From NCBI RefSeq assembly GCF_014127105.1, contig NZ_CP059902.1, positions 1,893,001 to 1,957,000 on the forward strand: DNA of 64,000 nt. Reading direction: 5' to 3'. Below are positions 1-64,000 of this stretch, one piece after another. The notes beneath the pieces were generated by a model. The model was not told the origin of the DNA and ran no database searches. It worked only from the letters and a program-made list of their open reading frames with translations. Every line of letters begins with the position of its first letter. The first letter of the stretch is position 1. The position numbers and the translations under genes are program-made. The DNA comes from Devosia sp. MC521 (GTDB lineage: Bacteria > Pseudomonadota > Alphaproteobacteria > Rhizobiales > Devosiaceae).

Positions 1-153
1 CTGACCTGATCGACGCCCGTCCAAGATTGTCGACGCAGGAATTAAACCTTTTGTCGTTCGATATACCGCTGAAAGCGTTTACCTAGCTGGCCTTGCTAGC
101 CCCCCTTTCCTTGCCCATATTCGGTGACATGGCACGCCATCAAGGAGCGGGAT

Positions 154-906
154 ATGTCTTTTGAGCGTAAAGTTGCCTTGGTTACCGGGGCTGGTTCGGG
201 CATCGGCGAAGCGATAGCAAAGGAACTCGCCTCGCTCGGCGCGCGGATTGTCGTCACCGACATCAATAAGGGTTCGGCGGAACGCGTTGTAGGCGAGATC
301 AAAGCCAGCGGAAACGAGGCCGCGTCCTTTATCATGGATAGTGCTTCACCTGAACAGAACGAAGCTGCTGTCGCCTTCGCCGTCAAAACCTACGGCAAGC
401 TGAACTATGCCGTGAACAATGCCGGCATTGGCGGTAAGGCCGCACCCTCGGGGGAAATCGACATTACCGACTGGCAGCGCGTTATCGACATCAACCTCAA
501 TGGCGTCCTCTACGGCATGCGCTATCAGATTCCGGCCATGCTGCAGGCCGGCGCGACCGAAAGCGCCATCGTCAACATGGCGTCGATCCATGGCGCGGTC
601 GCGGCTATCAACAACTCTGCCTATACCGCCGCCAAGCATGGCGTCGTGGGGCTAACCAAGAACGCAGCTGCTGAGTATGGTCCGCAGGGCCTGCGCATCA
701 ACAGCGTTGGCCCCGCCTATATCAACACGCCGCTGCTCGCCAACCTGCCGGACGAGTTCCGCAGCGCGCTGATCGCCCGCCATCCGCTCGGTCGGTTGGG
801 CAGGCCCGACGAGGTCGCCAAGCTCGTCCGCTTCCTGCTCTCGGATGACGCCTCCTTCATGACCGGCGGCTACTACTTGGTCGACGGCGGCTACACCACT
901 GTCTAG
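154..906 (+). CDS. SDR family NAD(P)-dependent oxidoreductase
   Basis: Classical short-chain dehydrogenase of 250 residues in a Rossmann fold. The N-terminal cofactor motif TGAGSGIG is near residue 11, NNAG is near residue 87, and the catalytic Ser plus YxxxK (YTAAK) follow MASIH in the middle. The C-terminus [13 protein letters not shown] is typical of the family. I start at 154 rather than the upstream in-frame ATG at 124 because AAGGAG lies just before 154 and the protein then begins close to the cofactor strand, as is usual. The acidic residue in VVTDIN after the second strand suggests NAD rather than NADP (inference). It stands alone, and the substrate cannot be read from sequence. Confidence 0.9.
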
Positions 907-1087
907 CCATCAATACCTGCAGCCCGCATGCTATGTGTTTCGGGCTGCCCCCTCCAAAGACGACAGAATCCCGGCAACGCCAGCGTCGACCTTCAGCGAT
1001 ATTGATTTCGTAAGCCGGTTCAGGGTTAGATAAAATTCCAAAGGCTGCCGTCACTCCGCGGAAGTCAGGCCGGGGACAAGACGTCCA

Positions 1088-2962
1088 ATGCAATTATCAC
1101 TGCAAAGCCGATTGAATGTAGCGCTTCTGACAGTGGCATTGGTCGGGCTTGCTGCGGGCGTGGTTCTGATGCTGGCTGGCAATAACGAACTCGCGAGGAT
1201 AGTCTGGACCGCGGGCGTCGTTCCCGTGCTTGCCGCCCTTTTGGTGGAGATCTCCCGCAGCCTTCTCAAGGGTGAGGTGGGTCTCGATATCGTCGCCGCC
1301 CTCTCTATGTCCGCCGCCCTGTTCTTTGGCGAGACGCTGGCGGCTGCCGTGGTAGCGCTGATGTATTCGGGCGGGACCTTCCTCGAAAGTTTTGCTGAAG
1401 GCCGTGCCCGTCGCGAGATGAGCCAATTGCTCTCGCGCGTGCCACGCACTGCTACAAGGCACGCGAATGGCAGACTTGAAGATGTGCCGCTCGATGCTAT
1501 CGAGCCGGGGGACCTCCTACTGATCCGCCAGGGCGACGTTGCACCCGCCGACGGCGCCATTGCAAGTGATGGCGCCGTGCTGGACCAGTCGGCCCTGACC
1601 GGTGAATCCATGCCGGTGCGGCTCAGCCGCGGCCAGGATGTGATGAGCGGATCGACCAATGCCGGCGAGGCTTTTAATCTTCTTGTCTCGCGGCGCGCTT
1701 CGGACAGTACCTATGCCGGCATAGTGCGGCTGGTAGAGGCCGCACATACTTCAAAGGCGCCTATGGCGCGACTTGCAGACCACTACTCGCTGCTTTTCCT
1801 TTTGATCACAGTTGTTCTGGCCACATCTGCGTGGTGGTTCACTGGCGACCCCATCCGTGCAGTGGCCGTGCTTGTCGTCGCCACCCCCTGCCCTCTTATT
1901 TTAGCTGTCCCAGTTGCTCTGGTCGCCGGGCTGTCGCGCGCCGCGCAGTTTGGCGTGTTGATCAAGGGCGCACGGCCGCTAGAGGCCCTTGCCAGCATTC
2001 GGACATTGGTGCTCGATAAGACCGGGACCCTCACCGATGGCCGTCCGCAGATAGTTTCGCTCGAAACTCATGGAGACTTTACTCAGGGGGAACTCTTGTT
2101 CCTAGCAGCCTCACTCGAGCAGGCCTCCAAGCATCCTATGGCCAGAGCCATCGTGACTTCGGCCCGCGAACGCGGGGTTGAGTTGACGGTTCCAGACCAA
2201 GTCGTTGAAGTCCCCGGAGAGGGGCTTTCCGGCACCGTAGGCGGTCGCACGGTAGTGGCAGGCGGGGTGAGCTTCGTCGCAGCGCGGATCGGCGCCGTTG
2301 CCCCTGAAGAGAGCATCCTCGGCGTCGGCGCGGCCCTCGTTTCGGTGGCAATCGATGGCAAGCTAGCCGGTCGCCTTGTAATGGCAGACGCCTTGCGCTC
2401 CGGCACTCCACATCTACTTGCAGGGTTACGGAGTCTCGGTATCAACCGGATTATGCTCGCCACCGGAGACCGGCATGCAGTGGCCCAGCAAATTACCGCT
2501 GGACTCGACCTAGACGCCGTCCACGCCGATCTGACACCGAACATGAAAGTGCGGCTGGTCCAAGTCGAACGGGAAAGGCATCCACCAGTGATGATGGTGG
2601 GCGATGGCGTCAACGATGCGCCCGCGCTGGCTGCCTCCGATGTCGGTGTCGCCATGGGTGCGCGCGGCGCAGCTGCTTCTTCCGAAGCGGCCGATGTGGT
2701 CCTCCTTGTTGATCATCTTGACCGTCTGCTCCCCGGCATCGAGATTGCGCAGGGTGCCCGGCGGATAGCTCTTCAGAGCGTCGCGGCGGGCATCAGCCTC
2801 TCGGTCCTCGGCATGGTGGCCGCAGCATTCGGCTACCTTACGCCGGTACAAGGTGCTCTGTTGCAAGAGGCGATAGACGTGGCAGTCATACTCAATGCCT
2901 TACGCGCTTTGCGCATTAAGCCTCTCATGCCTTCTGCTACCAACACAGCCGCCACATCCTAG
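1088..2962 (+). CDS. Heavy-metal P1B-type ATPase without N-terminal metal-binding domain
   Basis: Membrane metal pump of 624 residues. It shows the actuator TGES motif, the phosphorylation site DKTGT (Asp about residue 310), an HPMA motif in the nucleotide domain and the hinge GDGVNDAPAL. The transmembrane metal-site motif is TPCPL (Cys about residue 268) rather than the CPC of most Zn/Cd/Cu pumps. There is no HMA (GMxCxxC) domain at the N-terminus, which starts directly with membrane segments, so the protein is shorter than the usual 700-800 residues. The stop is 9 bases before the VIT-family gene, suggesting a two-gene metal-homeostasis operon. The transported metal is uncertain; manganese, iron, zinc or cadmium are all possible. 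Confidence 0.9.
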   Translation: MQLSLQSRLNVALLTVALVGLAAGVVLMLAGNNELARIVWTAGVVPVLAALLVEISRSLLKGEVGLDIVAALSMSAALFFGETLAAAVVALMYSGGTFLESFAEGRARREMSQLLSRVPRTATRHANGRLEDVPLDAIEPGDLLLIRQGDVAPADGAIASDGAVLDQSALTGESMPVRLSRGQDVMSGSTNAGEAFNLLVSRRASDSTYAGIVRLVEAAHTSKAPMARLADHYSLLFLLITVVLATSAWWFTGDPIRAVAVLVVATPCPLILAVPVALVAGLSRAAQFGVLIKGARPLEALASIRTLVLDKTGTLTDGRPQIVSLETHGDFTQGELLFLAASLEQASKHPMARAIVTSARERGVELTVPDQVVEVPGEGLSGTVGGRTVVAGGVSFVAARIGAVAPEESILGVGAALVSVAIDGKLAGRLVMADALRSGTPHLLAGLRSLGINRIMLATGDRHAVAQQITAGLDLDAVHADLTPNMKVRLVQVERERHPPVMMVGDGVNDAPALAASDVGVAMGARGAAASSEAADVVLLVDHLDRLLPGIEIAQGARRIALQSVAAGISLSVLGMVAAAFGYLTPVQGALLQEAIDVAVILNALRALRIKPLMPSATNTAATS

Positions 2963-2971
2963 GAGCACCTG

Positions 2972-3673
2972 ATGAGCCGCCTTTCGCATTCCGAGGTCCA
3001 CATGGTGCACCGTATCGGCTGGCTCCGCGCTGCCGTTCTGGGCGCCAATGATGGACTCGTCTCCACCGCCAGCTTGGTCGTCGGCGTGGCAGCCGCCGGG
3101 TCCGGTCGTCCGGAAATCCTCATTGCCGGCCTTGCCGGTCTGGCTGCAGGCGCCATGTCCATGGCGGCAGGAGAATATGTGTCGGTCAGTTCCCAAACCG
3201 ATGCCGAACAGGCCGACCTCGCCCGCGAGAGGACTGAATTGGCATCCATGCCCAACCACGAACTCGACGAGCTGACGCAGATCTATGTCAGTCGCGGTCT
3301 CGACGAGGAGCTCGCCCGCAAAGTGGCTGTTCAGCTGACCGAGCGTGATGCGCTTGCGGCACATGCCCGCGACGAACTGGGAATTTCCGAAACAGTCACT
3401 GCCCACCCAGTGCAGGCCGCGCTTGTCTCGGCGCTCACCTTCGCAGTCGGCGCAGTCATTCCGCTCATCGTGGTTTGGCTTTCCCCCGCCACCCAAATCC
3501 CGCTCACAGTGGCGGCCAGCACCATCGTAGCCCTGATGACCCTCGGTGCAATGGGCGCATCGGCAGGCGGCGCCGGGATCGTGAAGCCTGCCATACGCGT
3601 CACATTCTGGGGCGCATTGGCTATGGCCGTTACCGCCGGCGTGGGGTTAATTTTCGGGGTTAGCGCTGCCTAA
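2972..3673 (+). CDS. VIT1/CCC1-family Fe/Mn transporter
   Basis: Membrane protein of 233 residues of the vacuolar iron transporter family. The N-terminal signature RAAVLGANDGLVSTASLVVG and the following GLAAGAMSMAAGEYVSVSSQ are diagnostic. A charged cytoplasmic segment rich in Glu (about residues 65-145) matches the metal-binding domain of the family, and three hydrophobic segments follow to the C-terminus. Bacterial members are proton-coupled iron/manganese exporters or sequestering transporters (family knowledge). It sits 9 bases behind the P-type ATPase and is probably co-transcribed with it. Confidence 0.92.
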   Translation: MSRLSHSEVHMVHRIGWLRAAVLGANDGLVSTASLVVGVAAAGSGRPEILIAGLAGLAAGAMSMAAGEYVSVSSQTDAEQADLARERTELASMPNHELDELTQIYVSRGLDEELARKVAVQLTERDALAAHARDELGISETVTAHPVQAALVSALTFAVGAVIPLIVVWLSPATQIPLTVAASTIVALMTLGAMGASAGGAGIVKPAIRVTFWGALAMAVTAGVGLIFGVSAA

Positions 3674-3934
3674 CGGGCTGGATGGAAGCGCAATCAACCG
3701 TCTCTGTCGAAACAGCGTTCTGTTGTGCGAGATACAAGCTCATGCGGCATGAATATTTTGGGACACTCTCAAGGGTGTCCTCCAAACTTCGTAATAAGAG
3801 TCGCCATATCAATAGGCCCAACATAGGGCGGGAAGTGTTGTCTCAGAGCCTACACCGCTGAAGCATAACCTTAGTCTATATTCGGATCGTTCCGCCGTGG
3901 CACTCATTGAGTGGCCAGTCCAAGGAGACTTTCC

Positions 3935-4615
3935 ATGAAAAAACAGATTGTTCTTATCGCCTTTGCCGCGGTGGCTTCCGCCGGCTTCTCCGGTACCGCC
4001 CTAGCTCAGAGCACCACGGCCACTGCGACCACCGAACTCAACATCCGCTCGGGCCCGGGACCCCATTTCCCTTCGGTCGGCTTCATTGTGGCCGGCGGTT
4101 CAACTATGGTTGAGGGGTGCCTGCAGGGGAGCAAATGGTGCCGCGTTAATTATGACGGGGTTGTGGGCTGGTCCTATTCGGATTATTTGAGCGCCGACCT
4201 TTCCGGTCAGGCCATTGTGCTCACTGATCGCTATCCGGATGTCGGCGTGGCGACGGTCACCTACGAAGCCAGCGACGCTGCAGCAGGCGGCGCAGTTGCC
4301 GGAACCGTCGGCGGCGCCGTGGCCGGCGCTCTGATCGGGGGTCCCGTCGGCGCCGCGATTGGCGGAGTGATTGGTGCCACAGGCGGCGCGACCGCCGGTA
4401 CTGTTATTGATCCGCCGGAAGTGGCCCGCACCTACGTCACATCCAATCCGCTCGATCCGGTCTATCTCGACGGCGAAGTGGTGGTTGGTGCCGGCCTTCC
4501 GGACACGGTGACGCTTCAGGCAATTCCCGACTACAACTACCAGTATGTTTATATCAATGGTCAGGCAGCGCTGGTCGACCCAGGCTCCCGCCGCATCGTT
4601 TACGTGGTGCGCTAA
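3935..4615 (+). CDS. Secreted SH3-domain protein with glycine zipper and DUF1236
   Basis: Exported protein of 226 residues. A signal peptide (MKKQIVLIAFAAVASAGF..., cleavage near ALA-QS) is followed by a bacterial SH3 domain (ELNIRSGPGPHFP to VGWSYSDYL). Then comes an Ala/Gly zipper (GGAVAGTVGGAVAGALIGG, about residues 115-150) and a C-terminal DUF1236-like domain ending SRRIVYVVR. I start at 3935, where AAGGAG is placed correctly and the signal peptide begins, not at the upstream in-frame start at 3911. SH3 domains of this type bind peptidoglycan, and the glycine zipper may insert into a membrane, so a cell-envelope role is likely. The exact function is unknown. Confidence 0.8.
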   Translation: MKKQIVLIAFAAVASAGFSGTALAQSTTATATTELNIRSGPGPHFPSVGFIVAGGSTMVEGCLQGSKWCRVNYDGVVGWSYSDYLSADLSGQAIVLTDRYPDVGVATVTYEASDAAAGGAVAGTVGGAVAGALIGGPVGAAIGGVIGATGGATAGTVIDPPEVARTYVTSNPLDPVYLDGEVVVGAGLPDTVTLQAIPDYNYQYVYINGQAALVDPGSRRIVYVVR

Positions 4616-5247
4616 ACCGGTCTAGGTCGGCCTTCGGGCCGGCCAATCGCTTTTAGCCCAGCTGGCCCGAGCTACAAGAAAAGGGCGCAGCTCAGTTATT
4701 TCATTACTGGCCGTTGCCGACATCCTCAGCCGCCGAAAACGTGGCGTTTAGTCAAAATAGCGCACTTGCTTGATGTGTCTGTTTTAGTGGCCACATCCAC
4801 ATCTTGAGCGTCGCGAATGCGGTCATTAACTGATCCCCCCTGTTTGTCAGGTAAGCGCCTGATTTCGGCCGCTCAGCACGTTCTACAGCTCTTCTAGAAG
4901 CTGCAGTTCTTTAAATATCACCAAATGTCTCTAGTGGGGTGGGTTGCGGACTGGCCGCTTTTGGACGGCGATACCAACTAGGCAGCCGCTCTATGACTTC
5001 GTCGACGCCGCACGCTACAGCAGCATTGTGGATGTCGCCGTCACTTGCATCCCTGACTCCACCATACCGAGCGGGGACTTTGGCGGAACCTTTCCGCGCA
5101 GCGACCTGAAACCAAACGCAGGTCGCAACCGGTGTCCGCCTTTCAAGCAACTATAAACTGGCCCGGAAACGCCCGGCTTAAGTTCTTGACCTCCTCGTCC
5201 ATGGCCTGACGAAGGACGGCATACATTTCGACCTCATGCCGCTCCCA
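4616..5247. other. Intergenic stretch without convincing genes
   Basis: About 630 bases between the DUF1236 gene and the IS66 target site. A GC-rich inverted repeat (GGCC-TTCG-GGCC, about 4630-4650) just after the stop of the SH3 gene could act as a terminator. The short reading frames here have no recognisable protein signature. The last about 110 bases may be the 3' end of the minus-strand frame interrupted by the IS. Confidence 0.4.
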
Positions 5248-5255
5248 CTCTGTTC
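5248..5255. repeat. Left target-site duplication of IS66 element
   Basis: CTCTGTTC directly precedes the left inverted repeat and is repeated exactly at 8050-8057. Eight bases is the size expected for IS66-family insertions, so both element ends are fixed to the base. Confidence 0.95.
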
Positions 5256-5339
5256 GTAAGCGGTGTCCTACCTCCACCTTCCATGCTGGTGTCGGCCATG
5301 AGATTGCGCACTGATTGATGTCAGTGCGGGAGTTTCTCC

Positions 5340-5729
5340 ATGGACGCTCCAATGGAGCTTCTCACAAACAGCGCGGGACGGCGTCGCAACCGGCAATGGC
5401 CCGATGAGGTGAAGGCGCGGATTGTCGCCGAAACGCTTCGGCCAGGGGCGACTGTCGGTCAAGTTGCGCAGCGACATGGGCTGAAGGCCAACCATCTGTC
5501 GTCGTGGCGGACCCTCGCCCGGAATGGGAAGCTGGTGCTGCCGGCTCCGGAAGGCCCTGTTGAGTTTGCGAGTCTAATGGTCGCTCCGGTTGAGGAGGTG
5601 ACGGCCGAGGAGCCGTCGGCGTCGGCTGGGCCAGAGATTGTGTTGGGGGCGGTGTCCATCCGCTTGGAGCCGGGTGCTCCGGCGAGCCGGATTGCCTCGG
5701 TTGTACACGCCCTGATGGCGACCTCATGA
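5340..5729 (+). CDS. tnpA: IS66 TnpA (OrfA), DNA-binding helper protein
   Basis: Protein of 129 residues with the N-terminal helix-turn-helix typical of IS66 OrfA: the WPDEVKARIVAETLRPGATV stretch followed by QVAQRHGLKANHLSSWR. It is the first gene of the IS66 operon and ends in a 4-base ATGA overlap with tnpB, indicating translational coupling. An alternative start at 5352 is possible. IS66 transposition needs TnpA, TnpB and TnpC together (family knowledge). Confidence 0.93.
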   Translation: MDAPMELLTNSAGRRRNRQWPDEVKARIVAETLRPGATVGQVAQRHGLKANHLSSWRTLARNGKLVLPAPEGPVEFASLMVAPVEEVTAEEPSASAGPEIVLGAVSIRLEPGAPASRIASVVHALMATS

Positions 5730-6079
5730 TCTTTCCTTCGAACCGGGTGCGGATCGTGGTGGCGACCAAACCCATCGACTTCCGCAAAGGCCACGACAGC
5801 CTGGCCGCTTTGGTGAAGAACGAGCTGCACAAGGACCCGTTCACGGGAACGGTCTTTGTGTTCCGTGCCAAAAAGACCGACCGATTGAAGCTGCTCTACT
5901 GGGATGGCACCGGACTGGTTATGGCCTACAAGCGACTGGAAGAGCACAGCTTCACTTGGCCTGCGGTTAAGGACGGACTGATGACACTCAGCCACGCGCA
6001 GTTCGAGGCCCTGTTCTCCGGACTCGACTGGCGGCGGGTTCGGGCCGTTGCAGCCAGGGCTCCAGAAGCCGTGGAATGA
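5726..6079 (+). CDS. tnpB: IS66 TnpB (Orf2-like) accessory protein
   Basis: Protein of 117 residues matching the IS66 Orf2 family: VATKPIDFRKGHDSLAALV near the N-terminus, then GTVFVFRAKKTDRLKLLYWD and GLVMAYKRLE. Its length is normal for the family. It starts inside the stop of tnpA. It is required with TnpA and TnpC for IS66 movement, but its biochemical role is not known. Confidence 0.95.
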   Translation: MIFPSNRVRIVVATKPIDFRKGHDSLAALVKNELHKDPFTGTVFVFRAKKTDRLKLLYWDGTGLVMAYKRLEEHSFTWPAVKDGLMTLSHAQFEALFSGLDWRRVRAVAARAPEAVE

Positions 6080-6149
6080 CTGCGGCAGGATGACTCAGGG
6101 CTTGTCTTTTTGCGGGCATGCCGGCGCCTGATCTGCTAGGGTTCTGGTC

Positions 6150-7694
6150 ATGCTCGAGACCGCCGAACTTCCCGACGATGTTACCGCCCTCAAGGCGATG
6201 CTCGTCGCGGCGGAGGCGCGCAATCAGCGCAAGGATGAGCGGATCGCACAGCTGGAAAAGCTGGTCGCAGCGTTCAGGCAAGCGGCCTTCGGGCGCAGGT
6301 CGGAAAAGAGCGATCCGGACCAGTTCGAGCTGGCGCTGGAGGATCTGGAAACAGCCATCGCGGCAGTCCACGCCGAGGAAGATGCAGAGGATCGCGCGGC
6401 CCGGCGGTCGGCCAAACCGCGCAGCACCAATCGTGGTTCGCTCCCCAAGCACCTGCCGCGGATCGAGGAGATCATTGAGCCCGATAGCCTGATCTGTGGC
6501 TGCGGCGGCGGTCTGCACTGCATTGGCGAGGACGTCTCCGAGAAGCTCGATGTGATCCCGGCCCAGTTCCGGGTGATCGTGACCCGTCGCCCCAAATATG
6601 CCTGCCGATCCTGCACGGACGGTGTGGTGCAGGCGCCGGCGCCCGTTCGACTAATCCCTGGCGGGCTCCCAACTGAGGCCATGGTCGCCCATGTTCTGGT
6701 CAGCAAATACGCCGACCACCTTCCGCTCTATCGCCAAGCGCAGATTTACAGCCGCCAGGGTATTGATCTGGACCGCTCAACACTGGCCGATTGGGTCGGT
6801 CGGGCCGCCTTCGAGCTGCGTCCGGTCTATGACGCCCTGCTGGCGGACCTCAAACGGTCCTCAAAGCTGTTCATGGACGAAACCCGCGCTCCGGTGCTTG
6901 ATCCTGGAGCCAGAAAGACCAAAACCGGATACTTCTGGGCCCTGGCCAGAGACGAGCGTCCCTGGAATGGCACCGCACCACCCGGTGTTGCCTTCACCTA
7001 TGCCCCTGGCCGAGGTGGTCTTCATGCCGAACAGATATTGCAGGGCTTCGGCGGCATCCTGCAGGTGGATGGCTATGCCGGCTACAACCGGCTGGTCTCG
7101 CCCAGCCGTGTCGGCGCGGGTATCCAGCTCGCCTATTGCTGGGCCCATGCGCGCCGCAAGCTGATTGATATCACCCGCACTGGTCCTGCGCCGATCGCCC
7201 AAGAGGGGGTGCGGCTCATCCGCGAACTCTACGCCATTGAGGCCGATATCCGAGGCCGGGGCCCGGATGACCGCCTCGCCGTGCGCCGGGAGCGGTCAGC
7301 TCCAGCCCTGGCGCGGATAAAAGATTGGCATGATCACCATCGCAGGCGCGTCTCGCCAAAAGCGCCGCTCGGGGAAGCATTGAGCTATATCGCCAAATAC
7401 TGGGCTGGGCTCGAGTTGTTCCTGACCGATGGGCGCATTGAGCTCGACAACAATGCTGTCGAGCGGACCATCCGTCCCATCGCACTGAATCGGAAGAACG
7501 CGCTCTTTGCCGGTCATGATACCGGTGCTGAGAACTGGGCCGTCATCGCCTCGCTGATCGAAACCTGCAAGCTCAACAGCGTCGATCCCAACGCCTGGCT
7601 GGCCGCGACACTCCACGCCATCGTCACCAGACATAGGCAGAGCCGCATTAACGAACTGCTCCCGTGGAACTATCCTGCCATCGTGGGTGATTGA
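6150..7694 (+). CDS. tnpC: IS66 TnpC, DDE transposase
   Basis: Transposase of 514 residues. A coiled N-terminal leucine-rich part (about residues 1-50) is followed by a Cys-rich zinc-finger-like segment (CGCGGGLHC ... CRSC). The IS66 catalytic core comes next: LFMDETRAPV (first Asp), LQVDGYAGYNRL (second Asp) and IELDNNAVERTIRPIALNRK (Glu). The C-terminal helical domain FAGHDTGAENWAVIASLIET is also typical. Full length, with no frameshift. It lies 70 bases after tnpB in the same direction. Confidence 0.96.
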   Translation: MLETAELPDDVTALKAMLVAAEARNQRKDERIAQLEKLVAAFRQAAFGRRSEKSDPDQFELALEDLETAIAAVHAEEDAEDRAARRSAKPRSTNRGSLPKHLPRIEEIIEPDSLICGCGGGLHCIGEDVSEKLDVIPAQFRVIVTRRPKYACRSCTDGVVQAPAPVRLIPGGLPTEAMVAHVLVSKYADHLPLYRQAQIYSRQGIDLDRSTLADWVGRAAFELRPVYDALLADLKRSSKLFMDETRAPVLDPGARKTKTGYFWALARDERPWNGTAPPGVAFTYAPGRGGLHAEQILQGFGGILQVDGYAGYNRLVSPSRVGAGIQLAYCWAHARRKLIDITRTGPAPIAQEGVRLIRELYAIEADIRGRGPDDRLAVRRERSAPALARIKDWHDHHRRRVSPKAPLGEALSYIAKYWAGLELFLTDGRIELDNNAVERTIRPIALNRKNALFAGHDTGAENWAVIASLIETCKLNSVDPNAWLAATLHAIVTRHRQSRINELLPWNYPAIVGD

Positions 7695-7748
7695 CGCTGT
7701 TGGCTCTGGCGGCATAGTCAGAAAACCACCAGCAACGAGGCCCCTCCC

Positions 7749-8021
7749 ATGAACGATCAAGACCACCCTAACCTGGTCACATCAGGAAAAAGCCAGCGGG
7801 TAGTGGTCGAAGGTTATGCCTTCTTGATCAATATCCATCGGCTCGAAACGGACGATACCTGGACCCTCGAGGTCGTGGACCACCACAACGACAGCCACGT
7901 CTGGGACAATCAGTTCCAGACCGACAGCGAGGCGCTTGACGCTGCCTTGAACGCACTGAACAGCGAGGGAGCCGGCGCCTTTATGCGCGGCAACAACGTC
8001 GTGCAGTTCCCGCGACCCTGA
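7749..8021 (+). CDS. Small IS66-borne passenger protein
   Basis: Hypothetical acidic protein of 90 residues inside the IS, between tnpC and the right end. It has a plausible start after a gap of 54 bases and an even, folded-looking composition (TWTLEVVDHHNDSHVWDNQF). I cannot assign a domain. Some rhizobial IS66 elements carry a short ORF in this place, so it is probably part of the element rather than host DNA. Confidence 0.6.
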   Translation: MNDQDHPNLVTSGKSQRVVVEGYAFLINIHRLETDDTWTLEVVDHHNDSHVWDNQFQTDSEALDAALNALNSEGAGAFMRGNNVVQFPRP

Positions 8022-8049
8022 ACCTAAGTGGCCGCAGAACACCGCTTAC

Positions 8050-8057
8050 CTCTGTTC
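8050..8057. repeat. Right target-site duplication of IS66 element
   Basis: CTCTGTTC immediately follows the right inverted repeat and is identical to 5248-5255. Confidence 0.95.
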
Positions 8058-8141
8058 TGTCGGTTAGCTTGATGCTTCGCCCAGATGGCTGGCACAACGG
8101 CGAATAGACATATCCGGTACGCGCCTGGAGTAGGCATATGC

Positions 8142-8207
8142 CCCTCACCGGAATGTCGCTCTCCGAATGAGGCATCACCGACAACTGAAAATGTCCCTCA
8201 CCGCAAT
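8142..8207. repeat. Pair of 13-bp direct repeats
   Basis: CCCTCACCGGAAT at 8142-8154 and CCCTCACCGCAAT at 8195-8207 differ in one base and lie 53 bases apart. Short repeated transposase-binding motifs like this occur near the ends of IS21-type elements, so this may be a leftover IS end. No transposase reading frame remains next to it. Confidence 0.4.
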
Positions 8208-8323
8208 AGACCTCTTCTACCGATTGATGCGTCTCCTCTCCCCACTTCAAGGCCGGGAATTTGAAGGTACAAAATCCCGAACAGCCAAGATATCGGTGTC
8301 CCTCCGAGCCGGCCTGCTACTTG

Positions 8324-8692
8324 CTAAACCGGGTTGCGCACAATGTATCTCCCGAGGTCGTTCAAAGCTGCCAACTCGGCCTGCTCTGACGCCCACTTCG
8401 CAAAATTGGTCATGGTCCCCCTGTGAACATGGTATCGCACGTGCTTGCCGTCACGCGTGGTTTCGAGCACCCCTGCATCGACTAGCAGCTTGAAGTGATG
8501 CGACATAGTCGATGCCGATTTTTCGCTTTTTCAGGTCAGAAGACGATAATCCGACCGCCTGCTGAACCTTTCGAAAAATATCGAAGCGTGTAGAATCGCC
8601 AAGCGCCGTAAGGACTTTTAGGGCTTCGTCATCGGTCGATTCGAAATCCTTCGACGCTTTTTCCGTTTTATCGCCCAGGTGCCATTAACCAT
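8324..8692 (-). pseudogene. ArsR-family transcriptional regulator, frameshifted
   Basis: The minus strand encodes an ArsR-type winged helix in two frames. The upstream part reads EALKVLTALGDSTRFDIFRK and continues to KKRKIGID. The downstream part reads MSHHFKLLVDAGVLETTRDG and ends at 8324. The break is near 8507, where one extra base separates GID from the recognition helix MSHHFK. The upstream part also has no start codon in its own frame: the only sensible ATG, at 8692, is in a different frame, so a second shift near the 5' end is likely. ArsR proteins repress metal- or stress-response genes; this copy is most probably dead. Confidence 0.75.
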
Positions 8693-9103
8693 TCTTAACG
8701 GTTTGCGATGACGGCCGGGATCGCTTGATGCATCCTGCTTTCAGGACTCCGCCCGGATTCCCGGTTGTCATCAAGGCAGCCGCCAGAGTTGCGTCAACAA
8801 CTCCAGCGGCCTGACCAGACGACCTTACCTGCGCAAACAGGAGTGGCCGAATGGCTATGCTCATCTATCGCGGCGATTGGATTCGCTGCAACTCCCTCCC
8901 TGATATTTTCGATGACGGTAACAGCTGGCTTGCTCCTCGCAGCAACTCGGCGCGCGCTAAGCGCTAGCCCCCGCTTCCGTCGATCATGCTGCTGACCCTC
9001 GCGAGCCCTGCGCTCGCATGAACCCGGCTGCGTGGTCCGTCCCAAAACTCTGCCTGCTTGCCGTCCGCACCCTCGGACCGGCTTGCGCTGGAGTCTGTCG
9101 AAA
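8693..9103. other. Intergenic region upstream of the ATPase/nuclease pair
   Basis: About 410 bases with no convincing gene on either strand. It must contain the promoter for the AAA ATPase/CoiA-like operon. I do not see an unambiguous -35/-10 pair or operator. Confidence 0.35.
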
Positions 9104-10162
9104 ATGTCCAAATCTGCAAAAAATGCGCTGCCACCGGCAACGCCACCTCTTGAGTTTGACGATCCTGCCGATCTTGGCGATGGCCCCAATCCCGTGGAAC
9201 GCCTGCTCAATGACGCAGAGCTCGACACGCTCAACCGCACAGCAGTGGGGCGTCCTCGCATGCTTTGGGGATCGGATACGGCTTTTGTCCGTCTCAGTCC
9301 TGAACCGGACCCGTCCGCATATAGCGGAAAGCGCAGCGATCGCGGGCCCGATTTTCGCGCCATCGAGATCGCCCGCGCGCTGAGTGACCCTCTGGCTCTC
9401 AAAGGCCCGGCAAAGGCTCACGCCATCGACGAGCTGGTCGCAACCGTCTTCGAGGCGGCTCCAAATTTTGCCCGGCCGCTCGAAGCGATCCGGCAGAGTG
9501 CGCAGTCCATGGTGCGCCGGGGCGCACCCCACTTCCAGTTCAAGCCGATCCTGATCGAAGCACCACCTGGGTGTGGCAAGACTACGATGGCGATGCGCCT
9601 GGCTGCGGCCAGTGGGCTGCCGGCGCTTTATCTCGACGCCACCGCCATGACCACCGGCACGCCGATCGTCAGTGCAGACAGCGTCTGGAGCCATGCCCGG
9701 CCTTCCGAAGTTGTGCAGTTCCTGGCGAACGAGCAGGTGGCCAATCCAATCATCATCGTCGACGAGTTCGACAAGCTGCAAAACCTCTCGGCGCACGCCC
9801 GGTCCGATGCCACCGAGATCATGCTGCCGCTTTTGCAGCGCGACACCGCGGCCGCGCACGTCGACCATTTCCTGCAATCCAGAGTCGATCTCAGCTTCAT
9901 CAACTGGATTCTGCTCTGCAATGACCTCAATCGCATCGCCAGGCCCGTCCGCGATCGCTGCACCGTCATTCGTCTCAATGCGCCGGACGTCGATGAGATT
10001 GCCGAAATCGCCCGGCGCGAAGTGCAGCGCCGCGGCCTGCCCGACGAGCTTGTCGCGCCGCTGATCCGCGCCGTCCGCACGGGCCGCCTCACCTCGCTTC
10101 GCAAACTCCACAAAGCCCTGGACCGCGCCGATGCGGCAGCGACCCGCCCTCTTCTCAACTGA
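9104..10162 (+). CDS. AAA+ ATPase, Lon-like ATPase domain without protease
   Basis: Cytoplasmic ATPase of 352 residues from the ATG at 9104; a longer in-frame start at 9032 exists but adds only low-complexity sequence. Walker A is APPGCGKT (about residues 153-160) and Walker B is IIIVDEFD (about 216-223). A sensor-1 segment WILLCNDLNRI and an arginine-finger-like RPVRDRC follow. The order and spacing resemble the AAA+ module of Lon proteases, but there is no Ser-Lys protease domain. The N-terminal about 130 residues are unlike anything I recognise. Thirty-three bases downstream, in the same direction, is a CoiA-like nuclease, so the two probably work together. I infer an ATP-driven partner to the nuclease, possibly in defence or element maintenance. 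Confidence 0.8.
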   Translation: MSKSAKNALPPATPPLEFDDPADLGDGPNPVERLLNDAELDTLNRTAVGRPRMLWGSDTAFVRLSPEPDPSAYSGKRSDRGPDFRAIEIARALSDPLALKGPAKAHAIDELVATVFEAAPNFARPLEAIRQSAQSMVRRGAPHFQFKPILIEAPPGCGKTTMAMRLAAASGLPALYLDATAMTTGTPIVSADSVWSHARPSEVVQFLANEQVANPIIIVDEFDKLQNLSAHARSDATEIMLPLLQRDTAAAHVDHFLQSRVDLSFINWILLCNDLNRIARPVRDRCTVIRLNAPDVDEIAEIARREVQRRGLPDELVAPLIRAVRTGRLTSLRKLHKALDRADAAATRPLLN

Positions 10163-10195
10163 TTTCTTGATAAAACGCAAAAAAGGACGCAGACC

Positions 10196-11590
10196 ATGAA
10201 CAAGACCATCCAGCTTCGCGCCATCGAAACCGTCACCGACACCACGATGCCTCCGGGCCAGCAGGTCCGTCTGGCCCGAAATATCCTCGATCCTCTGACA
10301 GAAGTTGGGCTTAGCGAACTCCGGGCCGATGTGCGCACGGCTTATGTCGCCGGTCATCCGCGCTTTCGGTGCCCCGGCTGCAACGAGCCTTTGTTTGTTG
10401 CCCAGAATCCGGCATCCGCGAACACCCCGCGTGACGGCCGGGGTGCGCACTTCAAGCATCATGCCAACGTGGATGCCCCACCCTGCCGGAAACGCACCGC
10501 TGCAAATCTGCACGACATCGGTGCAGTCAAGTTCCCCGGGCTGGGCGAAGGCGCTGACCATTCCAATCTCAAGCACATGCTAGCCTTCTGCTTGTCGCAG
10601 GATCCCAACGTCACGGACATTGAGGTCGAACGCCAGATCAGGGCGCTCGACGGCTCCTGGCGCCAGCCTGACGTGAGCTTCGTGCTCGACGGCCAGGCCG
10701 TGGCGGTCGACGTGCAACTGGCGGCCGCGTCCCTCGCGACCATTCTCGAGCGGGGCACCTTTTACGCGGCCAACAAAATCCGTCACATCTGGGTTACGGA
10801 TACCGCTGACCTCGACCGCCTGAGTCAGCTGGCCTTCCGCGACAGTTACCTCAATATGGGTGGCCGAATCTTTGCTCTCGACGCCGACGTCGTCGCCGCC
10901 TGCGTCGAGCAGAGCAGGTTCCAGCTCTGGGAACTGAGCATCATGCCCAGGCTTGCCCCGCCCCTGCCCCTGCACAACGTCTGGGAACGCGACGTGGTTG
11001 ACCAGGAGACCATCCTCATGGATCCGGCAGCGCGCAAGGCGGAAGGGCAAAAGCGCTATCGCCGGTCTTTGGCCAGCCAGGTCGGCCAGCATTTTGGCCC
11101 TCAGCGGGCATCCATGCGCGCGGCTCTTGCCGAGGGCAAGCCGCTCGAATGGATGCGGCCGGAATGGACAACGATCGCGCGTCAGATCAAGGGCCGAGAT
11201 ATCGACACCGCGATCACTCAGGGCGTTGGTGCGGTTCTGGCTTGGTTGTATGCGGCGGAAGCCTATGCATCCTGCGCCGAACCCACGGCACGCCCCGTGG
11301 CCCTCGCCGCAATGCATCAGGCGACCGCAACCGTGCTGACCATTCGTAACGCCAAGGACTGGGCGCCGCTGGTGGAAACCGTGTGCACGATGTCGCCTCC
11401 GGTTCAGGCTGCGCTTACCCCCGATCACCGCGACCAGCTCAACACGTTGCTCACGACCGCCGAGCCCACAACATCGGTCATTCGCAACCACGCCCAGATG
11501 CTATCGGTGCTGTTTCCCTGGGTCGCCTTCAAGCTGCTGGTCAAGGCGCCAAAGTTCGGCCCCTCGATCAACCGCCGCAACTCTCACTAA
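10196..11590 (+). CDS. CoiA-like PD-(D/E)XK nuclease-family protein
   Basis: Protein of 464 residues. An N-terminal zinc-binding-like segment contains CPGC (Cys 59 and 62), HFKHH (85-89) and Cys 97. This is followed by DHSNLKHMLA and a restriction-endonuclease-like core: DIEVERQI (Glu 143/145), RQPDVSF (Asp 159) and VAVDVQ (Asp 172, Gln 174). This order matches competence protein CoiA and related DUF6035-type proteins. The ExK motif is the variant DxQ. The C-terminal 200 residues are helical and unassigned. A strong AAGGA precedes the ATG, and it is the second gene of an operon with the AAA ATPase. A role in natural competence is doubtful, because the gene sits in an island near an integrase. 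Confidence 0.7.
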   Translation: MNKTIQLRAIETVTDTTMPPGQQVRLARNILDPLTEVGLSELRADVRTAYVAGHPRFRCPGCNEPLFVAQNPASANTPRDGRGAHFKHHANVDAPPCRKRTAANLHDIGAVKFPGLGEGADHSNLKHMLAFCLSQDPNVTDIEVERQIRALDGSWRQPDVSFVLDGQAVAVDVQLAAASLATILERGTFYAANKIRHIWVTDTADLDRLSQLAFRDSYLNMGGRIFALDADVVAACVEQSRFQLWELSIMPRLAPPLPLHNVWERDVVDQETILMDPAARKAEGQKRYRRSLASQVGQHFGPQRASMRAALAEGKPLEWMRPEWTTIARQIKGRDIDTAITQGVGAVLAWLYAAEAYASCAEPTARPVALAAMHQATATVLTIRNAKDWAPLVETVCTMSPPVQAALTPDHRDQLNTLLTTAEPTTSVIRNHAQMLSVLFPWVAFKLLVKAPKFGPSINRRNSH

Positions 11591-11601
11591 AAGAGAAGAG
11601 A

Positions 11602-11968
11602 AGCAGCCCGGGACATTCCGATGTCGCAGGCTGCTGGCATCTGTTTACTCCGCTCGACAAGCTCGGGGTAAACAGATGCCAAAGAGGCCGCCAAAGGCGG
11701 CCTTCTCCGGGACAATAAGAAAGAAAAGAGAAGAAAGAGAAAGGGGGCGCCCGCGCGCGTCCTTGAGAAAGAGGCATACCAGCACAGAGGTTGACGCCAG
11801 ATCAGGCCGCCTACCCTTCCCCCAACCAGCTCCATCGGAGCTGGTCTACGCCGAAGGCGATGAGCGGCCTGATCTGGGGTCAAGGCCAGCTCAAGGCTCC
11901 AGTTTCCAATGCATGCGCAGCATAGCGATAGCAGACCCCCTATCCCGTCCAAGCACTAGCTGGACGGG
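11602..11968. repeat. Cluster of five inverted repeats in a gene-free region
   Basis: (1) AGCAGCC 11602-11608 with GGCTGCT 11629-11635, enclosing GACAT/ATGTC. (2) Arms of 18 bases at 11635-11652 and 11664-11681 with one mismatch and an 11-base loop. (3) GGCCGCC 11686-11692 with GGCGGCC 11696-11702. (4) Outer arms of 20 bases at 11791-11810 and 11864-11883 with one mismatch, enclosing a perfect inner ACCAGCTCC (11825-11833) and GGAGCTGGT (11837-11845). (5) CCCGTCCA 11944-11951 with TGGACGGG 11961-11968. Such density is well beyond a single terminator. It could be a structured RNA or a DNA site used by the island. Confidence 0.75.
11686..11705 (+). terminator. Probable terminator of ATPase/nuclease operon
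   Basis: GGCCGCC-AAA-GGCGGCC followed by TTCT, about 95 bases after the stop of the CoiA-like gene. Stem of 7 GC-rich pairs with a 3-base loop; the T-tract is short, so efficiency is uncertain. Confidence 0.5.
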
Positions 11969-12296
11969 TCCATCCCTGCGGGCATTTGAAAGTGGAAGAG
12001 CTGGCCGTACTTCTGAGCGACACACGGTAAGGAAATACTCTTTCCAATCCAACGAGCAGAAAAAGACCATGTTATAACAAAGACTTCGCTTCAATTTGTG
12101 AAAAATCCACAAGGGCGAGAATCGCAAGTCTAAAATTGTGTCAGGAAGGCAATTTCTCGATGTTTCTACAGACTTTTCTGCAGGAGGGTCCTTGCTCGGG
12201 AAAAAAGAGCAAGTCCACCAGTGCATACCACCCTACAACTTCGCGACGTCGAGAAGACGAATTCTTTAACTACCTACCCCAAGGCAACTTGAAGCC
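11969..12296. other. Gene-poor region before the integrase module
   Basis: About 330 bases with AT-richer composition than its neighbours and no supported gene. It probably holds the promoter for the small DNA-binding protein and the integrase. Confidence 0.4.
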
Positions 12297-12569
12297 ATGG
12301 GGATCCGATTTCACGTTCAGCCCAGATGCGTGCCGCCGGCCAAGGCCGCGCACCGGATCGGCGTGACCGAGATGCGCTTTAAAGAGGTTTATGCAGAGCT
12401 ACTTAAGTACGGCTTTCCGCTGCCCGACCCTGTGACAGGCAACTTCGATTTGGATGCCATTGATCGCTACATCGCGAAGCGAAACCCAAAGCTAATGGGG
12501 GAACAAGACGACGGAGAAGCGATCACGGACGAGGCAGAAATGCTTCGACGAATTAAGAAGCTGAGATGA
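12297..12569 (+). CDS. Small DNA-binding protein upstream of integrase (excisionase-like)
   Basis: Protein of 90 residues. The segment TEMRFKEVYAELLKYGFPLP then DPVTGNFDLDAIDRYIAKRN looks like a short winged-helix/AlpA-type DNA-binding module, of the kind often encoded directly before tyrosine integrases in alphaproteobacterial elements. It ends 3 bases before the integrase start, so the two are translated together. An excisionase or recombination directionality role is inferred from position and size only. Confidence 0.65.
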   Translation: MGIRFHVQPRCVPPAKAAHRIGVTEMRFKEVYAELLKYGFPLPDPVTGNFDLDAIDRYIAKRNPKLMGEQDDGEAITDEAEMLRRIKKLR

Positions 12570-12572
12570 AGC

Positions 12573-13730
12573 ATGGGACGCGGCACGCCACGGCACTACA
12601 AGCTAAAACGAAATAATCGCGCGTTCTGGGAACCGACCGCGACTATGAAAGCGCATGGCTTTGTGTCGGTTCCTCTCGGCCCGCACGGACCGGACGCCTT
12701 TAGAACTGCTGAGGAGTGGAACCAGCGCTGGGATGATACCCGGACCGGCAAGCACCCATCGCCAGCTGCAAGTCGCGAACAGAATCTATCGCCGGAGCGG
12801 GCAGAAGAACTCACGGTCTATCCCTCCGGGAGCCTGGGCGAGGCATTCAAGGGTTTCCGCGGAACCGACGAATGGGCCAAAAAGGCTCCAAGAACACGCG
12901 AGGACTGGTGGCGTGCATGGAAGCAAATCAAGCCTGTCTTCGGCGATGTACGCCCCAGCCGTGTCACGCTTGTGACTATCAGCGCCTTTAGGTCCATGGT
13001 CGAGCGCAAAGTAAGCCTTCGAGAGGCTCATCGCGTAATCAAGATATGGCGTGCGCTATGGAAGGTTGCGGCCGCTATGGGCTACTGCGTCCGTGACGCT
13101 GATCCATCCATGGGCGTGCGTAACGACGCTGCAAAAGGCCGAAAGGAGACTTGGCAAGAGGGTGAGGCTGTTCGTCTGGCGAAGAGGGCATGGCGCATGG
13201 GCTTCTTTGGCCTTTCCGCCGTAATAGCTGCTGCCTGGGACACACAACTCAACCCTGGCGATATTCGTCTGCTGACAGCTTCTCAGCTAGCAACGGCTGG
13301 TCACGGAGAACTCTTCTTCACTGAGCGTGGGAAGACCGGCAAGCCCGTTGGAGGAGCTTTGAGCATCCGGTCAGTCTTCGTGCTTCAGTCATACCTAACC
13401 CAGCTAGGCGTGGAGCTCCACGGCGATGCGCCGGTCTTTCGGAATCGTTCGGGCCAGCCCTATAGCAAAGACACGTTGGGTGATGATTTCCGCGATGTTC
13501 GCCGCGCTGAATTTGGAAAAGAAGAACGTCGAACGCTTGGCCACGACTTCCGGCGCTCAGGAGCTGGCGAGGCCATTGTCGGTGGCGGAACAGCCGAGGC
13601 TCTGTCCCACGCTATGGGGAACACGCTGAGCGCATCTAACACGCTGTTCGCTACGTACGTTCCAGTAAACGCAGAGACGATCCGTTCCGTCTCCGGGGCC
13701 CGCAGGCGCGGCAGGGCCAAACTGCGGTAA
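12573..13730 (+). CDS. Tyrosine recombinase / phage-type integrase
   Basis: Integrase of 385 residues. The N-terminal core-binding domain covers about residues 85-190. The C-terminal catalytic domain carries LGHDFRRSGA (HxxR), LSHAMGN (second His) and the nucleophile in LFATYVP. The first catalytic Arg is less clear; the usual ARxSE-like motif reads AWDTQLNPGDIRLL, where the expected Arg is not obvious. The gene runs toward a tRNA-Asp whose 3' end is 108 bases downstream, the classical arrangement for an element integrated into a tRNA 3' end. Full length and open. Confidence 0.85.
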   Translation: MGRGTPRHYKLKRNNRAFWEPTATMKAHGFVSVPLGPHGPDAFRTAEEWNQRWDDTRTGKHPSPAASREQNLSPERAEELTVYPSGSLGEAFKGFRGTDEWAKKAPRTREDWWRAWKQIKPVFGDVRPSRVTLVTISAFRSMVERKVSLREAHRVIKIWRALWKVAAAMGYCVRDADPSMGVRNDAAKGRKETWQEGEAVRLAKRAWRMGFFGLSAVIAAAWDTQLNPGDIRLLTASQLATAGHGELFFTERGKTGKPVGGALSIRSVFVLQSYLTQLGVELHGDAPVFRNRSGQPYSKDTLGDDFRDVRRAEFGKEERRTLGHDFRRSGAGEAIVGGGTAEALSHAMGNTLSASNTLFATYVPVNAETIRSVSGARRRGRAKLR

Positions 13731-13746
13731 GGAACGGACCACGATC

Positions 13747-13784
13747 AAAAGTGGGAACACGTCAGACGAAAAAGTGGGAACACG
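13747..13784. repeat. Two 15-bp direct repeats between integrase and tRNA-Asp
   Basis: AAAAGTGGGAACACG occurs at 13747-13761 and again, exactly, at 13770-13784, 23 bases apart. Position between integrase stop and tRNA 3' end makes arm-type integrase binding sites of the attachment region the simplest reading (inference). Confidence 0.6.
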
Positions 13785-13838
13785 CTGCAGTCGCTAAAGG
13801 CGACAGTCAAAAAACGCAACGATTTCTATGAGAAAAAG

Positions 13839-13915
<77 letters not shown>

Positions 13916-14261
13916 AGCGCTTGGAGAACATCAGTTCCGCGCAACGTGGGCTCTGTATAGGGGGGTGATTTGCCCCTGTAAAGCGGGCCCAAGAAAATTC
14001 TCAAAGCTTTTCAACATCTGTGGCGCCGATGGGCATATCGTGGGCACTTGGCTGGCACTTTTGGGCGCCGTGAACGGCTTGGCCGAGGCCTTCTCGATGG
14101 CAGCGCCCGGCAGGAAACAAAAATGGCGCCGTCCGGTGGAGACGCCACACATTTTCTATGCAGCATCGGAATCGCTGAACGTGAATCAGATCACCGCCCT
14201 GCCCGTTGCGACGAGAATGACGCTGACAAGATTCTAGAACCGAGTTGAGCAGAGACCAAAA

Positions 14262-14290
14262 AACAAAAAACCGCCGAGGCGGTTTTGTTT
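14262..14290 (-). terminator. Rho-independent terminator after tRNA-Val genes
   Basis: Hairpin AACCGCC-TCG-GGCGGTT on the minus strand followed by a T-rich run, 21 bases after the proximal tRNA-Val. A-rich flanks on the other side could let it act in both directions. Confidence 0.75.
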
Positions 14291-14310
14291 GGTCGTTCAG
14301 GAGAAGTGAA

Positions 14311-14386
14311 TGGTGGGCGATGACGGACTCGAACCGCCGACATTCTCGGTGTAAACGAGACGCTCTACCAACTGAGCTAATCGCCC
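14311..14386 (-). tRNA. tRNA-Val (TAC), copy 1
   Basis: Complete cloverleaf on the minus strand: acceptor GGGCGAT/ATCGCCC, anticodon loop TTTACAC (anticodon TAC), T-arm GGCGG TTCGAGT CCGTC, and encoded CCA. Identical to the copy at 14488-14563 and probably transcribed after it. Confidence 0.97.
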
Positions 14387-14487
14387 GTGCCATTATCACG
14401 GAGTGCTTTTTCTAACGCTGACTTGGTGGTCAGAGCACTGGCACCAAGTAAAGAAGACCACTCTTCTTCGCCGCTGGTGAGCGGCAA

Positions 14488-14563
14488 TGGTGGGCGATGA
14501 CGGACTCGAACCGCCGACATTCTCGGTGTAAACGAGACGCTCTACCAACTGAGCTAATCGCCC
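14488..14563 (-). tRNA. tRNA-Val (TAC), copy 2
   Basis: Same sequence as copy 1, including anticodon TAC and encoded CCA. Confidence 0.97.
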
Positions 14564-14710
14564 GTGCCATTATCACGGAGTGCCTTTTCTAACGCTGACT
14601 TGGTGGTCAGAGCACTGGCGCCGCTTGCAGAACCGTTGTTCTTCAGCGACGAGCCACTGAATATGCGGACACGGGTTTCAGGTCAACACCCGAAAAAGTT
14701 CTCCACATAA

Positions 14711-14741
14711 CAAAAAGGCCCCGGCTGTGAAGCGCGGGGCC
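14711..14741 (-). terminator. Terminator of HU gene
   Basis: Minus-strand hairpin GGCCCCG ... CGGGGCC (14741-14717) followed by TTTTTG, about 25 bases after the HU stop codon. Classic Rho-independent form. Confidence 0.85.
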
Positions 14742-14765
14742 AAATGCCGAGAGGCGAAGTCGCAA

Positions 14766-15041
14766 TCAAGCGTTGATCGCGTCCTTCAGGCCCTTACCGG
14801 GCTTGAACTTGGCCTGGTTCGAGGCCGGAATCTGAATTTCAGCACCCGTTGCAGGGTTACGGCCGGTCGAAGCCTTACGCTGCGAAACGGCAAAGGTGCC
14901 GAAACCAACCAGACGAACTTCGTCGCCGGCCTTCAGGGCTTCGGTGATAGCTTCGAACACTGCGTCAACCGCTTCGGCGGCCTGTGCCTTGGTGATCGTT
15001 GCCTTGTCGGCGACAACGCCAACCAGATCGTTTTTGTTCAT
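14766..15041 (-). CDS. hup: HU-family DNA-binding protein
   Basis: Histone-like nucleoid protein of 91 residues. It starts MNKNDLVGVVADKATITKAQ and carries the DNA-binding beta-arm signature GFGTFAVSQRKASTGRNP with ATGAEI behind it. Length and sequence are fully typical. A good GAGGAA ribosome site lies 7 bases before the ATG and a strong terminator follows. HU dimers bend and compact DNA and assist site-specific recombination, replication and transcription. Confidence 0.97.
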   Translation of the reverse strand: MNKNDLVGVVADKATITKAQAAEAVDAVFEAITEALKAGDEVRLVGFGTFAVSQRKASTGRNPATGAEIQIPASNQAKFKPGKGLKDAINA

Positions 15042-15503
15042 AGCGTTTCCTCACAGTGAATGCTCGCCGCCACAAGCGGCTCTTGATGCCTGATAGCTAG
15101 TCGCGATCACTCGCAAATCCAGACTATCCGGCCGATCAGTGCCCCGACGGTAGTAGCAGTTAATGGACCGGAAATATGGCTCTCGCAAGCCCCATAACCC
15201 CGAAAAGCCCGGTTTCCGGGGGAATATGGTCCCATTTCCACGCCGACATCGGTTTTGACCGACTTGCTCGCACCAAATGAATTCGCAGAATTACCAAGGA
15301 GATAGGATGCATGGAACGCAGTCCATCCGAGCGACGATTGCCAGTCATGCAGTCAAAAGCAGCCTCGATTTTACGGGCAATTTTTGAAAACAAAATCCAT
15401 TGAGTCCCTTGGATTTTGGCAGTTTTCGCAGACTCAGCAACACTATTGGAGCAAGGCCAAGACGAGGCCGATGATTCTTGGATTTGAGCCCTATTCCAAA
15501 GCC
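15042..15503. other. Intergenic region upstream of HU gene
   Basis: About 460 bases between the HU start and the MFS exporter stop. It holds the HU promoter and leader. A 115-codon minus-strand frame inside it (15160-15507) has no recognisable protein character, so I do not call it. Confidence 0.45.
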
Positions 15504-16700
15504 TCAACTGCCGTCTTGGTGCTCGATAGGCTTACTCTTGATTGTCAGCATCAGCGGCAAGGCTGCGAGATAGATCACCATGGCAACCAGCCAGATTCCG
15601 CCCGGCCAAGTTCCACGGATGGAATGATAGATATTGCTGAACAGCAATGGCCCAAAGACCGCCGCCAAGCTGACCACGCTCGCCAACACGCCCTGGAGCT
15701 GTCCTTGGAGTTCAGAGCTGACTTGGCGGGTTGTCAGAGACTGTAGCGCGGGCATGCCAATGCCACCCAGTGCAAAGATCGGCGCCATAATAAAGAGGGC
15801 CGCTCCATGGGTGGCAAAAGCGAGAGTGAGCATCGCGCCAATTTCAAACGCCATGCCGACAACCAAGGCCCAGCGCTCGCCGAGCTTGGCGACTGCGGGA
15901 CCGGTGACGAAGGCCTGCGCCAAGGCGTGGAAGAGCCCGAATGCCCCAAGGGACAGACCAATCAGCATGCCGTTAAACGCGTAGACGTCTTCAGAGAAGA
16001 TGGCCCAGGTTGAGCCATAGACCGTGCCGACCAGATTCATAATCAGATAGATGGCGATCAGGGGCAGCAGGGCTTTGAAAGCAAAGGCCCATGCCAATGG
16101 CTTGAACGGATTGAGCGTATCCAAGGTAAAGCGCGTATCACGCTGGCCTTTGCGCGACTCGGGCAGGACGAAGAGTGCCATCGCGAAATTGACAGTGTTG
16201 AGCAGCGCTGCCAGCAAAAACGGCGAGCGCAGCCAGATATCGCCTAGGATGCCGCCAACCACAGGTCCGATGATAAACCCGATGCCGAACATAGCATGGA
16301 ACAGACCAAAGCGCCTAGCGCGCTCCTCTTCGGTGGAAATGTCGGTGATATAGGCTGTGGCCACGGCCATGTTTGCGCTGGTGATCCCAGCGATGGCGCG
16401 ACCGAGCACGAGCAACCACAGCTCTGGTGCAAAGGCCATCACCACATAATCAATCGCCGCGCCAGCAAGCGAGATCAGCAGCACCGGACGGCGCCCAAAT
16501 CTATCACTCAGCACGCCCAAAATCGGTGAGAACAAGAACTGGCACGCTGAGTAAAGCGCCAGCATTACGCCCAATATTGTTGAGATATCAGAAGTATGCC
16601 CAACTTCACGCAGCAACGCTGGGAGAATGGGAAAGATGAGCCCAATCCCAATGGCGTCCAGCATGACTGTTAGCAAGATAACGAGAAGCGCTTTGTTCAT
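15504..16700 (-). CDS. TCR/Tet-family MFS efflux transporter
   Basis: Inner-membrane protein of 398 residues with 12 predicted membrane segments. MFS motif A is present as GVLSDRFGRRPVLL between segments 2 and 3, and the N-terminus LLTVMLDAIGIGLIFPILPA is typical of TetA-type drug/H+ antiporters. No TetR-type repressor is adjacent, so tetracycline resistance cannot be assumed; many chromosomal members export other compounds. It is followed on the same strand, after a gap, by no obvious partner. Confidence 0.88.
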   Translation of the reverse strand: MNKALLVILLTVMLDAIGIGLIFPILPALLREVGHTSDISTILGVMLALYSACQFLFSPILGVLSDRFGRRPVLLISLAGAAIDYVVMAFAPELWLLVLGRAIAGITSANMAVATAYITDISTEEERARRFGLFHAMFGIGFIIGPVVGGILGDIWLRSPFLLAALLNTVNFAMALFVLPESRKGQRDTRFTLDTLNPFKPLAWAFAFKALLPLIAIYLIMNLVGTVYGSTWAIFSEDVYAFNGMLIGLSLGAFGLFHALAQAFVTGPAVAKLGERWALVVGMAFEIGAMLTLAFATHGAALFIMAPIFALGGIGMPALQSLTTRQVSSELQGQLQGVLASVVSLAAVFGPLLFSNIYHSIRGTWPGGIWLVAMVIYLAALPLMLTIKSKPIEHQDGS

Positions 16701-16799
16701 CAGAAAGCTCCAGCTCTAGCGTCACCACTCAAACTGGAGTTAATGCAGCGCCAGATTTCTATGAGCTTCACAATTTCTGATCAAGCGGCTCCGCGCCCC

Positions 16800-17681
16800 T
16801 CAACTCTTCACTTTCTCAGCCAGGGCCTGAACCACATTGGGGATGAACCCCGGGAGATCTTCGCTGATCATGCCGGTGCCGCCAAAGGCACTTCCCGCAG
16901 CGCCGTGAATCCATGCGCCCGCGGCGGCGGCATCGAACCCGTTCATGCCTTGCGCCATCAGGCCCGCTATGATGCCAGCCAAAACATCACCTGAGCCCGC
17001 TGTCCCCAGCCACGCAGGCGCGTTGTCGTTGACGACGATTTTGCCATCGGGCTCGGCGATGAATGTGTTTGCGCCTTTCAGCACCACAACCGCACCCGAG
17101 ACGCACGCTGCCTGATGTGCGCGCATGGCCTTGGACGCATCTTTCGCGTCAAACAGCCGTGCGAACTCTCCTTCATGCGGCGTCATAACGACATGCCCAG
17201 ACGGTCTTGCCTTTATGGCTGCAAACAGAGTGTCGGGGTCTGATGCGAAAACGGTCAGCGCATCGGCATCCAGAACGATATTGGCCTTGGATTTTAAGCC
17301 CGCCAACACCCGCTCCCGAGTACCCTCGCCTACCCCAGCTGCCGGCCCAATCACCAAGGCGTTGATCCGCTCGTCTGCGAGCACCGTGGCAAAGTCTGCG
17401 GGAGTTTCAGCGACGTGCAACATAATTGCCGTGACATGGGCGGCGTGCACCCTCAGTGCCGCTTCGCTGCCGACCAATGTGACCAAGCCCGCCCCGGCGC
17501 GGAATGCACCATAGGCTGAAAGGCGCGAGGCTCCTGTTTGCAGTGGACTGCCGCTGAGGACGAGGACATGCCCACGGGTAAACTTGTGACCCTCTGAATC
17601 AATCTGCGGCAGTTGCCACAACGCCGGACTGTTCTGAACGGACTGAACATCAGCAGCGACGGAAGGCATAGAGTGTGCCAA
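16800..17681 (-). CDS. nnrD: ADP-dependent NAD(P)H-hydrate dehydratase
   Basis: Ribokinase-like repair enzyme of 293 residues that removes water from damaged (S)-NAD(P)HX using ADP. Family motifs: [13 protein letters not shown] at the N-terminus, [21 protein letters not shown] and the nucleotide site [16 protein letters not shown]. Only the dehydratase half is present. The epimerase half (NnrE), fused at the N-terminus in many bacteria, is missing, so the epimerase must be elsewhere or the gene was shortened at its 5' end. The start is plausible and the catalytic half looks intact. Confidence 0.88.
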
Positions 17682-17767
17682 GTGCGTTCTTCCCTATCAT
17701 GCGGTCTGGTGCGTCGTGATGAGCACGGAACCCTACCAGCTTGGCAGTTTTACGCGGTCCTGTCCGT

Positions 17768-19708
17768 TCATTTCCCGCCGAGGGTCAGCACGAAGCGGAA
17801 CTGAACCGTTCCGTCCCACCACATCGGGAAATTCGTGCCCCATTTATTGTTATAGAGATTGAACCGAAGGCCATGACTGAAATCAGGAATTTCCGGCTGG
17901 AAGGGAATGAAGTCGCTGCCTGCGGGGCAAACCAGTGCGCTATCAATGGGCTCAATTGTCAGATCGATCTGATCGAGCGTCGTGCGCGCCGCCTCGATGG
18001 CCTGCAATTGACCGCCACCGGCGCGAACAATATGCGCACTGTCCTTCCACGATGCCATTTTGCGCAGTGACCATGCCGCCGCGCCCGCAGGGGTGAACGC
18101 GAAAAATCCGGCTTCGGGTATGCGATTGGCCGGCTTTTCTCGCAGTGTCAGGGAGACCTCGACCGCCTTATGCGATATGCGCCGAATGGCGATGTCGTGA
18201 CGCGCCGGGATGCCGACATGCGCTGCCTCATCCCGCGAAATGGCAGCAATGGCGACCTGCGCATTGGCATCGACACCGATATGAGTGGGCGCGAACGACG
18301 CGGTGCGCGCGGTTTTGGCATTCTGCAGACCCGGCTTGTCATGGTCGAGGATGGCCCATTCCTGCCGATGTTGAAGATAGCTATCGAGGTGCCTTTGTAG
18401 TTCAGCCCAATCATAGGTTTCGTGGCGGTAGCCAAAGAGCGCGCCTTGGCTGCCTGCGATCTCAATGCCCTCCGGCGACACCAGACGAGCAATGTCGCCC
18501 GTCGACGGATCAAGATCGGCCACCCAGCCGCCGTCGCTGATTTGATTGCCGGCCCGTGGCGCACGCTGTGCGATCGGAACCAGTTCGGCGAGCGCCTGCG
18601 AGGCTGCGGCGCGATCTTCGGCAGACAAGGCCGCGAGCGCATCCTGCATATAGTCGCGCTGTTCCTGCCAAGATTGCTCGGCATATTGGAATCGATAGTC
18701 AGTTTTGCGGGCGTGTTCGAACTGGGCCTGATCAAAGGCCTGGTCGTCGCGCAGATAGGTTTTGATATCCACGCCCCAAGTGTGTTCAGCCACCATGGCG
18801 AGCCGACGCGCGAACGTCTCGCGCCCCTCCGTCGACTGATCCAAATTCTCGTAAAATCTCTCTAGTGCTTTGTACTGGCTTAATTTTATCGGATCAGTTG
18901 CCGCGCCATGAATCCAGCTGTCGCCGATTTCTTTGTCGATAATTGGGAAGTCTTCGCGCCGATCCCACATCGCCTGGCCGAACGCATCAAGTGTAGAGGC
19001 TTTGATCAACGCCCCCGGATTCGCATGATGGAGCTCGCGCAGGGCCTCGACGGTCTGCCCGACGCTCTGCGGCCCGATATTGTCATTGGTGTGCGCAAAG
19101 CTGAGGCCCAAGTCCGGACCTGCGGGAAAGTCCGTAGCGCCATAGGAATTCTGATACATGACGACAATCTCGCTGCCGTCTTCGGCCCGCCAGCGGAAAA
19201 TTGGCGGCACGTCTGGGACTGGGCTCGCGGTATTGACCCCAAGATGGAGGAAGCGAAGCCCTGCTTCGGCCATGAGTGGTACCATGCCCAGCGTGTGACC
19301 CGGCACGTCCGTCATTTTTGCGGCAATTGTCGTTTTGCCAAAACGCTTGTCGAGCTCGCGCGAAAAACTCAATGCCGCGCGGAACATTTTTGGGCTCATC
19401 AGTTCAGTATGCGAGGTAAATGGCAAGCCATGCCAAGCGATGAGGCCCTTCCTGATCGCGTCTTCTAGCCGTGCGACTTTTTCTGCGCTTTGGGTCTGGA
19501 GGTGATCCCAAATCAGCCAAGCGCCAGTGGTCCAGATGAATTTGGGGTTGGCAGGATCTTCGGCATAAAAATGCGCGCCGGTTGCGATCGCCTGCGGGAT
19601 AAATTGCTCATGATACTGCTGGCGCACGCGCTTGGCGTGATCGGTGAAGCCAATGTCCAGATGGGTCTTGAAGATCAGATGGATCTGCTGCTCAGATGTT
19701 TGCGTCAT
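17768..19708 (-). CDS. DUF5054 protein, GH38-like glycosidase
   Basis: Protein of 646 residues from the ATG at 19708; a GTG at 19738 overlaps the LacI stop. The N-terminal part resembles the GH38 alpha-mannosidase catalytic fold: IHLIFKTHLDIGFTDHAK carries the HxD metal pair, and KMTDVPGHTLGMVPLMAEAG resembles the nucleophile-containing region. The remainder (about 350-646) is the beta-rich part with DGGWVADLDPSTGDIARLVS. No signal peptide, so it probably acts on imported sugar in the cytoplasm. It lies directly behind the LacI gene and divergent from the sugar ABC operon, so the three are probably one regulon. Substrate unknown. Confidence 0.8.
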   Translation of the reverse strand: MTQTSEQQIHLIFKTHLDIGFTDHAKRVRQQYHEQFIPQAIATGAHFYAEDPANPKFIWTTGAWLIWDHLQTQSAEKVARLEDAIRKGLIAWHGLPFTSHTELMSPKMFRAALSFSRELDKRFGKTTIAAKMTDVPGHTLGMVPLMAEAGLRFLHLGVNTASPVPDVPPIFRWRAEDGSEIVVMYQNSYGATDFPAGPDLGLSFAHTNDNIGPQSVGQTVEALRELHHANPGALIKASTLDAFGQAMWDRREDFPIIDKEIGDSWIHGAATDPIKLSQYKALERFYENLDQSTEGRETFARRLAMVAEHTWGVDIKTYLRDDQAFDQAQFEHARKTDYRFQYAEQSWQEQRDYMQDALAALSAEDRAAASQALAELVPIAQRAPRAGNQISDGGWVADLDPSTGDIARLVSPEGIEIAGSQGALFGYRHETYDWAELQRHLDSYLQHRQEWAILDHDKPGLQNAKTARTASFAPTHIGVDANAQVAIAAISRDEAAHVGIPARHDIAIRRISHKAVEVSLTLREKPANRIPEAGFFAFTPAGAAAWSLRKMASWKDSAHIVRAGGGQLQAIEAARTTLDQIDLTIEPIDSALVCPAGSDFIPFQPEIPDFSHGLRFNLYNNKWGTNFPMWWDGTVQFRFVLTLGGK

Positions 19709-19721
19709 GAAAATGCCCAGC

Positions 19722-20795
19722 TCAGCCCACCGTGCCACGCACGACGAGACGGGTGTTTAATGTTTCTTCTAAACTTGGCGCGTCCGGCGCATTGAGCCGC
19801 CGCAAAATCAGGCGAACGAGGCAGCGCACGCGCTCATCGAGGTCAAACTTGACCGTCGTGAGGTTGAAGCTTTTCCAGTGTGACTGGGCGATGTCGTCGA
19901 AGCCAACGACCTTCACATCCTCAGGGACGCGCAGGTTCAACTCGTGGCGCAAAGCGTCTAGAACGCCAAAGGCGCCGACGTCATTGGCCGCAAAAATTGC
20001 ATCAGCACCCTGCCCGATGCGGAACAGATCGACAGTCGAGCGATAAGCGGTGTCGTAGGTGAAATCGCCTGGAATAATCTGCGGCTCGCCCATTCCGCGC
20101 TCACGCATAACGCGCCGGAGGGTCCGTTCGCGAGACACGTTAGCGCGCGACTTGCTCAGCCCAGAAAGATAGGCAATCCGCTTCGCCCCAAACCCCTGAA
20201 GCAGCGCTACGGCTTGATCAATGCCATTGTGCTGGAAGACGTTCAGGCGGTCGTACAATGGCTCGGCAACCGGCGTATCGTCTTCATTTTCAAAAGGGTA
20301 GTTGACGTAGATCGGCACCGCACGACCGAGGAAGCGCACGAGGGTTTTCGGCTTCACATTCTCGACGAAGGCGATCACCGAGTCTGGGTTGAAGCCGCGC
20401 ATATAGGCGAGCAACTGCTCATCCATGGAGTAGTCAGTTCGGGTCTTAAACAGGAGCGTGGCAAAACCCTCGTTCTGGAGCGCCGTCGTCAAAGCGTCGA
20501 TCTCTTGAGATTCCCAATGACTGCACACGTCTGGAACGATCACGCCAACAAGGTGCGAGCGGCCGCTCACCAGCGCTCGCGCTGCGCGATCGGGGGTGTA
20601 GTCCAGCTCTTTGGCGATCCGGAGGATGAGCTCGCGCTTTTCCGGCTTCAGCGAGGTGTGCGGATTGAACGCCCGTGAAACAGCCACCCGCGAGACGTTA
20701 GCCTTCGCAGCGACCATTTCGGCCGTCGCCCTACCCCGTCCCGGCTCGCCCGCAATACTCACAGACACACTCCACACAGATGAAATCGTGTTCAT
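19722..20795 (-). CDS. LacI-family transcriptional regulator (locus A)
   Basis: Regulator of 357 residues. The N-terminal helix-turn-helix is TAEMVAAKANVSRVAVSRAF and the hinge YTPDRAARALVSGRSHLVGV; a periplasmic-binding-protein-like ligand domain ends with VVGFDDIAQSHWKSFNLTTV. The first about 24 residues before the HTH are unusually long, so a later start is possible. Its first codon overlaps an operator-like palindrome (20781-20794), and a near-copy lies before the divergent ABC operon. It most likely represses both and itself. Confidence 0.92.
   Translation of the reverse strand: MNTISSVWSVSVSIAGEPGRGRATAEMVAAKANVSRVAVSRAFNPHTSLKPEKRELILRIAKELDYTPDRAARALVSGRSHLVGVIVPDVCSHWESQEIDALTTALQNEGFATLLFKTRTDYSMDEQLLAYMRGFNPDSVIAFVENVKPKTLVRFLGRAVPIYVNYPFENEDDTPVAEPLYDRLNVFQHNGIDQAVALLQGFGAKRIAYLSGLSKSRANVSRERTLRRVMRERGMGEPQIIPGDFTYDTAYRSTVDLFRIGQGADAIFAANDVGAFGVLDALRHELNLRVPEDVKVVGFDDIAQSHWKSFNLTTVKFDLDERVRCLVRLILRRLNAPDAPSLEETLNTRLVVRGTVG
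20781..20794. promoter_or_regulatory. Candidate LacI operator 1 (locus A)
   Basis: TGAAATCGTGTTCA, an imperfect palindrome centred on CG, overlapping the annotated start of the LacI gene. It differs in one base from the site at 20953-20966. The CG centre is typical of LacI-family operators. Confidence 0.6.
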
Positions 20796-20952
20796 TTAAG
20801 AACAGAACCCAAGCGGAACTGTCAATGCAGACTATCGCGGGACCAAGTTCTCCACACCCCAAAGACGCGACAATGCAATGAAAACAGGGCTTTTCAGCAA
20901 GTGATCCGGCATCACAAAAGTTAACACGACCATGCCTGCCATTGACGAGCAG

Positions 20953-20966
20953 TGAAAACGTGTTCA
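20953..20966. promoter_or_regulatory. Candidate LacI operator 2 (locus A)
   Basis: TGAAAACGTGTTCA, 12 of 14 positions palindromic, 87 bases before the binding-protein start. It shares 13 of 14 bases with the site at 20781-20794, so both are probably bound by the same regulator. Confidence 0.65.
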
Positions 20967-21052
20967 ATCTGACAGTGTCCGCAAGCCAAGGGAGGCGCGG
21001 GCCAACAGCGGCTACCGGAGAATCCGGAGCCACTACATGGGAGGAATCTGCG

Positions 21053-22399
21053 ATGAGCAATCGCATACGCGCACTTGCGCTCGGCCTCGTCTCTGCCACC
21101 GCTATGGCAGTGCCGGCATTCGCCGTTGATCTAGAAATCACCTGCCGCTGCGTCATCGGCGGCGTTAATAGCGCCACCGCGCAATGGATCGAAGAGAGCG
21201 TTATTCCTGGCTTCACGGCTGCCAATCCGGGCATCAATGTGACGCTGAACCAGTTTGGTGGCGAAGACGCCCAGCTCACCCAGCAGCTAGCTCTCGACTT
21301 CTCGACCGGCGCAGGCCCAGACATCTCGGGCTTCGACGGCTTCCTGATCCCCTCATTTGCTGAAGGCGGCCTCCTAAAATCTCTCGATGAGCTGATTGGC
21401 GAAGATTACGCCAATTGGGAAGGCTGGGACCACATTTCGCCCGGCATTCGCTCCATCCTCTCCTATGGCGGCGAAACCTATGGCGTCGGCCTTGGGACTG
21501 ACGTGCGCATGGTCTTTGTCCGCAAAGACCTTTTCGACAAGGCTGGCATCGACACCGCGACGTGGAACCCCACCTCTTGGGCCGATCTGATCGACGCTGC
21601 CAAGAAGCTCAAGGAAGCCGGTGTCGAAGCCCCACTGCAGCTGAACGCTGGTGTGGCCATGGGCGAAGCGACCACCATGCAGGGCTATTGGATGGCACTG
21701 CTGGGCACGGGCGAAGGCGTCACCAATGACGACGGCAAGTTCATCGTTGGCTCCCAAGCCATTCTCGACACGCTCAACCTCTACAAGACCATCTATGTTG
21801 ATGACGGCCTAGGCGATCAGCGCGCGCAGCTTCTGGCAGACGGTCGCAACCGCACCTTTGCCAATTTCCGCGATGGCAAGACCGCCATGCTGGTGGAAGG
21901 CGACTGGTTCTATCGCTCTGTCACCGCGCCCGGTGCAGAGTTCGAAGTCAAAGACCGCGACAACGTCATGACTTGGAAGAAGATGCCCGCTCAAGAACCG
22001 GGTAAGGGCATTCGCGGACAAGATGCTGTCTCGATCTCCGGTGGTACGGGCTATGTGATCAACCCGAATACCGACAGCCCGAAGGAAGCCTGGCAGTTCT
22101 TGTCGTTCATGATGAGCCAAGAACAGATGACGGCGTTCCAAGGGTTCTCACCGGGCATTCGCTCGCGTGATGACGTGGCGATCCCGGACAATGCGTTCTT
22201 GACGGAAACCAGCCAGGCCCTGCTGCCAATCACCACCGCGCGTCCGAACAATGCGCACTACAACGCAGTCAGCCAAGAAATCCAGCGCATGACCGAAGCC
22301 GTGGTTTCGGGTGAACTATCGCCTGAAGATGCAATGGCTCAGTACCGCTCGGCAGTCATCGCCATTGTTGGCGAAGAGAACACTGTCTCCACGCTTTAG
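21053..22399 (+). CDS. ABC sugar transporter, periplasmic binding protein (locus A)
   Basis: Extracellular solute-binding protein family 1, 448 residues from the ATG at 21053, which has GGGAGGAA before it; an upstream in-frame start at 20942 would bury the signal peptide. Signal peptide MSNRIRALALGLVSATAMAV, cleavage near AFA-VD. Features of CUT1 binding proteins include GINVTLNQFGGEDAQLTQQL and GPDISGFDGF. Followed by two permeases and an ATPase. It captures a sugar or glycoside in the periplasm. Confidence 0.92.
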   Translation: MSNRIRALALGLVSATAMAVPAFAVDLEITCRCVIGGVNSATAQWIEESVIPGFTAANPGINVTLNQFGGEDAQLTQQLALDFSTGAGPDISGFDGFLIPSFAEGGLLKSLDELIGEDYANWEGWDHISPGIRSILSYGGETYGVGLGTDVRMVFVRKDLFDKAGIDTATWNPTSWADLIDAAKKLKEAGVEAPLQLNAGVAMGEATTMQGYWMALLGTGEGVTNDDGKFIVGSQAILDTLNLYKTIYVDDGLGDQRAQLLADGRNRTFANFRDGKTAMLVEGDWFYRSVTAPGAEFEVKDRDNVMTWKKMPAQEPGKGIRGQDAVSISGGTGYVINPNTDSPKEAWQFLSFMMSQEQMTAFQGFSPGIRSRDDVAIPDNAFLTETSQALLPITTARPNNAHYNAVSQEIQRMTEAVVSGELSPEDAMAQYRSAVIAIVGEENTVSTL

Positions 22400-22408
22400 A
22401 ACTCCCTA

Positions 22409-22439
22409 GTGCCCGGCGTCTTTCCTCGACGCCGGGCAC
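22409..22439 (+). terminator. Strong hairpin between binding protein and permease genes
   Basis: GTGCCCGGCGTC (22409-22420) and GACGCCGGGCAC (22428-22439) form a perfect 12-bp stem with a 7-base loop, nine bases after the binding-protein stop. There is no T-tract, so it more likely stabilises the upstream mRNA or attenuates read-through than fully terminates. Confidence 0.75.
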
Positions 22440-22570
22440 ACCAGCACATTTCACACTCCTCGCCTTGCCCCTAGGCGTTTTTATCCGTGCCTCGATCCAT
22501 CGATGGCGGCCGTTTCTTGCCGTCCGCGCGAGGTATTTTACTTAGCCTCACTCACCTGAGTAGGACCTAA

Positions 22571-23515
22571 ATGACCACCGACGTCAGCGCATCACCACCT
22601 AAATCGAAGGGCAAAAACTTCGCCCTACTTTCCAATAGAACCGGAGCGGCATTTTTCGTCCCGGCGGGCCTTTTGGTGTCGGTCTTCGTCATCATCCCGT
22701 TTTTTTGGGTGATATTTGTTTCCTTTACCAACCGGACCCTGCTGGGCAAAACCGCCCTCAGTCCAGAGTTCGTTGGCCTTGCCAATTATTTGACGCTGTT
22801 CGATCCGGCGTCCTTTTTCCAGCGTGGTCAGTTCGGCTTCTCGCTGATCCTGACCACGCAATTTGTTCTCTGCTCCGCCCTCCTCGGCCAAGCACTGATC
22901 GGCCTCATTCTGGCCTGGCTCATCCAGACCGTTCCTCCGGCCGTCAAGCGCATGGTCGAAACCTTTGTCATCGGCGCGTGGATCTTGCCTGAGGTTGTCA
23001 TCGGCTTTGCTTGGTTTGCCTTTCTCGACTACGACAATGGCACGCTGAACATGATCCTCACGAACCTTGGCCTGCCCAAGGGCGACTTCCTGTTACAGCA
23101 GCCATTCTGGGTCATCGTCATCTTCAACACCTGGCGCGGCGCGGCATTCTCGATGATGCTGTTCAACTCGGCTTTTGCCTCTATCCCGCCCAGTTATTTC
23201 CAAGCTGCTGACGTTGCGGGTGCAAGTTCGTTCCAGAAATTCCGGGACATTGGCCTCCCGCTGATCAAGGGTCACATCGTCACCGATTTGATCCTGATCA
23301 CTATGTGGACGTTCAACGTGTTCACGCCGTTCCTGCTGACCAATGGCGGGCTGAGCTACAAGACCGAACTTGTTTCCATCTACAATTACCGCGTTGCCTT
23401 CCAAGACTTCCAGTTCGGCAAGGGCGCGGCCGTTGGCGTGATCATGATGCTCATCAACCTTGCCTTTGCGCTGATCTATCTCAGCATCGGCAAGAAAAAG
23501 ACGCCGAAGACGTGA
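22571..23515 (+). CDS. ABC sugar permease, MalF-type (locus A)
   Basis: Inner-membrane permease of 314 residues with about six membrane segments. The EAA loop reads YFQAADVAGASSFQKFRDIG then LPLIKG, the contact site for the ATPase. First of two permeases in the CUT1 sugar importer; an 11-base spacer separates it from the next gene. Confidence 0.92.
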   Translation: MTTDVSASPPKSKGKNFALLSNRTGAAFFVPAGLLVSVFVIIPFFWVIFVSFTNRTLLGKTALSPEFVGLANYLTLFDPASFFQRGQFGFSLILTTQFVLCSALLGQALIGLILAWLIQTVPPAVKRMVETFVIGAWILPEVVIGFAWFAFLDYDNGTLNMILTNLGLPKGDFLLQQPFWVIVIFNTWRGAAFSMMLFNSAFASIPPSYFQAADVAGASSFQKFRDIGLPLIKGHIVTDLILITMWTFNVFTPFLLTNGGLSYKTELVSIYNYRVAFQDFQFGKGAAVGVIMMLINLAFALIYLSIGKKKTPKT

Positions 23516-23526
23516 GGAAAGCCACC

Positions 23527-24360
23527 ATGAAAAACCTTCCGTTCCACGCAGTTCTGAGCCGTATCGCCTTCTCGGGCCTCGCCACGATCATCGGCATTGT
23601 CTTTGCTCTGCCGCTGGTCTGGTTCATCTTCTCGCCCTTCAACGCGAGGGCGGAACTGGGTCTCGAAATTCCAGATCCTTGGACGCTCTCGAACTTTTTC
23701 ACCGTCTTTGGCAATGGCTTTGCCATGCAGGCGCTCTGGAACAGCTTTATTCAGGCCGTCGGTGGCGTGATCCTCGTCGGTTCCGCGGCAACGCTGGCTG
23801 CCTATGCGCTGTCGCGCTCCTCGATCCCCGGCAAGGGCGCAGTCACCTATATTCTGCTGCTGTTCTCGTCAGTCGTATCGGGAACCGCAGCCATGGTGCC
23901 GATCTTCCTGATCGTTTCGGCCGCTGGATTGATGGACACCCATCTTGCCGTGATCCTCACCTTCGCTGGTGGCCTGCTGCCAACGGCCATGTTCATCCTG
24001 CGCGACTTCATCGATGGCATTCCAAAATCCTATGAGGAAAGCGCCATGGTGGCCGGAGCCTCGCCCGTGCAGGCCTTCTTTGACGTGGCTTTGCCAGTCA
24101 TTCGTCCGGGCATTGTGGTTGTGGTCGTCTGGGCCTTCGTCAACATCTGGGGCTCGTTCCTCATCCCCTTCATTCTGCTGCGTTCGAGCGAGAACATGCC
24201 TGCGTCTGTGGCCATCTATTCCTTCTACTCCGAAGCGGGCACGCCGGTCGTGACCCTGTTGGCGGCCTATTCGCTGATCTACTCGCTCCCCGTTATCGCG
24301 CTCTACCTCTTCGTCAGCTGGAAGTTCGGCTTCCGGTTCTTCGGCGGCATCAAGGCTTAA
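23527..24360 (+). CDS. ABC sugar permease, MalG-type (locus A)
   Basis: Inner-membrane permease of 277 residues. I start at 23527, with GAGGAAAG just upstream, because the longer frame from 23305 overlaps the preceding permease. EAA loop: PKSYEESAMVAGASPVQAFF followed by DVALPVIRPG. The C-terminus is RFFGGIKA, typical of MalG-like proteins. Partner of the permease before it. Confidence 0.92.
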   Translation: MKNLPFHAVLSRIAFSGLATIIGIVFALPLVWFIFSPFNARAELGLEIPDPWTLSNFFTVFGNGFAMQALWNSFIQAVGGVILVGSAATLAAYALSRSSIPGKGAVTYILLLFSSVVSGTAAMVPIFLIVSAAGLMDTHLAVILTFAGGLLPTAMFILRDFIDGIPKSYEESAMVAGASPVQAFFDVALPVIRPGIVVVVVWAFVNIWGSFLIPFILLRSSENMPASVAIYSFYSEAGTPVVTLLAAYSLIYSLPVIALYLFVSWKFGFRFFGGIKA

Positions 24361-24365
24361 CTCCC

Positions 24366-25469
24366 ATGGCATCTGTACAATTCAAGAACATCTTCAAGAG
24401 CTTTGGCAGCTTCAGCGCGGTCGAAGACGTCAGCTTTGACATTGCCGATGGTGAGTTCGTCTGTCTCTTGGGCCCCTCGGGCTGCGGCAAGACCACATCG
24501 CTGCGCATGATCGCAGGACTCGAAACGCCGACCTCCGGCCAGATCTTTATCGACGGCAAAGAGGTGACCCACCTCCACCCGAAAGATCGCAACATCGCCA
24601 TGGTGTTTCAGGACTATGCGCTCTACCCGCATATGAACCTAGCCGATAACATCGCCTACCCGCTCAAAGTGCGCGGCGAAGCGGTCGAAAAACGCCATGC
24701 CCGTGCCAAGGAAGTGGCCGATGTGCTCAAGATCGGTCATTTGATGAACCGCGTCCCGAGCCAGATTTCAGGCGGCCAGCAGCAGCGTACTTCGCTTGCT
24801 CGCGCCCTCGTCTATCCAGCCAAGGTTTATCTCTTTGACGAACCGCTCTCCAACCTCGACGCCAAGCTGCGACTTGAAGCGCGTGGCTTCCTCAACCACC
24901 TGCAACGCGACATGGGCATCACCGCCGTTTACGTGACACACGATCAGGCCGAAGCCATGGCGCTGGCCTCACGCATAGCTGTGATGGATGCGGGCAAGAT
25001 CGTGCAGTTCGCCTCGCCCATCGAAATCTATCGTCGCCCAGCCACCACCTTTGTCGCGAACTTCGTCGGCAACCCGCCGATGAACCTTGTCGAAGTCGAA
25101 GGCGCGCAGGTCGATGGTCAATTGCGCCTCAAGGCCAGCGATCTCAAAATCGTCGATCTGCCAATGACCGACGCGATTGCCAGTGCCCTCAGCACCAGCC
25201 CCAAGCTTACCCTCGGCATCCGCCCTGAGCATCTCCACATCGCCAAGGCCGGTGACGAAAACACTGTGACGGCAAAGCTCTTTGCCAATGAGAACATGGG
25301 CCCCGAAAGCCTTGTGACCTTGGATCGCGGCGATAGCGCGCGCATCACTGCGCGCATTTTCATCGATGATCACCTCGAGCTGAGTGACACGGTGAGCCTG
25401 AGCTTTGGCGTAGAACACACCCATTTGTTCGACAGCAGCGGCAAGCGTATTCCGGCCGTTGGGGAATAA
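24366..25469 (+). CDS. ABC sugar ATP-binding protein, MalK/UgpC-type (locus A)
   Basis: Cytoplasmic ATPase of 367 residues. Walker A GPSGCGKTTS, Q-loop VFQDYALYPHMN, signature ISGGQQQRTSLARAL and Walker B VYLFDEPLSNLDA are followed by the H-loop YVTHDQAEAMA. The last about 120 residues are the regulatory TOBE/OB region. The signature has Thr instead of the more usual Val after QQQR, which is a conservative variation. It starts five bases after the permease stop. Confidence 0.94.
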   Translation: MASVQFKNIFKSFGSFSAVEDVSFDIADGEFVCLLGPSGCGKTTSLRMIAGLETPTSGQIFIDGKEVTHLHPKDRNIAMVFQDYALYPHMNLADNIAYPLKVRGEAVEKRHARAKEVADVLKIGHLMNRVPSQISGGQQQRTSLARALVYPAKVYLFDEPLSNLDAKLRLEARGFLNHLQRDMGITAVYVTHDQAEAMALASRIAVMDAGKIVQFASPIEIYRRPATTFVANFVGNPPMNLVEVEGAQVDGQLRLKASDLKIVDLPMTDAIASALSTSPKLTLGIRPEHLHIAKAGDENTVTAKLFANENMGPESLVTLDRGDSARITARIFIDDHLELSDTVSLSFGVEHTHLFDSSGKRIPAVGE

Positions 25470-25470
25470 G

Positions 25471-26871
25471 ATGCTGACGATCACGCACCACATCACCCGC
25501 GCCGACCAAGAGCGGAACCCCTATTACTACATCCCCTATGAGGTGCCCGCAGCCACCTCACGCATCGACGTCACTTTGGCTTACGCCAAGGCGGAAGATG
25601 CCATTATTGATCTGGGCGCTTTCGACCCACGCGACACGGGCTATCCCACCGCAGCAGGGTTTCGCGGCTGGAGCGGCGGCGCGCGAGACACGTATTTCAT
25701 CGCTACGGACGATGCGACGCCCGGCTATATTCACGGGACCATCCAACCCGGCACTTGGACTGTCGTTCTCGGGCTCTATAAGGTTCCGCTTGCTGGCCTT
25801 GATGTGACTGTAACGATCACACTCGACAGCAGTGCCCGTCCGCACGCACCCCAACCGGCTCGCAGTTTCCCGGTGCGCCAAGGCGCTGGCTGGTATCGTG
25901 GCGATCTGCACTGCCACACATTTCATTCTGATGCGCGCGGCGCGCCAGAACTGCTGCATGCTGCGGCCAAGCAGGCGGGGCTCGATTTCCTCGCCATCGC
26001 CGACCACAACACCATTACCCAGCGCCGCTATTTCCACCCTCAGTCCTCACCGGAATTGGTGTTCATCCGCGGCATGGAGATCACCACGGCCGTCGGCCAT
26101 GCCAATGTTTTTGGCGTCGACGAGTGGATCGACTTCCGGATGACCAAGCCAAGCGACGCCCATGTTCTGGCAAAGCTGGTGCATGACAAAGGCGGCCTGC
26201 TGTCCATCAATCACGACAAGCCGACAATCCCTTGGGACTATGATTTTCCGGCAGCCGACTGTCAGGAAGTTTGGCAATCCACCTGGCTGGCGTGGAATTG
26301 GGTCGCCCTCGAAAAGTACCAGAAGCGCCTCGCCTCCGGGCTAAAACTCTCGGCCATTGGCGGCTCGGATTTCCACCAGCCGGATCGTTTGATGCCGGAA
26401 GGCCCGCTGGTTTTGGCGCGCCCAACGACCGTGTTTTACCTGCCGGAACTCTCAGAAAATGCGGTTCTAGCGGCGATGAAGTCCGGATACGGATATGTTA
26501 CCGAAAGCCCAACAGGCCCACATCTCGAACTTCGCGCTGGCGACAGCGTCATGGGCGGCACGTGCGATGCCATCTCGGAGATTGAGGTGACCATCCGCGG
26601 CGCGGCAGGCGACACTCTCTCGCTCATCGACGCCAGCGGCGAAATCGCTTCCGTCACCATTGAGAGCGACGCGTGGAACGCTACGCTGTCTGTCTCACCC
26701 AAGATGTTTATCCGTGCCGAAATCATCGCCAAGGCGAGCCGCGCCGATCTGATCGAGACTTTCAAAGCGGCGCTCGATGGCAAGGAATTGCCTTGGCAAC
26801 TCAAGGGCACCGACCTTGAGAGCCAGCCCATTCGCCGCGCGCTCTCTAACCCCATTTATCTCGCCCGCTAA
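25471..26871 (+). CDS. CehA/McbA-family PHP-type metallohydrolase
   Basis: Protein of 466 residues. A beta-sandwich-like N-terminus (about 1-135) precedes a PHP domain: YRGDLHCHTFHSD (metal ligands His 147 and 149), LDFLAIADHNT, GMEITTAVGHANVFG and SAIGGSDFHQPDR. PHP proteins use a multi-metal centre to cleave phosphoesters; CehA-like members also hydrolyse carbamates and other esters. It immediately follows the transporter ATPase, so it probably acts on the imported compound or a derivative of it. An alternative start at 25459 overlaps the ATPase stop. Confidence 0.82.
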   Translation: MLTITHHITRADQERNPYYYIPYEVPAATSRIDVTLAYAKAEDAIIDLGAFDPRDTGYPTAAGFRGWSGGARDTYFIATDDATPGYIHGTIQPGTWTVVLGLYKVPLAGLDVTVTITLDSSARPHAPQPARSFPVRQGAGWYRGDLHCHTFHSDARGAPELLHAAAKQAGLDFLAIADHNTITQRRYFHPQSSPELVFIRGMEITTAVGHANVFGVDEWIDFRMTKPSDAHVLAKLVHDKGGLLSINHDKPTIPWDYDFPAADCQEVWQSTWLAWNWVALEKYQKRLASGLKLSAIGGSDFHQPDRLMPEGPLVLARPTTVFYLPELSENAVLAAMKSGYGYVTESPTGPHLELRAGDSVMGGTCDAISEIEVTIRGAAGDTLSLIDASGEIASVTIESDAWNATLSVSPKMFIRAEIIAKASRADLIETFKAALDGKELPWQLKGTDLESQPIRRALSNPIYLAR

Positions 26872-26886
26872 TTCCGGACCCAATCC

Positions 26887-27738
26887 ATGCTTATCGGCAA
26901 CGCGCCCTGCTCTTGGGGCATCGCCTATCCAACGGGCAATTCATACACTTGGGCGACCTATCTCGATGAAGTGGCCGCCGCAGGCTATCGCGGCACCGAA
27001 CTCGGCCCATTTGGCTTTCTACCCAAGGACGCCGATGTCTTGCGCGAAGAATTGGCCAAGCGCGATCTGACACTGATTGGCGCAACCCATGTTCATACGT
27101 TTGGCGACGCCAAGTCAGCTCCCCAACTTGTGGCGACTTTGCGTGAGCTGGCACCTCTGCTCAAAACCCTGGGCGCAAAACATCTCGTCATTATGGACGA
27201 GAGCAATTCTTATCCGGCGGGCCAGGAAGGCGTGCTGGATGAGGCAGGTTGGCAAGGGCTCGTGGGCATGGTGCGCGATGCTATTGCGGTGGTCGAGGGC
27301 GACTATGGCCTAAAACTCAGCTTCCATCCGCACATCGGCACTGCTGTCGAAAAAGAAGCCCAGATTGATCGCCTCTTGGATGAGACCAGTATCGACCTCT
27401 GTTTTGATACCGGCCACCACGCCTTTTGGGACCAAGATGCCCTCGCCTATATGGAGCGCCGGTTCGACCGTATCGCCTATATGCATCTCAAGAACGTCGA
27501 CCCCAAAGTGCGCGCTCGCGTCCTTTCTGGCGAGCTCTCAATAGCGGCGTCTTATGGCGCTGGGGTCATGTGCCCCTTGCCGGATGGAGCCGTAGATATT
27601 CAGGCGGTGATGCGCCTGCTGCAAACGCGGGGCTTTACCGGCCCGATCGTCGTGGAACAGGACGTCGCCACCGACGCCAAAGAAACGCCGCTGCAGCTGG
27701 CAAGGCGCAACCTGATCTTTATGAACGAGATCAAGTGA
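26887..27738 (+). CDS. IolE-like sugar phosphate isomerase/epimerase
   Basis: TIM-barrel protein of 283 residues of the AP endonuclease 2/xylose isomerase-like superfamily. It begins IGNAPCSWGIAYPTGNSYTW, as in myo-inosose dehydratase IolE. Metal-ligand motifs include LSFHPHIGTAVE, DLCFDTGHHAF and AYMHLKNVD, and near the end VVEQDV. The role could be an inosose dehydratase or an epimerase of a keto-sugar. Last gene of locus A, 15 bases behind the PHP hydrolase. Confidence 0.8.
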   Translation: MLIGNAPCSWGIAYPTGNSYTWATYLDEVAAAGYRGTELGPFGFLPKDADVLREELAKRDLTLIGATHVHTFGDAKSAPQLVATLRELAPLLKTLGAKHLVIMDESNSYPAGQEGVLDEAGWQGLVGMVRDAIAVVEGDYGLKLSFHPHIGTAVEKEAQIDRLLDETSIDLCFDTGHHAFWDQDALAYMERRFDRIAYMHLKNVDPKVRARVLSGELSIAASYGAGVMCPLPDGAVDIQAVMRLLQTRGFTGPIVVEQDVATDAKETPLQLARRNLIFMNEIK

Positions 27739-27834
27739 CGACCATGCCCCGCAACGGCCACGCGACGAGATCAGTGGCCCTTGACGGGGCGCAGCGACTT
27801 AGACCAAATCCTCCCCCTCGATAGGGTGGATGCG

Positions 27835-28845
27835 ATGTCCGGCAAAAAGCGTAGCTTTGTGAGTGCTCAGATGGTTGCCGACCGTGCCGGGGTCTCGCGA
27901 TCAGCCGTATCACGCACATTCACCGACGGCGCCAGCGTATCCGAACCAACGCGTCGGAAAGTTCTCGAGGCAGCGGCAACGCTCGGCTACCACGTCAACC
28001 ATCTCGCCCGCGGATTGCGCGAAGACAGCAATATTGTCTGTCTTGTGGTCGCGGATATGACCACACCCATCCGCGCGCTGATGGTTGATGAACTGACACG
28101 AAAACTCCAAGCGGCCGGTAAGATCACCATGGTGATCAACACCGAGACGGATACTGCAAGCCTGACCAAGGCGCTGCATCAGACGCTGAACTATCGCGCC
28201 GACGCCACGGTGGTGTTGTCGGGAACACCCCCATCATCCTTGATTGAAACCTGTCTCAGCAACGGCCAGCAGGTCATCTTGATCAATCGCGACGAGCGGC
28301 TGTCCGGCTCGAGCAATCTGGGCGTCGACAACGCCTTTGCGGGGCGCGAGGCGCTGTTCCTGCTCCGCCGTGCCGGCTGCGAACGGATGGGACTGGTGAC
28401 CTCGACGGCCCGCACGGCCAGCCTTGTCGAACGCGAACGCTTTTTCATAGCGGCAGCAGAGGACGCCGGTCTGGCTGTCACAGCCATTGCCGGCGGGCCA
28501 ACCAGCTATGCTTCAGGGCAAGACGCTGCCCGCCGCATGTTCGGTCGATCCAACGCACCGGACGGCGTATTCTGCGTCACCGACTTGCTGGCGCTTGGGT
28601 TCATGGACGCTGCTCGGCGCGAGTTCGGGCTCGATATTCCGCGCGATCTTTGCGTCGTCGGTTTCGACAATATTGAGCAATCGAGTTGGGATTCGTACCA
28701 GCTGACCACTTTTGCACAGCCTCTGGACGAGTTGAGCACCAAAGTGGTGGAATTGCTCGGCGCTGCGACCCCAAGCAGCTCTGCACGCACCGTGATCGAG
28801 CCTATTCCCGTGTGGCGCAAGTCGGTCCGCCCCGGCAAAATCTAA
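27835..28845 (+). CDS. LacI-family transcriptional regulator (locus B)
   Basis: Regulator of 336 residues from the ATG at 27835 with AGGGTGGA before it. The HTH is SAQMVADRAGVSRSAVSRTF, then YHVNHLARGLREDSN; the ligand domain ends VVGFDNIEQSSWDSYQLTTF. Located between locus A and the locus B transporter in the same direction. A palindrome at 28984-28999, before the transporter, is a likely operator. Confidence 0.92.
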   Translation: MSGKKRSFVSAQMVADRAGVSRSAVSRTFTDGASVSEPTRRKVLEAAATLGYHVNHLARGLREDSNIVCLVVADMTTPIRALMVDELTRKLQAAGKITMVINTETDTASLTKALHQTLNYRADATVVLSGTPPSSLIETCLSNGQQVILINRDERLSGSSNLGVDNAFAGREALFLLRRAGCERMGLVTSTARTASLVERERFFIAAAEDAGLAVTAIAGGPTSYASGQDAARRMFGRSNAPDGVFCVTDLLALGFMDAARREFGLDIPRDLCVVGFDNIEQSSWDSYQLTTFAQPLDELSTKVVELLGAATPSSSARTVIEPIPVWRKSVRPGKI

Positions 28846-28983
28846 GCTCTTTAAAAACAATACCTTAGCTCGCGAGAACTCTTAAACGCTGAAGACACCA
28901 GCGATTGCACAGCTGTGCACTAAAGAACTGTCATATGAGCGTTATGAAGCCACAATATCCCTATCCGCACTTCGTAAGCAAAT

Positions 28984-28999
28984 ATGCACTTGTGTGCAT
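28984..28999. promoter_or_regulatory. Candidate operator upstream of locus B transporter
   Basis: ATGCAC-TTGT-GTGCAT, a perfect 6-bp inverted repeat around four bases, 220 bases before the binding-protein start. The spacing suits a LacI-family or other dimeric regulator. A partial copy (GCTGTGCAC) occurs near 28910-28919. Confidence 0.5.
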
Positions 29000-29219
29000 T
29001 GGCTATTAGGTGTTGTCTGTTCTGTGTGAAGAGTGCGCTCTTGGACAGACCCACCATCGAAGAGTGGGCGTCCTTCCGCAATTCACAAGGGAGGAGGCCC
29101 ATGAGGCGCGTCGTTGAGAGCCGATCTCAACGACTGACCGACATTGATCGGACGCCGCCTCCGCACATCGGCAGTTTTTGCGCAATGACTTCGACAGTCA
29201 TTTGGGATGGGAGATTTGA

Positions 29220-30371
29220 ATGAAACGTCGTGCATTTATGCTTTCGGTCGCGGGTCTGGCGGCCGGCATTTCGATGTTGCCACAGGTCAGCTTGGCTGCT
29301 GAGGGGACCATTGATTGGTACACCAGCTCGGACAGCAATATTCTCGATTTCTGGACCAACACGGTTAAGCCCGCATTTGAAGCGGCGCATCCAGAATACA
29401 AGCTGAACCTTGTGGACGCCGGTGACGGCGCGGGCATCATCGCCATTGGTGAGCGCGCGGTAGCCGCTAAGGCGACCAATACTGATCCACAGGCAGACTT
29501 CTTTGAATCGGCTGACCCGCTGCTACCAGCTGGTGCAATCGAAGCTGGCATTTTCGTAAACATCAAGGAAGCTGGCCTATCGAACTACGACAAGGTCAAT
29601 CCTGCCGGCATTCAGTCCGACTATTCCTTGCCTTATCGCGGCAGCCAAGTGCTCTTGGCCTATGATACCACCAAGCTTGACCCAGCCAACGCCCCGAAAA
29701 CTTGGGATGAGCTAGTCACATGGATCAAGGCAAACCCCGGCCAGTTCGTTTACAACCGTCCTGACAAGGGCGGCTCAGGTGGCAACTTCGTCCGTCGCGC
29801 CATTCACCAAGCCAACGGCCTCGACCCATCCAAGTTCACCGTCGATAATTACGACGAGACTTTCGGCAATGAAGCGCTCGGCAATGCGTGGGCTATTCTG
29901 TCGGACATCGCACCGTCCCTTTATGACAACGGCGCGTATTCCTCGGGCAACACCCAGTCGATCCAGCTTCTGGCACAGGGCGTTGTGACCATGACCCCGG
30001 TTTGGTCGGATCAGATCCTGCAGGCAATCGATCAGGGCGTTCTGCCAGAAACGACCGGCCTCGTGCAGCTACAGGACCTTGCCCTGGTTGGTGGTTTCAC
30101 GCGCTCCGTCGTACTTGAAACCGGTACCAACCGTGATGCAGCGCTCAAGCTCGCGGACTTCATGCTTTCCGAAGAAATCCAGAGCGCCATTCTGACCGAG
30201 CTCGGTGGCTTCCCGGGCGTAAGCTGGGACCATATCTCTCCAGAACTGCGCGAAAAGTTTGCTGACATCATTCCGCAGCAGATCCCAACCTTCCCGGGCG
30301 GCGCGTGGGAAGCAGCGATCAATGATGGCTGGTATCGTAACGTCGCTCCAAACGTCGATCGCACCCAGTGA
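29220..30371 (+). CDS. ABC transporter binding protein, family 1 (locus B)
   Basis: Exported binding protein of 383 residues. Signal peptide MKRRAFMLSVAGLAAGISML, cleavage near SLA-AE. IDWYTSSDSNILDFWTNTVK at the mature N-terminus and the segment LPYRGSQVLLAYDTTKLDPA match iron/putrescine/phosphonate-type (family 1) binding proteins, including YnjB. With two permeases and an ATPase of the same class downstream it forms a full importer. The ligand is unknown; the two phosphoesterases at the end of the operon suggest a phosphorylated compound. Confidence 0.85.
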   Translation: MKRRAFMLSVAGLAAGISMLPQVSLAAEGTIDWYTSSDSNILDFWTNTVKPAFEAAHPEYKLNLVDAGDGAGIIAIGERAVAAKATNTDPQADFFESADPLLPAGAIEAGIFVNIKEAGLSNYDKVNPAGIQSDYSLPYRGSQVLLAYDTTKLDPANAPKTWDELVTWIKANPGQFVYNRPDKGGSGGNFVRRAIHQANGLDPSKFTVDNYDETFGNEALGNAWAILSDIAPSLYDNGAYSSGNTQSIQLLAQGVVTMTPVWSDQILQAIDQGVLPETTGLVQLQDLALVGGFTRSVVLETGTNRDAALKLADFMLSEEIQSAILTELGGFPGVSWDHISPELREKFADIIPQQIPTFPGGAWEAAINDGWYRNVAPNVDRTQ

Positions 30372-31252
30372 CCAACGTCGTGGAAGGGGGAGCACGCCCT
30401 CTCATGGAAAAGACCGACAGCAGGAGGCCAACTGGCCTTCTGCTCGTCGCCGTGCCTGTTCTTCTCATGGCTTGGCTGATTATTTGGCCGATCTTTAGCG
30501 CGATTGGGCGCACCATCTGGCGCCCTGACGCCAATGGCGAAACCGGATTTACGCTTTCAAGCTATGTGTTCTTTTTCTCAGATCAGTACAGCATCAACAA
30601 TTTGATGATCACGCTGTGGACGACGGGCGTTTGCGCCCTGTTCCTGCTGCTCATTTGCTTGCCCATCGCCATATACCTGCGCTTCTCAACCGGCAAAATC
30701 CCGGCCTATGTGCAGGCCCTCGCGATTTTCCCGATGTTCGTCCCATCGATCATTCTGGCCTACGCGTTCATCCGCGTTTTGGGGCCGAATGGCATGGTCG
30801 ACATTCTGCTCAATTCGGTTGGTCTTCCCAAAATCCGCACGCCATATCTGACCCCGTGGGGTCCGGTCATCGGCATGGTTTGGGATAATATTCCGCTCAC
30901 CGTTCTGATCTTGCTTTCCGGCCTTGGCAGCGTTTCCAACCAGTCCATTGAAGCCGCGCGCGATGTTGGGGCCAAGCGCTTGCAAGTGCTTTGGTACATC
31001 ATTCTGCCACGCATTTCGAATTCGGTCTTGGTCGCGATTTCCTTCGCAGTGCTAGGCATTTTCTCAAGCTTCACCCTGCCCTATTTGCTGGGTCCCGCTT
31101 CGCCAGAAATGATGGGCCCGTTCATGAACCGCACCTTCCGCGAAGTGAACGACCCCATCAACGCCATCACGCAGGCAGTCATCACCTTCTGCTTCTGTAT
31201 CGCCTTCGGGCTGTTCTACGTGCGCTCCGTCGCGCGCAATCAGGGGAAGTGA
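30368..31252 (+). CDS. ABC transporter permease 1 (locus B)
   Basis: Inner-membrane permease of 294 residues. It starts at a GTG overlapping the stop of the binding protein; an ATG at 30404 with GGGGGAG upstream is an equally good start. EAA loop: SIEAARDVGAKRLQVLWYII then LPRISN. About six membrane segments. It resembles PotB/CysU-type permeases of the spermidine/putrescine or thiosulfate class. Confidence 0.88.
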   Translation: MTNVVEGGARPLMEKTDSRRPTGLLLVAVPVLLMAWLIIWPIFSAIGRTIWRPDANGETGFTLSSYVFFFSDQYSINNLMITLWTTGVCALFLLLICLPIAIYLRFSTGKIPAYVQALAIFPMFVPSIILAYAFIRVLGPNGMVDILLNSVGLPKIRTPYLTPWGPVIGMVWDNIPLTVLILLSGLGSVSNQSIEAARDVGAKRLQVLWYIILPRISNSVLVAISFAVLGIFSSFTLPYLLGPASPEMMGPFMNRTFREVNDPINAITQAVITFCFCIAFGLFYVRSVARNQGK

Positions 31253-31253
31253 C

Positions 31254-32078
31254 ATGACCACCATCGCTCCCACGCGCCCTCGCCTTGACTGGACCGGGAT
31301 CGTTTTCGCGGCCGTTCTGTCGATTGCGATCATCTTTCCGCTGCTCGTTGTCGGCACCTGGGCTTTCACCGAGGTCTGGCGGTATCCGAACGTCATCCCG
31401 CAACAATTTGGTTTCCGTTTCTGGGGCCAGACGTTAGGGCGTCCCGACGTTTGGGCCGCGCTGACGCTGAGCCTACAGCTCTCGACAGTCGTCACCCTGT
31501 TGTCTGCCGCAATATGTCTACCCGCTGCCTATGCATTTGCGCGGCTGGACTTTCCGGGTCGCTCGATCCTGTTTTTCTCGTTTCTCGCCGGTCATGCCTT
31601 CCCAAAATTTGGTCTGCTGATCGCCATTGCAGCGATCTTCCTCCAACTTAATCTCATTGGCACCTTCTGGGGCGTGGTGCTGATCCAGCTCGTCGGCACA
31701 TTGCTGTTCATGATCTGGATTCCGGTGGCGGCGTTCCAATCGGTAGACCGGCGCATGGAAGAAGCGGCACGCGACGTTGGCGCTGGCCCATTCCGCGTGT
31801 TCTGGTCCGTCACGCTCCCGCAGGCGGGTCCGACGATCGCCGCTGCGGTGCTGTTGAGTTTTGTCGGTACCTTCTACGAAACCGAAGGCGCTTGGCTCAT
31901 CGGCGCACCAGGCATCCGAACCATGCCGGTTCTGATGATTTCCTTCATCAACAATCAGATGGTCATCCAGTTTGGCGCGGTACTGTCCGTGCTGCTGTGG
32001 GTACCCTCGTTTATCGCTCTTATCTTTGCCCGCCGGGTTATCGGCGGCGGCGCCTTCGCGCGCGGCTTCGGGGGCTAG
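31254..32078 (+). CDS. ABC transporter permease 2 (locus B)
   Basis: Inner-membrane permease of 274 residues, PotC-like. The EAA loop is RRMEEAARDVGAGPFRVFWS then VTLPQAGPT. It follows permease 1 with a one-base gap, so the two are translationally linked. Confidence 0.88.
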   Translation: MTTIAPTRPRLDWTGIVFAAVLSIAIIFPLLVVGTWAFTEVWRYPNVIPQQFGFRFWGQTLGRPDVWAALTLSLQLSTVVTLLSAAICLPAAYAFARLDFPGRSILFFSFLAGHAFPKFGLLIAIAAIFLQLNLIGTFWGVVLIQLVGTLLFMIWIPVAAFQSVDRRMEEAARDVGAGPFRVFWSVTLPQAGPTIAAAVLLSFVGTFYETEGAWLIGAPGIRTMPVLMISFINNQMVIQFGAVLSVLLWVPSFIALIFARRVIGGGAFARGFGG

Positions 32079-32086
32079 GAAACCAT

Positions 32087-33121
32087 ATGTCCGTTCTCAA
32101 GATCACTGATGTCACCAAGCTCTTTGGCTCCTCCATTGTGGCGGTCGACAAATTTTCGCTCGATGTTGCCGATGGCGAACTGGTGTGTCTCCTCGGCCCT
32201 TCTGGGTCGGGTAAATCAACTCTGTTGCGCATGGTTGGCGGGTTCGAACGCGCCTCCTCAGGCGTCATCTCCATCGACGGCGAAGACATCACCTACCTCG
32301 CGCCTGAAAAGCGCCCGACAGGCATGGTATTCCAGAGCCACGCCCTGTGGACGCATATGAATGTGTTCAACAATCTCGCCTTTGGCCTCAAACTGCGCAA
32401 AACCCCTTCCAAAGAGATCAAAGAGCGCGTTGAAGGCATTTTGGAGCTCGTTGGCCTGCCGGGCTATGGCACGCGCGGCGTGGGCCAGCTTTCGGGTGGC
32501 CAACAGCAGCGCGTGGCGCTGGCGCGTTCGCTCGTCCTCGAGCCAAAGATCCTCTTGCTCGACGAACCGTTCGCCAGCCTCGACCAGCATCTGCGCGAGC
32601 GCCTTCGTGAAGAAGTGCGCGATATTCAGCAGCGCCTCAAAATCACAACGCTTTTCGTCACCCACGGCCAGGACGAAGCCCTTGCCATGGCGGATCGCAT
32701 TGTCGTCATGCGCGATGGCCGGACTGAGCAGATTGATCGGCCAGAAACGGTCTATCGCGAGCCACTGACGCCTTTTGTGGCTGGCTTTATCGGCCAGATG
32801 AACCTCGTGGACGGCAGTGTAACCAACGGTCAATTTGAGCGCTCTGGCTTCACAGTCGCTCTGCCCATCCCCGATGGCGCGGCAACCCTGGCTATGCGTC
32901 CTGAAGCGCTGGATCTCGAAGTTTCAGAAACTGACTGCGCCGTCGTCCATCGCGTCACCGATTTTGGCACGCACGGGCTCGTTGACGTCCATTTGAGCGA
33001 CAACACGCGGATCAAATCCATGGTCAACCATCCGGACCTCTTCAGCAACGGCCAACGCGTCACCCTCAAGCCCAAAGCCATCGCGGCCTATCGCGACAAT
33101 GCGCGGGTGTATCGAAGCTAA
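32087..33121 (+). CDS. ABC transporter ATP-binding protein (locus B)
   Basis: ATPase of 344 residues from the ATG at 32087; a longer frame from 31892 overlaps the permease. Walker A GPSGSGKSTLLRM, Q-loop VFQSHALWTHMN, signature LSGGQQQRVALARSL, Walker B ILLLDEPFASLD, H-loop FVTHGQDEALAMA (Gly in place of the common Asp after His). The C-terminal TOBE-like region is about 100 residues. Together with the preceding genes it makes a complete importer. Confidence 0.93.
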   Translation: MSVLKITDVTKLFGSSIVAVDKFSLDVADGELVCLLGPSGSGKSTLLRMVGGFERASSGVISIDGEDITYLAPEKRPTGMVFQSHALWTHMNVFNNLAFGLKLRKTPSKEIKERVEGILELVGLPGYGTRGVGQLSGGQQQRVALARSLVLEPKILLLDEPFASLDQHLRERLREEVRDIQQRLKITTLFVTHGQDEALAMADRIVVMRDGRTEQIDRPETVYREPLTPFVAGFIGQMNLVDGSVTNGQFERSGFTVALPIPDGAATLAMRPEALDLEVSETDCAVVHRVTDFGTHGLVDVHLSDNTRIKSMVNHPDLFSNGQRVTLKPKAIAAYRDNARVYRS

Positions 33122-33958
33122 ATGACCTTCCCGCTTTACATCGAAACAAACGGCCACCGGACGTGGCTGAAATGGCACCGAGGGCGACGCAAGGCGGATG
33201 ATCCCGTCTTTGGCGCGAGCCGCATCATCGAAGCCATGCGGATTGGGGCGAGTGTCGAAATCGACCTCGTCATCCACGCCGATCACGGCTGCGCTGTGTT
33301 GCACAATTTTGAACTATCGGAAGAAACCACGGGCCGCGGCTTAGTTCGCGAGACGTCAGCTGACGTTCTGCGCCAACTCAATCTGCGCGACAACAGCGGC
33401 GTGGTTCTGCCGGAAAAAGTGCTTTTGCTCGAAGACCTTTGCGCCCTCCTCGACACAGAGCCCGCTCACCCAGAGGCCTTACTGCAACTTGATTTCAAAG
33501 AAGGGCGTGCGGCGCTCGACGAGGAAACGGTGCGCAGCGTCGCCGCAACGATCAAAAATCATGTTGGAGCAATGATCCTCTCCGGCGGCGACTTTGCGGC
33601 GATCGATCTGCTCGCCAATGCAACTCCGGGTCTCAAGATTGGCTATGACCCCTGCCACGGCGACAGCCTTGAGCAACTTAAACAGAGCGGCGACTACGAT
33701 GGCTTCATCCAGGATGCCCTCGCCACGGCACCCGACGCCGAATTGATCTATCTGCATCACGAAATCGTCCTTCAGGCCGACCGCGAAGGCTTCGACATGA
33801 TCGCTGCTGTCCACGCTGACAACCGCCGTGTCGATGCTTGGACCCTCAACAAGGTCGACGCACCATCGCTCGAGAAGGCCCGTCTCCTCATCGCTCTTCG
33901 CGTTGACCAAATCACCACCGATGACCCGGAGGGGCTGCATTCAGCCCTCACATCATGA
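33122..33958 (+). CDS. Glycerophosphodiester phosphodiesterase (GDPD) family protein
   Basis: Protein of 278 residues with the GDPD TIM-barrel signature: WHRGRR (His 19, Arg 20), VEIDLV (Glu 47, Asp 49) and VLHNFELSEETTGRG (His 61). Near the end are VDAWTLN and VDQITTDDP. The family hydrolyses glycerophosphodiesters to glycerol-3-phosphate and an alcohol. No signal peptide, so it is cytoplasmic. It starts directly at the stop of the ATPase and overlaps the next gene by four bases, so it is tightly part of the locus B operon and probably cleaves the transported compound. Confidence 0.82.
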   Translation: MTFPLYIETNGHRTWLKWHRGRRKADDPVFGASRIIEAMRIGASVEIDLVIHADHGCAVLHNFELSEETTGRGLVRETSADVLRQLNLRDNSGVVLPEKVLLLEDLCALLDTEPAHPEALLQLDFKEGRAALDEETVRSVAATIKNHVGAMILSGGDFAAIDLLANATPGLKIGYDPCHGDSLEQLKQSGDYDGFIQDALATAPDAELIYLHHEIVLQADREGFDMIAAVHADNRRVDAWTLNKVDAPSLEKARLLIALRVDQITTDDPEGLHSALTS

Positions 33959-34764
33959 CCCTCAACTACGACGCTATTTTGGACCGTATGGTCGACGCTG
34001 CCCGCGAAGCCGGCGTGCTTACCCAAGGTCATTTTAAGAATTTTCGCGATATTGAGATCGGTGTGAAGGGTCCTGGCGATTTCGTCTCCGACGCTGACCG
34101 CCAGTCCGAAACGCTTATTCGCGAACGACTTTTCGCTATCGATCCGAGTTGGAGTCTTACCGGGGAAGAGTTCGCACCCGTCGATGGCGCCGATCCTGAA
34201 CACCGTTGGCTCGTCGACCCGATTGACGGCACAACGAACTTCCTCTTCGGCCAACACTACACCATCACAATCTCCCTGCGTCGCGGCAGTGAGACGGTAT
34301 GCGGGCTCGTCTACAATCCCGTCTCCGACGAGATGTTTACGGCAATGAAGGGCGGCGGCGCCTTTCTCAACGGCGCAAAACTCGACGTCAGCAAACACGC
34401 CGATGTCGGCATGATGTGCATCGGCACGGGCCTCGCGCAACCGAGCCACAGCCTCTACCCCGGCGCCTATGAGCGCCTTGACCACGTCCGTAACCAAGTG
34501 GGCGCGGTTCGCGTCGTGGGGAGCGCTGCAAACTCCTGTGCCTATGTGGCTTGCGGACGGTTGACCGGCTATTACGAGGAGACCGGATTTGTCGATACCG
34601 CGGCGGGCATTCTACTGGTGCAAGAAGCGGGCGGGATCGTCACCGACTGGTGGGGCCGCGGGGAAGAGCACTATGCGAAAACAGGCGCTCTAATCGTCGC
34701 CAACCCCGCAACGCATGCCTTCCTGCTGAACGAATTCGCAGCAGTACCACCCAAAAACGCTTAA
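33955..34764 (+). CDS. Inositol monophosphatase family protein
   Basis: Phosphatase of 269 residues. Metal ligands are in TGEE (Glu 71) and the signature DPIDGTTNF (Asp 88, Asp 91), with the C-terminal motif DTAAGILLVQEAGG. The family removes phosphate from inositol monophosphates, PAP, histidinol phosphate or fructose bisphosphate. Its four-base overlap with the GDPD gene implies consecutive steps: diesterase then monoesterase. Last gene of locus B. Confidence 0.88.
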   Translation: MTLNYDAILDRMVDAAREAGVLTQGHFKNFRDIEIGVKGPGDFVSDADRQSETLIRERLFAIDPSWSLTGEEFAPVDGADPEHRWLVDPIDGTTNFLFGQHYTITISLRRGSETVCGLVYNPVSDEMFTAMKGGGAFLNGAKLDVSKHADVGMMCIGTGLAQPSHSLYPGAYERLDHVRNQVGAVRVVGSAANSCAYVACGRLTGYYEETGFVDTAAGILLVQEAGGIVTDWWGRGEEHYAKTGALIVANPATHAFLLNEFAAVPPKNA

Positions 34765-34939
34765 GCAAACCGCACCACCATAACCCAGCGCGCCTCCCAT
34801 GGCCGCTGGGCAATTGGCGTATGGAGCACGCATTTGAAGTGCCCCGCATGGGCTCCAAAGCATCAAACCATCGTACGACCGAATACATTCAGTACGTACG
34901 AAGCGAACGTTTTCAAATCAGCGATGTCATGAAAGAAAA

Positions 34940-35016
<77 letters not shown>

Positions 35017-35309
35017 AGCGCTTGCGAACTCTCGTTCGGCGCAACGTGGGGCTGTTTAGGGTGACCTGCTTGGGTGTCAAGCGAGCGAGTTTGAGGATGA
35101 TGGTTTTACACAAACCCTTGGCAAACCATTAGAAACAAACCCCGCCCGTGTCCGAGTTCAAAACTGAACTCCAGACCCACGACGTGTAGTGGTGTCATGT
35201 CGAGAGACGCTTTTTGACCCGCAGGATAAGGCGTGGTCGGAGGCAGAGATTTCGATCCGCACCTGTCGGCCAGTTGTCCTGCGCCAGATTTTGTAGGTCT
35301 ACAGGCAAT
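35017..35309. other. Intergenic region between tRNA-Asp and locus C
   Basis: About 290 bases holding the tRNA-Asp promoter side and the end of locus C. No gene recognised. Confidence 0.4.
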
Positions 35310-36371
35310 TTAATTTATAGTGAGAGCCCTGCCTGCCGCGTCGAACAGATGTACTGCGTCAGGCGGGATTTTGGCCGAGAGTGTTTGGTGCAATTCCAGC
35401 TCTGGCGCGCCATCAATTTTGAGCGTGACCAGATCGCCGTTTGCAAGCTCGACATAAGCAAGAGCGTATTCGCCAAATTGCTCGATCACAGTCAACCTAC
35501 CTGAGAGGTCTCCCTGCCCTTCGGCGGCGACCTGCAAATGCTCTGGCCGGATGCCAAATGTTTTGGCTTCGCCGAGCTTGGGATGATCGAGGCGTACCGT
35601 TCCGCCCCCCGGCAAGCTAAACCCGCCAGATGTCGGGGTGATCTCGATAAAATTCATTCGCTGGCTGGCGATAAAGCCGGCGACGAAAGTGTTGACCGGA
35701 TGGCGATAGAGCTCAAGTGGCGAACCAACCTGTTCGATCTTTCCGGCATTAAGCACGACGATGCGATCGGCCAAGGTCATGGCCTCAACCTGATCATGGG
35801 TGACATAAATCATCGTCGCATCGAGCGCATCGTGCAGCTTGGCAATCTCAATGCGCGTTTGAGCGCGTAATGAAGCGTCGAGATTGCTCAGCGGCTCATC
35901 AAAGAGAAAGACCTTGGGGTTGCGGACAATGGCGCGCCCGATGGCCACACGTTGGCGTTGCCCACCGGACAGCGCTTTAGGCATACGATCGAGATAGGGC
36001 TCGATTTGCAGAATACGCGCCGCTTCGCGCACCCTTTGCTCGATCTCTGCCTTCGGCGTTTTGGCCAGTTTCAGGCCAAAAGCCATGTTGTCGAAGACGC
36101 TCATATGCGGATAGAGCGCGTAGGACTGGAACACCATGGAAATGCCACGCTGCGGCGATGGCACATCGTTGACGACTTTCCCACCAATAGAAATTTCGCC
36201 ACCCGAAATCGGCTCGAGCCCCGCGATCATGCGCAACAGCGTGGACTTACCGCACCCAGAGGGGCCGACGAACACGACGAACTCACCGGACTTAATATCG
36301 AGATCGACGCCGTGGATGACCTCGAGACTCCCATAAGATTTCCGTACATTCCGTAGCGTAACGTCAGCCAT
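35310..36371 (-). CDS. ABC sugar ATP-binding protein, UgpC/MalK-type (locus C)
   Basis: ATPase of 353 residues. Walker A GPSGCGKSTLLRM, Q-loop VFQSYALYPHMS, signature LSGGQRQRVAIGRAI, Walker B VFLFDEPLSNLDA, H-loop YVTHDQVEAMT, and a C-terminal TOBE domain. Last gene of the locus C operon, ten bases after the mannosidase, and probably energises its two permeases. Confidence 0.95.
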   Translation of the reverse strand: MADVTLRNVRKSYGSLEVIHGVDLDIKSGEFVVFVGPSGCGKSTLLRMIAGLEPISGGEISIGGKVVNDVPSPQRGISMVFQSYALYPHMSVFDNMAFGLKLAKTPKAEIEQRVREAARILQIEPYLDRMPKALSGGQRQRVAIGRAIVRNPKVFLFDEPLSNLDASLRAQTRIEIAKLHDALDATMIYVTHDQVEAMTLADRIVVLNAGKIEQVGSPLELYRHPVNTFVAGFIASQRMNFIEITPTSGGFSLPGGGTVRLDHPKLGEAKTFGIRPEHLQVAAEGQGDLSGRLTVIEQFGEYALAYVELANGDLVTLKIDGAPELELHQTLSAKIPPDAVHLFDAAGRALTIN

Positions 36372-36381
36372 ATCGGCCTCC

Positions 36382-39300
36382 TTAAACTTCGATCAGCAGT
36401 GTTGCGATCTCGAAAGGTCGCAAGGCCAGTTTGACGCTATTGTTTGCGAGCGGCAGAGGCTTGGTGGGGCCTTCTTCCATAAGATTGACCGTGCGGACAG
36501 ATTTCACCGGCAGGCCAAAACTGATGGTTGCATCGGCCCGGATATTGGCGTGCTCAAACAGCCGCAAGACCAAGCGATTAGACGCCTCGGCCTTTTTGAC
36601 AGTTTCAAGCGCAACATTGGGCACGTCGACCGAGGCAAAACTAAAGCTGTCCAATCCCTGCGCCGGCGCAGACGCAATGGTTCGGGTGCCAACGACAGCC
36701 AGAGGATTGTTGAAGCGTTCGGCGGCGCGGTGGACTTCGTGCAAATCAGCCACGCCATCATGCACGAGAAGTCCATAGCGCAGGCGATGTTCGCCCAGAT
36801 CCGCATCGGGCGCGGGGAAGGTTGACCCGCGCACCAGCGTCAGCCGCACCGATTGCTCGTGGCAATCATAGGCATATTTGCAGTCATTGATCAGCGCCAC
36901 GCCGAAGTCGGTTTCGCTGATATCCACCCACCGGTGCATGGAGGCTTCAAAGCGCGCGCGGTCCCAAGTGGTGTTGCGATGGGTCGGGCGTTTAACGTGG
37001 CCGAACTGAATTTCCGAGCGAATTTCGGAGATATTGAGATCAAATGGGAACTGCGCCTTGAGAACCGTCTGCCGCTCCAGCCAATCGATATAAGTATCGA
37101 ACTCGATCTGCCGCTCGCCGGCAACAAGGGAGATTACTTGCACAATGGTCGAGCTTTGATACTTGCGCTCGATGCGAAGGGCGGCGCGATGAGGACCGGT
37201 TTCCGCGACGGAAATCGTCGCAGCCGTATCGGCCAATGGCCAGAACTGCTCTTCAAAATAACGGTCTATGTCCCAAGCATCCCACTCCATCGGCTTGTCT
37301 TCATAGGCGATGAGGCGGTTGGCTTTTTCTCCAGCGGCCAGGGTTTCGCGCTGACGAGCCTTGTCGAAGATTGAAGTAATTTCGCCGGACTTGTCGAAAG
37401 TCACACGCAGAAGCTCATTTTCAAGGTGTGTCTTTGTGGCTGAAACAGCCGAACGGACAGCGCCTTGCTGAGCAACAAGCTGCGTCCGTGTCCAGCCAAG
37501 CGCAGCCACGTTCGAGACCGGTGCGGCAAAGCTGGATGTGCCATCGGCACGACTGATTTTCTGAAGAGGTGCGGAGCCAGAGGCTGAAGTGACAGCCGCA
37601 CCGGCAAGCTGCGCATCGGAACCGAAATCAACGAGATCGTTACGGGTCTGCCCGGTAAAGTTGAAAATAGAGAGCGCACCGTCGCCCGACTTTGCAAGGG
37701 TTTTGGCAGCGGTGTGCCAAGGCCCATTCTGCGAATTGAGCGTCGAGAAAATCTCGGCATATTCGCGGTCGCTGTCGACATAGACTTCCGGGATCGAGGT
37801 GCCGGGCAGAATGTCGTGGAACTGATTGATCAACACCAGTTCCCAGAATTTGGCCAAAGTCTCGCTTGGATAGGCGTGGCCAGACTGACTGAGGGCCAAC
37901 GCGCCCAAAAACTCCAGCTCGCGCAGCATGCGTTCGGCGCGGCGGTTGTTGGCCTTATTTTTGGCGACCGAGGTCAGCGTGCCCCGGTGGTATTGCAGGT
38001 AGAGTTCGCCATTCCAGGTCGGAAACTTGCTACCAGGCTTATCCATGGCCGCGCCGAGGCGGTCGAGATAGGGCACAATGCCTTCCAGCTTGACCCGTGG
38101 CGCACCCGGAATACCGCGTTCTAGGCGAATACCGCGCTCGATCATCGCCCGTGTCGGACCGCCACCACCATCGCCATAGCCATAGGACATAACGACTTCA
38201 TTGTGCACCGCCTTGGGCTCGTAACGCTTCCACGCACCCATGGTCTCGCTCACGGACAGATCGCCATTATAGGTCGTGAAAATCTGCTCGCTTTCGTATT
38301 TTTGAGCGGTGATCAGCTGGGCTTTGGTGACAGTGCCGTCGATCCCGCGCCAATGGAAACTGTCGTAGGGGTGGCGATCTGTGTCGTTCCAGCTCAGCTT
38401 GGAAGTGACAAAATATTTGAGCCCGGATTTATCCATGATTTGCGGGAGGTTGGCCGAATAACCAAAGGTATCGGGTAACCAAACGGTTTTCGGATCGACG
38501 TCGAAATGATCGAGGTGGAAGCGCCGCCCGCGCATGATCTGGCGCACCAGACTTTCACCCGAAACAATATTGACGTCTGGCTCCACCCACATGGCGCCTT
38601 CGATCTCAAACTGGCCCGATTTCACGCGCTTGATCATTCGTGCCCAGAGCTCTGGATAATCCTGCTTGAGGAAATCGAAGAGCACGGACTGATTGTACAT
38701 GAAGATGAACTCAGGATACTCCTCCATGAGGTTCAACACTGTCGCGAAAGACCGACCAGTCTTGTCCCGCGTGTGCATGACCCGCCAGAGCCAGCCCACA
38801 TCAAGGTGGGTAGAGCCAACGGCCGTGATCTGGGGCTGTACCTCAGTGTCGACGAGCGCATAAATCTCGGCAGCAATCTTCTCGGCGGCGCCCAGCGACG
38901 CCTCAAATTCGGGGGTAAATCCGGCGCGGCGATCCAGTGCCCGCAAAGCCCTGTCGACAATGTTGAGAATGGCTTGGCGGCGCGCGTCGTTTTGATAGAG
39001 CCGAATGGCGACGTCGAGTGGTGTTTTTAGGTCCCAATAGAGTTTTTCGGCACGCTCGCTACGGGTAAAAAACTCGACGGTAAACCCAACGAGCGGGCGG
39101 TCGAAAAACGTAAAGGCATTGACCAGCAGCGTGTGCTTTTTACCCGGTTTGGCTTTGCGCTCGATAACCAGTTCTGTGTGGTTGCCGTCGAGCGCCTGCG
39201 CTATGTGGCCATCAATATAGGCGAGGCACTGCGGATCAGTGGACCCCGGCCGATCCTGCCACTGGCTCTTGAATTTGAGCACGAAGGTTTTCCCGGCCGC

Positions 39301-39579
39301 CGCCTCGGGCACAGTTACCTCAGCGGCGAACCACGTGTGGCCCTGCTTTTTCGCCCAGACGGAATGGGAGCCAAAGGTCTCCCATGATCGCCAATCTGCA
39401 GAAAGGGCGTCCCCCGCCGAAATATCTGCGCGCTGGATGTGCCACTGCCAACCGACATCGGAAACGGGCGTCAGAATTTTGGCTTCAAGATCTGCGCAGA
39501 GGCGGATGAGCTTGCCCTCCATTTTGAGGTCATCATCCAACAAGCCCAGCTTGGTCGATTGGGGATTGGAATAGGTCAT
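36382..39579 (-). CDS. Alpha-mannosidase, GH38 family
   Basis: Large cytoplasmic glycosidase of 1065 residues, a normal length for bacterial class II GH38. The zinc-binding HLD is in VGSTHLDVGWLWR (His 258, Asp 260) and the predicted catalytic nucleophile in WLPDTFGYSANLPQI (Asp about 370). A middle helical domain and a long beta-rich C-terminal half follow. No signal peptide, so it acts on sugars after import. It starts in a four-base ATGA overlap with the permease gene, tying it to the sugar importer. Members remove alpha-linked mannose from oligosaccharides; linkage specificity is not readable. Confidence 0.93.
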   Translation of the reverse strand: MTYSNPQSTKLGLLDDDLKMEGKLIRLCADLEAKILTPVSDVGWQWHIQRADISAGDALSADWRSWETFGSHSVWAKKQGHTWFAAEVTVPEAAAGKTFVLKFKSQWQDRPGSTDPQCLAYIDGHIAQALDGNHTELVIERKAKPGKKHTLLVNAFTFFDRPLVGFTVEFFTRSERAEKLYWDLKTPLDVAIRLYQNDARRQAILNIVDRALRALDRRAGFTPEFEASLGAAEKIAAEIYALVDTEVQPQITAVGSTHLDVGWLWRVMHTRDKTGRSFATVLNLMEEYPEFIFMYNQSVLFDFLKQDYPELWARMIKRVKSGQFEIEGAMWVEPDVNIVSGESLVRQIMRGRRFHLDHFDVDPKTVWLPDTFGYSANLPQIMDKSGLKYFVTSKLSWNDTDRHPYDSFHWRGIDGTVTKAQLITAQKYESEQIFTTYNGDLSVSETMGAWKRYEPKAVHNEVVMSYGYGDGGGGPTRAMIERGIRLERGIPGAPRVKLEGIVPYLDRLGAAMDKPGSKFPTWNGELYLQYHRGTLTSVAKNKANNRRAERMLRELEFLGALALSQSGHAYPSETLAKFWELVLINQFHDILPGTSIPEVYVDSDREYAEIFSTLNSQNGPWHTAAKTLAKSGDGALSIFNFTGQTRNDLVDFGSDAQLAGAAVTSASGSAPLQKISRADGTSSFAAPVSNVAALGWTRTQLVAQQGAVRSAVSATKTHLENELLRVTFDKSGEITSIFDKARQRETLAAGEKANRLIAYEDKPMEWDAWDIDRYFEEQFWPLADTAATISVAETGPHRAALRIERKYQSSTIVQVISLVAGERQIEFDTYIDWLERQTVLKAQFPFDLNISEIRSEIQFGHVKRPTHRNTTWDRARFEASMHRWVDISETDFGVALINDCKYAYDCHEQSVRLTLVRGSTFPAPDADLGEHRLRYGLLVHDGVADLHEVHRAAERFNNPLAVVGTRTIASAPAQGLDSFSFASVDVPNVALETVKKAEASNRLVLRLFEHANIRADATISFGLPVKSVRTVNLMEEGPTKPLPLANNSVKLALRPFEIATLLIEV

Positions 39580-40391
39580 CCTTTAACTCCGACACCGGCG
39601 AACCCTGTGTTCATGTTCCGCCTGAGAAGAAAATACACGCCGATCGCCGGCGCCGCGTAGATGATTGAAAACGCTGTAAGAAAACCGTAGTTGATCGCGC
39701 CCTGCTGGCCGAAGGCAGCGTAAAGGCCGACGGACATTGGGAAAGCATCCTGCACGCGAGCGAAGATGAGCGGCAGCAGGAACTCATTCCATGCACCTGT
39801 GAAACTATAGAACCAGACCACTGCAATGCCCGCGCGAGACATGGGCAGAACAATTTTGGTGACGATCTGGAGGAGGCTCGCGCCCTCGACATAGGCAGCT
39901 TCTTCCAATTCAATCGGCACTGTGTCGAAGAAGTTTTTGAGCAGCAGCAGCGTGAACGGTAAGTTCAAAATCGTCAGGGATATGATGACACCGAGCTGGT
40001 TGAGCAGGCCAGAGCGCTGAGCGGCAAAATAGAGCGGCACCAGCACGCCAACAGACGGCAACATGCGCAACAGCACGAGGGTCCACAAAAAGGCGTTGCG
40101 CCCCGGGATGCGGAGCCGCGACAGCGGATATGCCGCCGCAATGCCGACGAGAACGCTCAGCGTTGCAGTACCCGCAGCGATGATTAAGGAATTGAGGAAC
40201 TGTCGTCCGGCGTCCCCACTCACCGCCTCTGCGAAATTATCGAGCCCAACGGACTTTGGAATTTCCAGAAGGCCGCTGGCATCCGGATTAAAAGCATTCA
40301 GGATTAGCCAGGAAAACGGGCTGACCCAGATGACCGCCATAAAGCTCAGTGCGATGGCCGTCATGCGCGAGGTTGTGGCGTTGGACTCCAT
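39576..40391 (-). CDS. ABC sugar permease, MalG-type (locus C)
   Basis: Inner-membrane permease of 271 residues. The EAA loop reads PIELEEAAYVEGASLLQIVT then KIVLPMSRAG. About six membrane segments; the C-terminus is GFAGVGVKG. It overlaps the preceding permease by one base and the mannosidase by four. Confidence 0.93.
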   Translation of the reverse strand: MESNATTSRMTAIALSFMAVIWVSPFSWLILNAFNPDASGLLEIPKSVGLDNFAEAVSGDAGRQFLNSLIIAAGTATLSVLVGIAAAYPLSRLRIPGRNAFLWTLVLLRMLPSVGVLVPLYFAAQRSGLLNQLGVIISLTILNLPFTLLLLKNFFDTVPIELEEAAYVEGASLLQIVTKIVLPMSRAGIAVVWFYSFTGAWNEFLLPLIFARVQDAFPMSVGLYAAFGQQGAINYGFLTAFSIIYAAPAIGVYFLLRRNMNTGFAGVGVKG

Positions 40392-41281
40392 TATTTCGGC
40401 TCCCGCAGCAGGCGCAGATAGAACAGCGAGAGCACGCCAACAATAATCAACATGGCGACAGAAATGGCGCTGCCGAAGCCCAAGTTCCCGCGCGAAAAAC
40501 TCTGATTATAGAGGAATAGCGCAAGGGTCTGGGTCTGTGTGCCAGGCCCGCCTCCCGTCATCGCGTAGATGAGCGGGAAATAGGTGAAGGTCCAAATGGT
40601 GATGAACAGCATATTGGTCGCAATGTGCGGTCGGATAATCGGCAATTGCACAAGCAAGACACGCTGAAGCGGTGTCGCCCCATCGACTTTGGCCGCTTCC
40701 ACCACTTCGCGGCTGACGCTATCGAGCGCGGCAGAAAAGAGCAGATAGGACCACGCCGTGCCTTTCCACACATTGGCGATAGTGACGATGGGCAGCGCGT
40801 ATTCATTGATGAAATTGATCGGCTTAAAGCCAAGCGGCACGACGATCAGCTGATTGATGAGGCCAGTCTGACTTGTGGTGGCGGACCAGAGAAAGGCCGC
40901 CACAATGTCTGGCAGCAACCAGCCCAGCATGATCGACACTTCAATGATGGTGCGCAGTTGCGAACGCGTACCACGCAGGACGGCCGCCAGCATAAATCCG
41001 AGGACGGACTGCCCCACGATGGCTGAGAAAAACACAAAGACAACGGTGGTCCAGAGAGATTCAAGAAAGCCGCGACGGGTAAACAGCCGCTCAAAGTTTT
41101 GTAGACCAACCCAGCTCCACTCGACAGATTTGCGCCCGACGAGGGCCAGATCCGTGAAGCTGAAGGCGATGGCCCAAGCCGTAAAATAGAGCAAAGCGCC
41201 AATCAGGAGAGCGGCTGGTAATAGCGCTAGCCCGAGCACCCAAATATTGCTCGTCAGCCAGGGATTGGATTGGTTGGTCAT
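40391..41281 (-). CDS. ABC sugar permease, MalF-type (locus C)
   Basis: Inner-membrane permease of 296 residues. EAA loop: SREVVEAAKVDGATPLQRVL then LVQLPIIRPH. Typical CUT1 sugar permease. Separated from the binding-protein gene by 88 bases that contain a strong hairpin. Confidence 0.93.
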   Translation of the reverse strand: MTNQSNPWLTSNIWVLGLALLPAALLIGALLYFTAWAIAFSFTDLALVGRKSVEWSWVGLQNFERLFTRRGFLESLWTTVVFVFFSAIVGQSVLGFMLAAVLRGTRSQLRTIIEVSIMLGWLLPDIVAAFLWSATTSQTGLINQLIVVPLGFKPINFINEYALPIVTIANVWKGTAWSYLLFSAALDSVSREVVEAAKVDGATPLQRVLLVQLPIIRPHIATNMLFITIWTFTYFPLIYAMTGGGPGTQTQTLALFLYNQSFSRGNLGFGSAISVAMLIIVGVLSLFYLRLLREPK

Positions 41282-41323
41282 GCAGACACCAGCCCATGTC
41301 TAGGACGGAACTAAAGGGAAGTG

Positions 41324-41356
41324 CGACGGCATCCGGAGGTCAGGTGGATGCCGTCG
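41324..41356 (-). terminator. Strong hairpin between binding protein and permease genes (locus C)
   Basis: CGACGGCATCC (41324-41334) pairs exactly with GGATGCCGTCG (41346-41356) across an 11-base loop, just after the binding-protein stop on the minus strand. No T-tract. Placement equals that of the hairpin at 22409-22439 in locus A. Confidence 0.7.
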
Positions 41357-41369
41357 TCTCGGGAAAAGA

Positions 41370-42686
41370 TTATTCGTAGGTAATCACATTCTCAGCGCCA
41401 AATTCATCGACGAGAGCATCATGATAGGTCGTGATCACCTCATCGACGCTTGCCCCATCGAGAATGTCAGATGTGGCCTGCTGGATAAGTGCGGATACGG
41501 TCTGATAACCCGGAATAGTGTCGCGACCTGTGGTGTCCGCTGCCAGCTTTGTGGCTTCGGCCAAGAACGGATCGGCTGTGTATTCGGGCGATTCAGACAC
41601 GTCGGTTCGCACCGCCATACGGTGGGTCGTTAGCGTCCACGCCTTAAAGTTTGCCTGATCAAAGATGGTGGTCAGGAGCTTGAAGGCGAGTTCTTTGTCA
41701 GCGGCCTTAGAGCTGATGCCCATGGCCCAGCCACCGGAAATATTGGTAGTGGCTTTGGTGCCCGGCTCGCCAGAACCCGGCCATGGCGTCCAAGCCACGA
41801 GCGCATCACGTTCTTCGCGGCTAGGCGGATTGTTGCAGTCCCAGATACAGGCATCTTCCCAAGAACCAGAAGCCATAATGCCCATATTGCCGTCACGCAG
41901 TGCCTGACGCACGGCGACACCAATGTCGGTCGCGTAGTTCAAGTCTGCAGGCTGGAGTTGTTTTTCGACGAATATCTGATGGTAGAGATCGAATGTGCGG
42001 CGCAGGGCCGGACTATCGCCAATCCATTGATTAGTTTCCCGGTTCAGAAGTCGATTGCGATCCCCCTCGGGGACGTCGGCACCCAGTAGGGCCATATAGA
42101 CGCCCTGCATAGTGGTGGCTTCGCCCTGCTTTATCCCTGCCGGTATCTGAAACGGATACTGTACGCCTGCGTCTTTGAGTTTTTGTGCTGCATCGAGAAT
42201 GTCGGCCCAGCTCTTAGGCTGCCACGGCAGGGCAATGCCCGCCTTTTCGAAATTACCCTTGTGATACCAGAGCATGCGCACGTCGGTATCGGTCGGGAAT
42301 GCGAATAGCTTGCCCTGGTAAGAAGAGACTTCCAACAGGCCGGGCATGTAATACTGATATTGGTCCCACGTCTTGGCGAGATCATCCAACGGTTCGAGAT
42401 AGCCAGCTGCAGCCAATTCGGACACCATAAAGCTGTCCATCAGATTGACGTCAGCGGCGGTGCCAGCAGCAAGATCGAGCGCGATACGCTGATCATAACC
42501 CTGCCCCGGCAGTTTGATGGCGTTCACCGTCTCGCCGGTGGCCTCCTCAAATGCCTTGATGCCCGGCTCGACGAGTGCGCTGGTCCATTCTGCATACATG
42601 AAAGATACTTCCGCCTGTGCCGGCAAAACCGAGGCGGCCAGCAGTGACGCAGCGGCCACCGTGGTCAGAAACCTAGTCCTTAGCAT
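41370..42686 (-). CDS. ABC sugar transporter, periplasmic binding protein (locus C)
   Basis: Extracellular solute-binding protein family 1, 438 residues. Signal peptide MLRTRFLTTVAAASLLAASV, cleavage near AQA-EV. CUT1-type features include KLPGQGYDQRIALDLAAGTA and FPTDTDVRMLWYHKGNFEKA. First gene of the locus C operon, divergent from its LacI. Probably binds manno-oligosaccharides (inferred from the linked mannosidase). Confidence 0.92.
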   Translation of the reverse strand: MLRTRFLTTVAAASLLAASVLPAQAEVSFMYAEWTSALVEPGIKAFEEATGETVNAIKLPGQGYDQRIALDLAAGTAADVNLMDSFMVSELAAAGYLEPLDDLAKTWDQYQYYMPGLLEVSSYQGKLFAFPTDTDVRMLWYHKGNFEKAGIALPWQPKSWADILDAAQKLKDAGVQYPFQIPAGIKQGEATTMQGVYMALLGADVPEGDRNRLLNRETNQWIGDSPALRRTFDLYHQIFVEKQLQPADLNYATDIGVAVRQALRDGNMGIMASGSWEDACIWDCNNPPSREERDALVAWTPWPGSGEPGTKATTNISGGWAMGISSKAADKELAFKLLTTIFDQANFKAWTLTTHRMAVRTDVSESPEYTADPFLAEATKLAADTTGRDTIPGYQTVSALIQQATSDILDGASVDEVITTYHDALVDEFGAENVITYE

Positions 42687-42768
42687 CTACTCCTCCTCAG
42701 AAGCTGTCATCTCGTTGGACGACCGTGGACCAGGCCTCACCCAGCCACAGGCCCAGCAAAGCACAAGT

Positions 42769-42784
42769 ATTGCAACGTTGCAAT
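42769..42784. promoter_or_regulatory. Perfect palindromic operator (locus C)
   Basis: ATTGCAACGTTGCAAT is a perfect 16-bp palindrome centred on CG, the hallmark of LacI-family operators, between the divergent LacI and binding-protein genes. A related half-site, CGTTGCAA, lies at 42893-42900 near the LacI start. Confidence 0.75.
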
Positions 42785-42951
42785 TTCTATTAACGATTTT
42801 TTAATTACACTCTATCGGGCGAGTTTTCCTCCTTTAACCTAAGGTCATTAGCGACACATCTTGAATGTATGTTTGGCATCAGCTCTGTTATATCGTTGCA
42901 AAACGCAGGTTGTTTTCAGGTCCCCTGCCCTAGACGTTTCGGATCTCACCT

Positions 42952-44016
42952 ATGGCACCGCGCAAACCAACAACGCCCCCGCAGAGCGCCTCCCGCGTGA
43001 CGCTCAAAACTATTGCCGAAATGACAGGATTAAGCCTGTCGACGGTGTCCCTGTCGCTGCGCGATGGCAGCAAACTCAAACAAGAGACGCGCGACAAGGT
43101 CGCGGAGGCAGCCAAGGCGCTCGGCTACGTGCCCGATCGCGCCGGGGTAAGACTGCGCACCGGCAAAACCAATGTCATAGCGCTGGTTCTTGATAGCGCT
43201 GAAGACTCAATCGATTTCGCCCGGCAAATGATCCAGGGCATCGGACAAGGCATTAGGGGTACTCGCTACCACCTGACCGTTATCCCTGAATTTGAGCGCT
43301 CGAACTCAGACGAAACCATACGCTATGTTCTGGAAAACAGAACAGCGGACGGCGTTATCATCACCCACACTCGGCCCCGCGACCGGCGCGTTCAAATGAT
43401 GATGGACGCCAATTTTCCGTTTGTCAGCCACGGGCGGACGGAGTTTTATGCGCCTCATCCCTACCACGATTTTGACTCCCATAGCTTCACGGTGATGGCC
43501 GTCGAGCGGCTTGTCGCCAAGGGCTGCCGCTGCATTCGTCTGGCCATGGGGGATGATCGTACGACCTACTTTCACACCGTTCAGACGGCATTTTTGCAGG
43601 CAACGGCGAAGGCGGGCGTTGAAGCTTTCGTCCATGAAAGCCTCATGGGACGATCGCCGAACGAGACGCGCGCAATTGGCTCGGCTCTGGCCAAAGAATG
43701 CAAGACGCCCTTCGGGATTATCTGTGACAGCGAAATGCGCACAATTGCGCTTGTCGGGGGAATGCAGGAAGCCGGCGCTGTGATGGGCCGCGATTTCCAC
43801 GTTGTCTATAAGCAGACATCGGGCATTTTACCTGCCTTTTTCCCGAATATGGACAGCCTACGCGAAGATGTTTTCAGCGCCGGCCAAGAGCTAACGCGCA
43901 TCCTGCTTGAACGGATAAATGGCGAAAAACCGTCTCAGCTGCAAACTCTCGCAAGTCCTCAACCCCATTGGCGGCCACAGCCAGCAGAAGACCTCAGCAC
44001 TCACGATCCATTGTGA
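42952..44016 (+). CDS. LacI-family transcriptional regulator (locus C)
   Basis: Regulator of 354 residues. HTH: TLKTIAEMTGLSLSTVSLSL, hinge YVPDRAGVRLRTGKTNVIAL. Ligand-binding domain continues to residue about 330, with a Pro-rich tail. Divergent from the locus C binding-protein gene, with a perfect palindrome between them, so it is the likely local repressor. Confidence 0.93.
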   Translation: MAPRKPTTPPQSASRVTLKTIAEMTGLSLSTVSLSLRDGSKLKQETRDKVAEAAKALGYVPDRAGVRLRTGKTNVIALVLDSAEDSIDFARQMIQGIGQGIRGTRYHLTVIPEFERSNSDETIRYVLENRTADGVIITHTRPRDRRVQMMMDANFPFVSHGRTEFYAPHPYHDFDSHSFTVMAVERLVAKGCRCIRLAMGDDRTTYFHTVQTAFLQATAKAGVEAFVHESLMGRSPNETRAIGSALAKECKTPFGIICDSEMRTIALVGGMQEAGAVMGRDFHVVYKQTSGILPAFFPNMDSLREDVFSAGQELTRILLERINGEKPSQLQTLASPQPHWRPQPAEDLSTHDPL

Positions 44017-44522
44017 GAGCATTTCTGCTGTACCGATCCCGATATGCGTCACAAGAATTGGTTTGCCCGTTCAACCTCTTACCGACGACCTAATTTCCCG
44101 AACACCGCCGCACTCCCACGCTGCAACTACGCTGCACTCTCCACACCGCGTTCAAAATCACAGAACGGAGTAATCGATTAAATAGCAGCGCCGCAACACA
44201 CCCAAACCCAGTTCATACAAAGTTCAAAGATCAAAAATTCTATCGAAAATAATTATCAAGAATATAGGCACAACTAATACCGACCCCATGATCCGATATA
44301 AACTTACCGACGCAAATCGGACCGCTCATCTACTCAAATGAATACGCTCTGCATCGTTCATTTCCCAGATATTCCAGAGACTTGAACACGGCGCCAACCC
44401 ACCATGCGGCAGGTTGACGCACTGCCATACAAGACTTAGGCTACTGCTGTTAGGACCGATTTTATTGCAAATATTCAAGCAGAATACGGACCGGTTCAGC
44501 AAACTGAGGAGGAGTGCTGATC
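44017..44522. other. AT-rich intergenic region before PQQ dehydrogenase
   Basis: About 500 bases with no supported gene, clearly richer in A and T than the flanks. It ends in a strong ribosome site GAGGAGGAG (44506-44514). It probably holds the promoter of the PQQ dehydrogenase operon; no operator palindrome stands out. Confidence 0.5.
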
Positions 44523-46277
44523 ATGAAGCGTGGTTTACGGCTTACTTTACTCGCGACACTAGCAACGACATTAACGTCGAGTTTCGCAATTCAGGCTGCA
44601 GTGGCGCAGTCCCCAATCGACTCCATCACCCCCGTCACGGACGAAATGCTGCTCAACCCGCCGGATGGCGACTGGCTGATGTGGCGCCGTACCTATGACG
44701 GCTGGGGCTATAGCCCGCTTGATGAAATTACCAAGGAAAACGTTGGTAAGCTGCAGCTGGCGTGGTCTTGGGGCATGTCTCCAGGTGGCCGCACCCAGGA
44801 AACACCATTGGTGCACGACGGCGTGATGTTCATCCAGAACTCCAATCACGTCATTCAGGCGCTCAATGCTGCGACCGGTGAATTGATCTGGGAATATGAG
44901 CATCCGCTGCCAGATGGCGTTGCCCCGAACGGCGAACGCAACAAGGCGATCTACGGCGACAAGCTGATCTTCGCGACCCGCGATGCCCATCTCGTTGCCG
45001 TCGACATCAAAACCGGCCAGCTCGCTTGGGATCAGCAGGTTGCTGACCACAAGAAGGGTTACGCATTCACCTCCGGCCCTCTCGTGGCTGAAGGCGTTGT
45101 CATCCAAGGCATGACCAACTGCTCGAACGCTCAGCCGGGCGGTTGCTTCTACACCGGTCACGATGCTGACACAGGTGAAGAGCTGTGGCGCTTCCAGACA
45201 ATCGCCCGTGGCGATACACCTGAAGGCAACAGCTGGAACGGCCTGCCGCTCGAAAGCCGTCACGGCGGTTCGGCGTGGATTTCTGGTTCATACGATCCAG
45301 CACAGGGTCTGTTCTTTGCCGGCGTTGGTCAGCCTTATCCATGGCCAGCAGTGGTCAACGGCCTGCTGCCGAAGAGTGATGATCCAAACGTCACCAATGA
45401 CGCTCTCTACACCAACGCCACCCTCGCGCTTGATCCTAAGACAGGCGATCTGAAGTGGCACTTCCAGCACATGCCAAATGACTCGCTGGATCTGGACTAT
45501 GTCTATGAGCGCTTGATCATTGACGGCAATGTCGATGGCGAAGACCGCCAGATGGTCATCACCACCGGCAAGACTGGCATTATCGAAGCACTGGACCGCA
45601 CCACCGGTGAATGGCTCTGGCACAAGGAAACGGTTCCACAGAACGTCGTTCTCGAAATCGATCCTGAAACCGGCAAGAAGACCATCAACCCAGACGTTAT
45701 CCCGCAGATTGGTGAAACCACCTTCAACTGCCCGGCTGACCCTGGTGGCAAGGCATGGCAGGCAACGTCCTACAGCCCACGCACCGAAACCATCTATCTG
45801 CCGCTGGTTGAGTTCTGCTCGAACACCACCCCGCAGCCGATCGATCCAGGCACCATCTACACCAGCGGTGGCCGCGCGATCTTCTCGCGTGTTCCAACCC
45901 CTGAAAGCGATGGCAACTACGGTCGTCTGGACGCTGTGAAGGTCGCCGATCAGTCGACCACTTGGTCGCACCGTCGTTATGCTCCACTGACCACCTCGAC
46001 CCTGCCAACCGCTGGCGGCCTGGTGTTCGCTGGTACGCTGGATCGTAAGATGATGGCGTTTGACGACGAAACCGGTGACGTGCTCTGGGAATCCAGCACT
46101 CTGAGCAACGCTCTTGAATCCTTCCCGATCTCCTATGAAGCCGATGGCAAGCAGTACATTGCCGTGGTCTCTAACTGGGCATCGGGTCTGGGCCGTCTGC
46201 AGTCGCTCACTCCAGACATCAAGCTGCCTGCGCACAACCCGGCCACCGTCTACGTCTTTGCTCTGCCAAACGAATAA
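44523..46277 (+). CDS. PQQ-dependent alcohol dehydrogenase, periplasmic quinoprotein
   Basis: Exported quinoprotein of 584 residues. The ATG at 44523 sits 8 bases after GAGGAGGAG; signal peptide MKRGLRLTLLATLATTLTSS, cleavage near VAQ-SP. The eight-bladed propeller shows repeated Trp-docking motifs (TGELIWEYE, TGQLAWDQQV, TGEELWRFQ, TGDLKWHFQ, TGEWLWHKE, TGDVLWESS). DLD (Asp 323 and 325) matches the catalytic Asp plus the extra Asp seen in lanthanide-type enzymes. The usual GTGN metal ligand reads GVGQ (Gln 270), and the usual Glu region carries CSNAQPGGC (Cys 200, 208). Devosia DepA, which oxidises deoxynivalenol, is a family member; substrate here is not known. Confidence 0.9.
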   Translation: MKRGLRLTLLATLATTLTSSFAIQAAVAQSPIDSITPVTDEMLLNPPDGDWLMWRRTYDGWGYSPLDEITKENVGKLQLAWSWGMSPGGRTQETPLVHDGVMFIQNSNHVIQALNAATGELIWEYEHPLPDGVAPNGERNKAIYGDKLIFATRDAHLVAVDIKTGQLAWDQQVADHKKGYAFTSGPLVAEGVVIQGMTNCSNAQPGGCFYTGHDADTGEELWRFQTIARGDTPEGNSWNGLPLESRHGGSAWISGSYDPAQGLFFAGVGQPYPWPAVVNGLLPKSDDPNVTNDALYTNATLALDPKTGDLKWHFQHMPNDSLDLDYVYERLIIDGNVDGEDRQMVITTGKTGIIEALDRTTGEWLWHKETVPQNVVLEIDPETGKKTINPDVIPQIGETTFNCPADPGGKAWQATSYSPRTETIYLPLVEFCSNTTPQPIDPGTIYTSGGRAIFSRVPTPESDGNYGRLDAVKVADQSTTWSHRRYAPLTTSTLPTAGGLVFAGTLDRKMMAFDDETGDVLWESSTLSNALESFPISYEADGKQYIAVVSNWASGLGRLQSLTPDIKLPAHNPATVYVFALPNE

Positions 46278-46300
46278 GACCTGACGACACGATCTCCGTT

Positions 46301-46332
46301 TGGGCGGACTTGGCACACGCTAGGTCCGCCCA
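46301..46332 (+). terminator. Hairpin after PQQ dehydrogenase gene
   Basis: TGGGCGGAC (46301-46309) pairs exactly with GTCCGCCCA (46324-46332) across 14 bases. No T-tract; likely a partial terminator or mRNA-stabilising stem that sets higher expression of the dehydrogenase than of the downstream genes. Confidence 0.6.
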
Positions 46333-46355
46333 GACCACCTCAAGAGGTCCGGAAC

Positions 46356-47225
46356 ATGACTAAGACTAAATTGGCTTCGCACCTCGCATCAGCCGTCTCC
46401 AAACTCCCCCGCATCGCTGCGTTGCTTTTCGTATGCTGCACGCCTGTTGCCGCTCAACCCGAACCTGAGTTTTTTGATAGGCCTTACGTCTACGGCCAGT
46501 GGGAAATCGGCCGCAAAACCGATGAATCCAAACTGCGTTACTGCGTTGATCCACGAGACGGCGAATGGCAAGTCGCTGCGGCCATTGGCGAGGCTATCGC
46601 CAACGCGCTTCTGCTAGAACCCGTCGAAATCGTGGTCGAAAGCGATTTCGAAACCGAAGACATCACCCGCGTCTATCGCCATTTGCTGGAACAATGCAGC
46701 CTCTACATGGGCTTCAAACTCCTGCCCGAAGGCTATGATCCGTGGTCCATGCCAACGCGCGGCTTCTACGATGCAAAATATGCCTTCGTCACCGACGACC
46801 CGAACATAAAAAGCCTTCAAGATCTCGCGCCTAAGCAGATCATTGGCGCGGCCCTTGGCACAACGGGCCACGTCCGCTTAGCTAATTACAACAACGCGCA
46901 GGCCTCAGAGCGCCGCTGGCGAATTTTCCCAATCGGCACCAACCCTCTAGCGCTCGACGCTGTACTGTCTGGCTCCGTCGATGTCGCTCTCGTCTGGGAG
47001 CCATCCTTGTGGGCACTCCAGCACGCCGATGACAAATATAAAGCGCTCAGCGTACTCTCGTCTGCCCCCCTGCCCGAGACCTCACTGCCGGTCGGCGCAC
47101 TCATGCTGTCGAACGAAACTTTCCTGCGCAATTCCATCGACGAAGCCGTAGCGGCCCTCGTCAGCGATGGGACAATCGATGCCATTTTGGCTGAGTTCAA
47201 TTTCCCCGGTCAAGGTTCGCGCTAA
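46356..47225 (+). CDS. Quinoprotein-associated periplasmic binding protein 1 (XoxJ/MoxJ-like)
   Basis: Exported protein of 289 residues, signal peptide ending near VAAQ. The mature part LRYCVDPRDGEWQ and the ending DGTIDAILAEF fit the PQQ-dehydrogenase-associated family of solute-binding-like proteins. Such proteins (MoxJ/XoxJ) assist maturation or activity of the quinoprotein rather than classic uptake. It follows the dehydrogenase and overlaps the ATPase gene by one base. Confidence 0.82.
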   Translation: MTKTKLASHLASAVSKLPRIAALLFVCCTPVAAQPEPEFFDRPYVYGQWEIGRKTDESKLRYCVDPRDGEWQVAAAIGEAIANALLLEPVEIVVESDFETEDITRVYRHLLEQCSLYMGFKLLPEGYDPWSMPTRGFYDAKYAFVTDDPNIKSLQDLAPKQIIGAALGTTGHVRLANYNNAQASERRWRIFPIGTNPLALDAVLSGSVDVALVWEPSLWALQHADDKYKALSVLSSAPLPETSLPVGALMLSNETFLRNSIDEAVAALVSDGTIDAILAEFNFPGQGSR

Positions 47226-48211
47226 TGACATCATCTCAAGAGGGCATTCGCGTTGCCGACGTGAGCAAACGTTATGGCCGCACGCTGGCGCTTGACGGCG
47301 TCAGTTTCGAGGTGAAGCCACGCGAGCTCTTTGCGCTGCTTGGCCCCAATGGCGCTGGCAAAACCACGCTCATGCATATTTTAAGCACGGTTCTGCGCCC
47401 CGATAGCGGCACAGCGGAACTGGCAGGCCACAATGTGGTCACCGCACCGCTCGAAGCTCGCGACGCACTCGGCATCATCTTTCAGGAACCAAGCCTGGAT
47501 GATCGCCTGACCCTGCGCGAAAACCTCAATTTGCACGGCTTGGTCTTTGGCATTCCCCGCCGACATAGGCTCAACCGCATCAACGAAATGCTCGCACTGG
47601 TGGAGCTGACAGAATGGGCCGACAAGCCCGCCCGTGCACTCTCATCAGGCATGAAGCGACGCTTGGAAATTGCGCGCGCACTCATGCATGATTCAAAAAT
47701 CCTACTGCTGGACGAACCCACAGTGGGGCTTGATGCGCAAACGCGCGAGCGCATCTGGGGCTATATCCGCAAACTACAGGCCGATCGTGGCCTGACCGTT
47801 CTGGTTACAACCCACTATATTGAGGAAGTTGAGGCCTGCGACCGGGTCTGCATCATCGATCATGGCAAAGTGCTTGCGCTAGACACGCCCGATGCGCTGC
47901 GCGCGGCGCATGGCCAGCAAGTGCTGCATGTCACACCACGGTCCGAGGCGGATCGTGCCGCCATCCTGAGTCAATATGCGGACCGGTTGATCTCCCAAAC
48001 CCCCGTCGACGTGACGCTGCGGTCCGACGAGGCCTTTGTTGAGACCTTCCTTGGCGCCTACGGCACGAGAGTGTCAAACTTCGTCAATGCCATCCCAAGC
48101 CTTGAAACAGTGTTTTTGACTCTCACCGGACGCGAGTTGCGCGACCGGGCGGCGACCGCGCGTGAGCGCACAGCCGCCTTTGGCAAACGCGGCGGGGAGC
48201 ACACACGATGA
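47225..48211 (+). CDS. ABC-2 type ATP-binding protein, PedB-like
   Basis: ATPase of 328 residues. Walker A GPNGAGKTTLMHIL, Q-loop IFQEPSLDDRLT, signature LSSGMKRRLEIARAL, Walker B ILLLDEPTVGLDA, H-loop VTTHYIEEVE. DrrA-like exporter type with a C-terminal extension of about 90 residues. It overlaps the permease gene by four bases. In PQQ-alcohol loci of pseudomonads the matching gene is pedB. Confidence 0.88.
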   Translation: MTSSQEGIRVADVSKRYGRTLALDGVSFEVKPRELFALLGPNGAGKTTLMHILSTVLRPDSGTAELAGHNVVTAPLEARDALGIIFQEPSLDDRLTLRENLNLHGLVFGIPRRHRLNRINEMLALVELTEWADKPARALSSGMKRRLEIARALMHDSKILLLDEPTVGLDAQTRERIWGYIRKLQADRGLTVLVTTHYIEEVEACDRVCIIDHGKVLALDTPDALRAAHGQQVLHVTPRSEADRAAILSQYADRLISQTPVDVTLRSDEAFVETFLGAYGTRVSNFVNAIPSLETVFLTLTGRELRDRAATARERTAAFGKRGGEHTR

Positions 48212-49056
48212 GCATGCAAGAAAAGTCACTGCCAACACGCTACTCCTCGCGCTTCCTGATCCAGCTCAATGGGCTTTACGGCCTCTGGATGCGCGAGGTC
48301 ATGCGCGCCTTTCGCGATAAGGGACAATTGATCGGTGGCGTCAGTCGCCCGATCTTGTGGGTGCTGATCCTCGGCATTGGCCTCAACCCCTATTTCCGCG
48401 GTGAAGTGTATGGCTCGGTTACGTTTGTCGTACCCTTCACCTATCTCCAATTTATCTTTCCTGCCGTGGTCGCATTGAACATCATGTTCACCTCGGTCCA
48501 ATCAGCTGTCTCGGTCATTTGGGACCGGGAGTTCGGCTATCTTCGCGAAGTGATGGTGTCGCCACTCTCTCGTGCCACCGTGCTCTTGGGCAAAATCCTC
48601 GGTGGGGCAACGGTTGCCGTTCTTCATGGCTGCCTTGTGCTCATTCTCGCGCGCTTTGCCGACGTGACTCTTACCTTTCAGCAAACACTCCATGCCCTTG
48701 GTTTAATGTGTCTTTTAGCTTTCACATTAACAACACTTGGGGTTGTCATCGCCAATCGCATCCGCACCTTTGAAGGCTTCGGCATCTTCTCAAATGCGGT
48801 GATCTTGCCGCTGTATTTCCTCTCCAGCTCGATCTTCCCGCTCGACCCGGCCCTCTCCCAGGCACAAACCAAAATCACCTATCCTGAGTGGCTCGTGACC
48901 TTGGTGCAGTGGAACCCACTCACCTATGCGGTGGACGCTTTGCGTGGCGCGCTGATCAATTACAACCAGTTCGACCCGCTGATCGGCATTTCGATCCTTG
49001 TTGGCAGCGGCGCTGTGCTCTTCGCTATCGCACTCTATGACTTCAGCCGGAACTAG
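48208..49056 (+). CDS. ABC-2 type permease, PedC-like
   Basis: Inner-membrane protein of 282 residues with six membrane segments, typical of ABC-2 exporter permeases: WDREFGYLREVMVSPLSR and the C-terminal region LSSSIFPLDP. Forms an exporter with the preceding ATPase. In PQQ clusters the family is PedC; substrate unknown, possibly a toxic aldehyde or quinone-related compound (inference). Confidence 0.88.
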   Translation: MSMQEKSLPTRYSSRFLIQLNGLYGLWMREVMRAFRDKGQLIGGVSRPILWVLILGIGLNPYFRGEVYGSVTFVVPFTYLQFIFPAVVALNIMFTSVQSAVSVIWDREFGYLREVMVSPLSRATVLLGKILGGATVAVLHGCLVLILARFADVTLTFQQTLHALGLMCLLAFTLTTLGVVIANRIRTFEGFGIFSNAVILPLYFLSSSIFPLDPALSQAQTKITYPEWLVTLVQWNPLTYAVDALRGALINYNQFDPLIGISILVGSGAVLFAIALYDFSRN

Positions 49057-49061
49057 CCGCC

Positions 49062-49871
49062 ATGTCTCGCTATAAGCGTGCGCTGCAAACATTCGGCCCA
49101 GTCACCGCAGTGGTCGCTCTTCTTGTCGGCGTATCAACGCTACCGCCAGACACCTCTCTGCGCGACATTCAAAACGTCGGCACCCTAAGAGCCTGCGTTC
49201 CCACCAACTATCCGCCGCTGGTCACGAATGATCCAGCTGCGCCCGGCGTCGATATTGAAATCCTCAGCGCCGTGTCGGCGAAGCTAAATGTAACGCTGGT
49301 CTTGAGTCCCAGCGCTGAGATGGGCCGTGACTTCAATCCACTGAATTGGAACCTCAACCGCGCGAAGTGCCAGATCGTAGCGGGCGGCGTGGTTGCGTCT
49401 AGCCAAACACGGTCCTTCCTCGAAACTTCGCCCTCTTATGCGCAAACCGGTTGGGCGATCGTTTCCAAGGAGCCACTGCCTACGCTTGAGGGCAAAACCC
49501 TTGGTGCCCTAACCCTGGTCTCTGGCCTCAACCGCATCGAGTTGGCAGGCTATCTCCGCAATCAGCAAAGCACTGTGCGCGTTGTTCCCACCGAGGCGGC
49601 CTTCGCGGACAACATCAATAGTGGCACTTTTGATGGCGGTGTCACTGAGGCACTTCTCGCCAGCCAACTGGCGACCGAAAACAATTGGCATGTGGCACCA
49701 GTCTCAGATGCGCTCGCCAGCTACCCGATCGTTCTCGGCTTGTGGAAGGGTGATCTCACGCTCAAGCATCAGGTCGATGCAGCGATCTTGGATATGAAGG
49801 CCGATGGCACGATGGATGCCATTTTGGCCAAATATGGCGTCAATCAACAAACCACCGGTGCGTCTCTCTAA
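49062..49871 (+). CDS. Quinoprotein-associated periplasmic binding protein 2
   Basis: Protein of 269 residues with an N-terminal membrane anchor or uncleaved signal (GPVTAVVALLVGVSTLPP). Family 3 (amino-acid-type) binding fold: VGTLRACVPTNYPPLVTNDP near residue 40, ending MKADGTMDAILAKYGV. It has the same fold as the gene at 46356 but is clearly diverged. It starts five bases after the permease. Confidence 0.8.
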   Translation: MSRYKRALQTFGPVTAVVALLVGVSTLPPDTSLRDIQNVGTLRACVPTNYPPLVTNDPAAPGVDIEILSAVSAKLNVTLVLSPSAEMGRDFNPLNWNLNRAKCQIVAGGVVASSQTRSFLETSPSYAQTGWAIVSKEPLPTLEGKTLGALTLVSGLNRIELAGYLRNQQSTVRVVPTEAAFADNINSGTFDGGVTEALLASQLATENNWHVAPVSDALASYPIVLGLWKGDLTLKHQVDAAILDMKADGTMDAILAKYGVNQQTTGASL

Positions 49872-49886
49872 AACGAGACGCTCCGG

Positions 49887-50495
49887 TCACGTCCCCACAA
49901 CAAAACTGACGACGGCGTTCCACGCTGGAGACAGCAGAAAACGCGTCACCCCGAGGGCCGTGATAGCAAACAGCACCCAACTGCTGATCAGCGTCATGCG
50001 GTCAGAAAGCTGCGCCCCAAAAATCTGGAGGAGAAATCGCCCGGCCAAGCTCGGCAGCGGGAGAAGCGCCAGAACAGCCATCGCCAAATAAATCCGTGCC
50101 GCAGTGCGCAAAAACGCTGCAATCGTAATGCCGGCCGTGTGAGGCAATGAGAGCAAGACCGGGGTGATTAGCTGCATCGCCAGCCAAGCCAGCGCCACCA
50201 TGGTCAGACTGCCGCACAGTGTCAGCAGGACCAAAGCAAACTTGCCGGATTTGAGCTCGTGCCCATTGACGACAACGGGCTTGGACCACCCAAACCCCGT
50301 CAAGACGAGCGCTAACAGGCCCGGCAAATCCGTATGCACAGCGGGGTTGAGCGTAGTACGCCCGTCATAGCGCGGACCCTTGTCGCCCAATTTGACGGCA
50401 AGATAGGCGACCGCAAATCCTTGGATTGGAAATGCGATCAGCGCAGCGATAATCCGCACAGCAATGAGCTGCAGGTTCAGTTCCCAAGCAATCAT
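49887..50495 (-). CDS. M50-like membrane protein without HExxH (inactive protease homologue)
   Basis: Membrane protein of 202 residues with about four or five segments. Its order matches site-2-protease-like M50 proteins: YLAVKLGDKGPRYDGRTTLN, PAVHTDLPG and GFGWSKPVVVN. The position where HExxH should be reads QGFAV (residues 25-29), so the zinc site is lost and it should be catalytically dead. It lies 42 bases behind the cytochrome c gene, on the same strand, and is convergent to the PQQ operon. A scaffold or maturation role is possible; function unknown. Confidence 0.75.
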   Translation of the reverse strand: MIAWELNLQLIAVRIIAALIAFPIQGFAVAYLAVKLGDKGPRYDGRTTLNPAVHTDLPGLLALVLTGFGWSKPVVVNGHELKSGKFALVLLTLCGSLTMVALAWLAMQLITPVLLSLPHTAGITIAAFLRTAARIYLAMAVLALLPLPSLAGRFLLQIFGAQLSDRMTLISSWVLFAITALGVTRFLLSPAWNAVVSFVVGT

Positions 50496-50537
50496 ATTCT
50501 GGTCTGCCTACAGCCCAAGGATCGTCGCGGTCTTGGC

Positions 50538-51032
50538 TTACTTCTGCATCACCAGTTCATATAGCGCGTCGCTATTTGCTGGCAGGTCCATGCCATCCTT
50601 ATAGCCATTCACCTTGAGGATATAGGCCATTAGATCAGCATAGATTGCTGGCGCATAACGCCCGGGCGAGCTTGGCGGCATCGTGCCGACCATGACGTCG
50701 AACAGTGCGCCGGCAGGACCGCCGTCCGCATATTTCTCGTCAAAGCTTGGGCCACGCAGGACCGGACCACCGAGGAGACCGCCCTTGAGATCGTCGCCGT
50801 GGCACTCGGCGCAATCTGCTTCATACTTCTTCTTACCGCGCGTTGCCTGCGCTTCAGAATAGCTAACGGGGCGCTCTGCTTGCGCAACGAGAATACGGTC
50901 AACGCTCACTTCGGTTGTAGCCGGGGCTGGCTTCAGGCTGGCGGGGGACCAGGCTGTAAGCAGTACGGCAGCGGAAGCGGCGATCCCAACGCCGACAACT
51001 CGACGCAAAATGCTTGATGATCCAATAGTCAA
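50538..51032 (-). CDS. c-type cytochrome, probable electron acceptor of PQQ dehydrogenase
   Basis: Exported class I cytochrome c of 164 residues. N-terminal membrane or signal segment (VVGVGIAASAAVLLTAWSP), one haem-binding CAECH (Cys 74, Cys 77, His 78), and a distal ligand Met in GTMPPSSPG (Met about 118). It is transcribed toward the PQQ dehydrogenase operon. Periplasmic quinoproteins pass electrons to such dedicated cytochromes, so it is the likely partner. Confidence 0.88.
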   Translation of the reverse strand: MTIGSSSILRRVVGVGIAASAAVLLTAWSPASLKPAPATTEVSVDRILVAQAERPVSYSEAQATRGKKKYEADCAECHGDDLKGGLLGGPVLRGPSFDEKYADGGPAGALFDVMVGTMPPSSPGRYAPAIYADLMAYILKVNGYKDGMDLPANSDALYELVMQK

Positions 51033-51321
51033 AACAACCTCCCTAGTCTGTGCAACCCGTCCTGACGAAGCGCTGCCCGGTTAGACTAGAATGGTAGTTT
51101 GCCTATGTCGAGCAATGTTTTAGCGAATTCTTTCTGCTGCGCCACAGGCATTTGAATTTATCACCCCCCCGTCCCGGCCGATTAATATGAACCCCATGGG
51201 CAAGGCCGATTGAACGAGGATCATCGATCCGAGTTAGGAGGTTCTTACTGCCGCGGGCGACCCGACCCAGCCCGAAATCGCCGCAACCGACCACTCGGCC
51301 TCCCTATCGCCCTGCCCCTAT
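51033..51321. other. Intergenic region between cytochrome c and sugar operon
   Basis: About 290 bases with no gene recognised. Contains the cytochrome c promoter region and the end of the nine-gene minus-strand operon. Confidence 0.45.
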
Positions 51322-52185
51322 TCAATTACCGGGATCGATGACTTTATAAAGCCCGGAGTGGTCCTTTTCTCCCAGCCCTTGCGCAATGGCGCTGTTCATC
51401 AGCTGATGTAGGCTCGCGGAATGCGGCAGGAACAGATCAAGCGCTTTGGCGACGTCCAGAGCCAGGCCAATGTCCTTGCGATGCAGCCGAATACGGAAAC
51501 CGGGGTCAAAGGCTTCCCTAATCATCCGGTCGCCATGCACCTCCAATATGCGCGACGAGGCAAACCCGCCCATGAGAGCGTCGCGGACCTTTGCGGGATC
51601 AGCCCCCGCAGCCTTTGCAAGCGCAAGCCCTTCTGCAACGGCCTCGATCGTGAGGCCAACAATGATTTGGTTGGCGACTTTAGCGGTCTGGCCGGAGCCG
51701 ACGTCGCCGATATGGGTGATGTTTTTGCCCATAAGCTCAAACAAAGGACGGGCGCGCGCGAAATCGCTGGTCGTGCCACCGACCATGATCGTCAACGAAG
51801 CCGCCTTCGCGCCGACTTCGCCGCCTGACACTGGCGCATCAAGATAGCCTGCTCCAAGAGCGGCGATCCGTGAGGCAAATTCCTTGGTTGCCACCGGTGA
51901 AATCGAGCTCATATCAATGACGAGCTTGCCCGGCGACAGAGACGACGCCACGCCATCTTCGCCAAACAGAACCGCTTCAACATCTGGCGTATCCGGCAGC
52001 ATCAGGATGACAGTGTCGGAAGCGGCAGCCACTGCTGAAGCGCTTTGCAAGGCGATTGCACCGGCCTCCACAAGATGCTCCGACACCTCTTTCACCCTAT
52101 GGAGATAGAGCGTGTGACCCGCAGCAATGAGGTGCCCAGCCATGGGCCGCCCCATGACCCCAAGACCAATAAAACCGATCTTCAT
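51322..52185 (-). CDS. Tartronate-semialdehyde reductase-type dehydrogenase (GarR/GlxR-like)
   Basis: Beta-hydroxyacid dehydrogenase of 287 residues; I start at 52185 with GGAG upstream rather than at 52212. It begins MKIGFIGLGVMGRPMAGHLI (NAD(P) site), with the substrate motif APVSGGEVGA and the catalytic Lys in SGQTAKVANQI. Converts tartronate semialdehyde to glycerate in related pathways. Overlaps the hydroxypyruvate-isomerase gene by four bases, so the two steps are linked. Last gene of the operon. Confidence 0.9.
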   Translation of the reverse strand: MKIGFIGLGVMGRPMAGHLIAAGHTLYLHRVKEVSEHLVEAGAIALQSASAVAAASDTVILMLPDTPDVEAVLFGEDGVASSLSPGKLVIDMSSISPVATKEFASRIAALGAGYLDAPVSGGEVGAKAASLTIMVGGTTSDFARARPLFELMGKNITHIGDVGSGQTAKVANQIIVGLTIEAVAEGLALAKAAGADPAKVRDALMGGFASSRILEVHGDRMIREAFDPGFRIRLHRKDIGLALDVAKALDLFLPHSASLHQLMNSAIAQGLGEKDHSGLYKVIDPGN

Positions 52186-52967
52186 ACTCTGCTGCTCCAC
52201 TCTGTAAACCATCCCAAACCGGCGCTCGTACCTGCTTTGGGCTTGTATTCAGCACCAACCCAGCCGCTGTAACCTGCATCGTCTAGCGCTCTGAAAATAT
52301 TGGGGTAATTGATCTCGCCCGTACCGGGTTCATGGCGGCCCGGATTGTCGGCTACCTGGACGTGAGCAATCCGGGACTGCAAGCGCTTAAAGCCCGGGAT
52401 CAAATCCCCCTGCACGATCTGCATGTGATAGAAATCATACTGTAGATAGAGGTTGTCATGCCCAACGGCATTGGCGATCCTCTCATAGTCAACGGTGGAG
52501 TTGATGAGAAAACCGGGAATGTCGCGGGTATTGATCGGCTCGAGTAGGAGCTTGATACCGGCGGACGAAAGGCGCGGTGCTGCGTAGCGGAGATTGTCGA
52601 TGAGCACGGCTTCCAGCTCGTCCCGCGCCATGCCAGTCGGCGCAATCCCAGCCAAGCAATTGAGCTGCGTGCAGCCCGTCGCCTGTGCGTAGATAATGGC
52701 CCGATCAACGCCCTCGCGGAACTCTGCAATTCGGTCTGGGTGGCAGCCGATACCGCGTTCGCCTCCGCCCCAATCGCCCGCTGGCAAATTGAACAGCGCC
52801 TGCGTTAAACCATGGGCTTCCAGCTGAGCCTTGATGTCTTCCGGCTTGTGCTCATAAGCCCCCACATATTCGACCGCTTCAAAGCCATCAGTCGCCGACG
52901 CCGCAAATCGCTCCATAAATGGCAATTCGCCATAGAGCATCGACAGGTTTGCAGAAAATCTTGGCAT
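52182..52967 (-). CDS. hyi: Hydroxypyruvate isomerase family protein
   Basis: TIM-barrel isomerase of 261 residues: N-terminus PRFSANLSMLYGELPFMERF, then LFNLPAGDWGGGERGI, LLEPINTRDIPGFLI, YDFYHMQI and VGAEYKPKAGTSAGLGW. These match Hyi/OtnI, which interconvert hydroxypyruvate and tartronate semialdehyde or related keto-sugar acids. It is followed by the GarR/GlxR-like reductase, a matching pair. Confidence 0.9.
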   Translation of the reverse strand: MPRFSANLSMLYGELPFMERFAASATDGFEAVEYVGAYEHKPEDIKAQLEAHGLTQALFNLPAGDWGGGERGIGCHPDRIAEFREGVDRAIIYAQATGCTQLNCLAGIAPTGMARDELEAVLIDNLRYAAPRLSSAGIKLLLEPINTRDIPGFLINSTVDYERIANAVGHDNLYLQYDFYHMQIVQGDLIPGFKRLQSRIAHVQVADNPGRHEPGTGEINYPNIFRALDDAGYSGWVGAEYKPKAGTSAGLGWFTEWSSRV

Positions 52968-52968
52968 G

Positions 52969-53886
52969 TTAGGCGTCCTTCAACGGCCCTGGATAAGGGA
53001 TAAACTCGCCGCCACGGCAAGATTTCAAATAGTTCAAAGCGTGGACCTGACCGACCATTTCCAACTCGTCGCGATAGACCGGATCGTGCCAACCTTCGAT
53101 ATCGATTGCGCCTGTGTAGCCCGCCAGACGCAGCTCGGAGATGACATCGCTCCAATTGGTGTCACCAAAGCCCGGCGTCCGCATCCAGACCGCTTTTTCT
53201 TTGCCGCCAAAGCCGTGCTTTTTGATCACATCCCAGCGAATGGTCGCGTCCTTGCCATGGACATGGAAGAACTTGTGGCCCCACTCGCGGATCTGCGGGA
53301 TTGGATCAATGAGATAGGCCATCTGGTGGCACGGTTCCCATTCGAGCCCCAGATTGTCTTCCGGCAACTCATTGAACATCATCGACCAAGCATCGAGATT
53401 ATGGGCGATGTTCCAATCCCCGGTCTGCCAATTGCCGCCATTCATAGCGCAGTTCTCAAAGGCAATCCGGACACCCTTGTCCGCAGCGCGTTTAGACAGC
53501 TCCCCCCAGACTTTCTTAAACTGAGGCAAGCTCTCCTCGATTGGTCTGCCGCGAACACGACCGGTGAAGCCTGCGATGCAGGTCGCGCCGAAATGGTGCG
53601 CGTTATCAATCAGCATTTCCCAGCCGCGCAGCGTTTCGACATCCTTCTCGCGATCTTCGAGCGGATTGCCGAACATGCCCAAGGTCGAAATGGTAACATC
53701 ACGATCACCGATGACATCCTTGAGGCGCTTTGCCAGCTCCGGCAAATCCTTATTCACGGTCTGCCAGAAATAGGGCTCGATGCTCTCAAAACCATGCGGC
53801 AGGATTTTTTGCAGATAGCCAGCGGGATCGGGCTCATGGCCGCGGATCATGGTGCCGATACGAATTGCTTTGGGGTCAATAGCCAT
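52969..53886 (-). CDS. Sugar phosphate isomerase/epimerase (TIM barrel)
   Basis: Protein of 305 residues of the AP endonuclease 2-like superfamily: VTISTLGMFGNPL, VRIAFENCAMNGG, GLEWEPCHQMAYLIDP, KFFHVHGKDA and GAIDIEGWHDP. Catalyses isomerisation or epimerisation of a sugar or keto-sugar; exact substrate unknown. Lies between the Gfo/Idh/MocA gene and hyi in a closely spaced operon. Confidence 0.88.
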   Translation of the reverse strand: MAIDPKAIRIGTMIRGHEPDPAGYLQKILPHGFESIEPYFWQTVNKDLPELAKRLKDVIGDRDVTISTLGMFGNPLEDREKDVETLRGWEMLIDNAHHFGATCIAGFTGRVRGRPIEESLPQFKKVWGELSKRAADKGVRIAFENCAMNGGNWQTGDWNIAHNLDAWSMMFNELPEDNLGLEWEPCHQMAYLIDPIPQIREWGHKFFHVHGKDATIRWDVIKKHGFGGKEKAVWMRTPGFGDTNWSDVISELRLAGYTGAIDIEGWHDPVYRDELEMVGQVHALNYLKSCRGGEFIPYPGPLKDA

Positions 53887-53897
53887 AGTGAATTCCT

Positions 53898-54929
53898 CTA
53901 AATATGTATTTCGACGCGACGGCCAAGCGTCGAGCTATCGATGGCACCGAGCACCATGGCGAGGCTTTTGATATTCTCGCTGCCGACGGTTTCGGGCAAA
54001 GGCCCGCCGCGGGTGGCGGCTAGGAAATCTGTAATGACCCCAAGGTGCCCACCGATACGATCCGCAGGATCAAGCGCCGGGATTTCAAGCATGGCCGTGT
54101 CTGGCAGCAACTGCCCACTCACATGCGCGTTCGAGCGTGCCGCGCGAATATCATCGGCACCATCCCAGACAATGCTGCCCTCGGTTCCGGTTATGCGCCA
54201 GTAGCTCTCCCAAGATGTCCTTAACCCCGGCGCCGCCCATGAGCCGCGATAGGTCATGACCGCCCCACCAGCGAAATGAAAACTGGCGAAGGCAGAGGCA
54301 TCACGCTCATACCATGAGCCCGCCGGGTTCCACTCTTCGGCATAGGCCGAGGAGGCAATGTCACCGATGACGTAGCGCGCCGCATCAAATGTGTGGACCG
54401 CCATGTCGAGCAGCAGAACGTGAGGCATTTGCTCGCGGAAACCACCGAAATGGGGATCAAGGAAGAAGTCACAATGCACCCCCGTCACCTCCCCAATAGC
54501 CCCCGAAGCCACGAGGCGATGAATGCGGCGGAGCTGTGCGAGATAGCGGCGGTTTTGAATAACGACGTGCAGCCGATCTGCGGCCTTGGCGCGCGCCACC
54601 AGATCCCTCGCCTGCTCTAGCGTTTCAGCCATCGGCTTTTCAGACAAGACATGGGCCCCGGCGGCGAGCGCAGCACTGACGATGTCGTGACGAACCGCGG
54701 GAATGGCGACGTCAAAAACAATCTCCGGCGCCAATCTGGACAACATGGCGGGAAGATCCGTCCCGATTTCGGGATTGATATTGCGCTCTTTGGCACGCGC
54801 TTCCGCATTGGCGGGATTGATGTCGACAATGCCGACGATGTCAACACCGCCAACGGTTTTGATGGCTTCGAGCCACTTGCGGCTCATTGCGCCAGCGCCA
54901 GTAAGGACAGCGCGTTGATTGATGGTCAT
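53898..54929 (-). CDS. Gfo/Idh/MocA family oxidoreductase
   Basis: Sugar/inositol dehydrogenase-like protein of 343 residues; start at 54929 chosen because the longer frame from 54995 enters the upstream ATPase gene. Rossmann motif LTGAGAMSRKWLEAI, then HVLSEKPMAETLEQA (the EKP motif of the family) and a C-terminal alpha/beta domain with LDMAVHTFDAARYVIGD. Oxidises a sugar hydroxyl with NAD(P). Part of the nine-gene operon. Confidence 0.9.
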   Translation of the reverse strand: MTINQRAVLTGAGAMSRKWLEAIKTVGGVDIVGIVDINPANAEARAKERNINPEIGTDLPAMLSRLAPEIVFDVAIPAVRHDIVSAALAAGAHVLSEKPMAETLEQARDLVARAKAADRLHVVIQNRRYLAQLRRIHRLVASGAIGEVTGVHCDFFLDPHFGGFREQMPHVLLLDMAVHTFDAARYVIGDIASSAYAEEWNPAGSWYERDASAFASFHFAGGAVMTYRGSWAAPGLRTSWESYWRITGTEGSIVWDGADDIRAARSNAHVSGQLLPDTAMLEIPALDPADRIGGHLGVITDFLAATRGGPLPETVGSENIKSLAMVLGAIDSSTLGRRVEIHI

Positions 54930-54933
54930 GAAA

Positions 54934-56643
54934 CTAGCCAACTGCAGAGGGGGACAGAGACGACAGACGCGTGCGGTGCAACATGCGCTTGTCACGAGGA
55001 TCCGGATTGGGCACCGCCGAAATCAGCGCGCGCGTGTATTCCTGGTCTGGCTGAGTGCATATCTTTTCTGCATCGCCCACTTCCACCAACCGTCCGCGAT
55101 GCATCACGGCCACCCGGTCGCAGAAATAGCGAACCACGGAAATATCGTGGGAAATGAAGATGAAAGACAGATCAAGCCGCTCCTGAATCTCCAGCAGCAG
55201 ATCCAGAATTTGGCTACGGATCGACACGTCCAGCGCTGACGTCGCCTCATCAGCGATAACAATGCGGGGGTCGAGCGCCAAAGCACGCGCAATGCCAATG
55301 CGCTGGCGCTGTCCGCCGGAAAAGGCGTGCGGATATCGCTCCATGACGTCCGGCGACAGCCCGACGAGGCGAAGGAGTTCGGCAGTTTTATGCTCAATCT
55401 CCTGAGCGCCCAACTTGCCCTCAACGATCAGCGGATCCGCAATGATCTGCCGGACCGTCATGCGGGGATTGAGGGAGGCAAAGGGGTCTTGGAAAATCAG
55501 ACGTACATCTGCATGGAACTTGCGCAGCTCAGCCTTGGACAAGCTGGTGACGTCAATTTCAGAACCGTCGCGCTGGCGGTACAGCACTTGACCAGCGGTT
55601 GGCTCCACAACACGCAGAATGAGGCGTCCGAGCGTGGTTTTGCCCGATCCGCTCTCGCCAACTATGCCGAGGTTCTCGCCGGCATGGAGCACAAGATTGA
55701 CGTCGTCGACGGCCTTTAGAGCAAAAGATTTGCTTCCCAAAAAACCCTTGGCCCCGCCATAGACCTTGGTGAGGCCATTGATGGTAAGGATGGGCTGAGG
55801 CGCAACGACCGCTTCGGCGCGCGCGGCGGCAGGCTGTTCAAGCTTCACGGTCGAAGCCAGTAGCCGCTTTGTATAGGGGTGTTGGGCCGCATGGAAAATG
55901 GCATCCACCGTCCCCTTTTCGACGATCCGCCCAAAACGCATCACGGCCACATCGTCCGCAACTTCCGCCACGACGCCCATGTCATGGGTAATCAGCAGCA
56001 TGGCCATGCCACGCTCGATTTGCAGGCGTTTGATTAGGTCCAGGATTTCAGCCTGAGTGGTGACGTCTAGGGCAGTTGTCGGCTCGTCCGCGATTAGTAC
56101 ATCCGGATTGCAGGCCAGAGCCATGGCAATCATGGCGCGCTGACGCATTCCTCCAGAAAACTCAAACGTGTAACGGTCCGCCATCTCTGCGGGGTTTGGA
56201 ATTTCCACCTGACGCAAGAGTTCAACGGTGCGGTCCCGCGCCGCGCGCTTACTGAGTTTGACGTGAAGGCGTAAAACCTCGTCGATTTGGCTGCCAATGG
56301 TGTGGACCGGCGACAGCGAAGACATTGGCTCCTGAAAAATCAGGCCAATGCGGGCGCCCCGAACGGCTCGCACTTCCTTGCTGCTCGATGACAGCTGAGC
56401 AAGATCGGTTTCTGTCCCATCAGAGCTCAAGATGATCTTACCACCAACCATCACTCCGGGCTTATCAACGATGCGCATGAGTGACCGCGCCGTTACCGAT
56501 TTTCCGGACCCGCTCTCGCCAACGAGCGCCAGCGTGCGTCCCCGATAGAGATCAAAGCTTACGTCCCGCACCGCATGCAGAATGTGTGTTCGAAGGTGAA
56601 AATCGAGCGATAGGTTTTGAACGCTCAGAACAGGCTTTTCCAT
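54934..56643 (-). CDS. Oligopeptide-type ABC ATPase with two nucleotide-binding domains
   Basis: Fused DppD-DppF-like ATPase of 569 residues from the ATG at 56643 (GAGGAG upstream). First domain: Walker [15 protein letters not shown], signature [15 protein letters not shown], Walker [13 protein letters not shown]. Second domain: [29 protein letters not shown] and [12 protein letters not shown]. Both domains end with the C-terminal oligopeptide extension. Energises the two following permeases; in this context the cargo is likely a glycoside. Confidence 0.95.
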
Positions 56644-56653
56644 TCCGCGCTCC

Positions 56654-57820
56654 TCAGCTCTCATAGGGGTCGGCAGCATCGCGAAGTCCGTCACCGAAAA
56701 AGTTGAAGGATAGAACCGCAATCACCACCGCCAGACTGGGCCAGATCAGTAGCCAAGGTGCCGTCGAGATCGACCGGATGTTTTGCGCGTCTTGGAGCAG
56801 CACGCCCCAGCTCACGACCGGCGCCTTGAGCCCCACGCCCAAGAAGGACAGTGACGTTTCGGCGATAATCATCGAGGGGACCGCAAGCGTCGTCACCGCC
56901 AATATGTGGCTGGTGAGAGAGGGAAGAATATGCCGGAAAATGACGCGGGGCTCGCTCGATCCATCGAGCTTGGCTGCCGTGACAAAATCCTCATTGCGAA
57001 GCGAAAAGAAGCGTCCTCGGACCTCGCGGGCCAACCCGGTCCAGCCCAATAGTGATACGATGACCGTTATGACGAAATAGACATGCAGCGGCGACCAGGT
57101 GAGCGGGATTGCAGCCGCCAGGCCAAGCCAGAGCGGAATGGTCGGCATGGCGCTGACGACCTCAATGATGCGTTGGATCACAGTGTCGACGATGCCACCG
57201 AAATAGCCTGAGACCGAGCCAAGCACGACGCCCAGCACGAGCGACATGCACACCCCGATTAGCCCGATCGACATGGAAATACGCGTGCCATAGACCAGCC
57301 GGCTCAGCAAATCGCGCCCTAGGCGATCCGCCCCAAGCAAGTAGACGGTCTCGTTGGGATCAATAGGACCAAAAAAGTGTCGATTGGATTCAAATAGGTT
57401 CCAGAACTTGTAAGTTGGTCCCTCCACGAAGAAGCCAACGGGAACAATCACGCTGTCGTCGACAACGAAAGTGCGCCTGAGTGCCTCCTTGTCGATGGTG
57501 ACCGAATAGCCCTTTGCATGGATCTGGAATTCACCTTCGGGAGTGAAGAGCGCCAAAGTTTGCGGGGGGGCATAAGTGTATTGAGCGCGACTGGTGTCCG
57601 GCAGGCCTGGCGCGAGAAACTCTGCCAGTGCACTGACCAGATAGAGGGCCAAGATCACGCCGCCGCAAAAAACGGCGACTTTCTGCGCGAGGAACTTGCG
57701 CCAGATCAGTGTCCATTGCCCAGCACCGGCATCCGAGATTGGTGCCATTCCCGGCGCGAGTCCGGAGATTGCCGGACCATCATCAACGCTTGTCGGATCG
57801 AAGACAGGTGTCATTGTCAT
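56654..57820 (-). CDS. ABC permease, DppC-type
   Basis: Inner-membrane permease of 388 residues, longer than the usual 300 because of a periplasmic insert of about 100 residues between segments 1 and 2. The EAA loop region reads LRNEDFVTAAKLDGSSEPRV then IFRHILPSL, typical of family 5 permeases. Ten bases separate it from the ATPase start. Confidence 0.93.
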   Translation of the reverse strand: MTMTPVFDPTSVDDGPAISGLAPGMAPISDAGAGQWTLIWRKFLAQKVAVFCGGVILALYLVSALAEFLAPGLPDTSRAQYTYAPPQTLALFTPEGEFQIHAKGYSVTIDKEALRRTFVVDDSVIVPVGFFVEGPTYKFWNLFESNRHFFGPIDPNETVYLLGADRLGRDLLSRLVYGTRISMSIGLIGVCMSLVLGVVLGSVSGYFGGIVDTVIQRIIEVVSAMPTIPLWLGLAAAIPLTWSPLHVYFVITVIVSLLGWTGLAREVRGRFFSLRNEDFVTAAKLDGSSEPRVIFRHILPSLTSHILAVTTLAVPSMIIAETSLSFLGVGLKAPVVSWGVLLQDAQNIRSISTAPWLLIWPSLAVVIAVLSFNFFGDGLRDAADPYES

Positions 57821-57829
57821 GCCAGCACC

Positions 57830-58816
57830 TCAATTATACCGAATGCGCGGATCGAGAAGCGCGAGCAAGATGTCTGAAATGAGCATGCCCACGAGGGTCA
57901 GAACGCTCAACAACAAGATGAAACTGCCCGCCAAATACATGTCCTGTGCCACTAGCGCCCGCAGCAGCAGTGGCCCGGCGGTCGGCAAATTCAGAACAAT
58001 CGCCGTGATGGTGACGCCTGACACCAATTCCGGTAGCACCCAGCCAATGGCGGAGATGAACGGGTTCAGCGCTATCCGCACGGGATATTTGACGATGACC
58101 TTGTATTCCGGCAGCCCTTTGGCGCGCGCTGTGGTGACATAGGGCTTGGAGAGCTCATCGGTCAGATTGGCCCGCAAAATGCGGATCATGGACGCCGTGC
58201 CTGAAAGGCCGATGACGAGTATGGGTATCCACAGGTGCAGGATGAGATCCCAGACCTTGCCCCAGCTCCAGGGCGCGTCAACATATTCGGGCGAGAACAA
58301 GCCACCAACAGACTGCCCAAACACCCTGAACGACACATACATCAGCGTCAGCGCCAAGATGAAATTTGGCACTGCCAAGCCGATGAAACCAAGGAAGGTG
58401 AAAACGTGATCGCCAATGGAATTGCGGCGCACTGCCGAATAGATCCCGATTGGCAATGAGATCGCCCACACCAGCAGGAGCGCCGCGAATGAAATGGCCA
58501 GCGTCGACCCCATCCGGCCCCAGATAACTTCAGAAACCGGTTGGTTCCATTCGAAGGAAAAACCGAAATCCCCTCGAGTCAGAATGCCGGTCATCCATTT
58601 GCCGTACTGTACCCAAACAGGCTGATCGAGCCCGTATTGCGTTTGTAAACGCGCAATGGTTGCCGCGTCGACGGGTGAGCCGCCGTCGGCCAATGTCGAC
58701 AAGAGAGAGGTGAGATAATCACCCGGTGGCAGTTGGATGATGGCGAACGAGATCACCGACATCCCGAACAATGTCGGGATCATGTAGACCAGCCGCTTCA
58801 GAATATAGTTTAGCAT
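57830..58816 (-). CDS. ABC permease, DppB-type
   Basis: Inner-membrane permease of 328 residues from the ATG at 58816 with GAGGAG upstream; the longer frame from 58936 is unlikely. N-terminus MLNYILKRLVYMIPTLFGMS and the EAA segment YVTTARAKGLPEYKVIVKY. Partner of the DppC-type permease. Confidence 0.93.
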   Translation of the reverse strand: MLNYILKRLVYMIPTLFGMSVISFAIIQLPPGDYLTSLLSTLADGGSPVDAATIARLQTQYGLDQPVWVQYGKWMTGILTRGDFGFSFEWNQPVSEVIWGRMGSTLAISFAALLLVWAISLPIGIYSAVRRNSIGDHVFTFLGFIGLAVPNFILALTLMYVSFRVFGQSVGGLFSPEYVDAPWSWGKVWDLILHLWIPILVIGLSGTASMIRILRANLTDELSKPYVTTARAKGLPEYKVIVKYPVRIALNPFISAIGWVLPELVSGVTITAIVLNLPTAGPLLLRALVAQDMYLAGSFILLLSVLTLVGMLISDILLALLDPRIRYN

Positions 58817-58959
58817 TGCCGCTCCTCTTTCGGCATTGCGGGTGGCTGGCAGCGTTTCCGCCGCCAACCGAGATGATATGCTCGTCAAACCCCGTTCAAA
58901 CGACGCCTTGGTCCTACTCCCTGGACAGCACGTCACTCACTGGGGCTATCGGTCTTGCG

Positions 58960-61065
58960 TCATTCCCAGCGCAGATGGACCACCTCCATGGTCTCGATCT
59001 CACTGACCTCCACAGTCGCTCGGTTACCTTCTACTTGGACCGACACATTCTGACCGGACACCAAGAGACTGGCAGATTTAACTTTTTTGCCAAGCGGGAT
59101 TTCGATGTCTACCGTTAAAGGGCCAATAGGCCAGGTATCGCGCAGGGGCCCCTTCATCATCATCGGGTTTGTCAGATTAAGCAGGCACAGCACCCGGCCG
59201 TTTTCGCTTTGATGAAGGCCGACATCCAGCACGCCTTTGCCACTCACGCGAACTTCGGGCTCTTTCCCGAGGGCCCATTTGACCGCATTAGCGATAAGCA
59301 ACCCTTGGTCTGCTGCCATATATGTCCAAAACACTTCCCCGATATTCCACGGGATGTAGACCACGCGCCCGCCCGCTTCGGTTTCGCGAGCGGCAACGCC
59401 CACGCCCTGCGGGGCGAGACGCGGATAGACCTCTTCCATCGGCAGGTCAGGAAAATCTGGAATTTTCAGGAAAGGCTGTTCAAGGTCGGCGATAGGCTCG
59501 ACGCCGATGTCTTCCGTACCACCAATAATGCGCGTTGCGCCGGCAAAGCCTGCATTGATTGGGTGATCGCCATTGAGTGCAACATAAGAATTGCGAACGT
59601 TTCCGCGCGGCGGCGCCGTCATCCTCACGCCGAACACGTCAGCCAAGCCGAAGTCAGCCCGTGCGGCGCCTTTTTCGTCAAATAGCGACGTTTGGTGTGC
59701 CGCCACAACGCTGCCACCGGCTGCAACATAGGCGCGAATTGCGGCGCATTGCTCGTCCGACAGATAGGTCGCATTGGCCAGAATGATCAGCTTATAGGCG
59801 CTCAGCGTTTCTGCCGTCATGATCTGGTCAGAGAGAAACTCAAACGGCAACCGCGCTTCGACCAGAGCATGGTAAAACCCCATGTCGTTAAGCTCGGCCA
59901 AATGACGCTTATCGGGGTCCCAATTGCGTAGAGTTGTCGCCGGGTCGATGACTGCAATTTCTGCAGTCGGCAACATGTCTCCAAGGACCGGCTCTATCTT
60001 AGCATGCAAGTTGAAAGCGTTTGCCGTCGGCTGCACCCAGCGATCATCGGGGACACAGGCGTTGAACTTGGTGAACCACGGAAAGAGGCCCTGCGTGATC
60101 CCTGCATGGACCCATTGCTCAATTTCCGGGCCGGTCTGCACAGAGTCTTTCCAGCGCGGAATTTCCTCTGGGCCGATTGAGGTAATGAGCCCCACCGGCC
60201 GATCGCGGAAAGTGGCGCGGATACGTTTGCCATTGCGACCAGCCGACCAGGCCGGCTCAACATTGCGTCGACCCTGATGGTCGACAAACAAGATCGGGCA
60301 GTGTTTTTTGATGACCGATAGGTCAAATTCCATGAGCGAGGAGCCGCTCATATTGGGAATGAAACTGGCGTGTGGTTTGACCTTCTTAACTTCCGTGTCC
60401 CAATGCGCCACGAGACGTGTCAGCGTGGTGCGACGCCACGCAGCCCAAGCCTGCCAGACAGGATCTGAGGCGCTGGTCGTTTCAGGCAGTTCAAATCCAC
60501 TGGCAGCGCGGAAATTATCTTCGCATGCCTTGCAATAGCAAACACCGTGCCCCTGCCAACGATTGCCGAACAAGGCATCGATGTCATACTTCTCCGCGAT
60601 TTCGACAATGACCTTGGTCATGAAGTCGAAATTGTAGCTAGAATAGGCGCAGGTGACATAAATTCCGGGCATCGCCCAGTGTTCACGAGGCTTCCGATCG
60701 ACAGTCAGTGACACCCATTCAGGATGCGCCTCTGCCGCATCCGCATGGATGGCATGGGGGTCGACGCGCGCCATAACATGCATGTTCAGTTTGCGCGCTT
60801 CGTCCACCAATCGGCCGAACGGATCACTATCGCCAATAAATTTGGACACGTAGTGGAGCGGAATCTCGCTCGGGTAATAGGCAATATACCCCCCTGCGGA
60901 GAGGCAAATGGCGTTCGATTTCGTGCGCTTGAATACGTCCACCCAGAACTCAGGATCGTACCTCTGCGGGTCATCCTCGACAAAAGTGAGCTGGGTCCAC
61001 CGCGTAGCACTCTTGTACCATTCAGGTGTTCTTAGTCCGGCGGTGGAAAGGCTGTCTTCTGTCAT
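58960..61065 (-). CDS. Large glycosidase-like protein with beta-galactosidase trimerisation-type domain
   Basis: Protein of 701 residues from the ATG at 61065; starts at 61071 or 61089 are possible and none has a strong ribosome site. The N-terminal half is a TIM-barrel glycosidase-like domain (TRWTQLTFVEDDP ... RVDPHAIHADAAEAHPEW ... WQGHGVCYCKACEDNFR). The middle (about 400-600) resembles the class I glutamine-amidotransferase-like trimerisation domain of GH42 enzymes (LPTAEIAVIDPATT, LIILANATYLSDEQCAAIRA). No signal peptide visible. It sits between the binding protein and the permeases of the importer, so it probably hydrolyses the imported glycoside. Substrate unknown. Confidence 0.75.
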   Translation of the reverse strand: MTEDSLSTAGLRTPEWYKSATRWTQLTFVEDDPQRYDPEFWVDVFKRTKSNAICLSAGGYIAYYPSEIPLHYVSKFIGDSDPFGRLVDEARKLNMHVMARVDPHAIHADAAEAHPEWVSLTVDRKPREHWAMPGIYVTCAYSSYNFDFMTKVIVEIAEKYDIDALFGNRWQGHGVCYCKACEDNFRAASGFELPETTSASDPVWQAWAAWRRTTLTRLVAHWDTEVKKVKPHASFIPNMSGSSLMEFDLSVIKKHCPILFVDHQGRRNVEPAWSAGRNGKRIRATFRDRPVGLITSIGPEEIPRWKDSVQTGPEIEQWVHAGITQGLFPWFTKFNACVPDDRWVQPTANAFNLHAKIEPVLGDMLPTAEIAVIDPATTLRNWDPDKRHLAELNDMGFYHALVEARLPFEFLSDQIMTAETLSAYKLIILANATYLSDEQCAAIRAYVAAGGSVVAAHQTSLFDEKGAARADFGLADVFGVRMTAPPRGNVRNSYVALNGDHPINAGFAGATRIIGGTEDIGVEPIADLEQPFLKIPDFPDLPMEEVYPRLAPQGVGVAARETEAGGRVVYIPWNIGEVFWTYMAADQGLLIANAVKWALGKEPEVRVSGKGVLDVGLHQSENGRVLCLLNLTNPMMMKGPLRDTWPIGPLTVDIEIPLGKKVKSASLLVSGQNVSVQVEGNRATVEVSEIETMEVVHLRWE

Positions 61066-61096
61066 GAGCATCAAGTCGGTCCGAAGCATGGGCGTG

Positions 61097-61140
61097 AAAA
61101 AGGGAGCCCCGGCGGCGGGGGTAACCGCCGAGGCCAAGCG
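61097..61140 (-). terminator. GC-rich hairpin between binding protein and glycosidase genes
   Basis: Minus-strand CGGCGG ... CCGCCG stem with loop, in a GCCTCGG/CCGGGGC context, followed by CTTTTT at 61102-61097. Lies just after the binding-protein stop; a partial terminator or processing site is likely, as in loci A and C. Confidence 0.55.
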
Positions 61141-61156
61141 CTGACATTTAGGGATG

Positions 61157-63085
61157 TCAGCTGATGTAGTATTGTTCCGGGTTAGTCGGCGCTGGCGTCG
61201 GGTAACCCCAGCTGCTTGGCATGGTCGGACGGACGTTTTTGAGCCTGTTTGCGACAACGCCATAGCCATCAAGCGGCAGCGTTATACCGAAAACGTAAAA
61301 CTCATCCGCCGCGATTTGCAGGATTTCCTTCATCAGCTCCTGCTGACGCGCCGGATCACCCGTCTGCCGAAGCTCATCATAGGCAATATACTGCCGCTGC
61401 GTTGCCGCTGGAGGTTCGACCGCGTCGGGGGATGTCTTGTCATTGTACCAGATCTGCCACCCCTTGGCGTACATGGCCTCGGTCGTGTTGGGGAAGAAAT
61501 AGCGCGGATCCAACACAGCGACGATGCCACCATTGCCACCGAACTTGTGAACCGTTGCATCATACTCCCCACCCTGGCGCACTCGGACTTCCCAAAGCGA
61601 GCGATCCATGGAGCGCATCTGAGCGTCGACACCAACACCACGGAACATCGGCAAAACGAGCTGGAACGCGTCAACAAAAGTCTGCCGAACCTGATCGATC
61701 TCGAAGATGATCGACACGCGCTGGCCATTCTCGTCTAGGCGGAAGCCCTCACCATCCTTGTTCGGGATGATTTTGTCCAAATACTCGTTCGCCTTAGCGA
61801 CATCATAGGCGACATATTGGGTCGCCAGCTGTTCATTATACAGCGGATCTTCCGGACGCACCGACGGCTGGGCCGGAGCCCCCTGCCCGATAAAGATCGT
61901 ATCAATGACGGCCTGACGATCCAGAGAATGGCTCAAACCGGCACGGAACTCCTTGTTCTGATACAGGGCGCGCTTGATCGGATCGGGATGGGTCAAGTTG
62001 AGCTGGAACACCATCTCGTTGGGTTCCGTTGAGGTCGTCGTATAGAAGCCGTATTTACCCGCCTCCTGGCCGTCATAGAGCACGGCACGATTGGCTGGGG
62101 TACAAATCCACTGGTCAATCATGTCGATTTCGCCCTGCAGCGCCTTAAGAAGCAAGACTTCATTGTCGGCGGCGATGGCATAGGTAACCCGGTCGATGTA
62201 GGGCAGTTGGTTCCCTGCCGTATCAACCTTGAAATAGTACGGGTTGCGCTCAGCTATCGAGTATTCCGCAGACTCGCCAACCGGCTGCACGATCTTCCAG
62301 CCGTACAGCGTCGGGATGTCCTTATTCTTGAAAATTTCACCGTCGACGGAAATCCCGCTCTTGATCTGGAACAGCTGGACCCAGCCGGTGAGCCCCTGTT
62401 CCACAGCCAACTTATCCGCGTCTGGGTTGTACTTGATGTGGAACTGGCTGAGGTAGTGCTTAGGCAACCGTGTCGTACGATCGTCATTAGCCCAAGCCAT
62501 GCGCAATGGGAGCAGACCATGCGGCTGGCTGAAGGAAATCGTAAAGGTCGTCGCATCGACCTTAGCGAAAACACCGGCATCGCCATTCGGCGTCCGCAGA
62601 TAGCCTTGCACCGAAGGCGTCAGGTCCAAATTCTGCATGACATCTTCATAGAAGAACATGACGTCATCGGTGGTGAAGGGCTGACCATCAGACCACTTAT
62701 GACCCTCGCGAAGCTTGACCGTATAGACAGTCGCATCAGCATTGGCTTCGAAGCTTTCGGCAACGTTCGGAATAACTCCGCCAAAGTCCGGCGTATACCG
62801 CAGCAGACCTTCGTAACCCTGGTAGCGGTGCATCATATTGAGGGAGCCGCCGCCGACCAGCGCCGCCCGCAGATCGCCGCCGTATTTGCCAACGGCTTCA
62901 AACGGCTCAACCACCATGGGGTTCTTGGGCAAGCGCTCAGCGACCGGCGGCAATGTCCCCGCCGCGACGGCATCCGCCAAGCTTGGCGCCTCCGTCATCG
63001 CTCCTTGGGCGAACGCAGGAATTACAGGCAGTAGCAGAGCAGCACTAGACGCAGCTAGGAACGCCCTCCGAGAAATATTGGTCAT
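61157..63085 (-). CDS. Periplasmic binding protein, peptide/nickel-type family 5
   Basis: Exported protein of 642 residues. Twin-arginine-like signal SRRAFLAASSAALLLPVIPA, cleavage near AFA-QG. Family 5 features: YTVKLREGHKWSDGQPFTTD and DVMFFYEDV. First gene of the nine-gene minus-strand operon and the ligand receptor for the family 5 importer. Family 5 proteins bind peptides but also oligosaccharides; the sugar enzymes downstream suggest the latter. Confidence 0.93.
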   Translation of the reverse strand: MTNISRRAFLAASSAALLLPVIPAFAQGAMTEAPSLADAVAAGTLPPVAERLPKNPMVVEPFEAVGKYGGDLRAALVGGGSLNMMHRYQGYEGLLRYTPDFGGVIPNVAESFEANADATVYTVKLREGHKWSDGQPFTTDDVMFFYEDVMQNLDLTPSVQGYLRTPNGDAGVFAKVDATTFTISFSQPHGLLPLRMAWANDDRTTRLPKHYLSQFHIKYNPDADKLAVEQGLTGWVQLFQIKSGISVDGEIFKNKDIPTLYGWKIVQPVGESAEYSIAERNPYYFKVDTAGNQLPYIDRVTYAIAADNEVLLLKALQGEIDMIDQWICTPANRAVLYDGQEAGKYGFYTTTSTEPNEMVFQLNLTHPDPIKRALYQNKEFRAGLSHSLDRQAVIDTIFIGQGAPAQPSVRPEDPLYNEQLATQYVAYDVAKANEYLDKIIPNKDGEGFRLDENGQRVSIIFEIDQVRQTFVDAFQLVLPMFRGVGVDAQMRSMDRSLWEVRVRQGGEYDATVHKFGGNGGIVAVLDPRYFFPNTTEAMYAKGWQIWYNDKTSPDAVEPPAATQRQYIAYDELRQTGDPARQQELMKEILQIAADEFYVFGITLPLDGYGVVANRLKNVRPTMPSSWGYPTPAPTNPEQYYIS

Positions 63086-63305
63086 TTTTTCTCCTCCTCA
63101 GCCCGGATGACTTATCTATCAATCTTCGGACTAACATCAGCTTTTCACTGCCTAATTGTTAGGTCAATTTGTTTTTCGGACATTGAGCACCTCAACACCT
63201 AAACCTTGTAAATACCTGTTACGACTAGCCTTGACTGATCATTGAGCGCCATTGTTGCACCTAACTTTCATTATGCTACAACCTAAAAAAGATGGAGGTG
63301 ATGAA
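63086..63305. promoter_or_regulatory. Divergent promoter region with repeated ACCTAA motifs
   Basis: The 220 bases between the binding-protein and LacI genes contain several copies of ACCTAA or its complement TTAGGT (near 63160, 63198, 63258 and 63285). They are candidate regulator sites for the divergent LacI, but spacing is irregular and no perfect palindrome is obvious. Strong GGAGGTGATG precedes the LacI start. Confidence 0.4.
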
Positions 63306-64000
63306 TTGAAGAAAGTGACTCTAGACAGCATCGCCGACCAACTTGGTGTGTCCAAATTCGCGGTGTCCCGCGCGCTGGCCGGCAAGGATGGGGTCGGTGA
63401 TGAGCTGCGTTTGCGCATCATCACCAAGGCGCATGAAATGGGCTATCAGCGCAGTTCGGCGACAGTGCCAACGCAGCCTATCATTCATGTCATTTTCGCT
63501 GAGCATGACCCGGTTAATAGTGAGCTGTGGATGCAGATGCAGAATGGCATCGAGCAAGAGGCTTCAGCGGCTGGGTTTCAACTGCAGACCATTTGGGCGC
63601 CGTCTTCGGACAAAGTCAGCGGCATGGTCGCGAACAGCAATGGGGTGGTTTTGGTTGGCCCCCATGAACAGCCATTGATTGAAGCCATAGCCGCAACTGG
63701 CCGCACCACGGTCCGGCTGGGCTGGGTTCGCCCACTCGAGAACACCGATCAAATCGGTGGTGCCGACCACGAAGCAGGCAAAGCCGTGGGGGAGTATCTT
63801 CTGGCCCGCGGGCATCGCAAAATTACCTTCGTCCACGGCACGCGAAAATTGCGCGGCCGTATGGAACGCCTTTTTGGACTGAGAGAAGCCACCGTCTACT
63901 GCCCTGACGCTACCATTAGCGAAATTCAGTTCAGCACCGAAAAAACCTTTGCCCAGCACATAACTGAAATGGCTGACCTAGGGGTCCGACCAACAGCGCT
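63306..64000 (+). CDS. LacI-family transcriptional regulator, partial at window end
   Basis: Open from a TTG at 63306 to the last base, 231 complete codons. The HTH is at the very start: VTLDSIADQLGVSKFAVSRA followed by LAGKDGVGDELRLRIITKAH. The ligand domain shows GVVLVGPHEQPLIEA and HRKITFVHGT. GGAGGTGATG just upstream fixes the TTG start, and the ATG at 63301 runs into an immediate stop. Divergent from the family 5 importer operon, so it is its likely regulator. The C-terminal part lies outside the window. Confidence 0.88.
   Translation, partial: MKKVTLDSIADQLGVSKFAVSRALAGKDGVGDELRLRIITKAHEMGYQRSSATVPTQPIIHVIFAEHDPVNSELWMQMQNGIEQEASAAGFQLQTIWAPSSDKVSGMVANSNGVVLVGPHEQPLIEAIAATGRTTVRLGWVRPLENTDQIGGADHEAGKAVGEYLLARGHRKITFVHGTRKLRGRMERLFGLREATVYCPDATISEIQFSTEKTFAQHITEMADLGVRPTA

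What the first reader, a model, noticed from the sequence alone, without database searches (positions are those of the whole stretch)
9104..11590. Two-gene unit: Lon-like AAA+ ATPase plus CoiA-like PD-(D/E)XK nuclease on an integrated island
The sequence shows an intact Walker A/B ATPase without a protease domain, and 33 bases later a protein with zinc-like Cys/His motifs and a D159...D172-x-Q174 nuclease core. Known CoiA proteins act in natural competence, but here the gene sits in an island with an integrase and no competence genes. ATPase plus nuclease pairs on islands are a recurring architecture of phage-defence systems. I infer this is a defence or element-maintenance module that may not yet be described. 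The variant DxQ in place of ExK leaves activity open.
Basis: partly seen in the sequence, partly recalled or inferred. Interest (0 to 1): 0.75.

Follow-up and report, generated by a model that had tools for sequence, protein, structure and literature searches.

The report
Mobile ATPase–nuclease unit with RNA
A soil bacterium carries a small travelling set of genes, a motor protein and a DNA-cutting-type enzyme, followed by an unusual folded RNA that is not in the RNA catalogue, which suggests an undescribed RNA-linked nuclease system.

Summary
The two genes are real and correctly described: a Lon-type AAA+ ATPase module without protease (9104-10162) and, 33 nt on, a CoiA/DUF6035-type nuclease (10196-11590). 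They are part of something larger. In Devosia they form a bounded unit: a conserved leader from a TTAACCAT box (8685) with a short ORF (8851-8967), the two enzymes, and about 430 nt of conserved 3' sequence holding a structured RNA (core 11786-12017). The RNA has 56 predicted pairs, 34 with two-sided changes (0 of 500 shuffles as many) and no Rfam match. All 16 testable near-complete nuclease genes have it. ATPase, nuclease and RNA evolve together (r 0.81-0.90) and not with the host (r about 0); flanks differ between copies. The ATPase was found in 19 of 136 family genomes, always next to the nuclease. In two genomes a second RNA copy follows a metallophosphoesterase gene beside the operon; longer Lon-like ATPases have such a gene nearby in 7 of 10 Devosia loci examined. 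My reading is a horizontally moving conflict module in which the RNA gates or positions an ATPase-driven nuclease. Function is inferred, not shown; a self-mobile element and a cargo operon with a cis-acting 3' element are the main rivals.

The parts
8685..8850 (+). conserved 5' leader, starting at a TTAACCAT box, with hairpins and a Shine-Dalgarno-like AGGAG
   Evidence: 8680-9110 folds at z -4.5
8851..8967 (+). short ORF, 38 codons, first about 14 codons conserved; whether it is translated is unproven
   Evidence: found in 17 of 18 loci; weak coding signal pN 0.24 / pS 0.36
9104..10162 (+). Lon-type AAA+ ATPase module without protease domain
10196..11590 (+). CoiA/DUF6035-type zinc-finger-like PD-(D/E)XK nuclease with an extra helical C-terminal domain
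11591..12030 (+). conserved structured 3' region; 11591-12035 folds at z -9.26
11786..12017 (+). core of the structured RNA (model R1), two long arms each with side hairpins, 56 predicted pairs
12573..13730 (+). tyrosine recombinase of the island, next to tRNA-Asp (13839-13915, -); context, not part of the conserved unit
5256..8049 (+). separate IS66-type element with its own end repeats; context

Best explanation
It is a horizontally transferred module made of a leader with a short ORF, a proteaseless Lon-type ATPase, a CoiA-type nuclease and a structured 3' RNA. Shown by computation: the parts, their limits, the RNA fold, near-obligate linkage, shared descent and horizontal spread. Inferred: the ATPase forms a Lon-like ring that couples ATP hydrolysis to remodelling or loading of the nuclease; the RNA, transcribed with the operon, binds this complex through its invariant loops and keeps it inactive or positions it (an RNA-gated nuclease); a trigger such as invading phage or plasmid DNA releases it to cut nucleic acid, protecting the host or the island that carries it. 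The leader and short ORF control expression.
For: Adjacent in 19 of 19 genomes with the ATPase. RNA just downstream of 16 of 16 testable near-complete nuclease genes (17 places; one, G031, ends at its contig edge; RNA places); R1 was built largely from these copies, so this is a statement of presence and not an independent validation. RNA in 1 (G007) of 116 genomes without any nuclease match. Covariation: 95.5% of cells paired vs 80.6% shuffled, 34 pairs with two-sided changes vs 20.0, score 0.431 vs 0.150, 0/500 shuffles as high; sliding partners by 1-3 columns destroys it. G-U cells 39 vs A-C 13, so the sense strand is the likely folded one. 3' region 88-89% identical in close copies whose nuclease dS is 0.60-0.84. 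Mantel r: nuclease-ATPase 0.90, RNA-nuclease 0.85, RNA-ATPase 0.81, all p 2e-4; against host Lon -0.01, -0.07 and 0.07 for nuclease, RNA and ATPase. Catalytic and Walker residues invariant. A CoiA domain occurs in one of 21 experimentally selected E. coli defence systems (PMC9519451, passages and one section read). A phosphoesterase linked to related ATPases matches the candidate defence model PDC-S10 at 1.1e-15.
Against: No activity of any part is shown. PADLOC has no confident model for either protein (best 0.0019 for the ATPase, none for the nuclease) and neighbours are not clearly defence-rich. RNA-protein binding is inference; the RNA could be a cis-acting mRNA element. A copy of the RNA also follows a phosphoesterase gene in two genomes, so it need not be nuclease-specific. 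Solo DUF6035/CoiA-like genes outside Devosia show no comparable 3' structure (8 loci, 16 windows, all z > -2), so the nuclease family does not need such an RNA in general. G007 keeps an RNA without the pair. In L019 against L037 the 3' region (88% identical) is little slower than nuclease dS (0.28), and ATPase dS is 1.2, so parts recombine.
Confidence: 0.4

Rival explanations
1. Self-mobile element: the ATPase and nuclease are the machinery that moves the unit, and the leader and 3' structure are its cis-acting ends, acting as RNA or folded single-stranded DNA.
Against: No transposase, reverse transcriptase or terminal inverted repeat was seen in the unit; no target-site duplication or clean empty site was found; three nuclease fragments lack the RNA; tyrosine recombinases often lie near and could do the moving. 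The sharp limits may simply be promoter and RNA end.
Confidence: 0.25
2. Ordinary cargo operon: a nuclease-ATPase operon of an integrative island whose 3' element only stabilises or regulates its own mRNA, and whose leader regulates expression.
For: The RNA lies directly 3' of an operon and on its strand; it also lies 3' of a phosphoesterase gene, as a shared 3' regulator would; leader and short ORF look regulatory.
Against: It is unusually large and elaborate for such an element, has invariant unpaired loops, and remains in copies whose genes are broken or gone.
Confidence: 0.27
3. DNA-uptake protein: the nuclease works in natural transformation as CoiA is named for.
For: CoiA_nuc match over cut-off.
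Against: Patchy (19 of 136 family genomes with the pair), horizontally spread and island-borne; fold and domain shared with a phage-defence locus.
Confidence: 0.04

Closest known systems
Lon protease (LonA/LONP1) ATPase module
   Different: no protease domain, no long N-terminal substrate domain, fixed partner is a nuclease
CoiA / DUF6035 proteins
   Same: zinc-finger-like N-part, PD-(D/E)XK core with [D/E]xQ; Pfam matches over cut-off
   Different: extra helical C-terminal domain, ATPase partner and 3' RNA; the plasmid DUF6035 genes read are mostly solo, some near SIR2, AbiJ, AAA or EVE genes
CoiA-domain defence system of E. coli (Vassallo et al. 2022, PMC9519451)
   Same: a CoiA domain in a phage-defence locus (passages and section 7 read)
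   Different: sequence relation not tested; the passages read mention no Lon ATPase or RNA with it
Lon-like ATPase with metallophosphoesterase nearby (Devosia, Microvirga, Ketogulonicigenium)
   Same: homologous ATPase core, with another metal-dependent phosphoesterase close by
   Different: ATPase is 519-555 aa in the Devosia loci and 556 aa in Microvirga; no significant R1 RNA; no nuclease of this type found
Type III toxin-antitoxin and other RNA-regulated enzymes (recalled)
   Same: an enzyme operon with a structured RNA
   Different: no tandem RNA repeats here; the RNA lies 3' and is about 230-430 nt
R2 retrotransposon endonuclease
   Same: zinc motif plus PD-(D/E)XK fold (recalled), weak Foldseek match
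   Different: no reverse transcriptase in the unit

Membership tests
Lon protease | Lon-type AAA+ module | tested here: met
Lon protease | C-terminal Ser/Lys protease domain | tested here: not met
   the 352 aa protein ends at the lid, where LONP1 735 lies; no protease domain in the Pfam list
CoiA/DUF6035 | Pfam domain over curated cut-off | tested here: met
   DUF6035 30.0 vs 22.6 bits, CoiA_nuc 28.3 vs 20.3 bits
CoiA/DUF6035 | PD-(D/E)XK-type fold with conserved catalytic residues | tested here: met
CoiA/DUF6035 | role in natural transformation | not testable with these tools
   needs experiment
Known anti-phage defence system | match to a described system's protein models | tested here: not met
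   PADLOC best 0.0019 for the ATPase, none for the nuclease; the library dates from 2023
Known anti-phage defence system | located among defence genes | tested here: inconclusive
   105 of 133 listed neighbour ORFs of 14 loci: methyltransferase models in 3-4, specificity subunits in 2 (25 of 135 families shown); integrases in 5 (25 of 126 shown)
Known anti-phage defence system | protects against phage | not testable with these tools
   needs plaque assays
Rfam RNA families (release 15) | match above the gathering score | tested here: not met
   in the window stretch only tRNAs reach it; best match over the RNA is E 0.85 in the window and 0.096 in L019, both far under gathering score
DDE-type insertion sequence | terminal inverted repeats and transposase | tested here: inconclusive
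   no pair joining the unit ends among the 25 longest of 29 inverted repeats; neither protein is a transposase
Type III toxin-antitoxin | RNA antitoxin made of tandem repeats | tested here: not met
   only two short arrays, both inside the genes

The most novel reading that the evidence does not exclude
A new class of mobile ribonucleoprotein nuclease systems, so far seen only in Devosia: a proteaseless Lon-type ring and a CoiA-type nuclease operate with a dedicated, undescribed two-armed RNA that gates or directs cutting, and the same RNA can be paired with a metallophosphoesterase, so that the RNA would be an exchangeable part of a modular system.
Probability: 0.3. Interest if true: 0.92.

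Novelty: categorically new. Interest (0 to 1): 0.78.

Why it matters
A strongly covarying RNA of over 200 nt with no Rfam match, tied closely to an ATPase-nuclease operon that moves between genomes, is a direct handle on a possible new kind of RNA-linked nuclease system. It also links proteaseless Lon-type ATPases to different metal-dependent phosphoesterases, suggesting that Lon-type rings have been reused as motors for nucleases. The testable question is simple: does the RNA bind and control these enzymes?

Tried and rejected
The DxQ site as a sign of inactivity: rejected, residue 172 is D or E and Q174 is invariant. The unit as a passenger of the upstream IS66: rejected, that element has its own end repeats at 5256 and 8049, although some ATPase relatives on plasmids lie beside IS66-type genes. 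Phage carriage: no protein match in the phage collection and none confirmed in one scan of IMG/VR; an RNA pattern gave 3 IMG/VR stretches that look like chance, at most 6.7 bits with R1 and inside long ORFs. RNA outside Devosia: 387 order genomes gave, besides six of the window's genus, three weak matches of 21-24 bits (strict filters); 19 plasmid loci gave nothing under E 4. Structured 3' ends after ATPase relatives on plasmids: some windows in L112 and L113 reached z -3 to -5; not followed up. ORFs downstream of the nuclease that looked like a third gene (11676-12077 and others) lie in the RNA region and 11676-12077 has no Pfam match. Empty-site search for the L019 copy: G000 has relatives of both flanks 4.6 kb apart without the unit, but the similarity stops about 470 bp short of the 5' junction and about 600 bp short of the 3' junction, so it decides nothing. 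Likeness of TTAACCAT to CtrA sites is recalled and untested. The integrase list was cut, so I give no integrase count per copy. The C-terminal helical domain was not folded alone; one VIA list is dominated by the nuclease domain.

The alignments A1 to A4 use rows trimmed to the query's start, so some rows do not begin at the true start codon; L022/L038 is cut by its contig end. A1 has 14 and A2 13 rows; copies with a broken ATPase were left out of A2 and A4. A7 is not a true alignment but a container for scanning 105 of 133 listed neighbour ORFs. The ten loci with longer Lon-like ATPases were picked from the listing, not drawn from all genomes.

Full report

The pair is a unit. In 136 family genomes the ATPase profile (E at most 1e-35) hits 19 and the nuclease profile (E at most 1e-6) hits 20, all in the window's genus. 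In all 19 the two genes are adjacent in the same order (coordinates). The 20th, G375, has only a C-terminal nuclease remnant. One extra ATPase fragment lies at a contig edge (G009:C21). Some copies have a broken ATPase (G012, G359) or broken genes (G381, G385). In 397 order genomes 15 have a nuclease-profile match, 6 of them of the window's genus; the other 9 match only within the first two thirds of the profile. On plasmids, 13 records match. I read 8 neighbourhoods: by annotation none has an AAA ATPase directly adjacent; Azospirillum has one two genes upstream, which my ATPase profile did not detect.

It is larger than two genes. Comparing flanks showed conserved DNA outside the genes. Upstream, conservation begins at a TTAACCAT box, 419 bp before the ATPase in the window (8685), and includes hairpins, a Shine-Dalgarno-like site and a short ORF found in 17 of 18 loci, 25-51 aa, alike mainly in its first 14 codons. 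Its coding signal is weak (pN 0.24, pS 0.36). Downstream, about 430 bp after the nuclease stop are conserved. For L027 against L028, L029, L040 and L047 the similarity starts at the same base, the one before the TTAACCA box, and it ends near +450; against L025 it starts 22 bp later. Beyond these limits copies at different places share little, apart from loci that look orthologous (L028, L029, L047 and partly L040; L021 and L037) and some shared regulator or integrase genes.

The 3' part is a structured RNA. The window's 445 nt fold at z -9.26 against 100 shuffles. A 22-sequence alignment (A6, including five remnant copies and one copy beside a phosphoesterase) yields 56 pairs, of which 34 have changes on both sides. 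Controls: 95.5% of cells paired vs 80.6% shuffled, covariation score 0.431 vs 0.150, none of 500 shuffles as high, and sliding by 1-3 columns drops pairing to 34-43%. Related sequences can beat such shuffles without structure, and the structure was derived from the same alignment, but the two-sided counts are large. G-U cells (39) exceed A-C cells (13), which points to the sense strand. Copies with nuclease dS of 0.60 to 0.84 still share 88-89% of the 3' region; in L019 against L037 the contrast is small (88% identity, dS 0.28). Rfam has no match near its thresholds.

The RNA goes with the pair. Model R1 hits 18 of 136 family genomes. Of 17 near-complete nuclease genes (the G012 one shows a stop at the edge of the aligned stretch), one (G031) ends at a contig edge; the other 16 all have the RNA just downstream. 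R1 was built largely from these copies, so this is presence, not independent proof. Of the 116 genomes without a nuclease match, one (G007) has the RNA (132 bits). The RNA was not found beside the frameshifted nuclease of G381. Five partial copies keep the nuclease C-terminus plus the RNA; three fragments lack it. In L031 and L149 a second RNA copy directly follows a metallophosphoesterase gene that runs away from the operon (Pfam); L151 has weaker RNA hits beside such a gene. G020 has a strong extra copy (213 bits) next to integrases; weak hits exist in G012, G029 and G021.

Descent. Over 13 genomes nuclease and ATPase distances correlate at 0.90, and RNA distances (for those of the 13 with an RNA in A6; 12 by my count, the number was not printed) at 0.85 and 0.81 with them, p 2e-4 each. 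None correlates with the host Lon protein (nuclease -0.01, ATPase 0.07, RNA -0.07; p 0.48, 0.25, 0.70). The parts thus travel together between strains, though the L019-L037 pair shows that they also recombine (ATPase dS 1.2, nuclease 0.28). Both genes are under purifying selection (dN/dS 0.10-0.20, five pairs each).

A wider family of Lon-type ATPases. I examined ten Devosia loci with longer Lon-like ATPases (519-555 aa), picked from the listing. Seven have a metallophosphoesterase gene nearby, one of them broken, as do a Microvirga plasmid (adjacent) and a Ketogulonicigenium plasmid. None of the ten nor the Microvirga locus has a significant R1 match (best 7.6 bits). One such phosphoesterase (L188) matches the candidate defence model PDC-S10. 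This suggests, by inference, that Lon-type motors have been paired with different metal-dependent phosphoesterases.

How it may work. The anatomy is a probable ring-forming motor, a cutting enzyme, and an RNA with long arms and invariant loops. I judge an RNA-gated or RNA-positioned nuclease used in conflict with invading DNA most likely (0.4). A self-mobile element (0.25) is favoured by the sharp limits, multiple copies and fragments that keep the 3' end, but no transposition hallmark or empty site was found. A cargo operon with a cis-acting 3' element (0.27) remains open. Neighbours do not settle it: integrase domains in 5 and methyltransferase models in 3-4 of 105 scanned neighbour proteins, from capped lists.

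Literature. DUF6035 occurs in one paper of the library, on another subject by its title and abstract start. CoiA with nuclease and anti-phage: four papers listed; in PMC9519451 (passages and section 7 read) a CoiA domain is in one of 21 selected defence loci. CoiA-like with defense gave two papers, unrelated by title. Searches for metallophosphoesterase with AAA, noncoding RNA and defense island (108), Lon-like ATPase with metallophosphoesterase (130), Devosia with structured RNA (131), and CoiA with AAA ATPase, integrase and noncoding RNA (138) found no paper. My statement that this combination is undescribed rests on these searches and on the libraries; most subscription journals and all preprints are missing from the paper library.

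Noticed in passing
L031 5270-6409 (-) and L149 1755-2884 (+): A metallophosphoesterase gene directly followed by its own copy of the same RNA, divergent from the ATPase operon.
   Followed up: partly
L183, L184, L185, L186, L187, L188, L190; L181: Longer Lon-like ATPases (519 aa and more) with a metallophosphoesterase gene nearby; possibly a separate undescribed system without this RNA.
   Followed up: partly
L113, L114, L117 (Paracoccus, Martelella and Ketogulonicigenium plasmids): ATPase relatives beside IS66-type genes, with DUF6634 proteins in L113 and L117 and metallophosphoesterases in L117.
   Followed up: partly
window 8324-8506 (-): Possible remnant of an ArsR-type regulator; the DNA here is similar to a stretch upstream of the L027 copy where an HTH_20 gene lies. 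It has no Pfam match of its own.
   Followed up: partly
window 8685-8699: TTAACCATTCTTAAC at the start of the unit resembles a CtrA binding site (recalled); TTAACCA is upstream of the ATPase in 13 of 14 loci scanned.
   Followed up: no
L033 (G030:C178) 6728-9344: Integrase of the window's family with a nuclease C-terminal remnant plus intact RNA beside it: a decayed unit in a related island.
   Followed up: yes
L060-L067: DUF6035/CoiA-like genes on plasmids lie near SIR2, EVE, AbiJ, UvrD, AbiEii-type, reverse transcriptase or Tn7-like genes, so this nuclease family may be defence-linked elsewhere.
   Followed up: no
G000:C1:204487-205577 (L034): Second, broken copy (nuclease C-terminus plus RNA) in the same genome, next to transposase-like genes.
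   Followed up: yes
L112 and L113, downstream of the ATPase relatives: Some 260-nt windows fold unusually well (z -3 to -5); possible diverged RNAs.
   Followed up: no
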